Shown: in pieces, positions 1 through 36,227 of the stretch
Position numbering within the stretch: the stretch's first letter is position 1
How the letters are laid out: each line of letters begins with the position of its first letter
From: Microbacterium sp. B19
GTDB lineage: Bacteria > Actinomycetota > Actinomycetes > Actinomycetales > Microbacteriaceae
Length of the DNA stretch: 36,227 nucleotides
Reading direction: 5' to 3'
NCBI RefSeq assembly: GCF_000333395.1
Contig: NZ_BADA01000110.1
Span: forward strand, 34-36,260
Program-made: the position numbers and the translations under genes
Notes under the pieces: generated by a model
The model's database searches: none
What the model saw: the letters and a program-made list of their open reading frames with translations, nothing else
What the model was told of the DNA's origin: nothing

Positions 1-1424
<1,424 letters not shown>

Positions 1425-1429
1425 CGGGA

Positions 1430-1462
1430 GGCTCCGGGCCGGGGGGAGCCCGGTCCGGAGCC
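1430..1462. terminator. Bidirectional terminator between ppsA and doc
   Basis: Inverted repeat with 14-nt arms (1430-1443 and 1449-1462, one G:T pair) and a 5-nt loop. It starts 6 nt after the ppsA stop and 3 nt from the stop of the convergent doc gene. There is no U-tract, as is common in high-GC actinobacteria. The stem core CTCCGGGCCGGG is reused in the terminator at 5261-5302. Confidence 0.75.
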
Positions 1463-1465
1463 TCG

Positions 1466-1852
1466 TCAGAGTTCGCGCGCGTTCCGCGGGTCCAGCGCGG
1501 CGAGCCAGTAGGCGGTGTCTTCCTCCGTGTGGACGTGCATGGCGACCTCCTCCATGTAGCTCGCCATCTGCTCGGCGGGGATGCGGGACACCTCTACCCC
1601 GTTGATGCGGAGGAACGTGACAGCGGCCATCCAGCCGGCGCGCTTGTTGCCGTCCTCGAACGCGTGGGCTTGGCAGATGGCGTGCATGAGCACGCTCGCC
1701 TGCTGATAGATCGACGCGTGCAGGAACACGCCGTTCCACGACGCTTGCGGACGCCCGACAGCACCCTCGAGCTTCGTCCGGGAGATGACAGCAGCGGAAC
1801 TGACCATGTCGTGCAGGTCGACGACGTCGTCTGCCGAGAGGTAGTCGGTCAC
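1466..1852 (-). CDS. doc: Doc-type (Fic family) toxin of a toxin-antitoxin pair
   Basis: Fic-fold protein of the Doc class. P1 Doc phosphorylates elongation factor Tu and stops translation; the same reaction is inferred here. The 128-residue product carries HAFEDGNKR (His63, Asp67, Asn69, Lys70, Arg71), matching the HxFx(D/N)(G/A)NKR Fic/Doc active site, followed by a hydrophobic helix and FLRINGVEV, as in Doc (usual length ~126 aa). I chose the GTG at 1852 because it overlaps the antitoxin TGA as GTGA, a classic coupling arrangement, and gives the family length. An upstream in-frame GTG at 1885, preceded by GAAGGA, would add 11 residues and cannot be excluded. It is the second gene of a two-gene operon. 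Confidence 0.85.
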   Translation of the reverse strand: MTDYLSADDVVDLHDMVSSAAVISRTKLEGAVGRPQASWNGVFLHASIYQQASVLMHAICQAHAFEDGNKRAGWMAAVTFLRINGVEVSRIPAEQMASYMEEVAMHVHTEEDTAYWLAALDPRNAREL

Positions 1853-2400
1853 CGAGAGGCGAGAAGGGCGAGCCCTTCCCTCCACTGTTCCTTCACCTGG
1901 AGGCCGGCCGCCCGCACGTCCGCGCGATCCGCGTCGTGGACGTGCGCCACACGCTGGGGTGCATCGACGCCCGAAATCGCCTTCTCAGTGTAGAAGTCGA
2001 GCATCGTGCCGGGCCGCAGTGTCGTCCGCGACGGTTCGTCCGTGCCGAGGCCACGGCGGGCCTCGAGCCAGGGCTCGTCGCGATGCGTCAGCTCGACCAG
2101 TTCGCCAGACGTGCGCGAACCGTAGTGCTCGATCACCGAGTCGGCGATCTCGCGCACCTCGTCGGGAAGATCGGCATCCGGGAACCGATGGACGTAGCGA
2201 TTGACCCGATAGACCTCCCGATTCACCGGGCCCTTCGGCCAGGCCTCGAAAGGAGCGTCGAACGCGGGGCGGCCCGTCCACGCGAGGTGCCACGCCTGCA
2301 CGTAGTACACGAGCTTCTGCAGCTTCATCGCGTCGCTGTGGCCCACGTTCGCGACACGCTTGACGTAACCAGCGACATCGAGGACCGAGACGGTCTCCAT
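1849..2400 (-). CDS. Panacea-domain (DUF4065/SocA-like) antitoxin
   Basis: Protein of 183 residues with the Panacea signature: KLQKLVYYVQAWHLAWTG, then PAFDAPFEAWPKGPVNREVY, near residues 25-65. Panacea proteins are known antitoxins that neutralise many unrelated toxins, Fic/Doc among them, by direct binding. Start chosen at ATG 2400 because AAGGGG lies 8 nt upstream and because the family begins with SVLDVAGYV just after it; the open frame continues to 2481 without a better start. Its stop overlaps the Doc start by 4 nt, so it is made first and coupled to the toxin. The role follows from domain and partner. Confidence 0.85.
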   Translation of the reverse strand: METVSVLDVAGYVKRVANVGHSDAMKLQKLVYYVQAWHLAWTGRPAFDAPFEAWPKGPVNREVYRVNRYVHRFPDADLPDEVREIADSVIEHYGSRTSGELVELTHRDEPWLEARRGLGTDEPSRTTLRPGTMLDFYTEKAISGVDAPQRVAHVHDADRADVRAAGLQVKEQWREGLALLASR

Positions 2401-2424
2401 TCGAGCATCCCCTTCCGCGAACTC

Positions 2425-2454
2425 GGACGTTGCAAGGACAGTAACGGAACGTCC
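2425..2454. promoter_or_regulatory. Inverted repeat over the putative antitoxin-toxin promoter
   Basis: Perfect 7-bp arms GGACGTT (2425-2431) and AACGTCC (2448-2454) with a 16-bp spacer, 25-54 bp before the antitoxin start. On the minus strand the spacer contains TTACTGT, a possible -10. The position fits an autoregulatory operator. Panacea antitoxins are not uniformly DNA-binding, so the ligand is unknown. The remaining intergenic DNA up to 2593 shows no gene. Confidence 0.4.
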
Positions 2455-2593
2455 TGGATGCCATCCGCATTCCGATCGCAATTCCGGCAGACGATACGCG
2501 CGGATTCGCCCGCGTGACCCTCGAATGACAGGAAGCTCGCCGAAAGTAGCGCTCCGGAAGACGAGGAAGGCTCCGGGCCCGCCTCGGTTCCGC

Positions 2594-3076
2594 TCACACC
2601 GTGAAGTGGACCTCGGCGGAGGGAGGCGCCGACGCGCGGAGCGCGTCCACCGCGTCCACCGCCTGGTCTCCGAGTCCGACGAAGTAGCTACGACCGTCGG
2701 TGGTGGTCAACCGCACGGTGCGTGACTCGCCCATACTGACGAGGATGCCGGGGCCGCGATGGCTGCCCGTGACGCCCCATCCGCCGAAGTCCTCCAGGGC
2801 ACGCACCTCCTCCACGTCCACTCGCGCCAGCTGATCCCATCGGAGGCGGCGGCCCCAGAACGGCACCACCGACACCGACACCCCGCGCTCCCCCGCCCGG
2901 AGGCACACCCCCGAACAGAACGTGACGACCAGCAGCGCGACGACGGACAGCAACGCCACGATCGCCCCGGAAGGGGTGTCGACGTGCACGACCCCGAGCA
3001 GGAGAAGGATCGCGGGGCCGACGAACAGCAGGGCTCGCGACGCCGGGGTGAGGGGTCGCCGGGCGAGAGTGCGCAT
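2594..3076 (-). CDS. Small membrane protein, unknown function (PH-like C-terminal part)
   Basis: Protein of 160 residues with two adjacent hydrophobic segments (about 15-35 and 38-58), then a ~95-residue soluble part (GRRLRWDQLARVDVEEVRAL ... RTVRLTTTDGRSYFVGLGD) resembling bacterial PH-like domains on small actinobacterial membrane proteins. The ATG at 3076 is preceded by AAAGGA with good spacing. It lies 128 nt downstream of the sensor kinase on the same strand and may be co-transcribed, although GCCGTAGCGT in the gap could be its own -10 region. No catalytic motif is seen and I do not recognise a named family. Confidence 0.65.
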   Translation of the reverse strand: MRTLARRPLTPASRALLFVGPAILLLLGVVHVDTPSGAIVALLSVVALLVVTFCSGVCLRAGERGVSVSVVPFWGRRLRWDQLARVDVEEVRALEDFGGWGVTGSHRGPGILVSMGESRTVRLTTTDGRSYFVGLGDQAVDAVDALRASAPPSAEVHFTV

Positions 3077-3204
3077 GGGGGGTCCTTTCGTCGACGCAGG
3101 ATCGCGACGCTACGGCGGGATCCGCGTGCGGCGGAATGCTCCTCCGGCCACACCTGGCTCGACCTCCCGCCAGCCCCGCGTCCCGGATCCGCACCCGCGG
3201 AGCG

Positions 3205-4350
3205 TCAGGCCAACGGCACCCGCGCCACCACGACCCAGTCATCGGCCTCGGGCCCGGCACGCAGCTCGCCGCCCACCTCGCGCACGAGACCGGCCATGCG
3301 GGCGACGCCCGTTCCCGCGGAGGGGATATCCTCGCGGCGCACCACGGGGAGGGCGTTGCGGACGGTGAGCTCGGCGTGGGTCTCGTCGGCGCGCACGATC
3401 AGCGAGACCGGACCGGGGGCGGCGTGCTTGAGCACGTTCGTCAGGGATTCGCGCAGCACGCGGGCGAAGACCACACCGACGCGACGGGGAGCGCGGGGAA
3501 GCGGCGCGGCCTGCACATCGACGCGGTACCCGGCTGCGGTGAGCGTGTCCGCGGCCTCGCGGACCGCGGCCGCGGGGTCGGAGGCGAACCCGGGCGTCGG
3601 GGAATCCTCGTCGGCGGCGATCTCGATGAGGTAGCGGAGATCGCCGAGCGCGTTGCGCGCGGTCACGCCGATCGTCGCCTGAGCGGTCTGCCGCACCGCG
3701 TCGTCGGGATCGTCCAGGAGCTGTGCATGCAGAGCGATCACCGTCAGGTCGTGGGCGATCCCGTCGTGCAGGTCGCCCGCGAGGCGGCGACGCTCCAGAG
3801 CGGCCGCGGCCTGCTCGCGCTCGCGGGAGCGCACCAGCTGCTCGTCGAGACGTTCACCGCGGGCTTGCGCCGCGCGCAGGAGCAGCCCGATGCCGCCCAG
3901 CACGATCGCCACCACGACGAAGCCGATCGCCACGGATGGACCGGATGCCGGTTGTCGGGCCACCACCACGGCGGCCACGGTCAGCGTGGCGGTGTACCCG
4001 AGGACGAGAGCCCCCGTGCCGAGCCGGACCACGCACAGGGCCGCGATCGCGAACGCCAGGAACGTCTGGTGCGACAGCCCGGCCGGGAACGACAGCACCA
4101 GTGCCGCGCCGAGCGACGCGGTCCCGGCGGCCGCCGACCAGAGATACAGCGCGAACAGCGCGGTGACGACGAGCTCGAACAGCCCGCCGGTGCCGTCGCT
4201 CCCCTGGTCGGTGACCGTCGAGATCACGCTCAGCGCGACGGCGGCCAGCAGGAGGACGACGAACGCCGTCTTCTCGACGCGCGTCAGAGGAATGGTCGCC
4301 CGCAGCCACGAGCGATCCCGTGGTGCGGTCACGTGCGGGCCGATGGACAC
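3205..4350 (-). CDS. Two-component sensor histidine kinase (HisKA_3, NarL/DesK type)
   Basis: Membrane sensor kinase of 381 residues. The N-terminal half holds about five to six hydrophobic segments; a linker (RERLDEQLVRSREREQ) leads into the HisKA_3 dimerisation box ALERRRLAGDLHDGIAHDLT, with the phosphorylated His in LHDGIAHD. The C-terminal ATPase domain has GTGVARMAGLVREVGG as its G box. Start chosen at GTG 4350, just before VSIGPHV and the first membrane segment, with GGGGCG directly upstream; the frame stays open to 4680 but that stretch overlaps the divergent regulator. Its partner is the divergent NarL-type regulator at 4595. The signal is unknown. A leader ORF and hairpin precede it. 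Confidence 0.85.
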   Translation of the reverse strand: MSIGPHVTAPRDRSWLRATIPLTRVEKTAFVVLLLAAVALSVISTVTDQGSDGTGGLFELVVTALFALYLWSAAAGTASLGAALVLSFPAGLSHQTFLAFAIAALCVVRLGTGALVLGYTATLTVAAVVVARQPASGPSVAIGFVVVAIVLGGIGLLLRAAQARGERLDEQLVRSREREQAAAALERRRLAGDLHDGIAHDLTVIALHAQLLDDPDDAVRQTAQATIGVTARNALGDLRYLIEIAADEDSPTPGFASDPAAAVREAADTLTAAGYRVDVQAAPLPRAPRRVGVVFARVLRESLTNVLKHAAPGPVSLIVRADETHAELTVRNALPVVRREDIPSAGTGVARMAGLVREVGGELRAGPEADDWVVVARVPLA

Positions 4351-4365
4351 CGCCCCATTGTGACT

Positions 4366-4403
4366 CGCGTGCCCCCGTGGTACCCGAAACCCGGGGGCAC
4401 GCG
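4366..4403 (-). promoter_or_regulatory. Perfect 12-bp hairpin between leader ORF and kinase
   Basis: Arms 4366-4377 and 4392-4403 (CGCGTGCCCCCG and its exact complement) with a 14-nt loop that can close further by GGT/ACC. On the minus-strand RNA it begins at the base right after the leader stop codon and ends 15 nt before the kinase GTG. It could be an attenuator, a terminator for the leader RNA, or (as DNA) an operator between the divergent genes. Confidence 0.6.
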
Positions 4404-4466
4404 TCAGGAACAGAGGCCAAGCAGACGGCAGAGAGCAGTCCAGATCCCGGACCGAATCATCATCAT
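4404..4466 (-). CDS. Putative 20-residue leader peptide of the sensor kinase gene
   Basis: Short ORF of 20 codons, MMMIRSGIWTALCRLLGLCS. It begins with three consecutive ATG codons and has a strong ribosome site, GAGGAG, six nt upstream of the first ATG (4466). The last codons include two Cys and several Leu; there is one Trp. The TGA abuts a perfect 12-bp hairpin, and the kinase GTG follows 53 nt after the stop. This order (good SD, tiny ORF, hairpin, regulator gene) is that of leader-peptide attenuation or antibiotic-sensing leaders. No known leader family is recognised; function is inferred from layout alone. Confidence 0.45.
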   Translation of the reverse strand: MMMIRSGIWTALCRLLGLCS

Positions 4467-4535
4467 GCGGTTCTCCTCGTGTTCCCGGTCGTAGCCCCGC
4501 TGAGAGGATCCCCGGCGGCCGCACGCGGCCGCAGT

Positions 4536-4567
4536 GGACCTTCGACCACATCGCTGGCCGAAGGTCC
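4536..4567. promoter_or_regulatory. 9-bp inverted repeat upstream of response regulator
   Basis: Perfect arms GGACCTTCG (4536-4544) and CGAAGGTCC (4559-4567) with a 14-bp spacer, ending 15 bp before the -10-like TAGGCT of the regulator gene. The position (about -35 and upstream) and symmetry suit an autoregulatory operator for a dimeric LuxR-type regulator. Inference from position only. Confidence 0.45.
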
Positions 4568-4582
4568 AGGGAGGGTGCTGGG

Positions 4583-4588
4583 TAGGCT
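4583..4588 (+). promoter_or_regulatory. -10 element of leaderless response-regulator mRNA
   Basis: TAGGCT (TANNNT) followed by exactly 6 nt and then the ATG at 4595, so transcription would start at the start codon. The same spacing recurs at five other genes in the window. Confidence 0.5.
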
Positions 4589-4594
4589 CGCGAC

Positions 4595-5254
4595 ATGGCC
4601 GAGATCCGCGTGCTCCTCGTCGACGACGACCCTCTGGTGAGGTCGGCTCTCGCCCACTTCCTCGCCCGCGAGGAGGGCACCGCCGTGGTCGCCGAGGCCG
4701 GCGACGGGCGCGACGCGCTCGACCAGGTCGGTCGTCACCGCCCCGACGTCGTCCTCATGGACGTGCGGATGCCCCGGATGGACGGCATCGACGCGACCGC
4801 ACAGATCGCCGAACGCTGGCCCGACGTGCGGGTGCTCGCGGTGACGACCTTCGACACGGTCGACACCGTCCTGCCGATGCTGCATGCCGGCGCTTCCGGC
4901 TACCTGCTGAAGGACTCCCCCGCCGATGAGATCGTCGCGGGCGTCCGCCGGGTCCACGAGGGTACGACGTCACTGTCCCCGCGGATCGCGGCGCTGCTGA
5001 TCGACCACGTCCGCGAGCGCGAGCGCCCCACGCCGGCCGGCGCGCCCGCCCTGGAACCGCTGACCGACCGCGAGGGGGACATCCTCCGGTGCCTCGCGCG
5101 CGGTATGTCCAACGCCGAGATCGCGGCCGAGCTGATCGTTTCCGAGGGCACGGTCAAGGCGTACCTCGGCCGCATCATGACCAAGTGGGGCGTCCGAGAT
5201 CGGGTGCAGATCATCGTCGCCGCCGCCCGGGCGGGGCTCATCGCCTTCACCTGA
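4595..5254 (+). CDS. NarL/FixJ-family response regulator
   Basis: Response regulator of 219 residues. The receiver domain (1-120) has the acidic triad VDDDP (Asp10-12), the phosphoacceptor Asp56 in VVLMDVRMP and the Lys of YLLKDS. A LuxR-type helix-turn-helix occupies about 150-215 (LTDREGDILRCLARGMSNAEIAAELIVSEGTVKAYLGRIMTKWG). It should be phosphorylated by the divergent HisKA_3 kinase and bind DNA as a dimer. Start at ATG 4595, apparently leaderless. Targets are unknown; the adjacent inverted repeats at 4366-4403 and 4536-4567 are candidates. A strong terminator follows. Confidence 0.92.
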   Translation: MAEIRVLLVDDDPLVRSALAHFLAREEGTAVVAEAGDGRDALDQVGRHRPDVVLMDVRMPRMDGIDATAQIAERWPDVRVLAVTTFDTVDTVLPMLHAGASGYLLKDSPADEIVAGVRRVHEGTTSLSPRIAALLIDHVRERERPTPAGAPALEPLTDREGDILRCLARGMSNAEIAAELIVSEGTVKAYLGRIMTKWGVRDRVQIIVAAARAGLIAFT

Positions 5255-5260
5255 CGGGGG

Positions 5261-5302
5261 CTCCGGGCCGGGAGGTATGTGGGGGCGTCCCCCGGCCCGG
5301 AG
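5261..5302. terminator. Bidirectional terminator between response regulator and MMPL gene
   Basis: Perfect 12-bp arms (5261-5272 CTCCGGGCCGGG and 5291-5302) with an 18-nt loop, lying between two convergent stop codons (5254 and 5306). The stem sequence is shared with the terminator after ppsA. Confidence 0.8.
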
Positions 5303-5305
5303 GGC

Positions 5306-7435
5306 TCAGGAGACCGTTTCGCGCTTGCGCCGCTCGGCGCGGGTGAGCGGGGCCTCGGGCTCGGCCACGGCCGCGGCGGCCTCGGCATCCGTCACCGGCG
5401 GACGGCGCGGCCACCAGAACCGGTCGCCCGCGATGAAGGCCATGGCCGGGACGATCACCGTCCGCACGAGGAGCGTGTCGATCAGCACGCCGATGCAGAC
5501 GATGACGCCGATCTGGGTGAGCGTGATCAACGGCAGCACGCCCAGCACGGCGAACACGGCGGCGAGCAGGATGCCGGCGCTGGTGATGACCGCGCCGGTC
5601 GCGGCGAGCGCGCGGATCATGCCGTTCGTGGTGCCGAGGGTGCGGCTCTCCTCCTGCGCACGCGTGACGAGGAAGATGCTGTAGTCCACGCCCAGGGCGA
5701 CGAGGAACAGGAAGCTGAACAACAGCACGTTCGTGTCGATCGCGGGGAAGCCGAACAGCGGCGTCTGGAACAGCCACCACGCGGCACCGACCGCGGAGAA
5801 GAAGCTCGCGACGACGGCGATCAGCAGCAGGACCGGGGCGAGCAGGGCGCGCAGGAGGATCACGAGCACGATGAACACGAGCACGAGGATCAGCGGGATG
5901 ATCAGGTTCTGATCGCGCTGCTGCGCGCCGGCGACGTCCAGCGCCTGCGCGTCGAGACCGCCCACGAGGGTCTGACCGGAGCCGATGGAGTCGAAGTCCG
6001 CCCGCATCCGCTCGATCGTGGCGAACGCCTCCGGCGTCTCGGCCGACGCGTTCAGCGTGACGTCGATGCGGGTCCAGTCGCTCGTCTCCTCGACGACGCG
6101 GGCCGAGTCGACGCCCTCGATCTTCCCGGCCGCGTCGAGCACCGCCTGGGCGTCGCCCACCGGGGCCATGACCGTCGCGGGCGACGTCGCACCCGCCGAG
6201 AACGCCTCGGCGAGCACCTCCTGTCCCTTCACGGCGTCGGGCTTCTGCAGGAACCGGTCGTTCTGCGACAGCCCGGTCTGCACGAAGAACAGTCCGCTCG
6301 CGAGGGCGCCGAGCACGACGGCGCCGGTCAGCGCGACGACGACGGGACGCTTCGAGACGCCGCGGCCGAGCTTGCCCCACGGGCTGCGCGAGATCGCGTC
6401 GGGCGAGCCGAAGCGCGGGACGTACGGCCAGAACAGCCACCGACCGAACAGCACGAGTGCGGCGGGCAGCACGAGGAGCGCGAATGCCATCGCGACGATG
6501 ACCCCGACCGCGCACGCGAGCCCGAGCGCGCGGTTGCCGGACAGCTCGCCGAGCAGCAGCGTCGCGAGGGCCAGCGCCACGGTCGACCCGCTCGCGATGA
6601 TCGCCGGGCCCGCGCCGCGCACCGCCCGCCGCATCGCCTCGCGCCGGTCCTCGGCCAGGCGCAGCTCGTCGCGGTAGCGCGCGATCAGCAACAGGGCGTA
6701 GTTCGTTCCCGCGCCGAACACCAACACGGACAGGATGCCGGTGACCGAGGCATCCAATTCCACTCCGGCGAGCGCGGCGACGCGGCGTGCCACGATCCCG
6801 GCGGAGGCGTCGGCGGTGCCGATCACCGCGAGCGGCACGAGCCACAGCCACGGGCTGCGGTACGTGATGAGCAGCAGGACGGCGACGACGATGACGGTGG
6901 TGAGGAGCAGCGTGAAGTCCGCGCCGTCGAACACCGCGGCGATGTCGACCTCGAACCCCTCGGGGCCGGTGAGGTAGGTGCGGACGCCGCTGAGTCCGTC
7001 GGCGGCTTCGGTGCGGATCTCGGCGGCGCGGTCGGCCTGCGCGGCGACGTCGCTCTCGGGCGGGAGCGGGACGACGAGCAGCGCGACGGTGCCGTCCTCC
7101 GACACCTGCGCCGGCGGGATGAAGCCGTCGGGCGTGAGCTTCACGAGGTCGCCGAACGCCTTCTTCTGGATCGCGGCGACCGTGTCGACGGGCAAGGCCT
7201 TCCCGTCGTCGGATGCGAACACGAGCAGGGCCGAGGTGGTGTCGGCATCCGGGAAGGTGTCGAGGATCTTCTGGACCTGGACGGACTCGGCCGAGTCGGG
7301 GAGCCCCGATCCCGGCGCGGTCTGGGAATCGCCGCCCGAACCGAGGGCGAACAGCGCGGCGACCCCCGCGAAGGCCACGACGAGCACGATCCACGAGGTG
7401 CGGGCCGAGGTCAGGAAGCGCAGGAAGCCGTTCAT
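5306..7435 (-). CDS. MMPL-family (RND-type) transporter
   Basis: Inner-membrane exporter of 709 residues with the MmpL layout: one N-terminal membrane helix (about 15-33), a large extracytoplasmic domain, a five-helix bundle (LLLTTVIVVAVLLLITYRSP onward, FGAGTNYALLLIARYRDELR), a second single helix and loop, then a second bundle (FLVALGVDYSIFLVTRAQEE). The two related GxxxDYxxF-like segments are typical. The family exports lipids, drugs or pigments using the proton gradient; the substrate here is unknown. ATG 7435 fits the short N-terminus before the first helix. It is divergent from a MarR regulator with palindromic operators in the 73-bp gap, so inducible drug or lipophile export is the likely role. 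Confidence 0.9.
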   Translation of the reverse strand: MNGFLRFLTSARTSWIVLVVAFAGVAALFALGSGGDSQTAPGSGLPDSAESVQVQKILDTFPDADTTSALLVFASDDGKALPVDTVAAIQKKAFGDLVKLTPDGFIPPAQVSEDGTVALLVVPLPPESDVAAQADRAAEIRTEAADGLSGVRTYLTGPEGFEVDIAAVFDGADFTLLLTTVIVVAVLLLITYRSPWLWLVPLAVIGTADASAGIVARRVAALAGVELDASVTGILSVLVFGAGTNYALLLIARYRDELRLAEDRREAMRRAVRGAGPAIIASGSTVALALATLLLGELSGNRALGLACAVGVIVAMAFALLVLPAALVLFGRWLFWPYVPRFGSPDAISRSPWGKLGRGVSKRPVVVALTGAVVLGALASGLFFVQTGLSQNDRFLQKPDAVKGQEVLAEAFSAGATSPATVMAPVGDAQAVLDAAGKIEGVDSARVVEETSDWTRIDVTLNASAETPEAFATIERMRADFDSIGSGQTLVGGLDAQALDVAGAQQRDQNLIIPLILVLVFIVLVILLRALLAPVLLLIAVVASFFSAVGAAWWLFQTPLFGFPAIDTNVLLFSFLFLVALGVDYSIFLVTRAQEESRTLGTTNGMIRALAATGAVITSAGILLAAVFAVLGVLPLITLTQIGVIVCIGVLIDTLLVRTVIVPAMAFIAGDRFWWPRRPPVTDAEAAAAVAEPEAPLTRAERRKRETVS

Positions 7436-7450
7436 CGCCGTCTTTCACTA

Positions 7451-7478
7451 GATTCTGAAGAATCTCGAATATCGAGAT
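7451..7478. promoter_or_regulatory. Two overlapping palindromic operators between MMPL and MarR genes
   Basis: GATTCTGAAGAATC (7451-7464, 6-bp arms) is followed, with a 3-bp overlap, by ATCTCGAATATCGAGAT (7462-7478, perfect 7-bp arms, 3-bp centre). They fill the middle of the divergent intergenic region, whose AT-rich composition stands out. Length and symmetry suit a MarR dimer; repression of both genes is inferred. Confidence 0.7.
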
Positions 7479-7508
7479 ACAAGGAAGATAGCGTAATGCG
7501 GACGTAGG

Positions 7509-8012
7509 ATGCCAGTCATGGAAGCGACGGAATCTTCCGCTCCCCCCGCCGCCGCGGGCGTTCCCCCCGTACGACCGGCGACGGCGCTCGTGCGTGCCCT
7601 GTTCACGGCGGGCGCGGAGTTCGAGAAGTCGCTGCAGCAGGAACTCTCGGTCAACCCCACCGGCCTCGACGCCATGGGGCACCTCGTGATGTCGGGCCCG
7701 CTCTCCCCCGGTGAGCTCTCGCGCCGCCTCGATCTCACCACCGCCGCGACGACCGCGGCCATCGACCGTCTCGTCGCGCTCGGTCACGTCACACGGGCGC
7801 CCCACCCCACCGACCGGCGCAGCCTGCTCGTCGTGCCGACCGAGGCGTCGGTCCAGCGCGCGATGAGCCGCCTCGCGCCGATGATCGCGGGCGTGGATGC
7901 CGTGCTCGACGACTTCAGCGCCGACGAACAGGCCGTGATCACGCGGTATCTCGAGCGGGTCGTGGCCTCGTACGGCATGCCGGAGGACGACGGCACCGCC
8001 CGCCCGCGGTAG
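7509..8012 (+). CDS. MarR-family transcriptional regulator
   Basis: Winged-helix regulator of 167 residues. The HTH is LSPGELSRRLDLTTAATTAAIDRLVALGHVTRAPHPTDRRS (about 78-118); the wing motif DRRSLLV is diagnostic of MarR proteins. The first ~25 residues are a Pro/Ala-rich extension (APPAAAGVPPVRPAT), so initiation at the second ATG (7518) is also possible. Divergent from the MMPL exporter, with two palindromes between, so it most likely represses that exporter and itself and is released by a hydrophobic ligand (inference from family and context). Confidence 0.88.
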   Translation: MPVMEATESSAPPAAAGVPPVRPATALVRALFTAGAEFEKSLQQELSVNPTGLDAMGHLVMSGPLSPGELSRRLDLTTAATTAAIDRLVALGHVTRAPHPTDRRSLLVVPTEASVQRAMSRLAPMIAGVDAVLDDFSADEQAVITRYLERVVASYGMPEDDGTARPR

Positions 8013-8122
8013 CCCGGATCTCGGCGCACGCGCCCGCGCGTCGGGCCGTCCTGCAGAGTCTGCGGCGGACACGCCGGCCCCACGGCGGCGGCAGCGGCGT
8101 GTCGAGACCGCAGTCCGCACGA

Positions 8123-8150
8123 CGGCGCGCGCGGCGGCGCGCGCGGTCCG
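8123..8150. terminator. Possible terminator between marR and lactate-regulator genes
   Basis: GC-only inverted repeat (gacggcgcgcgc / gcgcgcgcggtc, one mismatch) in the 148-bp gap between convergent genes. The alternating GC sequence makes the pairing register ambiguous. Upstream in the same gap is a looser GACACGCCG ... CGGCGTGT dyad resembling the core of repeat family A. Confidence 0.4.
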
Positions 8151-8160
8151 CTCGAGGCGC

Positions 8161-8910
8161 CTAGTCCTCGAACAGCACCGACGTCGCCCGGCGGATGTGC
8201 GCCTCGGTCAGCTCGGCGGCCCGGTCGACGTCGCCCGCGAACACCGCCTCGGCGATCGCCCGGTGCTCGCTCTGCAGCAGCGCGGACTGGTCGCGCCAGT
8301 CCGCGTTGCGCTCGATCGCGTGGAGCAGGGGGACGCGCACGGCCTCGCGGATCGCTCCGGTCAGGGCGGCGGAAAGGCTGCTGCCGGAAGCGTCGGCGAT
8401 GGCGAGATGGAAGCGCGTGTCGGCCTCGTTGAAAGCCCCACGCACGCCGATCGCGGCTTCGCCGGCGGCGAGCGCCGCCTCGATCTCGGCTCGCGCGGCG
8501 CCGTCGAGGCCCCGGGCTGCGGAGACGGCGGAAGCCCGCTCGAGCACGATGCGAGCCTCGGTGACGTCCTGGATCGTGAAGTTCGACAGCGCCACGTGCA
8601 GCCGCAGGAACCGGGTGAGGGCCTCGCGCGGCAGCGCGGCGACGAACGTCCCGGCGGCCGCTCCGGCGCCGGGCTGCGAGCGCAGCACACCCTGGCTCTC
8701 CAGCACGCGCACGGCTTCGCGCACACCCGCGCGACTCACCTCGAGGCTCGCCGCCAGTTCACGCTCAGGGGGCAGCGCATCCCCGACCTTCAGCGCACCG
8801 GAAAGGATGCGGTCCTCGATGACCTCGATGACGAGCTCGTGCGCGCGTGCCTTGCGCACCGGAAGCCAGAGATCGCCGGCGGTGTCGTCGACGTCGGGAA
8901 CGGATGCCAT
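8161..8910 (-). CDS. FadR/GntR-family regulator, probably of L-lactate genes
   Basis: Protein of 249 residues. The winged HTH (about 25-90) contains DALPPERELAASLEVSRAGVREAVRVLESQGVL, the FadR-subfamily signature. The FCD ligand domain (about 100-240) has TRFHLAIADASGS and SEHRAIAEAVFAGD, which supply conserved metal/ligand-binding His and Asp residues. It is divergent from lactate permease and lldD, the arrangement of LldR in many bacteria, so it is probably the L-lactate-responsive regulator. ATG 8910 lies behind GGCAGG. I leave the symbol blank because FadR relatives also control other acids. Confidence 0.85.
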   Translation of the reverse strand: MASVPDVDDTAGDLWLPVRKARAHELVIEVIEDRILSGALKVGDALPPERELAASLEVSRAGVREAVRVLESQGVLRSQPGAGAAAGTFVAALPREALTRFLRLHVALSNFTIQDVTEARIVLERASAVSAARGLDGAARAEIEAALAAGEAAIGVRGAFNEADTRFHLAIADASGSSLSAALTGAIREAVRVPLLHAIERNADWRDQSALLQSEHRAIAEAVFAGDVDRAAELTEAHIRRATSVLFED

Positions 8911-8973
8911 GACCTGCCGCCTTCGGAAGTGAGTGTTGACATCGTAGCGGTCAACCCGTTACCTTCGGCTAGC

Positions 8974-8982
8974 GGTCAGACC
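8974..8982. promoter_or_regulatory. FadR/LldR-like operator upstream of lactate permease
   Basis: GGTCAGACC is a perfect odd-centred palindrome 48 bp before the permease ATG. Two related half-sites lie nearby: GCGGTCAACC (8947-8956) and GTGGTCGAC (8988-8996). FadR-subfamily proteins bind TGGTnnnACCA-like sites, so this cluster is a reasonable target for the divergent regulator. Confidence 0.5.
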
Positions 8983-9029
8983 TCTTAGTGGTCGACGCTT
9001 CGCGACAACGACGTTCGAAGAAGGGCCCC

Positions 9030-10718
9030 ATGTACACGCCAGAGCTCGCGCCGATCGGTGCCAGCATCGTGCTCTCCGCTCTCGTGGCGAGCCTCCCGTT
9101 CCTCACCGTGTTCCTCGCCCTCGGCGTGCTGCGGTGGAAGGCGCACTGGGCCGGACTCGCCGGCCTCGGCGTCGCGCTGGCCGTCGCGGTCTTCGGATTC
9201 CGCATGCCGGTCGACCTCGCCGCGCTCTCGGCCACGCAGGGCTTCGTCTTCGGCCTCTTCCCGATCATGTGGATCGTCCTCAACGCCATCTGGCTGTACG
9301 AGCTCACCGTGCGCAGCGGCCGGTTCGAGGACCTGCGCCTCGTCATCAACGCCCTCAGCGACGACCCTCGCATCCAGGCGATCATCATCGCCTTCGGATT
9401 CGGCGGACTCCTCGAGGCCCTCGCCGGCTTCGGTGCACCGGTCGCCATCACGGGCGTGATGCTCATGGCCGTCGGCTTCACGCCGATGCGCGCCGCCATC
9501 ATCGTGCTCCTGGCCAACACCGCACCCGTGGCGTTCGGGGCGGTCGGGACGCCGATCGTCACCGCCGGAAGCCTCACCGGCATCGACTATCACGAGATCG
9601 GTGCGTACGTCGGGCATCAGACGCCGCTCGTCGCCCTGTTCGTGCCCTTCATCCTCGTGCTGCTGGCCGACGGGTGGCGCGGCATCAAGGAGACCTGGCC
9701 CGCGGCCCTCACGTTCGGCGCCGTGTTCGCCGTCGCCCAGTGGGTCAGCGCCACCTGGATCTCGGTCGAGCTGACCGACATCGTGGCATCCCTCGCCGGT
9801 ATCGCCGCCGCCGTGCTGCTGCTGCGCTTCTGGCAGCCCCGCGGCACCGCGGCGGCCCGCGAGCGCCTGCTCAAGGAGCGCGCGACGAGCCTCGTCGGAG
9901 CAAGCGTCCCCGCCACGGGCGGCGGCGCCGGATCCACGGATGCCGAATCCTCGGTCGAGCGCCCCCGCCTCACCCCGCGCGTGGTGTTCCTCGCGCTGTT
10001 CCCCTACCTGCTCGTGATCCTCGTGTTCTCGCTCGCGAAGCTCTGGACGCCCGTGAAGTCGTTCCTCGCGAGCACCGACGTGAAGATCCCGTGGCCGGGC
10101 CTCGACGGAAACATCCTCACCGCGAGCGGCAAAGCCGCCGGTTCCACCGTCTACACCTTCGCGTGGCTCTCGTCCGCGGGCAGCCTGCTGATCCTGTGCG
10201 GCATCGTCGTCGCGCTCGTCTACCGCCTGCCGTTGCGGGAGGCGGGACGAGCCTGGATCCAGACGCTCGTGAAGCTCCGCTTCTCCCTGCTCACCGTCGG
10301 CTCCGTGCTCGCCCTCGCCTACGTCATGAACATGTCCGGCATGACGCTCACGATCGGCGCCTGGATCGCGGGCACGGGTGCCCTGTTCGCCTTCCTCTCC
10401 CCGATCCTCGGCTGGTTCGGCACGGCGGTGACCGGCTCCGACACGAGCGCCAACGCCCTCTTCGCCACCCTGCAGCAGAGCGCGGCACTCCAGGCCGGCA
10501 TCGACCCGACGCTCCTGGTCGCCGCGAACACCTCCGGCGGCGTCATCGGCAAGATGATCAGCCCGCAGAACCTCGCGATCGCCGCCACAGCCGTCGGCCT
10601 GGTCGGACAGGAGTCCGCGATCCTCCGCAAGGTCATCTGGTGGAGCGTCGGGATGCTCGTCGTGATGTGCCTGCTCGTGGGCCTGCAGTCGTCGGTCCTG
10701 TCCTGGATGCTCCCCTGA
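9030..10718 (+). CDS. lldP: L-lactate permease (LctP family)
   Basis: Integral membrane proton/lactate symporter of 562 residues, the usual family length, with about 12-14 hydrophobic helices. Characteristic segments are [19 protein letters not shown] (about 125-145), [14 protein letters not shown] and the C-terminal [15 protein letters not shown] plus [22 protein letters not shown]. The start is ATG 9030 rather than the upstream GTG at 8988, because GAAGAAGGG precedes it and [10 protein letters not shown] leads directly into the first helix. It is first in an operon with lldD (28-nt gap) and presumably controlled by the divergent FadR-like regulator. Confidence 0.93.
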
Positions 10719-10746
10719 CCCTTCCCTCCCCCTCGAAAGGCACGCC

Positions 10747-12000
10747 ATGTCCGCCGTGACACGCCAGTTCCCCAACCCGGTCGAGCTGCTCGAGCTGATG
10801 CAGTTCAAGCGCCCCGATTTCAACGGACGCCGCCGCCGGCTGAACGCCGCGCTGACGATCGCCGACCTCCGCGACATCGCCAAGCGCCGCACGCCGGCCG
10901 CCGCGTTCGACTACACCGACGGCGCCGCCGACAGCGAGGAGGGTCTCGCCCGCGCCCGCCAGGCCTTCGCCGACGTCGAGTTCCACCCGTCGATCCTGCG
11001 CGACGTGTCGCACGTCGACACGACCTGCCAGATCTTCGGCGGCTCATCGGCCCTCCCGTTCGGCATCGCGCCGACCGGCTTCACGCGGCTGATGCAGACC
11101 GAAGGCGAGATCGCCGGAGCCGGGGCCGCGGGGGCAGCCGGCATCCCGTTCACGCTCTCGACGCTGGGCACGAGCTCGATCGAGGCGGTCAAGGAGGCGA
11201 ACCCGCACGGGCGCAACTGGTTCCAGCTGTACGTGATGAAGCAGCGCGAGATCTCGTACGCGCTCGTCGAACGCGCGGCCGCCGCGGGCTTCGACACGCT
11301 GTTCTTCACCGTCGACACCCCGGTGGCCGGTGCCCGCCTGCGCGACAAGCGCAACGGCTTCTCGATCCCGCCGCAGCTGAGCGTCTCGACGATCATCGAC
11401 GCCCTTCCCCGCCCCTGGTGGTGGTGGGACTTCCTCACCACCCCGAAGCTCGAGTTCGCCTCGCTCAGCGCCACCGGCGGCACCGTCGGTGAGCTGCTGA
11501 ACTCCGCGATGGACCCGTCGATCTCGTTCGACGACCTCGCCGAGATCCGGGCACTCTGGCCCGGCAAGCTCGTCATCAAGGGCGTGCAGAACGTCGAGGA
11601 CTCACGTCGCCTCGCCGACCTCGGCGTCGACGGCATCGTCCTCTCCAACCACGGCGGACGCCAGCTCGACCGGGCCCCGGTGCCGTTCCACCTCCTGCCC
11701 GAGGTCGTGCGCGAGGTCGGCGCCGACACCGAGATCGCGATCGACACCGGCATCATGAACGGCGCCGACATCGTGGCATCCATCGCCCAGGGGGCCAAGT
11801 TCACGCTCATCGGTCGCGCGTACCTGTACGGGCTGATGGCGGGGGGCCGTCAGGGGGTCGACCGGGCGATCCAGATCCTCGCCGACCAGGTCGTCCGCAC
11901 GATGCAGCTGCTCCAGGTGACCTCGCTCGCCGAGCTGACCCCGGCGCACGTCACGCAACTCGAGCGCCTCGTCCCGCGACAGGTGGCTGCGCGAGTCTGA
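10747..12000 (+). CDS. lldD: FMN-dependent L-lactate dehydrogenase
   Basis: Flavoprotein of 417 residues that oxidises L-lactate to pyruvate, passing electrons to the membrane quinone pool. It belongs to the (S)-2-hydroxy-acid oxidase TIM-barrel family: [13 protein letters not shown] near 54-66, the FMN contact [11 protein letters not shown] (108-117), LYVMKQRE (161-168), Lys278 in LVIKGV, and the active-site His302 with Arg305 in SNHGGRQLD (300-308). The C-terminus has [18 protein letters not shown] precedes the ATG. Together with the permease it forms an L-lactate uptake-and-oxidation operon; its pyruvate could feed PEP synthase at the left edge. A palindromic hairpin follows 29 nt after the stop. 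Confidence 0.93.
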
Positions 12001-12029
12001 CCCCTCGCCGTCGTGCGGAGTTCGTCGAC

Positions 12030-12065
12030 GACACGCCGTGTCCGGAGGGTTCGGCACGGCGTGTC
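12030..12065. terminator. Hairpin after lldD, related to repeat family A
   Basis: Perfect 11-bp arms GACACGCCGTG (12030-12040) and CACGGCGTGTC (12055-12065), 14-nt loop, with an outer dyad GGAGTTC/GAACTCC (12017-12023, 12072-12078). It starts 29 nt after the lldD stop, the same offset seen for family A elements, and contains their ACACGCCG/CGGCGTGT core without the flanking GTGTCCA. Likely the operon terminator. Confidence 0.6.
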
Positions 12066-12183
12066 ACGGCGGAACTCCCCGAGACGGCCACCGGGCGGAG
12101 CCACCCCCGGATCATCCCCGCGGCGGACCCGGATACACCCGCGGACGGACGACCCGGATGCCAGACCCCGGTGGGATGGAGGC

Positions 12184-12921
12184 ATGTCCGCACCCACCCC
12201 TCCCGTCCTCACGGCATCCGGTCTCGTCAAGACCTACGGCGATCTGCGCGCGCTCGACGACGTGTCGCTGACCATTCGCGGCGGCGAGTCGGTCGCCGTC
12301 ATGGGCGCCTCCGGCTCGGGGAAGACGACGCTGCTGCACTGTCTCGCCGCGATCCTGGCTCCCGACACCGGTTCGGTCGTTCTGAGCGCGCCGGGCGCGG
12401 AGCCGATCGAGCTCGTCGGCCTCGACGAGGGCGAGCGCGCCCGCGTCCGCCGCAACGCGCTCGGTTTCGTGTTCCAGGAGCACCTGCTTCTCCCCGAACT
12501 CACCGCGGTCGAGAACGCCGCGCTGCCCCTGCTGCTCCAGGGGCAGCGGAGACAGGATGCCGAGCGGCACGCGGCCGCGTGGCTCGCGATGCTCGGCCTC
12601 GCCGGCCTCGAGCAGCGCCGGATCGGACAGCTGTCGGGCGGGCAGGCGCAGCGCGTCGCGATCGCGCGCGCCCAGGTGACGGGGGCTCCCGTGGTGTTCG
12701 CGGACGAGCCGACCGGGGCGCTGGACTCCGCGACCTCGGCCGACGTGCTCGCGGCGCTCCTCGGCGCGACCGTCGGCCAGGGGCGCACGCTCGTCATGGT
12801 CACGCACGACGCCGAGGTGGCGCGCCGGTGCTCGCGGATCGTGCGGTTGCGCGACGGGCGGATCGTCGACGACACCGCCGTAGCCGCCGGGGCCGTCGCC
12901 GCGCGCGAGGACGCGCGATGA
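12184..12921 (+). CDS. ABC transporter ATP-binding protein (MacB/LolD type)
   Basis: ATPase of 245 residues. Walker A is GASGSGKTT (41-49), the Q-loop VFQEHLLLPELTAVEN, the signature LSGGQAQRVAIARAQ, Walker B VVFADEPTGALD and the H-loop MVTHD. The EPTGALD sequence and length are typical of the LolD/MacB/FtsE group, which powers FtsX-like permeases that work on substrates in the membrane or outside it rather than classic import. The ATG at 12184 is in-frame with the conserved LTASGLVKTYG; upstream codons are not family-like. Its stop overlaps the permease start (ATGA), so the two are translationally coupled. Confidence 0.92.
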   Translation: MSAPTPPVLTASGLVKTYGDLRALDDVSLTIRGGESVAVMGASGSGKTTLLHCLAAILAPDTGSVVLSAPGAEPIELVGLDEGERARVRRNALGFVFQEHLLLPELTAVENAALPLLLQGQRRQDAERHAAAWLAMLGLAGLEQRRIGQLSGGQAQRVAIARAQVTGAPVVFADEPTGALDSATSADVLAALLGATVGQGRTLVMVTHDAEVARRCSRIVRLRDGRIVDDTAVAAGAVAAREDAR

Positions 12922-14234
12922 GCGCCGTCCTCCCCCTCGCGCGGATGCTGGCGCGACCGAGCCGCCAGGGGCGCGCGGCGATCGTGCTGCCCGTCGTCGC
13001 GTTCGCAGTGACGACGGCCCTGCTCCTCGTCGTCGCCGGCGGCGCGGCCATGTTCCTCGTCGACCCGCGCGCGGTCGCGGGCGGCGGCCTCTATGGCACG
13101 CTCGCGGTGCTCGCCCTCGTTCTGCTCGCGGTCCCGCTCGCCACCCTCGGTGCCGCCGCGGCCCGTCTGTCGAGCCGTCGCCGCAACGACCGGCTCGCCA
13201 CACTGCGCCTCCTCGGCGCGAGCACGCGCGAGATCTGGGCGCTCACGATCCTGGAGGCGACGCTCACCGCGGCCGCGGGCGCTCTCGCGGGGGTCGTGCT
13301 GTACCTCGTGCTGCTCCCGGCGGTCGGTCTGCTGCCGTTCTTCGGCGGTCCGGTCGGGATCGCGGCCGTGGCGGCCGCGCCGCTGCTCGTGGTCGGAGTG
13401 ACCGCGGCGGTGGTCGCCATCGCGGCGGTCAGCTCGGCCGCGGGACTCCGGCGCGTCACCGTCACGCCGCTGGGCGTCCGCACGCGCAGTGCCGTGCCTC
13501 CGAAGCGCTGGTGGATGCTCGTGGTCGGCGGCATCCTGATCCTGCTCGTCGCGGGAGCCGTGTCGAACGTCGGCGCGGTGCGCTCCGCGGCGATCAACGC
13601 CGTGCTCATCGGCCTGTTCGCGGCCGGCATGGCCCTGCTGAACCTCATCGGTGCGCCGATCGTCGCCGCCCGCGGACGCGCAATGGCCCGCACCGCCCCG
13701 ACGGCCGCGCGCCTCATCGCCGGCCGCGAACTCGCCGCCCACCCCGGACCCGCGTGGCGCCGGGTGTCGGGCATGGCGCTCGTGTCGTTCATCGCCGTCG
13801 TGGCCGGGAGCGGCCTGGCACTGGTCGACCTCTCCGGCGGCACGAATCCGATGCTCGCCGACATCCGCACCGGCGTGCTGGTGACGCTCGCGATCGCGTT
13901 CGTGCTCCTCTCCTGCGCGGTCGCGGTGACGCAGGCGTCCGCCGCCCTCGAGGACCGCGAGCTGATCGTGGGCCTGGACCTCCTCGGCATCCCGGATGCC
14001 GAACTCCGCCGCGCCCGCCGACTGACGGTCATGGTGCCGCTGCGGTGGGCGTCGCTCGGCGGCGCGGCCCTGGGGGCGGTCCTGGCGTTCCCGATCGTGA
14101 GCGCGAGCGTCGTCGTCGCGCCGGTGTCGATCGCGACGGTCCTGGGCACCTTCGTCGTCGGCTTCGCGCTGGTCGCCGCGGCCCTGGCATCCACTCGTCC
14201 GATCGTGAGCGGCATCCGTCGCGGCACGCTGTAG
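12918..14234 (+). CDS. FtsX-like ABC transporter permease
   Basis: Membrane protein of 438 residues with roughly eight hydrophobic helices in two groups of four (about 20-200 and 205-438), consistent with two FtsX-type modules in one chain. The cytoplasmic segment RRRNDRLATLRLLGASTREIW (about 90-110) is the classic coupling motif after the second helix of an FtsX domain; a related EDRELIVGLDLLGIPDAELRRAR recurs in the second half. No large extracytoplasmic domain is present, unlike MacB itself. Start at ATG 12918 overlaps the ATPase stop. Substrate unknown; peptide or lipid extrusion or bacitracin-like resistance would fit the family. A family A repeat starts 22 nt after the stop. Confidence 0.88.
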   Translation: MSAVLPLARMLARPSRQGRAAIVLPVVAFAVTTALLLVVAGGAAMFLVDPRAVAGGGLYGTLAVLALVLLAVPLATLGAAAARLSSRRRNDRLATLRLLGASTREIWALTILEATLTAAAGALAGVVLYLVLLPAVGLLPFFGGPVGIAAVAAAPLLVVGVTAAVVAIAAVSSAAGLRRVTVTPLGVRTRSAVPPKRWWMLVVGGILILLVAGAVSNVGAVRSAAINAVLIGLFAAGMALLNLIGAPIVAARGRAMARTAPTAARLIAGRELAAHPGPAWRRVSGMALVSFIAVVAGSGLALVDLSGGTNPMLADIRTGVLVTLAIAFVLLSCAVAVTQASAALEDRELIVGLDLLGIPDAELRRARRLTVMVPLRWASLGGAALGAVLAFPIVSASVVVAPVSIATVLGTFVVGFALVAAALASTRPIVSGIRRGTL

Positions 14235-14256
14235 GCCGGAGCGGCGTCCGGGTTGA

Positions 14257-14307
14257 GTGTCCAAGACACGCGGACCGCGGCGCGCGGCATCCGCGTGTCC
14301 TGGACAC
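14257..14307. repeat. Family A palindromic repeat, copy 1
   Basis: 51 bp: arms 14257-14274 (GTGTCCAAGACACGCGGA) and 14290-14307 (one mismatch to its complement), 15-bp spacer. Each arm contains its own dyad GTGTC-CAA-GACAC. It begins 22 nt after the permease stop and ends 60 nt before the Nudix gene. Confidence 0.85.
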
Positions 14308-14355
14308 CGAACCGGCGGGCGGCGGGCGCGACACGGGCGGGAAACGCGTCGGTGC

Positions 14356-14361
14356 TACCGT
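14356..14361 (+). promoter_or_regulatory. -10 element of leaderless Nudix mRNA
   Basis: TACCGT, then GCGGGG, then the ATG at 14368. The 6-nt spacing implies a transcript starting at the start codon. Confidence 0.5.
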
Positions 14362-14367
14362 GCGGGG

Positions 14368-14775
14368 ATGATCCCGGATGCCACGACCCCGCGCCTCATC
14401 CACGTTTCGGCGGCGGTCATCACCGACGCGGACGGGCGTCTGCTGCTCGTCCGCAAGGCCGGCACGACGGCGTTCATGCAGCCCGGCGGCAAGCCCGAGC
14501 CGGGCGAGACGCCGGCTGAGACCCTCGCGCGCGAGCTGAGCGAGGAGCTCGGGCTGCGCGTGGACGCCACGACCGCCGAGCCGCTCGGATCCTTCACCGC
14601 CTCCGCGGCGAACGAGCCCGGCTTCGCGGTGGTCGCGGACGTGTTCCGCGTCGACATCGGCGACCAGCAGCCGGTCCCGGATGCCGAGATCGCCGAGCTC
14701 CGCTGGGTCACCGCCGCAACGGCATCCGGTCTGGAGATCGCCCCACTCGCGCAGGAGTACTTCCTGCCGTCCTGA
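14368..14775 (+). CDS. Nudix (MutT-type) hydrolase
   Basis: Protein of 135 residues with an exact Nudix box: G-x5-E from GGKPEPGE, then x7, then RELSEELGL (R-E-U-x-E-E-x-G-U). Nudix enzymes cleave nucleoside diphosphates linked to another moiety with Mg2+ held by the box glutamates. The preceding FMQPGGKPE resembles small cytosolic 'housecleaning' members, but the substrate cannot be told from sequence. Start at ATG 14368, set by the leaderless promoter and by HVSAAVITDADGRLLLVRK, the first strand of the fold. It stands alone, with family A repeats on both sides. Confidence 0.9.
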   Translation: MIPDATTPRLIHVSAAVITDADGRLLLVRKAGTTAFMQPGGKPEPGETPAETLARELSEELGLRVDATTAEPLGSFTASAANEPGFAVVADVFRVDIGDQQPVPDAEIAELRWVTAATASGLEIAPLAQEYFLPS

Positions 14776-14803
14776 CGGGTCGCGCGGCCCCCGGCACCGC
14801 CGA

Positions 14804-14855
14804 GTGTCCAGAACACGCCGCATCGCGACCGCACCTGACGGCGTGTCCTGGACAC
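14804..14855. repeat. Family A palindromic repeat, copy 2 (CGCCG subtype)
   Basis: 52 bp from GTGTCCAGAACACGCCG to CGGCGTGTCCTGGACAC with an 18-bp spacer and one mismatch between arms. It begins 28 nt after the Nudix stop. It forms a tandem pair with copy 3, whose start is 83 bp further on. Confidence 0.85.
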
Positions 14856-14886
14856 TGGGCCGGAATCCCCCGCCGCCCCCGCTTCG

Positions 14887-14937
14887 GTGTCCAAGACACG
14901 CGGATGCCACGGCGCCACGTCCGCGTGTCTTGGACAC
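14887..14937. repeat. Family A palindromic repeat, copy 3
   Basis: 51 bp with perfect 18-bp arms (14887-14904, 14920-14937) and a 15-bp spacer that is itself nearly palindromic (GGCGCC centre). The right flank ACTCAAC is shared with copies 4 and 5. Confidence 0.9.
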
Positions 14938-14976
14938 TCAACCGGCAGGAGCGCGCGGCGGGACCCGGCGTCCGCG

Positions 14977-14982
14977 TACGCT
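14977..14982 (+). promoter_or_regulatory. -10 element of leaderless mRNA for the unknown 116-aa protein
   Basis: TACGCT followed by 6 nt (gaccgg) and the GTG at 14989. It fixes the start of this gene, since the frame itself stays open through the upstream repeat. Confidence 0.5.
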
Positions 14983-14988
14983 GACCGG

Positions 14989-15339
14989 GTGCGTGAGGAC
15001 TGGATCGAACACCGCCGCGCGGGCGACGGCGAACTGCTCGGCTGGATCGAGCCCGCGGGCGAGGACTTCGTCGCGATCGACCTGCTCGGACACCGCCGCA
15101 CCGACCCGGTCGACTGGCTGACGGCCGAGGAGACCCTCGACGCGCTCGGCATCTCGTACCTTGCGGACCTCTTCGACCTCCGCCTCGACGACGGGTCGTG
15201 GCTGCGGGTGCGGATCGCCGAGGTGTCGGTCGGGGGCATCCGGGTGAAGAAGGACGACTTCGGCGCCGTCGGCGCGCCCCAGCTGTACTACGACGTGGCG
15301 TTCCCGGTCGACCCCGAGCGACTCCGCCCCGCGCGCTGA
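14989..15339 (+). CDS. Conserved-looking small protein of unknown function
   Basis: Acidic soluble protein of 116 residues (VREDWIEHRRAGDGE... ending PERLRPAR) without signal peptide, membrane segment or recognisable catalytic motif. The pattern of short strands (GELLGWIEPAGEDFVAIDLLG; GSWLRVRIAEVSVGGIRVKKDD) suggests a small beta-rich fold. Codon use is like its neighbours, so it is a real gene. The open frame runs upstream through a repeat, but the leaderless -10 at 14977 and the gene-like composition point to GTG 14989. It is bracketed on both sides by near-identical pairs of family A repeats. I do not recognise the family. Confidence 0.7.
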   Translation: MREDWIEHRRAGDGELLGWIEPAGEDFVAIDLLGHRRTDPVDWLTAEETLDALGISYLADLFDLRLDDGSWLRVRIAEVSVGGIRVKKDDFGAVGAPQLYYDVAFPVDPERLRPAR

Positions 15340-15365
15340 GCCCTCGGCGCGTCCTCTCGCGCTGA

Positions 15366-15417
15366 GTGTCCAGAACACGCCGCACCGCGCGCACGCCCAA
15401 CGGCGTGTCTTGGACAC
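15366..15417. repeat. Family A palindromic repeat, copy 4 (CGCCG subtype)
   Basis: 52 bp, GTGTCCAGAACACGCCG ... CGGCGTGTCTTGGACAC, 18-bp spacer, two mismatches between arms. It begins 26 nt after the stop of the unknown gene. Paired with copy 5 at an offset of 84 bp, almost the same as copies 2-3. Confidence 0.85.
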
Positions 15418-15449
15418 TCAACAGGAATCCGGCGCCACGCCGACGTTCA

Positions 15450-15500
15450 GTGTCCAGAACACGCGGACGCCGCGGCGGCACGTCCGCGTGTCTTGGACAC
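15450..15500. repeat. Family A palindromic repeat, copy 5
   Basis: 51 bp, arms 15450-15467 and 15483-15500, 15-bp spacer. It ends 29 nt from the stop of the convergent SDR gene, so copies 4 and 5 each sit just behind one of two converging genes. Confidence 0.85.
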
Positions 15501-15529
15501 TCAACGAAGAGCCGGCACCGCCCGCCGCC

Positions 15530-17017
15530 TCACCACGAGCTCTTGCGGTAGTCCTTCAGGAAGATGCCGAAGAGGTCCTCGCCCGCCTCGCCGCGCACGA
15601 TCGGGTCGTACACGCGGGCGGCGCCGTCGACGAGGTCGAGCGGGGCGTGGAAGCCCTCCTCGGCCAGGCGGACCTTGGTGTAGTGCGGGCGCTCGTCGGT
15701 GATCCAGCCGGTGTCGACGGCGGTCATCAGGATGCCGTCGGACTCGAACATCTCGCGGGCGCTCGTGCGCGTGAGCATGTTCAGCGCGGCCTTGGCCATG
15801 TTGGTGTGCGGGTGTCCGGGGCCCTTGTATCCGCGGCCGAAGACGCCCTCCATCGCCGAGACGTTGACGATGTACTTCCTCCGCGCCGTCGACGCCGCCA
15901 TCGCGGGACGAAGCCGACTGACGAGCAGGAACGGAGCCGTCATGTTGGCCAGCTGCACCTCGAGCATCTCGAGGGGCTCGACCTGGTCGACGTGCTGCGT
16001 CCAGCTGTTGATGCGGTCCTCGTCGGGGACGAGGCCGCCCGCGTCGATCGCGGTACCCGCGGCCAGCCGCTCGAGCGACGACGACCCGGCGGCCATCGCC
16101 TCGGCGGTGAGCTCCTCGGCCGTGCGCGCGGCCGACGCGAGGATCGGATGCGCCGACACCGACTGCGCCAGCGCGAGCGGGTGGGCGTCGTTGGTGTGGC
16201 CGAACGTGACCAGCTCGGGCAGCGGTCCGTCGGGGAGCGGCGAGAGTTCGGCATCCACCAGGGGTTTGTACGCACCCGGCGAGCGCCGCACGGTCTGCGC
16301 GGCGTTGTTGATGAGGATGTCGAGCGGACCATCGGATGCCACCGACTCGGCGAGTCCGATGACCTGGGCGGGGTCGCGCAGGTCGATGCCGACGATCTTG
16401 AGGCGGTGTAGCCAGTCCGCACTGTCGGGGAGCGACGAGAAACGGCGCACGGCGTCGCGCGGGAAGCGGGTCGTGATCGTCGTGTGGGCGCCGTCGCGCA
16501 GCAGTCGCAGCGCGATGTACATGCCGATCTTCGCGCGGCCGCCGGTGAGCAGCGCGCGCTTGCCGGTGAGGTCGGTGCGGGCGTCGCGCTTGGCGTGACT
16601 CATCGCCGCGCAGGACGGGCACAGCTGGTGGTAGAACGCGTCGACGAGCGTGTACAGCTCTTTGCAGATGTAGCAGTTGCGGGCCTTGAGGAGTTCGCCG
16701 GCGTACGGCGTCTCGACGCGCGTCGCGAGGGGGATGCCGCGCGTCTCGTCGTCGATGCGGTCGGGCGCACCGGTCGCGGTCGCGGCGACCACGGCCTTGT
16801 CGGCGTCGGCGATGCGCTGGCGCTTCTCCTTGCGCGACTGCCGCTTGACGTCCTTGTAGAGCTTGCCGGTCTGGCGGCGCAGCGCGATGTAGGCCGGATC
16901 CTCGGGGTCGAGGGCCGACGCCGCGTCGAGCACGCGCAGCGCGATCTCGAGCTCATGGGGATCGATGGATGCCACGCGGCCGGCCTCGCGATCGGGTCTC
17001 GGAAGTGTTTCGGGCAC
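15530..17017 (-). CDS. SDR-family oxidoreductase with N-terminal zinc-ribbon-like motif
   Basis: Protein of 495 residues, about twice a normal short-chain dehydrogenase. Residues 1-110 are a basic helical region; 115-136 carry Cys115-x2-Cys118 and Cys133-x2-Cys136 (NCYICKE, CPSCAAM), a probable zinc site. The Rossmann domain starts at 152 with TGGRAKIG (158-165, replacing TGxxxGIG), then LINNAA (235-240) and the active-site Ser387 in VNVSAMEG. The usual YxxxK reads Thr405-N-M-A-Lys409, so the catalytic Tyr is missing at its normal place; Tyr397 is a possible substitute. Start at GTG 17017, set by the TACACT -10 five nt upstream. The oxidised substrate is unknown. Confidence 0.85.
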   Translation of the reverse strand: MPETLPRPDREAGRVASIDPHELEIALRVLDAASALDPEDPAYIALRRQTGKLYKDVKRQSRKEKRQRIADADKAVVAATATGAPDRIDDETRGIPLATRVETPYAGELLKARNCYICKELYTLVDAFYHQLCPSCAAMSHAKRDARTDLTGKRALLTGGRAKIGMYIALRLLRDGAHTTITTRFPRDAVRRFSSLPDSADWLHRLKIVGIDLRDPAQVIGLAESVASDGPLDILINNAAQTVRRSPGAYKPLVDAELSPLPDGPLPELVTFGHTNDAHPLALAQSVSAHPILASAARTAEELTAEAMAAGSSSLERLAAGTAIDAGGLVPDEDRINSWTQHVDQVEPLEMLEVQLANMTAPFLLVSRLRPAMAASTARRKYIVNVSAMEGVFGRGYKGPGHPHTNMAKAALNMLTRTSAREMFESDGILMTAVDTGWITDERPHYTKVRLAEEGFHAPLDLVDGAARVYDPIVRGEAGEDLFGIFLKDYRKSSW

Positions 17018-17022
17018 GGGAG

Positions 17023-17028
17023 AGTGTA
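17023..17028 (-). promoter_or_regulatory. -10 element of (near-)leaderless SDR mRNA
   Basis: On the minus strand TACACT is followed by 5 nt (CTCCC) and the GTG at 17017. No SD-like sequence lies between. Confidence 0.45.
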
Positions 17029-17078
17029 CCGAGGCCCGGCTGGGAGGCGCCCCGGGCGGCACTCCGCCCCGGGTTTCG

Positions 17079-17129
17079 GTGTCCAAGACACGCGGACCGT
17101 GCCGAGCGGCATCCGCGTGTTCTGGACAC
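17079..17129. repeat. Family A palindromic repeat, copy 6
   Basis: 51 bp, arms 17079-17096 and 17112-17129, 15-bp spacer, one mismatch. It lies 68 nt behind the acyltransferase stop and upstream of the SDR promoter, so it could insulate the two minus-strand genes. Confidence 0.85.
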
Positions 17130-17197
17130 TGAACGCGGCGCCGACGTCCGCCGAGACGCCTCTCAGCGCGCCGCCTGTTCCCGGCCCAGCACCGCGT

Positions 17198-18367
17198 TCA
17201 GCGCGCCGCGGCCCCGGCGTCCACCGCCCGGGGAGCGCCGCGCCGATCCGGGTCGAACCGCAGCAGCATGCGTTGCGCGCGGATCTCGACGCCGCGGTGC
17301 AGTACCCAGGCGAGGCCGAGCGAGATCGCGAATGCCAATGCGGCGAGCGCGATCGCGCGCGGCCAGTGGAGCTCCGGATGCCCGTCGGGCCACGCCGACG
17401 ACACCGACGCGATCACGAGCAGGTGCACGAGGTAGAACGCGAACGACAGGCGGCCGAGTTCCTGCCACGTGGGCCCCGCGAGGAAGGTCGAGGAGCGGTG
17501 CGCGTCCGCCGACGCGAGCGACGCCACGAGCAGCGCGAAGCCCCCGACCGTCATCGCGACGCCGGGGTGGATGTCCGTGCCGGGCAGCGGCGGCGCCTCG
17601 GACATCGCGTAGCCGAGCACCGCGAGCGGCACCGCGAAGCGCAGCGGCGCCGGGCGCCATGCGGTCTGCTTCATGAGCAGCGCCAGCACGACGCCGAGCA
17701 CGAACTCCGGCAGGCGCAGGAGCGGAGTGGATGCCGCCGACATCGGCACGGGCGAGCCGGCGGCGATCGCGGGGGCCAGGGCCACGAGCACGAGCGCGGC
17801 GGCGGCGACGCTCCAGAGCACGCGCGCGGACCGCCCCGCGACGAGCCGGATCACGAGCGGGAACGTGAGGTAGAAGAACGCCTCGCACACGAGCGACCAG
17901 CTCGCGGGGTTGCCGGCCTGCCACCAGTCGGGGAACCATCCGCTGATCAGGAGCAGGTTCGCCCCGACCGGCAGGACGCCCGGGGACCGGATCTCGGGCA
18001 CGAGCGTCGCGGCAGCGGCGAGCGCGAGCATCACGCCGACGACGTGCAGCGGATAGATGCGCGCCGCGCGGTGCAGCCAGAACGACCGGGCGCTCTGCGC
18101 GGGCTTGTACCCCCACGCCAGCACGAACCCCGACAGGATGAAGAACAGGGTCACGCCGGTCTTCCCGGCCTCGAAGACGAAGCCCCACAGGTCGCCGGCG
18201 CGGCCGCCGAAGTACTCCACGGCCATGAGGTGGTGGCCGAAGATGAGCATCGCCGTCAGCCAGCGGAGGCCGGTGAGCGAGGGCAGGTGCCGGGCCGCGA
18301 GGGGGCGATCGGATGCCGAGGAGCGAACGCCGACGTCGGGGGCCGTCGTGGTCGTACTGATGGTCAT
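17198..18367 (-). CDS. Acyltransferase family 3 membrane protein
   Basis: Polytopic membrane protein of 389 residues with about ten hydrophobic helices. N-terminal hallmarks of acyltransferase-3 (OatA/NodX-like): LPSLTGLRWLTAMLIFGHHL (His in helix 1), GVTLFFILSGFVLAWGY and FWLHRAARIYPLH, which place the conserved His and Arg residues. Such enzymes move acetyl or other acyl groups onto sugars of cell wall, polysaccharide or glycolipid. No SGNH domain is fused, so this is the membrane module alone. ATG 18367 is preceded by GGGAGG. It stands alone; the acceptor cannot be inferred. A 12-nt stretch at the 3' end (TCAGCGCGCCGC) is repeated 35 bp downstream of the stop. Confidence 0.9.
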   Translation of the reverse strand: MTISTTTTAPDVGVRSSASDRPLAARHLPSLTGLRWLTAMLIFGHHLMAVEYFGGRAGDLWGFVFEAGKTGVTLFFILSGFVLAWGYKPAQSARSFWLHRAARIYPLHVVGVMLALAAAATLVPEIRSPGVLPVGANLLLISGWFPDWWQAGNPASWSLVCEAFFYLTFPLVIRLVAGRSARVLWSVAAAALVLVALAPAIAAGSPVPMSAASTPLLRLPEFVLGVVLALLMKQTAWRPAPLRFAVPLAVLGYAMSEAPPLPGTDIHPGVAMTVGGFALLVASLASADAHRSSTFLAGPTWQELGRLSFAFYLVHLLVIASVSSAWPDGHPELHWPRAIALAALAFAISLGLAWVLHRGVEIRAQRMLLRFDPDRRGAPRAVDAGAAAR

Positions 18368-18512
18368 CGCCTCCCGGAACGCTCGCGTCGGCAGCGCGGA
18401 GCCGCTCCGACGCCGGAACGTTACCCGTTCGTGATGAGGAGAAGCCTGAGAAGGCCTGGGCTTGACGCGGGGGCGGGGGCGATGGCATCCAGTCCTCCCT
18501 CGGGGTGGCCCA

Positions 18513-18748
18513 TGTCCCCCTTCGTGCAGTCGCAGCACCCGAAACCTGCACAAACTGGGACACCGGATGCCACCCACCCGACGCCACAGCCCACCCCACA
18601 CCGCATGTCCCACTTTGTGCAGCCACAGCCCCCCAAACCTGCACAAACTGGGACACCGGATGCCCCCCACCCGACGCCGCAGCCCACCCCACGCCGCATG
18701 TCCCACTTTGTGCAGCCACAGCCCCAAAAACCTGCACAAACTGGGACA
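18513..18748. repeat. Family C: three palindromes in a 93-bp tandem array
   Basis: Units at 18513-18562, 18606-18655 and 18699-18748, each 50 bp: a left arm TGTCCCACTTTGTGCAG (copy 1 differs at two positions), a 16-bp spacer and a right arm CTGCACAAACTGGGACA that is its complement except one base. The period is exactly 93 bp, and the 43-bp linkers are also repeated. The array ends 21 nt from the TetR stop (18770). No gene is seen in the surrounding gap 18368-18769. Confidence 0.9.
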
Positions 18749-18769
18749 CGGGATGCCGCCCGCTGCGGT

Positions 18770-19378
18770 TCAGCGGTCGGCGGGCGCCTGCAGCAGCATC
18801 CCGAACGTCCGCAAGGTGTCGCTCAGGCCGACGGACGCGTCGAGCAGCCACTGGATCTGCAGACCATCGGATGCCGCGATGAGCAGGGCCGCGAGGTGGT
18901 CGGGCGGCACGTCGTCGCGGATGCGGCCCTCGGCCTGCTGCACACGGAACGTCTCGCCGAGCTCGGCCCGCAGCCGCTCGAAACGGGTCGTGAAGTAGTC
19001 CTTGCCGACGCCGCTGTCGGCCTCGAGCGCGGCGGCGACGAGCGTGGAATAGAGCTGCACGAACCCCGGCACCTCGACGTTGGCGGTCGCGGCGGCGATC
19101 ATGCCTTCGACGCCGGGTTCGGTGGGGTGCGCGACCTCCTCCTCGTGCTGCTTCGCGGCGGCGTGGTCGTACACCGCGACGAGGAGTTGCTCGCGCGAGT
19201 CGAAGTAGTGCAGGAGCGCGGCGTGCGAGACGCCGATGGACTCGGCGATGCGGCGCAGCGACGTGCCGTCCGCCCCGCGGCGGCGGAACACCTCGATGGC
19301 GCGGTCGAGGATCTCCTGCCGTCGCTCGACTCCGCGGCGCCGCTGGCCGGGTCGGCCGATCGTGGCATCCTCGCTCAT
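18770..19378 (-). CDS. TetR-family transcriptional regulator
   Basis: Protein of 202 residues. The HTH is near 20-65 (RQEILDRAIEVFRRRGADG, then LRRIAESIGVSHAALLHYFDSREQLL), the standard TetR N-terminal domain; the C-terminal helical part is presumably the ligand and dimer domain. ATG 19378 is chosen over an in-frame ATG at 19396 because AAGGTGG precedes it and MSEDATIGRPGQRRRGVERR is a normal lead-in. It is divergent from the isomerase/dehydrogenase pair, with a 20-bp perfect palindrome between them, so it probably represses both sides until a sugar-derived or other ligand binds (inference). Confidence 0.9.
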   Translation of the reverse strand: MSEDATIGRPGQRRRGVERRQEILDRAIEVFRRRGADGTSLRRIAESIGVSHAALLHYFDSREQLLVAVYDHAAAKQHEEEVAHPTEPGVEGMIAAATANVEVPGFVQLYSTLVAAALEADSGVGKDYFTTRFERLRAELGETFRVQQAEGRIRDDVPPDHLAALLIAASDGLQIQWLLDASVGLSDTLRTFGMLLQAPADR

Positions 19379-19411
19379 CCGCCCACCTTCTCGCATCCGT
19401 CGGGGCTAGCG

Positions 19412-19431
19412 TAACCTCCACGTGGAGGTTA
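19412..19431. promoter_or_regulatory. 20-bp perfect palindrome, TetR operator
   Basis: TAACCTCCACGTGGAGGTTA, exactly self-complementary, midway between the divergent tetR and isomerase genes. It overlaps -10-like TACGCT on the minus strand (19413-19408) and TAGAGT on the plus strand (19430-19435), so a bound dimer would block both promoters. Confidence 0.8.
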
Positions 19432-19484
19432 GAGTGGCCGCACGGCCCCTTCGGCCCTCAACGACGACCTGTAGAAGGACTCCG

Positions 19485-20315
19485 ATGACCACCTCCCTCC
19501 CCGAAGCCTCGGTGCAGCTGTACGCGCTGGCATCCGAGTTCTCGGCCGACATGTCGGGCTCGCTCGACAAGCTCGCCGGCCTCGGCCTCCGCAACGTCGA
19601 GGCGTTCGCGTTCGTCGACCGTCCCGCGGAGATCCGGGCGGCCCTGGATGCCAGCGGCCTGGCCTCCCCCACCGGCCACGCCCCGCTGCTCAGCGACGAG
19701 CTGTGGACGCCGGACGGCTCGATCCCCACGCCCGCGCCCGAGGTGGTGTTCGAGGCGGCCGCGACGATCGGCATCCGGACGGTCATCGACCCGTTCGTCT
19801 CGCCCGACCGCTGGCTCACCGAAGAGGGCGTCGCCGACATCGCCGAGCGCCTCAACCGCGCCGCCGACGTCGCCGCGACCTTCGGCCTGAGCGTCGGCTA
19901 CCACAACCACGCGCAGGAGTTCGTGGCCGACTTCGCCGGCCAGACGGCGTACGAGCGGTTCGTGGAGCTCACCGACGAGCGCGTGCAGCTCGAGCTCGAC
20001 CTGTTCTGGGCGCTGACCGGCGGCCAGGACGTTCCCGCGCTCGTCGCGAAGCTCGGCGACCGCCTCACCGCGGTGCACGTGAAGGACGGCGTCGTTCCGA
20101 CGATCAACCCGTGGGGACCGGATGCCGGGGAGATGTCGTCCGCGACCCTCGACCAGCGTCACGCCGGCACGGCGGACGTGCCGCTCGCCGAAGCGCTGCG
20201 CGCCGGCACGGGCATCGAGTTCGCCGTCATCGAGTACGACCGCGCGCCCGGCGACGTGTTCGCCGACATCGCCGCGAGCCTGGCGTTCCTGAAGGACGGC
20301 GGGTTCGTCGCATGA
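19485..20315 (+). CDS. Sugar phosphate isomerase/epimerase (xylose-isomerase-like TIM barrel)
   Basis: Protein of 276 residues of the AP-endonuclease-2/xylose-isomerase-like barrel family. Metal-site-type residues appear in GYHNHAQEF (about 143-151), LELDLFWALTGG and HVKDG (about 200), with the last strand giving EFAVIEYDRAP. Members isomerise or epimerise keto- and inositol-type sugars with a divalent metal. ATG 19485 is set by AGAAGGA five nt upstream; the earlier in-frame ATG at 19422 lies inside the operator. The gene overlaps the next by ATGA. The substrate is unknown; pairing with a Gfo/Idh/MocA enzyme is typical of catabolic sugar oxidation-epimerisation. Confidence 0.88.
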   Translation: MTTSLPEASVQLYALASEFSADMSGSLDKLAGLGLRNVEAFAFVDRPAEIRAALDASGLASPTGHAPLLSDELWTPDGSIPTPAPEVVFEAAATIGIRTVIDPFVSPDRWLTEEGVADIAERLNRAADVAATFGLSVGYHNHAQEFVADFAGQTAYERFVELTDERVQLELDLFWALTGGQDVPALVAKLGDRLTAVHVKDGVVPTINPWGPDAGEMSSATLDQRHAGTADVPLAEALRAGTGIEFAVIEYDRAPGDVFADIAASLAFLKDGGFVA

Positions 20316-21439
20316 CCCGGCCGCTCGGAGTCGGCGTCATCGGCGCCGGCGTCATCAGCCAGACGTACCTCGAGAACCTCACGTCGTTCCCCGACGTGGA
20401 CGTCGTCGCGGTCGGCGATCTGCTGCCCGATCGCGCCCGCGCGAAGGCCGACGAACACGGCGTCGCCGCGGCCGGAACGCCCGACGACGTGCTGGCGAAC
20501 CCCGATGTCGACCTGGTCGTGAACCTCACGATCCCGCAGGTGCACGTCGAGGTGTCGTCGGCGGCGATCGCGGCGGGCAAGCACGTGTGGACCGAGAAGC
20601 CCATCGGCCTCGACCGCGACGCGACCCGCGCGCTCCTCGCGCAGGCGGATGCCGCGGGCGTCCGCATCGGCTCGGCCCCCGACACGCTGCTCGGACCCGC
20701 ATTCCAGACCGCGAAGCGCGCGATCCAGGGCGGCGTGATCGGCGAACCTCTGTTCGTGCAGACGTCGTTCCAGACGCAGGGGCCCGACCTGTGGCATCCG
20801 GATCCCGCGTTCCTCTTCGCCCGCGGCGCCGGACCTCTGCTCGACATGGGGCCGTACTACTTCTCGGCGCTCGTGAGCCTGCTCGGTCCGATTGCGGCGG
20901 TCACCGCGCGCGGCTCGCGCCCGCGTCTCGAGCGGACGATCCACACCGGCCCGCGCGCCGGCGAGACGTTCCCGGTCGAGGTTCCGTCGACCGTGCAGGT
21001 GCTGACGTCGTTCGCGGCCGGGCAGCACGGCACGCACCTGCTGAGCTTCGACTCCGCGCTCGAGCGCCACGGCGTCGTCGAGATCCACGGATCCGAGGGC
21101 ACGATCCTGCTCGCCGATCCGAACCGCTTCGAGGGCCGCATCGCGTACGTGAAGCCCCTCGGCGTCTTCCGCGACGGTATGAAGACCGAGCAGGAGTGGA
21201 TCGAGATCCCGAACGAGGGCGTCGTCGTCGGCCGCGGACTCGGCGTGCTCGACATGGCCCGCGCGATCGCCGCCGACCGCCCCCACGTCGCGACCGGCGA
21301 GCTCGGCTTCCACGTGCTCGACGTCATGCTGTCGGCCGAGGAGTCGTCCGCCACCGGCCAGACGCTGGAGATCGGCAGCACCGTGGCGCCCGTGCCGCTG
21401 CTCGACGAGGGCTTCGACCCCTTCGCGCGGACGCTGTAA
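20312..21439 (+). CDS. Gfo/Idh/MocA-family oxidoreductase
   Basis: NAD(P)-dependent sugar dehydrogenase-like protein of 375 residues. The N-terminal Rossmann motif is GVGVIGAGVISQTYLENL (about 6-23); the conserved cofactor/active-site element is HVWTEKPIGLD (about 90-100, Lys of EKP); and LLDMGPYYFSALVSLLGP lies where the family has D-x-G-x-H/Y, so Asp-Met-Gly-Pro-Tyr is the likely catalytic stretch. The ATG at 20312 overlaps the isomerase stop (ATGA). The two genes make a coupled pair under the divergent TetR protein. Substrate not determinable. The last codons are duplicated just downstream (21457-21482). Confidence 0.9.
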   Translation: MTRPLGVGVIGAGVISQTYLENLTSFPDVDVVAVGDLLPDRARAKADEHGVAAAGTPDDVLANPDVDLVVNLTIPQVHVEVSSAAIAAGKHVWTEKPIGLDRDATRALLAQADAAGVRIGSAPDTLLGPAFQTAKRAIQGGVIGEPLFVQTSFQTQGPDLWHPDPAFLFARGAGPLLDMGPYYFSALVSLLGPIAAVTARGSRPRLERTIHTGPRAGETFPVEVPSTVQVLTSFAAGQHGTHLLSFDSALERHGVVEIHGSEGTILLADPNRFEGRIAYVKPLGVFRDGMKTEQEWIEIPNEGVVVGRGLGVLDMARAIAADRPHVATGELGFHVLDVMLSAEESSATGQTLEIGSTVAPVPLLDEGFDPFARTL

Positions 21440-21482
21440 CCGCTCGCAGCATCGTCCGCGCGGGCGCTGTTATCGCTCGCGG
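21425..21482. repeat. Imperfect direct repeat across the 3' end of the Gfo/Idh/MocA gene
   Basis: A ~26-bp stretch covering the last codons and stop (from 21425, CGCGCGGACGCTGTAACCG) recurs 32 bp later (from 21457, CGCGCGGGCGCTGTTATCG) with a few changes. It looks like a small tandem duplication of the gene end. Confidence 0.55.
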
Positions 21483-21581
21483 CCGTTCCCGCCCCGGGGT
21501 GTCTTGTGGATGCCGCGGGGCGGGGGTGTGTTCAGGGGCGGTTTTGCGCGGGGCGCGGGGGCGCTGGGGCGCTGGGTTGTT

Positions 21582-21690
21582 GCGGGGGTGATGCCGTGGT
21601 TGCGGGGGCGGCGGGCGCGCTGGGGTGGTCGCGGGGGCGATGCCGTGGTTGCGGGGACGGCGGGGCGCGCTGGGGTGGTCGCGTGGGCGG
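21582..21690. repeat. G-rich tandem repeat, ~49-bp unit, two full copies
   Basis: Unit begins GCGGGGGTGATGCCGTGG at 21582, again at 21631 (GCGGGGGCGATGCCGTGG) and starts a third time at 21681. The plus strand from about 21490 to 21700 is very G-rich with many GGGG runs, capable of quadruplex formation. No credible gene: frames here are open only because of the composition. The gap 21440-21958 holds this array and two family B copies. Confidence 0.7.
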
Positions 21691-21725
21691 GGCGTTGCGC
21701 GCGGATGCCGCGGCGCCCCGGGCGT

Positions 21726-21795
21726 GCGGAGGAGATCCGGCCAGCAGAGGGCCATCCGCCCGGCATCCACCCTCCGCTCCCCGAATCCCCTCCCG
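21726..21795. repeat. Family B nested repeat, copy 1
   Basis: About 70 bp starting GCGGAGGAGATCCGG and ending CCGAATCCCCTCCCG, with an inner GGCATCC and CCTCCGC. Nearly identical (two differences) to copy 2, 152 bp downstream. Outer and inner segments form GGAGGA/TCCTCC-type dyads, clearest in copy 4. Confidence 0.8.
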
Positions 21796-21877
21796 TCGCG
21801 TGACGTCAAGAAGGCCGCACGCAGTGCGTACCGAAACCAGTGCTGAGCCGGAACCCGGATGCCACGGCCCACCGCGA

Positions 21878-21947
21878 GCGGAGGAAATCCGGCCAGCAGA
21901 GGGCCATCCGCCCGGCATCCATCCTCCGCTCCCCGAATCCCCTCCCG
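21878..21947. repeat. Family B nested repeat, copy 2
   Basis: Same ~70-bp sequence as copy 1 apart from two transitions. It ends 11 bp before the first possible start of the acetyltransferase gene. Confidence 0.8.
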
Positions 21948-21958
21948 CTGCGTGCCGA

Positions 21959-22483
21959 ATGGTGAGGGCGGGCGCGGGCACGCAACCCGAACGGCATGCG
22001 TGCTTGACTCGATTGGTGGATCTCGAGCGGTGCCGTCCGGAAGATGTCGGGGCGCTGACGGCGTTTCTCGAGTCGGTTGACCTCACGCTCAGCGGCCTGG
22101 ACGCACCGAGCGTGCGACTGTGGGTGGAGCGCGATGAGACTGGTGCGATCGTCGGCAGCACCGGGTATGAGATCAGCGGCGACGGTCATCACGCGCTGAT
22201 CCGCAGCGTCGCGGTTCGGCCGACGCATCGCTCCCGCGGGAGCGGCAGTGCCCTCGCGAGCTTCGCACTGACGCGCGCCGCCGAGGAAGGGGCGCGCACG
22301 GCCTGGCTCTTCAGCCGCCGCTCCGGGCCGTTCTGGCAGAGCCTGGGGTTCGAACCCGCCGACCGCGACGAACTCGCCGCGGCACTCGCTGATACGCATC
22401 AAGTGCGGCTGTTCCAGCGAACCGGGCAACTGGGGCGCGAGGTCGCGTGGTCGCGGCCGCTGGGAGGGCGCACCGGCGCGTGA
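21959..22483 (+). CDS. GNAT-family N-acetyltransferase (ArsN2-like)
   Basis: Acetyl-CoA-dependent transferase. Motif A is LIRSVAVRPTHRSRGSGSALASFAL (Q/R-x-x-G-x-G/A as RSRGSG), and the C-terminal part has TAWLFSRRSGPFWQSLGFEPADRDEL. The N-terminal LERCRPEDVGALTAFLESVDLTLSGLD and overall spacing resemble the ArsN2-type 'arsenic-resistance' acetyltransferases, but no other arsenic gene is present, so that link is weak. Start is uncertain: ATG 21959 gives 174 residues, GTG 22016 gives 155 and begins right at the conserved domain; neither has a clear SD. It stands alone downstream of family B repeats. Confidence 0.78.
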   Translation: MVRAGAGTQPERHACLTRLVDLERCRPEDVGALTAFLESVDLTLSGLDAPSVRLWVERDETGAIVGSTGYEISGDGHHALIRSVAVRPTHRSRGSGSALASFALTRAAEEGARTAWLFSRRSGPFWQSLGFEPADRDELAAALADTHQVRLFQRTGQLGREVAWSRPLGGRTGA

Positions 22484-22495
22484 ATAGGCCGGACC

Positions 22496-22515
22496 GTGAG
22501 TCTTCGAGACTTCAC
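22496..22515. terminator. Possible terminator after the acetyltransferase gene
   Basis: GTGAGTCT-TCG-AGAC-TTCAC forms an 8-bp stem with one bulged T, 12 nt after the stop. A second perfect dyad, GGAAATCG (22535-22542) / CGATTTCC (22554-22561), follows and could be part of the same termination region or an operator for the next gene. Confidence 0.45.
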
Positions 22516-22661
22516 CCGCAGCGCTTCCTGCTACGGAAATCGAAGGTCGCTGGCGATTTCCACGGATCCACAGACGCCGCACCCCTTCTACACATCGGGT
22601 GACGCGGCGGATCTGTCCCCATTTCGGCTCGTGGGCCGGGTTCGATGTCGGAGGCCGTCGC

Positions 22662-22667
22662 TAGCAT
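22662..22667 (+). promoter_or_regulatory. -10 element of leaderless HNH-gene mRNA
   Basis: TAGCAT followed by 6 nt (gcacac) and the ATG at 22674. Confidence 0.5.
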
Positions 22668-22673
22668 GCACAC

Positions 22674-24188
22674 ATGTCTTTCGATCCGGTTCCGACACCG
22701 CCCGATAAGGGGGCTTCCGCTCTCTCGGCGGTGTTGGTCGAGGTGCGCGGAACGGATGCCGAACTCGCCTCCGCCGAAGCCCGACGCACGCGGGCGTTGG
22801 CCCGCGCAGGCCGCCTCGCCCTGAACGCGTCCGCGGGGGTGCGGGCGTCGGGGAGAGCGGCGGAGTTGGCGTTGCGGGAAGTCGCGTCCGAGATCGCGGC
22901 CGCGGAGTGCGTGTCGGATCGGAGTGTGCAGGCGCAGATCGGGCGGGCGATGACCCTTGCCGACGACTTCCCCGTCACCCTGGACGCGTGGGAGGCGGGG
23001 GCCCTCACGCGGACGCATGTGCGGGTGATCGTGGATGCCGGGACACCCCTGCCCCCGGAGCGGCGTGGCGAGTTCGACGTGCTCGCCGTCGCCACCGCCG
23101 ACGGATTGAGCCCCGGACGGTTGAAGGCCCGTCTGGCCGCGTTGGCGGAGTCGCTGCAGCCCACGACCCTGACCGAACGGCACCACCGCGGCCGCGAAAC
23201 ACGGTGCGTGCGCGTCGTGCCGGGGGAGGACGGGATGTCCGACCTGATCGCGACGCTCCCGACGGTGCTGGCGGTGGGGATCTACGACCGGCTCGTGCAA
23301 CAGAGCGCCGCGATCATCGACATGCGACGAGATGTCGGGCGCGGTGACGCCTCAACGGGAGAACCCGCGGGTAGCCGTGAGAGTGGTGACGAACGCGGTG
23401 GCACCAGTGGCGCCGCAACGACTGCCGCGCCCGACACGCAGATCCCTGATATTCGAACGCTCGACACCAGAACGGGCGACACCCGGACCGCCGATCAGGT
23501 GCGCGCGGACATCCTCGCGGATCTGCTGCTGACGGCTGCACCGGATGCCGACCCCACCCGTAGCGACGATGGCCCCGGCACCCTCGGTACGATCCGGGCG
23601 CGGGTGCAGGTCGTGGTCCCGGCGTTGACGATGCTGCGCCCCGGGACCGAGAACTCCGATCCCGCTGACCTCGTCGGCCACGGACCCATCGACGCCGGCA
23701 CCGCCCGCGCCTTGGCCGAAGCCACCCCGGTCCCCTGGGACCGGGTCATCACCCACCCCGTCACCGGGGAGGTGCTCCGCACCGACACGTACCAGCGGAC
23801 CACCGCGATCGATCGGCACCTCCGCGCCCGCGACCGCCACTGCCGATGGCCCGGGTGCGTCGCCCCGGCCGTGCGCTGCGAAGTCGACCACACCCACGAC
23901 TGGGCCCTCGGCGGACCCACCGACGTCACCAACCTGGCGCACCTGTGTCAAAGACACCACACCCAGAAACAGTTCACCCGCTGGACGGTCCGACAACTCC
24001 CCACCGGGGTCCTCGAGTGGACCTCGCCGACGGGACGCGTCTATATCGACGAACCCCTCCCGTACTCCCCAGCAGTCAGATTCCTCCCCGACGACCCCAC
24101 CCCACCGCCGCCACCCGCGACCGACCCGCCACCCCCAACCGAACCGCCAGACCCTGCCGGCCATGAACGCGAACCAGCGCCGCTCTGA
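22674..24188 (+). CDS. DUF222 / HNH endonuclease domain protein (13E12-type family)
   Basis: Protein of 504 residues. The N-terminal DUF222 region (about 20-330) contains ALTRTHVRVIVDAGTPLPPE and SPGRLKARLAALAESL, typical of actinobacterial '13E12 repeat' proteins. The HNH nuclease motif is at about 385-435: CRWPGC (first zinc Cys pair), then EVDHTHDWALGGPTDVTNLAHLCQRHHTQK, with the HNH His, Asn and His residues and the CQRHH second knuckle. A Pro-rich tail ends the protein. Such genes occur in many copies in Microbacteriaceae and mycobacteria; cellular role unknown, and nuclease activity is inferred from the intact motif. Start at the leaderless ATG 22674. Confidence 0.9.
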   Translation: MSFDPVPTPPDKGASALSAVLVEVRGTDAELASAEARRTRALARAGRLALNASAGVRASGRAAELALREVASEIAAAECVSDRSVQAQIGRAMTLADDFPVTLDAWEAGALTRTHVRVIVDAGTPLPPERRGEFDVLAVATADGLSPGRLKARLAALAESLQPTTLTERHHRGRETRCVRVVPGEDGMSDLIATLPTVLAVGIYDRLVQQSAAIIDMRRDVGRGDASTGEPAGSRESGDERGGTSGAATTAAPDTQIPDIRTLDTRTGDTRTADQVRADILADLLLTAAPDADPTRSDDGPGTLGTIRARVQVVVPALTMLRPGTENSDPADLVGHGPIDAGTARALAEATPVPWDRVITHPVTGEVLRTDTYQRTTAIDRHLRARDRHCRWPGCVAPAVRCEVDHTHDWALGGPTDVTNLAHLCQRHHTQKQFTRWTVRQLPTGVLEWTSPTGRVYIDEPLPYSPAVRFLPDDPTPPPPPATDPPPPTEPPDPAGHEREPAPL

Positions 24189-24451
24189 AACCGTGCGTCA
24201 GCGCGCCCGGGCGGACAGGCGAGTGCACGCGCCGGCGCGGCCGCCCGAGCCAGGTGCGCTCCGGCAGGGCGGAGCCCCGCGGGTGGCGCGCCCAGCAGAG
24301 GGGCCCGGGGGCAGCGCGCCCCTCACGGCGAGCGAGGGCGACGCGCCCGCAAAGGCCCGCTGGGGCCGGCCCCCAGGACCGCGCACAAGACGCGCGTACC
24401 TGACGCCAGAGCGGGGCACAGCCCGCGAGCCCACGAGCCCTCGCTGGGCAT
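24189..24451. other. Gene-free GC-rich gap between convergent genes
   Basis: 263 bp between the HNH and MBL stops. All frames read as low-complexity Ala/Arg/Pro/Gly, so no gene is supported. It contains GGGGCCGGCCCC (24362-24373), a short self-complementary stretch that may help terminate transcription, and several CGCGCCC/GGGCGCG-type repeats. Unlike the other long gaps it carries no family A, B or C element. Confidence 0.5.
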
Positions 24452-25186
24452 CTACCCCAGCAGCACCCGCAGCCGCTCGTACTCCTCCGCCATGCCCGGG
24501 TTCGCGCGGCGCGGGTCGCGCGACTCTCCCATCTCCCGCACGTCGGCGAGGTACCGTCGGTCGGCCTCCAGCCGCGCGAGCGCATCCGAGCCCACCGAAC
24601 CGTGCCCCGGGATCACCACCCGCGCCGCGCGCGCGAACGGCTCCAGCACGTCGAGCGCCCGCTCGTACGCCGGAACGTCGTCCGGATCGAACGGCAACGG
24701 CAACTCGACATCGCTCAGCATGTCGCCGGCGACGAGCACCCGCGGCCCCGGCAGCCAGACCGCCGTGTGCCCCGGAGCGTGCCCATCGTGCACGACGAGT
24801 TCGACGTCGAACGCGGGGGAGCCGGCATCCACCCGGCCCATCAGCTCGACAAGTTCGGCGGGGAACTCCGACCCGAGCGCGGCGACCAGAGCGTCCCGCT
24901 CGACGACCGCGAGCTCAGCCGTCCGCGCCGACGCCCACCGCGGCACATCGCCGAAGAAGGGATGCCACAGCAGATGATCGTGATGCGCGTGGGTCGCGAA
25001 CCCCTCGGCGACCGTCAGCCCCCGCTCCCGCAACGCGGCGGCGAGCGCGTCGAGTTCGTCGGGCAACCATCCGGGATCGATCAGCAACGCCCGACCGGAT
25101 TCAACGACCACCGTCGTGTTCGTCTGCATCACGCAGCTCGTGGCGGCGAGCACGTCCGGCGCGACCTCACGGAGGGGAACCATCAC
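24452..25186 (-). CDS. MBL-fold metallo-hydrolase
   Basis: Protein of 244 residues with a complete metallo-beta-lactamase metal site: THAHHDH (His66, His68, Asp70, His71), HAPGHTA (third-site His), the bridging Asp in VAGDMLSD and the last His in IPGHGS. The family includes glyoxalase II, lactonases and RNA/DNA processors; this compact form with ~240 residues is a generic hydrolase. The GTG at 25186 overlaps the VOC stop as GTGA; the following ATG at 25183 is an equally good start (TGATG). It is co-transcribed with the VOC gene, a pairing that may hint at aldehyde or lactone detoxification (inference). Confidence 0.87.
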   Translation of the reverse strand: MMVPLREVAPDVLAATSCVMQTNTTVVVESGRALLIDPGWLPDELDALAAALRERGLTVAEGFATHAHHDHLLWHPFFGDVPRWASARTAELAVVERDALVAALGSEFPAELVELMGRVDAGSPAFDVELVVHDGHAPGHTAVWLPGPRVLVAGDMLSDVELPLPFDPDDVPAYERALDVLEPFARAARVVIPGHGSVGSDALARLEADRRYLADVREMGESRDPRRANPGMAEEYERLRVLLG

Positions 25187-25539
25187 GATGCCATGTCGAT
25201 CACGCAGAACCGATTGCCCTCGGGGTCTTGCAGGATCACGTAGTCCGCGTCATCCGGCCGGCCAGCCCAGTGCACCTCCGTCGCGCCGAGCGCCAGGAGT
25301 CGACGTACCTCCGCCGCTTGGTCGTCGGCGTAAAGATCGAGGTGAATCCGCGGCGGGAGGACCCGTTCCGAACGCTGCGCGTCGAGCGACAGGTTCGGCC
25401 CGGCGCCGTCTGCCGCGTGCAGCAGCGCGAAGTCGTCGTCGATGGGCTCCCGCACGGTATACCCGAGCGCCGCCGACCAGAACCGGATCTGGGCGTGCAG
25501 ATCATCGACACGGATGACGATCGACCCGACGGTGAGCAT
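25183..25539 (-). CDS. VOC-family (glyoxalase/bleomycin-resistance/dioxygenase fold) protein
   Basis: Protein of 118 residues showing the two beta-alpha-beta-beta-beta modules of the VOC superfamily: GSIVIRVDDLHAQIRFWSAALGYTV (first strand and helix) and the late VILQDPEGNRFCVIDM (DPEGN signature with the final metal-ligand region). Members are metal enzymes or ligand-binding resistance proteins; this small single-domain type is usually annotated as glyoxalase-like. ATG 25539 lies 6 nt behind TACGCT, so it has its own promoter in the 21-bp gap after the alpha-xylosidase gene. Followed by the overlapping MBL gene. Confidence 0.85.
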   Translation of the reverse strand: MLTVGSIVIRVDDLHAQIRFWSAALGYTVREPIDDDFALLHAADGAGPNLSLDAQRSERVLPPRIHLDLYADDQAAEVRRLLALGATEVHWAGRPDDADYVILQDPEGNRFCVIDMAS

Positions 25540-25545
25540 GCCGCC

Positions 25546-25551
25546 AGCGTA
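25546..25551 (-). promoter_or_regulatory. -10 element of leaderless VOC-MBL mRNA
   Basis: On the minus strand TACGCT, then 6 nt (GGCGGC), then ATG at 25539. It nearly touches the preceding stop codon (25561), so VOC-MBL can be expressed apart from the sugar operon. Confidence 0.5.
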
Positions 25552-25560
25552 CGTCGGGCC

Positions 25561-27786
25561 CTACTCCGTCACCTCCGCGCGGTCCACGCGGAACGTCTCC
25601 GCCCGCCCGTCGGGAGCTGTGACCGTGACTTCCGCGATGCCCGAGCCCCCCGGGAACACGCGCAGCGTGAGCCCGTCGAGGTAGTCGTAGTCGGGGCGGT
25701 CGTCCCGCGCGCCCCACGGCAGCACCGCACCGGGCCGGACATACAGCGGCAGCGAGTCGAAGCCGTGCGTCTCGCGACGCCAGCCGCCGCCGGTCACGCG
25801 CTCACCCGTGAGCAGGTGCGTCCACTCCCCGGCGGGCAGGTAGAACGTCACGTCACCGGATGCCGAGAACACCGGCGCCACGAGCAGGTCCGGGCCGAGC
25901 ATGTACTGCCGGTCGAGGTGCAGCGTCGTGGGGTCCTCGGGGAACTCCAGCGCCATCGGCCGCATGACCGGCACGCCCGTCGCCGCGGCCGCGCGCGCCG
26001 CCGCGTAGAGGTACGGCATGAGCCGCAGCTTCAGGCGTGAGAACTGCCGTGTCACGTCGACGGCTTCGTCGTCGAACGCCCACGGCACCCGGTACGAGTC
26101 CGATCCGTGGAAGCGACTGTGCGACGACAGCATCCCGTACGCGACCCAGCGCTTGAACACGGCGGGGTCGGGCGTGCCCTCGAACCCGCCGATGTCGTGG
26201 CTCCAGAACGAGAACCCGCTCCACGCGAGCGACAGGCCGCCGCGCAGCGTCTCGGCCATCGACGCGAACGTCGAGGAGTTGTCGCCGCCCCAGTGCACGG
26301 GCATCGTCTGCCCGCCCGCCGTGGCCGACCGCGCGAAGAGCACGGCCTCCCCCTCGCCGCGCTCCTCGACGAGCACTTCGTGCACCGCAGCGTTGTAGAG
26401 CTGCGCGTACAGGTTGTGCATGCGCTCGGGGTCGGTGCCGTCGAAGTACACGACGTCCGTGGGGATCCGCTCGCCGAAGTCGGTCTTGAAGCAGTCCACG
26501 CCCTGCGCGATGAGGCGCCGCAGGTACGACTGGTACCAGCGCACGGCATCCGGGTTGGTGAAATCGACGAGCGCCATGCCGGGCACCCACAGGTCCCACT
26601 GCCACGGCGTGCCGTCCGGACGCCGCACGAAGTACCCGTTCGCGACACCCTCGGCGAACAGCGGCGAGCGCTGCGCGATGTACGGATTGATCCACACCGA
26701 GACGCGCAGCTCGCGGTCGTGGAGGCGTTGGAGCATGGCATCCGGATCCGGGAACACCCGCTCGTCCCACGTGAAGTCGGTCCAGTTGAACTCGCGCATC
26801 CAGAAGCAGTCGAAGTGGAACACCGACAGGGGCAGGTCGCGCTCGGCCATCCCGTCGATGAACGAGTTGACCGTCGCTTCGTCGTAGTCGGTCGTGAACG
26901 ACGTCGTGAGCCACGTGCCGAACGACCACGCCGGCACGACCGGCGGCCGCCCCGTCAGCGCGGTGTAGCGCTCGAGCACGTCCTTCGGGGTGGGTCCGGC
27001 GATGACGAAGTACTCGAGCGCCTCGCCCGAGACGGAGAACTGCACGCGCTCGACGTTCTCCGACCCGATCTCGAACGACACGTGTCCGGGGTCGTTCACC
27101 AGCACGCCGTACCCACCCGACGACACGTAGAAGGGCACGCTCTTGTACGCCTGCTCGCTCGACGTTCCGCCGTCGGCGTTCCAGATGTCCACGGTCTGGC
27201 CGTTCTTCACGACGGGTCCGAAGCGTTCGCCGAGGCCGTAGATCGTCTCACCGACGCCGAGGTCGAGCTGCTCGTGCACGAAGTGCCGGGAGAACGGCAC
27301 GCCCGTGTCCGCTCCGGCGTTGGAGATCACGCCGCTCTCGACGTCCGCCCCGTCCGCGAGACTCACACGCCCCAGCGACCGGTGGCCGCTCCCGGTGACC
27401 CGCCGCCCGTCGACCTCGAACGCCAGGTCCCACGGCGCTCCCGGCGTCACGCGCGCGGTGAGCCGGCCGGCGGTGAGCGTGCCGCCCGCGACGTCGACGG
27501 ACCCGCCGCCCACGACCGCCCCCGGCAGCGCGAAGCCCGCGGACCGCCGCGCGCCGTCGTGGTGCACGATCCGCACCCGGACGACGCCGTCGAGCGGCGA
27601 CGACAGCGTCACGGTGAGCACGCTGCGGTTCAGCACGTCACCGCGCTTGGCGATGACCTTCGTCGGCGCGTGCACGACCAGCCCCGGCCCGTCGGCGGTG
27701 TCGGTCCGCTCGATGTCGTACGCCTCGGCGGCGTAGTCGACGGTGACGCCCGGCCGCATGAGCCAGAAACCATCGGTGAACTTCAT
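25561..27786 (-). CDS. yicI: GH31 alpha-xylosidase (YicI-like)
   Basis: Glycoside hydrolase family 31 enzyme of 741 residues (E. coli YicI 772), predicted to release alpha-linked xylose from xyloglucan oligosaccharides or isoprimeverose. The N-terminal beta-sandwich (1-270) includes IYGLGERFGPV (182-192). The barrel carries the catalytic nucleophile Asp436 in FKTDFGERIP and the acid/base Asp502 in VHWGGDNS. GTWLTTSFTTDY (290-301) and FDCFWM match YicI-type rather than alpha-glucosidase GH31 proteins. No signal peptide, so it acts on imported oligosaccharide. The ATG overlaps the permease stop (TAATG). It is the last gene of the LacI-controlled transport operon. Confidence 0.92.
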   Translation of the reverse strand: MKFTDGFWLMRPGVTVDYAAEAYDIERTDTADGPGLVVHAPTKVIAKRGDVLNRSVLTVTLSSPLDGVVRVRIVHHDGARRSAGFALPGAVVGGGSVDVAGGTLTAGRLTARVTPGAPWDLAFEVDGRRVTGSGHRSLGRVSLADGADVESGVISNAGADTGVPFSRHFVHEQLDLGVGETIYGLGERFGPVVKNGQTVDIWNADGGTSSEQAYKSVPFYVSSGGYGVLVNDPGHVSFEIGSENVERVQFSVSGEALEYFVIAGPTPKDVLERYTALTGRPPVVPAWSFGTWLTTSFTTDYDEATVNSFIDGMAERDLPLSVFHFDCFWMREFNWTDFTWDERVFPDPDAMLQRLHDRELRVSVWINPYIAQRSPLFAEGVANGYFVRRPDGTPWQWDLWVPGMALVDFTNPDAVRWYQSYLRRLIAQGVDCFKTDFGERIPTDVVYFDGTDPERMHNLYAQLYNAAVHEVLVEERGEGEAVLFARSATAGGQTMPVHWGGDNSSTFASMAETLRGGLSLAWSGFSFWSHDIGGFEGTPDPAVFKRWVAYGMLSSHSRFHGSDSYRVPWAFDDEAVDVTRQFSRLKLRLMPYLYAAARAAAATGVPVMRPMALEFPEDPTTLHLDRQYMLGPDLLVAPVFSASGDVTFYLPAGEWTHLLTGERVTGGGWRRETHGFDSLPLYVRPGAVLPWGARDDRPDYDYLDGLTLRVFPGGSGIAEVTVTAPDGRAETFRVDRAEVTE

Positions 27787-28673
27787 TACTTGACTGCTCC
27801 TGCCGTGATGCCGCGTGTCAGCGTGCGCTGGAAGATGAGGAAGAAGATCAGCGTCGGGATGATCCCCAGAAGCGCCGACGCGCTGATCGTGGTGACATCC
27901 ATCAGTCGGTCGCCCTGCAGCACGCTGATGGCCACGGGCACGGTCTGGTTGTCATTGGATGCCAGGAACGTCAGGGGGATCAGGAACTCGTTCCACGTCC
28001 AGATGAAGAAGAAGATGACGAGCACCGACAGCGTCGGGCGGCTGATGGGGAAGACGACCCGCCACAGGATCTGCCATCGCGTCGCGCCGTCGATCGCGGC
28101 GGCCTCGAGGATCTCGCGCGGGAACGTGCCGTAGACCGACGACAGCAGGTACGTGCCGAACGCCGCCTGGATCACCGTGAACACGATGATCACCGACAGC
28201 ACGTTGTCGTACAGTCCGACGGATTTGAACATGTAGTACAGCGGGTACAGCAGCGCTTCCTGCGGGAGCAGGTTCGCGAGCAGGAACAGCAGCACGATCC
28301 CGGTGCGGCCCCGCACGCGTCCGATGCCGATCGCGAAGGCGTTCAGCACCGAGATCAGCACCGCGAGCAGCGCGACGACGCCCGAGATGAGGATCGAGTT
28401 GCCCACCTTGCGGGGGAAGTCGACGCGGTTCCAGAAGTCGATGATCCCGGCGAAGTCGAGCTGCTGCGGCAGGGCGAGCGGCCCCGACGTCGCGTAGTCC
28501 ACCGGCGACTTGAACGAGTTCACGAGCACGAGGTAGAACGGCGCGAGCACGAGCAGCGCCCCGACGACGACGAGTGCGAGCAGCAGCCAGTCGACCGGGC
28601 GACGGCGGGTCATGCCGCCCCGGGCGCCGCGACGCTGCGCGCGTCCCGTGGTGATGACGGCGGTGGCGGTCAC
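27786..28673 (-). CDS. Carbohydrate ABC transporter permease, MalG type
   Basis: CUT1-family inner-membrane permease of 295 residues with six helices. The EAA loop reads EAAAIDGATRWQILWRVVFPISRP, which docks the shared ATPase. The FIWTWNEFLIPLTFL segment is typical of MalG-like subunits. GTG 28673 overlaps the MalF-type stop as GTGA; the frame itself runs open well upstream through that gene, but only the GTG fits the family N-terminus. It pairs with the 28670-29635 permease. As usual for CUT1 systems no ATPase is encoded here, so an MsiK/UgpC-type ATPase elsewhere must drive it. Confidence 0.92.
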   Translation of the reverse strand: MTATAVITTGRAQRRGARGGMTRRRPVDWLLLALVVVGALLVLAPFYLVLVNSFKSPVDYATSGPLALPQQLDFAGIIDFWNRVDFPRKVGNSILISGVVALLAVLISVLNAFAIGIGRVRGRTGIVLLFLLANLLPQEALLYPLYYMFKSVGLYDNVLSVIIVFTVIQAAFGTYLLSSVYGTFPREILEAAAIDGATRWQILWRVVFPISRPTLSVLVIFFFIWTWNEFLIPLTFLASNDNQTVPVAISVLQGDRLMDVTTISASALLGIIPTLIFFLIFQRTLTRGITAGAVK

Positions 28674-29635
28674 AGTCCGGCCCTTTCCTTGCGTTCGAGC
28701 GAGGTCTGCACGCGGATGAACACGATCGACACGATGACGACGAGGATCGTCAGCACCGTCGCGATCGTCGCGCCGTAGCCGACGTTCCGCTTCGTGAAGA
28801 ACTCGAGGTAGGCGTAGTACGCCGGGACGATGGTCGAGCCCGCGGGCCCGCCCTGCGTGATGACGTACACCGGGCCGAACACCTTCAGCGCCGCGATCGT
28901 GCACGTGAGGGTCACGACGAAGATCTCGGGGCGGATGATGCTGACCGTGATCGCGGTGAACCGCTGGAACCAGTTGGCCCCGTCGAGTTCGGCGGCCTCG
29001 TACAGCTCGGGGTCGACCCGCTGCAACGCGGCCATGAAGACCACGACCGGGTACCCGATCTGCACCCACACGAGCACGACCATGAGCACGATGAGCGCCG
29101 AGGGCATCTGCCCGAGCCAGTCGTACGACGGGATGCCGAGCCCGCCCAGGATCTGGTTCAGGGCACCGGTGTCGCCGGGCCGGACGATCCAGCCGATGAC
29201 GATGCCGGCCACGGCGACCGGGAGGATCTGCGGCAGGTAGTAGGTCGCGCGGAGGAAGCTGCCGACCTTGCCGCCGAACTTGCGACCCACGACGTCGAAG
29301 AGGAGCGCCGCGAGGGCGAGCCCGACGACCGTGGGCACGACGACCATCGCGAGCACCATCCACACCGAGTTGGTGAAGGAGGTCCAGAAGTCCTCGTCGC
29401 CGAGGAGCTTCACCCAGTTGTCGAGGCCGATGAACTCGGGGTCGCCGACGCCGCGCCACTTCGTGAAGGTGAGGAACACGTTCCACACGAGCGGCACGAC
29501 CACGATCACCAGCAGCAGCACGAAGCCGGGCAGCAGGTACAGCCAGTACCCGGCGGTGCCGCCGCTGCGTTGGGGGATGGCCGGCTGCTCGGGCGGGAGT
29601 GCCACCCGAGCAGCCGGACGGGTCAGAAGAGCCAT
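28670..29635 (-). CDS. Carbohydrate ABC transporter permease, MalF/UgpA type
   Basis: CUT1 permease of 321 residues. After a ~25-residue N-terminal tail, six helices follow, from GYWLYLLPGFVLLLVIVVV to the last near 285-310. FTKWRGVGDPEFIGLDNWVKLL is the typical first periplasmic loop, and the EAA loop reads EAAELDGANWFQRFTAITVS. The ATG at 29635 overlaps the binding-protein stop (TGATG). Together with the MalG-type subunit it forms the channel for the sugar delivered by the lipoprotein. Confidence 0.92.
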   Translation of the reverse strand: MALLTRPAARVALPPEQPAIPQRSGGTAGYWLYLLPGFVLLLVIVVVPLVWNVFLTFTKWRGVGDPEFIGLDNWVKLLGDEDFWTSFTNSVWMVLAMVVVPTVVGLALAALLFDVVGRKFGGKVGSFLRATYYLPQILPVAVAGIVIGWIVRPGDTGALNQILGGLGIPSYDWLGQMPSALIVLMVVLVWVQIGYPVVVFMAALQRVDPELYEAAELDGANWFQRFTAITVSIIRPEIFVVTLTCTIAALKVFGPVYVITQGGPAGSTIVPAYYAYLEFFTKRNVGYGATIATVLTILVVIVSIVFIRVQTSLERKERAGL

Positions 29636-30960
29636 CAGCGGAAGTCCGCCGTGCCTTCGTCGTACTTCTTACCGAGGTTGGTGTCGGTGGTCGCGGCATC
29701 CTGGCTGCCGGTCACCAGGCCCTGCAGCTCCTGGACGAGCACGTCGTAGAAGCCGGGCGCGGGCCAGTCGGGGTAGAACGACAGACCGTCGTCCTCGAGG
29801 ATGCCGTTGAACGTGTCGATGAGCTCCTTGCTCTTGGCATCCGTGATGTCCGCGGTGTTCGCCGCGACCGGAACGCCGCCGTTGTTGCCGATGATCGCCT
29901 GGATCTCGGGGCTCATCGTGATGTCGATGAAGTCGTACGCGAGGTCCTTCTGCTTCGAGCGCTCCGGCACGACCCAGAGGTTGCCCGACGATCCGAGCGA
30001 CAGCTTCGAGCCGGGGAAGGCCGACAGGGTCCAGTCGAATTTCGCGTCCGAGGCGAAGCGGCCGTACCACCATGAGCCCGACACGAAGATCGGCGAGGTG
30101 CCGTTGATGAACGAGACACCGGCGTCCTCGGCCTTGACCGACGAGACGTCCTTGGCGATGTAGCCCTTGTCGACGTAGTCCTTCAGCGTCTTCGAGGCGT
30201 AAGTCACCTCGGTGCCGTTCCAGTCGACCGGGTTCTTGTACAGCTGGTAGTCGTCGACCCACGAGCGGTCGGCCTTGGTCAGCGCGAGCTGGTACCAAAG
30301 CTGTCCGAGCGGGTACTCGGCGCCGGCCTCGGCGAGGGGCGTGATGCCCTTCGCGACGAACGCGTCGAGCACCTTCACGAACTCGTCGTACGTCTTCGGC
30401 ACCTCGAGGCCGGCGGCCTTGAACGCGTCGACGTTGTAGTAGACGCCGACGAACTCGCCGTAGTTCGGCACGCCGTACCAGGTGTCGCCGCCCATGACGC
30501 CGTCGGAGGTGTACTTCGCGGTGGTCTGCAGCGACGGGGCGAGCTTGGCATCCCATCCGTGTTCCTTGACGGCGTCGCTGATGTCGGCGATCAGGCCCGT
30601 GCTGGCGAGGAAGCCTGCGGTCGCGTTGCCCTTGTTGAACTCGAGGAGGTCGGGCGCGGCGTCGGTGTCGAGCACCTGGCTGGCGGTCTTCTGGATCTGC
30701 TCGAAGGACTTCTCCTCGACCTTCACCTTCGCTCCGGTCTTCTCCTCGAAGATCGGGATGGCGGCGTTCCAGGCCTTGGCCATCGCGCTGTCGGCACCTT
30801 CGTAGTGCCAGAGCGTGAGGGTCTTGCCCGCACCGTCGGTGGAGCCGGCGTCTCCGCCTCCGCCGCCGCTGCAGGCGGAGAGGGCGAGGGCGGCGACGGC
30901 GACCGAGCCGATCGCCGCGAGGGCTCGGGTCGCGCGTCGTTGTGCGTTCGTGCGTGCCAT
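29635..30960 (-). CDS. Extracellular sugar-binding lipoprotein of CUT1 ABC transporter
   Basis: Protein of 441 residues with a lipoprotein signal peptide: basic start RTNAQRRATR, hydrophobic core, and lipobox LSAC with Cys30 as the lipidated residue, followed by a Gly/Ser/Asp linker (SGGGGGDAGSTDG). The mature part is a family-1 solute-binding protein (TLTLWHYEGADSAMAKAWN; GDTWYGVPNYGEFVGVYYNV; GSWWYGRFASDAKFDW). Start at ATG 30960 because AAAGGAG lies 8 nt upstream; an in-frame upstream ATG (30996) lacks this. First gene of the transporter-xylosidase operon and downstream of LacI; likely ligand is a xylose-containing oligosaccharide, inferred from the GH31 gene. Confidence 0.92.
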   Translation of the reverse strand: MARTNAQRRATRALAAIGSVAVAALALSACSGGGGGDAGSTDGAGKTLTLWHYEGADSAMAKAWNAAIPIFEEKTGAKVKVEEKSFEQIQKTASQVLDTDAAPDLLEFNKGNATAGFLASTGLIADISDAVKEHGWDAKLAPSLQTTAKYTSDGVMGGDTWYGVPNYGEFVGVYYNVDAFKAAGLEVPKTYDEFVKVLDAFVAKGITPLAEAGAEYPLGQLWYQLALTKADRSWVDDYQLYKNPVDWNGTEVTYASKTLKDYVDKGYIAKDVSSVKAEDAGVSFINGTSPIFVSGSWWYGRFASDAKFDWTLSAFPGSKLSLGSSGNLWVVPERSKQKDLAYDFIDITMSPEIQAIIGNNGGVPVAANTADITDAKSKELIDTFNGILEDDGLSFYPDWPAPGFYDVLVQELQGLVTGSQDAATTDTNLGKKYDEGTADFR

Positions 30961-31046
30961 CGTTGGCACTCCTTTCACTGTGATCCGCTGGTTCATGGGT
31001 GTCCGCTAGCGGGGGCGGATGCGTCGATGCCGGTGTCGAAAAGCTG

Positions 31047-31060
31047 TCGAAGCGCTTCGA
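31047..31060. promoter_or_regulatory. LacI-family operator upstream of the sugar operon
   Basis: TCGAAGCGCTTCGA, a perfect 14-bp palindrome with the central CG typical of LacI-family sites, 87 bp before the binding-protein ATG. The related dyads before lacI support one regulator binding both. CCGCTAGCGG (31006-31015), a 10-bp palindrome, lies between it and the ATG. Confidence 0.75.
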
Positions 31061-31097
31061 TAACGGACGAACGACGCAGGCTGTGGAGTTGGGAGGG

Positions 31098-32114
31098 TCA
31101 GGCGGAAGGGGCCGCGGCGACGGAGCCGCGGTCCAGGTAGGTCGGTGGGATGAGATGGAGACCGGATGCCACGGGCCGACCGGCGATCAGCTCGATGGCG
31201 AGGTCGACCGCGAGTTCGCACGAGCTCTGCGGTACGAGCGGGATGGAGTCGACCGGCGTTGGCAGCGTGTCGGTGTCGAAACTGCTGCCGACCGACACGA
31301 TCGAGACGTCGTCCGGGACGCTCTTGCCGAGCGCGGCGAGTTCGACGAGCACGACCTGCAGCACCTCTTCCGGGGCGTGCAGGACGATCCCGGTCACGCC
31401 CGCGGCGACGAACTCGCGCACCGAGGCGCGCACGTGCGCGCGATCGGTGACGACCTCCCCGGATGCCACGGCCCGCGCGTTCATCCCGCGCTCGGTGGCG
31501 CGATCCGTGACGGCCGACCGCACGCGGGGCGGGAAGTTCGACTTCTCGTACGCGCGCCGCGACCCGCCGATGAGCCCGATCTCGCGATGCCCGGCGTCGG
31601 CGAGCCGGTCGACCGCGTCGATGGCCGCGCGCTCGAAGTCGAGGTCGACGCACACCAGGTCGTCGTGGTCGTTCGGGATGCCGACGAACAGCGTCGGCAT
31701 GCCGCTGGAGCGCGCGATCTCGACACGCGGGTCGTCCGGGGCGACGTCCAGCACGAGGATGGCATCCACGAGTCCGCTCGCCGCGACCCGCTTCATGCCC
31801 GCCGACGCGTCTTCGTCGGTGAGGAGGAGCATGTCGTAGTCCTTGCGGCGCGCGGCGACGGTCATCGCGTGCATGAACGCCATGTGGCTCGGCGCGTGGC
31901 TGTCGGCGCGCAGCGGCTCGGACAGCGCGAAGATGTTCGTCTGGCTGCCGGCGAGCATGCGGGCACCGGCGTTCGGGCTGTACCCGAGCTCGTGGACCGC
32001 GGCCTGGATGCGGCGGCGCGTCTCGGCCGACACCGGACGCTTGCCGCTCAGCGCGTAGGAGACCGTGCTGATCGACACGCCCGCAGCACGGGCGACCTCG
32101 TCGATCTTGGCCAT
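31098..32114 (-). CDS. LacI-family transcriptional repressor of the sugar operon
   Basis: Protein of 338 residues. The N-terminal HTH is textbook LacI: MAKIDEVARAAGVSISTVSYALSGKRPVSAETRRRI (1-36), with the hinge helix ELGYSPNAGARMLAG. A periplasmic-binding-protein-like ligand domain follows (DAILVLDVAPDD; IGLIGGSRRAYEKSNFPPRV; PVDSIPLVPQSSCELAVDLAIELI). ATG 32114 has GAAGGAG five nt upstream. It lies directly upstream of the transporter/alpha-xylosidase operon on the same strand. Palindromic sites of one design precede both lacI and the operon, so autoregulation plus operon repression, relieved by an imported sugar, is likely. Confidence 0.93.
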   Translation of the reverse strand: MAKIDEVARAAGVSISTVSYALSGKRPVSAETRRRIQAAVHELGYSPNAGARMLAGSQTNIFALSEPLRADSHAPSHMAFMHAMTVAARRKDYDMLLLTDEDASAGMKRVAASGLVDAILVLDVAPDDPRVEIARSSGMPTLFVGIPNDHDDLVCVDLDFERAAIDAVDRLADAGHREIGLIGGSRRAYEKSNFPPRVRSAVTDRATERGMNARAVASGEVVTDRAHVRASVREFVAAGVTGIVLHAPEEVLQVVLVELAALGKSVPDDVSIVSVGSSFDTDTLPTPVDSIPLVPQSSCELAVDLAIELIAGRPVASGLHLIPPTYLDRGSVAAAPSA

Positions 32115-32128
32115 CGCGACTCCTTCGT

Positions 32129-32172
32129 AGCTTTGTCGATGCGCTTCCGGGAAGCGCTTCGACGGCAAAGCT
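32129..32172. promoter_or_regulatory. 44-bp compound dyad with two LacI-type operators before lacI
   Basis: Outer arms AGCTTTG (32129-32135) and CAAAGCT (32166-32172), then GTCGA/TCGAC, then GCGCTTCC (32141-32148) and GGAAGCGC (32150-32157). Inside are two operator-like units, TCGATGCGCTTCCG (32136-32149) and GAAGCGCTTCGAC (32151-32163). Just upstream (minus strand) lie TTGCGC and TAGCTT at 18-bp spacing, a possible promoter, so the sites cover the start of lacI transcription. Confidence 0.65.
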
Positions 32173-32250
32173 AAACCACGTTCGGCATCGAGCGCAAGAG
32201 GTAAGTTGGCGCGGGCAACAAAATCGGGGGTCGCTGCCGGCCCCGGGCGA

Positions 32251-32320
32251 GCAGAGGAGATTCGGGCAGCGGAGGCGCCTCGGGCTGGCATCCATCCTCC
32301 GGTCCCCGGATCTCCTCCCC
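32251..32320. repeat. Family B nested repeat, copy 3
   Basis: About 70 bp, GCAGAGGAGATTCGGGCAGCGG ... shortened here; right end GGTCCCCGGATCTCCTCC. The internal TGGCATCCATCCTCC matches copy 2. It lies between lacI and the divergent HAD-like gene, 30 bp before the latter. Confidence 0.7.
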
Positions 32321-32349
32321 CACCGGACGCCTCCTGGCAGACTGCGGGG

Positions 32350-32964
32350 ATGACCCGCCACACGATCCTGCTCGGCGTCGAGGGAGTCCTGCTCGTCGAG
32401 ATCGACTCCCGCGACCGCGCCTACACGGCGTTCAGAGAAGATCGGGACTACGCGCCGCTCCCGGTTCCCGACGACGGCGCGGTGACCCCCGACGGCCGGT
32501 TCTTCTTCCGCCTCCCGATCGTCGACGGCATCCGCGAGCTGGCCGCCGCGGGCGCCGACATCGTCTGGCACACCCGCCGCCTGACCGACCCCGAGGCCTT
32601 GCGCGTCCTCGCGGAGCACCTCGGTCTCGCCGAGACGGTCCGATTCCCGGATGCCACTGAGCTCCCCGCCGCCCCGACCACCGACCCCGTCGACGTGGGA
32701 CCGAACGTGCTGTGGGAGCACTGGAAGGTGCAGGCGCTGATCCAGCGCGCCCGCGATCTGCCCGCGGGCCATGAGGTCGTGGTCGTCGACTCGACGCTCG
32801 ACTTCACCGCCCATCGGATGCCCGACGGAATCGCCCGCCGATCCCGGCGGAAGGATGCCGATGGCATCGGCGGCGTGAAGACGGTCGACGTCGTGGGCCT
32901 CGACGAACCACGCCTCAACGTGCTGCGGGCGTGGGTCGCCGGCGGGGCGGTACCGCGGATCTGA
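32350..32964 (+). CDS. HAD-like protein with degenerate motif I, function unknown
   Basis: Protein of 204 residues. The layout recalls HAD domains of the 'Swiss army knife' RNA-repair-associated type: a first strand TILLGVEGVLLVEID, a motif-II-like WHTRR after the strand ADIVW, a Lys in EHWKVQALIQ, and a last strand VVVVDSTLDF. Yet motif I has Gly-Val-Glu-Gly where active HAD enzymes have Asp-x-Asp-Gly, so the nucleophile is absent and phosphatase activity is unlikely. ATG 32350 lies 6 nt behind CAGACT, a weak -10, suggesting a leaderless start. Divergent from lacI with a family B repeat between. The fold call is tentative. Confidence 0.6.
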   Translation: MTRHTILLGVEGVLLVEIDSRDRAYTAFREDRDYAPLPVPDDGAVTPDGRFFFRLPIVDGIRELAAAGADIVWHTRRLTDPEALRVLAEHLGLAETVRFPDATELPAAPTTDPVDVGPNVLWEHWKVQALIQRARDLPAGHEVVVVDSTLDFTAHRMPDGIARRSRRKDADGIGGVKTVDVVGLDEPRLNVLRAWVAGGAVPRI

Positions 32965-32988
32965 CGCGGCACACACCCCCAGGGTGGG

Positions 32989-33684
32989 TCAGCGAGCGAC
33001 CGCCTGCGCGGCCGTCGCGATCACGTCGGCGACCGTCTCGGCCTGCGAGATGAACAGCGCGTGGCTGCCGGGGACGTTGGTGATCTCGGCCCCGATGCGG
33101 CTGGCCATGTGCTGCAGCATCGCCTGGTCGAAGGCCTTGTCCTCGGTGGCGATGACCGCCCAGCTGGGCTTGTCGCGCCACGCGGCGTTCGTCACGGCCT
33201 CGCCGAAGACCGACATGGCCACCGGCACCTGGCTGTCCGCCAGGAACGCGGCATCCTCTTCGCTCAGATCGGCGGCGAATCCGGCGTGGAATGCGTCGCG
33301 GTTGAGGAAGCCGAAGCCGTCGTCGGCGACGTCGATGACGAACTCGGGGGTCGGCGCGAAGCCCTCGTACTGCTGACCCGACGACTCACCCGCGTCGGGG
33401 GCGATCGCCGAGACGTAGACGAGTCCGGCGACGTTGGGGTGGACGCCGGCCTCGGTGATGACGGTGCCGCCCCACGAGTGCCCGACGAGGATCGCGGGCC
33501 CGTCCTGCTTGTCGAGGACACGCGTGGTCGCCGTGACGTCGGCCTCGAGCGAGGTGAGCGGGTTCTGCACGATCGACACGCGGAAACCGCGCGCGGTCAG
33601 CAGGTCGTAGACGCGCCGCCAGCCGGATCCGTCAGCGAATGCGCCGTGGACGAGGACGACGTTGGTGATGTCCTGCTCGGTCAT
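32989..33684 (-). CDS. Alpha/beta-fold hydrolase (esterase-like)
   Basis: Protein of 231 residues of the plant-esterase-like (MES/hydroxynitrile-lyase-type) alpha/beta hydrolase group: oxyanion region LVHGAFADGSGW (11-22), nucleophile elbow GHSWGG with Ser70, late acid IATEDKAFDQ and catalytic His in PGSHALFIS. All three triad residues are present. ATG 33684 follows AAAGG seven nt upstream; the open frame continues to 33813 but that part is AT-rich intergenic DNA. It is divergent from a GntR regulator with twin palindromes in the gap and is probably controlled by it. The natural ester or lactone substrate is unknown. Confidence 0.9.
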   Translation of the reverse strand: MTEQDITNVVLVHGAFADGSGWRRVYDLLTARGFRVSIVQNPLTSLEADVTATTRVLDKQDGPAILVGHSWGGTVITEAGVHPNVAGLVYVSAIAPDAGESSGQQYEGFAPTPEFVIDVADDGFGFLNRDAFHAGFAADLSEEDAAFLADSQVPVAMSVFGEAVTNAAWRDKPSWAVIATEDKAFDQAMLQHMASRIGAEITNVPGSHALFISQAETVADVIATAAQAVAR

Positions 33685-33756
33685 GGTTCTGCCTTTCAGG
33701 TGCGGCTCTCGCGGAGCCGGGGTCGGTGACGACATGGCTTGTAACGTCAGTGATAC

Positions 33757-33768
33757 GCAATATATTGC
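33757..33768. promoter_or_regulatory. Operator copy 1, GCAATATATTGC
   Basis: Perfect 12-bp palindrome, strikingly AT-rich for this genome, in the divergent hydrolase-GntR gap. On the minus strand it covers TTGCGT, a possible -35 of the hydrolase promoter. Confidence 0.75.
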
Positions 33769-33825
33769 ATATCCAACGGGAGTCAACACCGCGGTCCCTG
33801 ATTTGCTTCCCACCGCGAAGGCGTC

Positions 33826-33837
33826 GCAATATATTGC
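33826..33837. promoter_or_regulatory. Operator copy 2, GCAATATATTGC
   Basis: Identical 12-bp palindrome 69 bp from copy 1, ending at the base before the first ATG of the GntR gene. It contains TATATT, a good -10; if that is used, the ATG at 33838 would lie at or upstream of the RNA start and the real start would be GTG 33865. Confidence 0.75.
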
Positions 33838-34485
33838 ATGCCGATTCCTCAGCAGGTTCCGGGCGTGGACCGCTCGCTCCTCCGCGACGACGTTTTCCGG
33901 CGCTTGCGAGACGCGATCGTCGACGGGACGTTCGAGCCCGGCGAGCAGTTACGCGACGCCGAACTCGCGGAGTGGTTGGGCGTCAGCCGGACGCCGGTGC
34001 GGGAGGCCCTGCTGCGCCTGGGCGCGTCCGGGCTGGTGGTCGCGAAGCCCGGCCGTTCGACAACCGTCAGCACGATCGACGCGAAGGCGGTGCGCGACGC
34101 GCGCGACGTCGTCGCGGCGATGCACCTGCTCGCGGTCCAGGGCGCCGCGGTCGACGAGACCGACATCGAGCGGATGCGCGAGGCCAATCAGCGCTTCGCC
34201 GAAGCTCTCGACGCGGGCGACATTCCGGCGGCGATGGATGCCGATGAGGCCTTCCATCGCATCCCAGTGGCGGCCCTCGGCAACACCGCGATCGAGTCCG
34301 TGCTCGACCAGTTCGGTCCGGTCGTGCGCCGCGCCGAACGCGTGCGCTTCATCGAGCACGGCCGCGAGTCGCTCGAACGTCACGAGCGGCTGATCGCCCT
34401 CCTCGCCGCCGGCGACACGGCCGGCGCATCGAACCTGACGTTCGAGACGTGGCACTCGCTGGTGGTCGACGCCGCGTCCGACTGA
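33838..34485 (+). CDS. GntR-family regulator with FCD domain
   Basis: Protein of 215 residues. The winged HTH (about 12-75) reads DDVFRRLRDAIVDGTFEPGEQLRDAELAEWLGVSRTPVREALLRL, typical GntR/FadR-superfamily. The FCD domain follows, with DEAFHRIPVAALGN and HERLIALLAAGD giving the ligand/metal residues. The first ATG (33838) directly follows an operator palindrome; GTG 33865 (VDRSLLRDD) is an alternative supported by AGCAGG upstream and by the promoter geometry. Divergent from the alpha/beta hydrolase; likely represses that gene and itself through the two identical 12-bp sites. Confidence 0.88.
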   Translation: MPIPQQVPGVDRSLLRDDVFRRLRDAIVDGTFEPGEQLRDAELAEWLGVSRTPVREALLRLGASGLVVAKPGRSTTVSTIDAKAVRDARDVVAAMHLLAVQGAAVDETDIERMREANQRFAEALDAGDIPAAMDADEAFHRIPVAALGNTAIESVLDQFGPVVRRAERVRFIEHGRESLERHERLIALLAAGDTAGASNLTFETWHSLVVDAASD

Positions 34486-34487
34486 CC

Positions 34488-34509
34488 TCGGTGGCAATGC
34501 CTCACCGGG
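34488..34509. terminator. Short hairpin between convergent GntR and pdxH genes
   Basis: CGGTGGC-AAT-GCCTCACCG can fold with one bulge in the 27-bp gap between two converging stops. Weak but well placed. Confidence 0.4.
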
Positions 34510-34512
34510 GAT

Positions 34513-35154
34513 TCACGGCTGCCGCCGCACCGCCACCCAGCCGTCGCCGTCGCGTGTGAACACAATCCGGTCGTGCAGCCGCGACGGGCGCCCCTGCCAG
34601 AACTCGATCTCGTGCGGCTCGATGCGGTATCCGCCCCAGTGCGGCGGCCGCGGCACGGGCTGGTCGTCGCCGAACCGCGCCTCGACGGCGGCCATCCGCT
34701 CGTCGAGAGCGGCTCGGGATGCCACGGTCTCCGACTGGTGACTCGCCCAGGCCGACAGCTGCGAACCGCGCGGGCGCGACGCGAAGTACGCGTCATCGCG
34801 CTCGGCGGCCAACGGCGTCGCCGTGCCCAGCACGATGACCTGCCGCTGCAGCGCGTACCAGGGGAAAAGCACCGACACCGCCGGGTTCCCGGCGAGCGCG
34901 CGCCCCTTCCGCGACTCGCGGTTCGTGAAGAACCACAACGCGCCGTCATCGTCGATTCCGCGCAGCAGCACCGTGCGCGAGGTCGGTGCGCCGGTGGCAT
35001 CCACCGTCGAAACGACCATCGCGTTCGGTTCGGGCAGGTCGGCGGCGTCGGCCAGCCACCGCTGGAACAGCGCGATCGGCGAGGCGGCGAGCGCGCGGTC
35101 GTCGAGTTCGGCGAGCGTGTAGTCGAGCCGGTGGGCGAGGGGGTTCTCGGTCAT
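34513..35154 (-). CDS. pdxH: Pyridoxamine/pyridoxine 5'-phosphate oxidase
   Basis: FMN enzyme of 213 residues (family ~210-230) that makes pyridoxal 5'-phosphate from PNP or PMP with O2. Visible: [20 protein letters not shown] (FMN-binding RxVLLK/R region), [30 protein letters not shown], and the C-terminal family signature [17 protein letters not shown] with WVAVRRQP closing the chain. The ATG at 35154 has GGAGGA about seven nt upstream. It stands alone, convergent with the GntR gene and divergent from the Old Yellow Enzyme gene, with a family B repeat between. Confidence 0.94.
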
Positions 35155-35213
35155 CGCGCGGTCCTCCGGTGGGGCTCGGGAGGCACCATCGTACGGCCGG
35201 CGGGGCAGTGCGA

Positions 35214-35283
35214 GCGGAGGAGATTCCGCGTGCGGAGGACGAATCGGGCGGCATCCGTCCTCCGCTCACCGTTTCTCCTCCGC
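35214..35283. repeat. Family B nested repeat, copy 4 (best dyads)
   Basis: Outer arms GCGGAGGAGA (35214-35223) and TCTCCTCCGC (35274-35283), perfect; inner arms GCGGAGGAC (35232-35240) and GTCCTCCGC (35257-35265), perfect. Thus GCGGAGGA appears twice directly and twice inverted within 70 bp. It sits between the divergent pdxH and Old Yellow Enzyme genes. Confidence 0.85.
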
Positions 35284-35367
35284 TCTTCCCGCCGACGATG
35301 AGGAATACCCGCCACACGCAGCGGGTTGGGAACACGCGGCCCTGTTCCCCCACGAAAGGACACCCGC

Positions 35368-36227
35368 GTGAGCCTGTTCAGCCCCACCACCGTCGGCGCC
35401 GTCGACGTCCGCAACCGCGTTTCGCTCGCCCCGATGACCCGCCTGCGCGCGAGCGCCGACGGCGTTCCCGGACACCTCATCGCGACGTACTACGCGCAGC
35501 GCGCGAGCATCGGCCTGCTGGTGACCGAGGGTGTGTTCCCGAGCGCCGAGTCGAAGGCGTACCCGGGCCAGCCGGGCATCGTCACCGACGCGCAGGCGGC
35601 CGGCTGGGCGAAGGTGGCGGATGCCGTGCACGCCGAGGGCGGGACTGTCTTCATGCAGCTCATGAACGGCGGACGCGTCTCGCACACCGGCATCACCGGC
35701 ACCGACCGCATCGTCGCCCCCTCGGCGATCGCGATCGAGGGCGAGACCCGCCTCGCCGACGGCTCGAAGGTCGCCTTCCCCGTGCCGCACGCGCTCGAGA
35801 CCGCAGAGCTCGCGACCGTCCGCGACGAGTTCGTCGCCGCCGCCCGCCGAGCCGTGGATGCCGGAATCGACGGCGTCGAGCTCCACTCGGCGAACGGCTA
35901 CCTGCTGCACGAGTTCCTCTCCCCCGCGTCGAACCAGCGCACCGACGGCTACGGCGGGTCGCCCGAAGCTCGCGCTCGTTTCGTCATCGAGGTCGCGCAG
36001 GCCGTGGCAGCCGAGATCGGCGCCGGCCGTGTCGGCATCCGGATCTCCCCCGCCCACAACATCCAGGACGTCTGGGAGAAGGACGACGCCGAGACCCGCG
36101 CGACGTACGAGGCGCTCATCGCCGGACTCGCGCCCCTGGGTCTGGCGTACCTCAGCGTGCTGCACCACGACCCGGCGAGCGAGCTGATCCAGGACCTCCG
36201 CCGCGCCTTCGGTGGCACGTTCATCGT
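35368..36227 (+). CDS. Old Yellow Enzyme-family alkene reductase (3' end outside window)
   Basis: FMN-dependent NAD(P)H:flavin oxidoreductase/ene-reductase. The GTG at 35368 has AAAGGA eight nt upstream, and the frame is open to the window edge (about 286 residues; the family has ~360). Visible: NRVSLAPMTRLRA (FMN-binding N-terminus, about 16-28), FMQLMNGGRVSH (the QLWHxGR-like element with Met-Asn in place of Trp-His), the active-site HSANGYLLHEFLSPASNQRTD with His and Asn of H-x-x-N, YGGSPEARARF and the FMN-phosphate strand VGIRISP. OYEs reduce activated alkenes such as enones and nitro-olefins. Upstream lies the divergent pdxH. Confidence 0.9.
   Translation, partial: MSLFSPTTVGAVDVRNRVSLAPMTRLRASADGVPGHLIATYYAQRASIGLLVTEGVFPSAESKAYPGQPGIVTDAQAAGWAKVADAVHAEGGTVFMQLMNGGRVSHTGITGTDRIVAPSAIAIEGETRLADGSKVAFPVPHALETAELATVRDEFVAAARRAVDAGIDGVELHSANGYLLHEFLSPASNQRTDGYGGSPEARARFVIEVAQAVAAEIGAGRVGIRISPAHNIQDVWEKDDAETRATYEALIAGLAPLGLAYLSVLHHDPASELIQDLRRAFGGTFI

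Follow-up and report, generated by a model that had tools for sequence, protein, structure and literature searches.

The distribution of a family of short palindromes (family A) was analyzed in a 36,227-nucleotide stretch of Microbacterium sp. B19, hereafter the window, and across the genus. The window contains six copies, at the positions and with the lengths previously given by a sequence-only reading of this DNA. They occupy four intergenic slots (Table 1), whose boundaries are the calls of a gene caller started from an amino-acid prior. Two of the slots contain a closely spaced pair of copies of unequal length, referred to below as a heterotypic doublet.

Table 1. Family A elements and intergenic slots in the window
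Feature	Positions	Length	Class	Remarks
Slot 1	14235..14367			intergenic, co-directional genes; based on gene calls and slot comparison
Family A element	14257..14307	51 bp	GCGGA	22 bp beyond the stop codon of a + strand gene (end at 14234)
Slot 2	14776..14988			intergenic, co-directional; contains a 52+51 doublet
Family A element	14804..14855	52 bp	GCCG	first half of a heterotypic doublet
Family A element	14887..14937	51 bp	GCGGA	second half of the 14804/14887 doublet, gap 31 bp
Slot 3	15340..15529			intergenic, convergent; contains a 52+51 doublet
Family A element	15366..15417	52 bp	GCCG	first half of the second doublet, convergent gap
Family A element	15450..15500	51 bp	GCGGA	second half of the 15366/15450 doublet, gap 32 bp
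Slot 4	16976..17197			intergenic, co-directional genes on the - strand
Family A element	17079..17129	51 bp	GCGGA	

The sequence-only reading had proposed a search for the arms across Microbacterium, and this search revealed many copies genome-wide. In the assembly of the window the arm GTGTCYWRRACACGC is found 42 times in forward and 47 times in reverse orientation, i.e. 89 arms versus 0 for the same pattern read backwards, which excludes chance. With up to 3 mismatches tolerated across the two 15-base arms together, we identified 51 two-arm elements, of which 28 measure 52 bp and 23 measure 51 bp, within the 300,645 bp around these arms (the window and stretches L001-L030); the window's own genome (G000) has at least 51 family A elements. 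Exact two-arm copies are present in 32 of the 295 Microbacterium genomes searched, with no match of the backwards pattern in any of them. Copy number ranges from 0 to 55 across the genus, tandem arrays occur, and one genome (G269) has 39 copies within a clade otherwise at 0-2. These controls, together with the length histogram described below, rule out chance or base composition as the origin of the family. Three outcomes named beforehand as unfavorable to a dispersed family (few copies, no intergenic bias, identity to a catalogued repeat) did not materialize.

The overall length of the elements is strictly kept. A search of named records (113 stretches) for lengths of 46-56 bp gave 150 matches, all but one of 51 or 52 bp (96 and 53, respectively) and the last of 50 bp. 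The same tendency is observed for the nearest inverted arm pairs at up to 200 bp: 51 or 52 bp in 51/53 cases in G000, 50-52 bp in 62/66 in G009, and 52 bp in 34/37 in the stretches of G007, G131 and G286, the remaining pairs spanning 92-173 bp. Ortholog pairs of unequal length (9/32) are rarer than gap-bearing homologous flank windows of 21 nt (37/56; Fisher p 0.0008): length changes are less frequent in loops than in flanks. Both these length counts and the arm sequences bear out the description of the elements as conserved inverted ends around a variable middle, at a fixed overall length. The link proposed between arm subtype and length (51 bp for CGCGGA, 52 bp for CGCCG) holds in the window's genome, with L026:15506 (CGCCG arms, length 51 bp) as sole exception, and fails genus-wide, where 52 bp elements with CGCGG arms and 51 bp elements with CGCCG arms are both common. 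The tie between arm class and length is local to the window's genome and its closest kin. Some elements combine arms of different families: in G011, an A-like arm is associated with an arm resembling those of a second family of the same genomes (family B), clearly so in two 53 bp elements and loosely in a third.

Positions -4 to 6 of the arms mostly read G-T-Y-S-R-GTGTCC, the first six arm bases being GTGTCC. Of 102 arms, 79 show an exact match in the dyad attributed to each arm (bases 1-5 versus 9-13), which is thus common without being obligatory. Compensation between arms was likewise found in part: class changes affect both arms together, but 35 of the 51 elements carry C immediately inside one arm and T immediately inside its partner, and unlike bases occupy arm position 16 in 21 of the 150 named-record elements, with length still kept.

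The intergenic bias, expected by the sequence-only reading, and the bias towards gene 3' ends are both strong. G000 and G009 together have one element within a predicted gene, and one of the 51 elements of G000 overlaps a predicted gene. Element density by gap type agrees with this bias: for these two genomes we counted 44 elements in 16.9 kb of convergent gaps, 56 in 47.4 kb of co-directional gaps and 10 in 25.2 kb of divergent gaps.

Sequence conservation between G000 and the close species G009 was measured in 23 ortholog pairs of equal length. Arms are steadiest (31 mismatches in 690 positions, 4.5%), loops are more divergent (70/351, 20%) and flanks most divergent (154/368 at flank positions 7-14, 42%). 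An element is present in both species in 29 of 31 mapped gaps, a result that selection for a function would likewise produce. Element numbers are unequal in 12 of the 31, and 8 of 32 ortholog pairs differ by a 52-to-51 class change. Orthologous gaps mostly retain an element, yet its arm class often switches. The slot at 15340 illustrates the range of states: 52 alone in G142 and G319, 52+51 in G000, 51 alone in G009 (which lacks the 15366..15417 element and has the ortholog of 15450..15500), a 51 bp copy with CCGGA arms in G209, and no element in G286. The doublets of the window look like intermediates of such a class change. Neighbors less than 100 bp apart consist of one 52 and one 51 in 8/8 cases in G000 and in 7/14 in G009. 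As for the other slots of the window, that of the 14257 element is occupied in all five other genomes mapped (G009, G188, G131, G282 and G007), the 14804 element has a 52 bp ortholog in G009 that differs at one end by two arm bases, and the 17079 gap has a complete 51 bp copy in G027, a copy one base short in G236 and an unlike palindrome in G007, G282, G188 and G110. More generally, one gap may hold another palindrome family, or nothing, in other species; some orthologous gaps of G053 and G202 are without palindrome. Ten G000 gaps initially unmapped correspond to a deletion, a scar, another palindrome, conserved copies, a single flank or no match.

Traces of copying were sought in the loops of dispersed elements. 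At an identity of at least 0.9, 13 elements were found in G009 versus 3.6 expected from column shuffles, and at an identity of at least 0.85, 11 were found in G000 versus 2.9 expected. The median best loop identity of dispersed G000 copies is 0.77, against 0.76 for the shuffles; recent dispersal is therefore not evident in this genome. Among the gaps compared there was no filled/empty pair with target duplication and no clean insertion at a new site.

The mobility of REPINs is attributed to RAYT transposases, which have mainly been studied in Proteobacteria. RAYT was already noted as missing from the window, and the search for it by two protein models gave no match in any genome tested. Model PF01797 matched none of 54 genomes at E values up to 0.001, all 32 carriers of family A included, versus 5 of 14 control genomes. 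Since PF01797 covers RAYT-class proteins only in part, according to PMC6006769, model NF047646 was added: at E values up to 0.1 it matched none of 23 carriers, among them the single-contig genomes G007, G131, G195, G202, G282 and G286, versus 7 of 14 control genomes, one of these above the cut-off. No candidate enzyme emerged, which counts against a reading of the elements as copied units.

Sequence comparison shows that family A combines high copy number, a bias to gene 3' ends, near-invariant arms, a diverging middle and strict length with arm classes that vary from species to species at orthologous gaps and with local gains and losses; none of the genomes searched gave a RAYT match. With slightly more belief than doubt, we interpret the copies as REPIN-like elements of fixed length, 51-52 bp, which have likely spread as units through a putative protein, other than RAYT, sensing the two ends and how far apart they are. 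Copying would have given rise to the 51 bp GCGGA class, which would then have expanded in the clade to which the window's species belongs. New copies would settle next to a 52 bp element already in place and so form heterotypic doublets (e.g. 14804/14887 and 15366/15450); one copy of the doublet would then be deleted between repeated arm sequence, and the gap may keep the new class. The bias to 3' ends would mirror where insertions are tolerated. A broader version, which we propose tentatively, is that A, B and mixed elements form one Microbacterium superfamily of 52-bp "rulers" with GTGTCC ends, copied by a putative protein that would need a pair of inverted ends set a fixed distance apart, and that its classes may replace each other gap by gap along the chromosome: a new copy would often arrive about 32 bp from a resident of an older class, forming a heterotypic doublet from which the older copy would be lost. 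A family built on the REPIN plan in Actinobacteria, having a strict two-end ruler but no detectable RAYT, would imply either that such repeats are mobilized by another enzyme or that their regularity can be maintained through host selection alone. The series 52 alone, 52+51 and 51 alone in one gap allows class replacement to be addressed directly by strain comparison, and family A arms could serve as bait for the putative protein.

The main rival, to which we give rather little credit, holds that the elements are bidirectional terminators or stabilizers of mRNA 3' ends, i.e. selected RNA hairpins for which any strong hairpin can substitute. Intrinsic terminators are strong hairpins at gene 3' ends, and family A shares this location. 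The six copies of the window, taken with 5 flanking bases per side, fold far more stably than shuffled sequences (z from -6.0 to -7.7). Unrelated palindromes in orthologous gaps fit this rival too, as do arms kept while loops drift, a pattern also reported for terminator-near inverted repeats generally in PMC13155455. However, a T-run (5 of 8 bases) was found within reach of either end in none of the 51 elements, and sense-strand mismatches are about equally G-U (57) and A-C (53); an RNA function is therefore not visibly selected, and the importance suggested earlier for a hairpin or cruciform found no support. A terminator scan of the six copies was also negative, a weak test as it allowed only loops of 3-8. 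The asymmetric base is not clearly biased to one strand in its orientation (12 versus 7), and selection for an RNA hairpin was set aside. Moreover, a hairpin does not need a length of exactly 51-52 bp, the mixed-arm elements of G011 hold 52-53 bp, and the empty orthologous gaps of G053 and G202 do not fit this explanation. Known RNA families gave two Rfam matches overlapping an element between 12900 and 19500, both to microRNA models and well short of the gathering scores of these models (26.6 versus 69 bits and 21.2 versus 86 bits).

Quite unlikely, in our view, is that the copies are chromosomal sites of a nucleoid organizer or global regulator, with half-site centers 38-39 bp apart maintained by protein contact rather than copied. 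Such sites would account for the strict spacing with a free middle, for the absence of RNA-pairing bias, and for differences in class between species that involve the two arms simultaneously, as if tracking a changing protein; against them stand the depletion of divergent, promoter-type gaps, the tandem arrays, the range of copy number across the genus and the absence of the element from some orthologous gaps. It is highly improbable that family A is a MITE of a classical insertion sequence (a DDE transposon of the genus that has the arms as its terminal inverted repeats): conserved inverted ends starting with GTGTCC and a non-coding content are compatible with it, but neither lone family arms paired at 500-4500 bp nor a parental insertion sequence bearing such arms was found in the stretches with gene calls from G000, G009, G007, G131 and G286 (pairs touching a complete element being excluded, and genes between other TGTCC pairs not being named), and no target duplication was seen in the gaps compared, none of which offered a clean filled/empty pair. 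Least credible of all are canonical REPINs mobilized by RAYT: the plan matches, but both protein models gave no match and the stem foot is not that of these elements.

Returning to REPIN-like elements as the preferred reading, we compared family A with known systems. No description of the family was found among the papers listed by searches of an open-access collection, nor was its core 13-mer found in that collection, in agreement with the sequence-only reading, which knew of no described family. Integron attC sites, considered in view of ends such as GTTGAGT/ACTCAAC, were put aside on inspection, other ends such as GTTCA and GTTCG being a misfit and the box order reversed. The likeness to REP/REPIN elements suggested at the outset extends to many intergenic copies, location bias and inverted invariant ends at a fixed distance, and stops at the GTAG/GTGG stem foot of RAYT-linked REPINs and at a RAYT in the genome, neither of which was found. 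As described in PMC3116915, REPINs have invariant ends, a variable spacer and a fixed distance, as family A does; the REP doublets of Pseudomonas are spaced at 71 and 110 bp, whereas family A measures 51-52 bp overall. The hosts differ also, family A being found in Actinobacteria. CGTC-tagged REPs are palindromic and form frequent inverted dimers and heterodimers, with no dedicated transposase known (PMC3733652), and family A is alike in these respects; they are tagged by CGTC at one end, whereas family A ends in GTGTCC and has no CGTC tag. The list given there names five phyla with CGTC repeats, and Actinobacteria is absent from it. Family B differs from family A by a second block, mostly YGTGCR after four variable bases, and by an arm which, by inspection, has no dyad of its own; it resembles family A by its outer hexamer RTGTCC, a total length of 52-53 bp, inverted arms and tandem arrays.

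Total length is the most striking property of family A. Each element consists of a copy-specific middle flanked by a pair of inverted arms (GTGTCCARRACACGC plus GGA or CG) and totals 51 or 52 bp, and the six copies first recognized in the window were confirmed at the same coordinates by re-locating them. The arm pattern gave 89 matches in the strain's own assembly, G000 (3.65 Mb, 576 contigs, 87% complete), and none in the backwards control. The window and 30 fetched stretches of this assembly (300,645 bp) hold 51 elements with at most 3 mismatches over both 15-base arms (28 at 52 bp, 23 at 51 bp), a count that leaves out worse-armed elements and those outside these 31 stretches. In the same DNA, GTGTCC/GGACAC outer hexamer pairs lying 12-200 bp apart are concentrated at 51 bp (21 pairs) and 52 bp (23 pairs); a further 22 pairs at 13 bp represent the small dyad within an arm, and no other length has more than 3. 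When whole arms were paired with the nearest partner within 200 bp (up to 2 mismatches), lengths of 51-52 bp were obtained for 51/53 pairs in G000, 50-52 bp for 62/66 in the close species G009 and 52 bp for 34/37 in stretches of three other Microbacterium genomes (G007, G131 and G286); the leftover pairs, 92-173 bp apart, presumably join arms of adjacent elements. A search of the named genome collection permitting 46-56 bp gave at least 150 matches in at least 113 stretches (96 at 51 bp, 53 at 52 bp, one at 50 bp), lower bounds that are silent on presence or absence in other genera. The 80 stretches listed account for 63 matches at 51 bp and 39 at 52 bp; 74 of the 80 bear a Microbacterium title, and a single "Actinomycetales bacterium" assembly supplies the other 6.

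This length is more than an inheritance of arm type. Each length goes with one arm subtype in G000 (51 bp with CGCGGA, 52 bp with CGCCG, one exception) but not in three other genomes: among the matches listed, CGCGG arms accompany 52 bp in G048, and CGCCG arms mostly 51 bp in G110 and G301. Between G000 and G009, length is unequal in 9 of 32 ortholog pairs (eight 52-to-51 class differences and one 52 to 50), two of them in multi-copy gaps where the pairing may be wrong. A tenth pair (L026:15506) changed class on both arms with the same length and much of the loop retained. By comparison, 37 of 56 homologous 21-base flank windows contain a gap (Fisher p 0.0008), a figure that one-sided anchoring of the flank alignments may inflate.

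Family B, a related palindrome family, shares the outer hexamer and a length of 52-53 bp with family A and differs in the inner block. In the window its outer hexamers span exactly 52 bp, and further arrays are present in L018, L027, L093 and L100. In G011, which has no exact family A element, 8 of 11 GTGTCC...GGACAC pairs fall at 52-53 bp, and an A-like arm is joined to a B-like arm clearly in two elements and loosely in a third; no such cluster was noted in other genomes among the matches listed for 16 genomes with no or almost no family A. This pattern suggests modular arms and a ruler that predates the arm classes.

Other repeats were observed (see table). Within the 91-bp repeat copy at 35203-35293 lies a ~75-bp inverted repeat, and the GAGACTGCA...TGCAGTCTC family keeps 47 bp between arms in 6/6 cases. 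The word GGATGCC, which occurs in genes too and in several hairpins, was counted 774 times on both strands of the 300,645 bp of G000, about 11 times the base-composition expectation calculated from GC, versus 609 expected under a fifth-order Markov model.

Table. Location of repeat families and doublets (plain coordinates refer to the window, L-numbers to fetched stretches)
Feature	Location	Character
Family B, three tandem 93-bp units	18512-18563, 18605-18656, 18698-18749	RTGTCCC-NNNN-YGTGCR arms
91-bp direct repeat family	21715-21805, 21867-21957, 32240-32330, 35203-35293	GCGGAGGAGAT-type ends
Palindrome family	L001:5862, L016:348, L019:5153, L026:10387, L027:1215, L028:3930	GAGACTGCA...TGCAGTCTC ends
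Gap inside heterotypic 52+51 doublets	14855-14887, 15417-15450; L016, L024, L025; L088, L100, L082 (G009)	gap 31-33 bp

Class changes between species are common in orthologous gaps. At the convergent gap 15340-15529, G142 and G319 have a single 52-bp element, G000 a 52+51 doublet, G009 a single 51-bp element, G209 a CCGGA-arm copy and G286 no element, the named stretches having entered this comparison through the elements they hold. Neighbours less than 100 bp apart consist of one 52-bp and one 51-bp element in 8/8 cases in G000 and 7/14 in G009; gaps of 31-33 bp lie within five doublets of G000 and three of G009, all heterotypic, and some doublets are common to both genomes by descent. Such gaps occur in 0/18 neighbour pairs of G007, G131 and G286. 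The sequence of the 31-33 bp gap varies among doublets. We infer that a new class would land beside the resident old one, and that one of the two copies would then be lost. The NUDIX/SDR junction is free of element-selection bias because its loci were fetched via gene homology: 18 of 30 genomes were mapped with both anchors (counted by eye), with family A in 11, another palindrome in 2 (G306, G011), another repeat in 1 (G258) and neither in 4 (G053, G016, G048, G202). A further CTTCGACAGGCTCAGGGACC-type repeat forms an array in L114 (G286, gap at 15340) and is found as a piece in L125 (G258, NUDIX/SDR junction).

Among 41 element-bearing gaps of G000, 31 were mapped onto fetched G009 DNA and 29 hold a called element there; the remaining two contain a decayed copy (L014:6102) and, for the 17079 copy, 1,074 bp of other DNA. 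Element number is the same in 19 mapped gaps; G009 has more elements in 7 and fewer in 5. The 10 unmapped gaps were looked up separately because G009 DNA had been fetched around G009's own elements. In one, about 140 bp is deleted from G009 and the element is retained in G053; in another, G009 has a 13-bp scar and G053 a full copy; in a third (L007:3290), G009 has a different palindrome. The rest gave conserved copies in G009 or G053, one flank only, or no match. Neither the mapped gaps nor the 10 looked up separately in G009 and G053 revealed a clean new-site insertion. The palindrome replacing family A at L007:3290 (L253 in G009) belongs to a CGTGAGG...CCTCACG-ended family with an inner stem of about TGTCGC/GCGACA, also present at L011:9773 and L023:9696. 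The gap of the 17079 copy (16976-17197) holds family A in G000, G236 and G027, and a GAACAGG-word palindrome family in L115, L121, L126 and L124 (G007, G282, G188 and G110).

Of 98 genomes from the order, G000 among them, 13 contain the arm: 12 within the genus, and one elsewhere with a lone arm. The one-gene tree of 48 genomes covers 29 of 32 carriers (no usable hit for G183, G195 and the 13-copy genome G278) and only 19 of 263 non-carriers, taken from nearest relatives. It places 15 of the 16 genomes with at least five exact copies in one clade of 26, 25 members of which have at least one; the sixteenth, G269, has 39 copies and groups with relatives at 0-2. Dispersed loops of G009 are more alike than column shuffles (13 elements at ≥0.9, 3.6 expected), and those of G000 have the shuffle median with an excess in the tail only (11 at ≥0.85 versus 2.9 expected). 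From this likeness and tail excess, the 51-bp class was likely copied in the past; the G000 loops do not clearly point to recent bursts.

Mobility via a putative mobilising protein is the most likely mechanism, and we hold it to be somewhat more probable than not. Transcription termination, the main rival, appears rather unlikely. In G000 and G009 together, 44 elements lie in 16.9 kb of convergent gaps, 56 in 47.4 kb of co-directional gaps and 10 in 25.2 kb of divergent gaps, with one element within a predicted gene; genes are codon-model predictions made in this analysis, not annotation, and only ratios among gap types are meaningful because stretches were picked for holding elements. Mismatches in 23 equal-length G000/G009 ortholog pairs affect 31/690 arm positions, 70/351 loop positions and 154/368 positions at 7-14 of the flanks. 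Such steadiness of arms would also suit a terminator, being described in PMC13155455 as a general feature of inverted repeats near terminators, so that this contrast alone is indecisive. Against termination, no T-run (5 of 8 bases) begins within 10 bases of an end in any of the 51 G000 elements, and in 66 co-directional elements G-U mismatches on the sense strand (57) are about as common as A-C (53). The arms are imperfect mirrors: in 35/51 G000 elements the base immediately internal to the arm is C for one arm and T for the other; position 16 differs between arms in 21/150 elements among the matches listed in named records. This asymmetry, the near equality of G-U and A-C and the unlike position 16 favour, and do not prove, DNA-end recognition rather than RNA pairing.

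For the putative mobilising protein, the Y1 transposase model PF01797 had no match in 54 genomes, all 32 carriers among them, and 23 carriers searched with NF047646, a model for RAYT (the transposase moving REPIN repeats in other bacteria), likewise lacked any match at E up to 0.1; the partner may be an HUH protein missed by both models. Family A falls outside the RAYT-linked REP class, two defining features of which failed, whereas in anatomy and dynamics it resembles REPIN.
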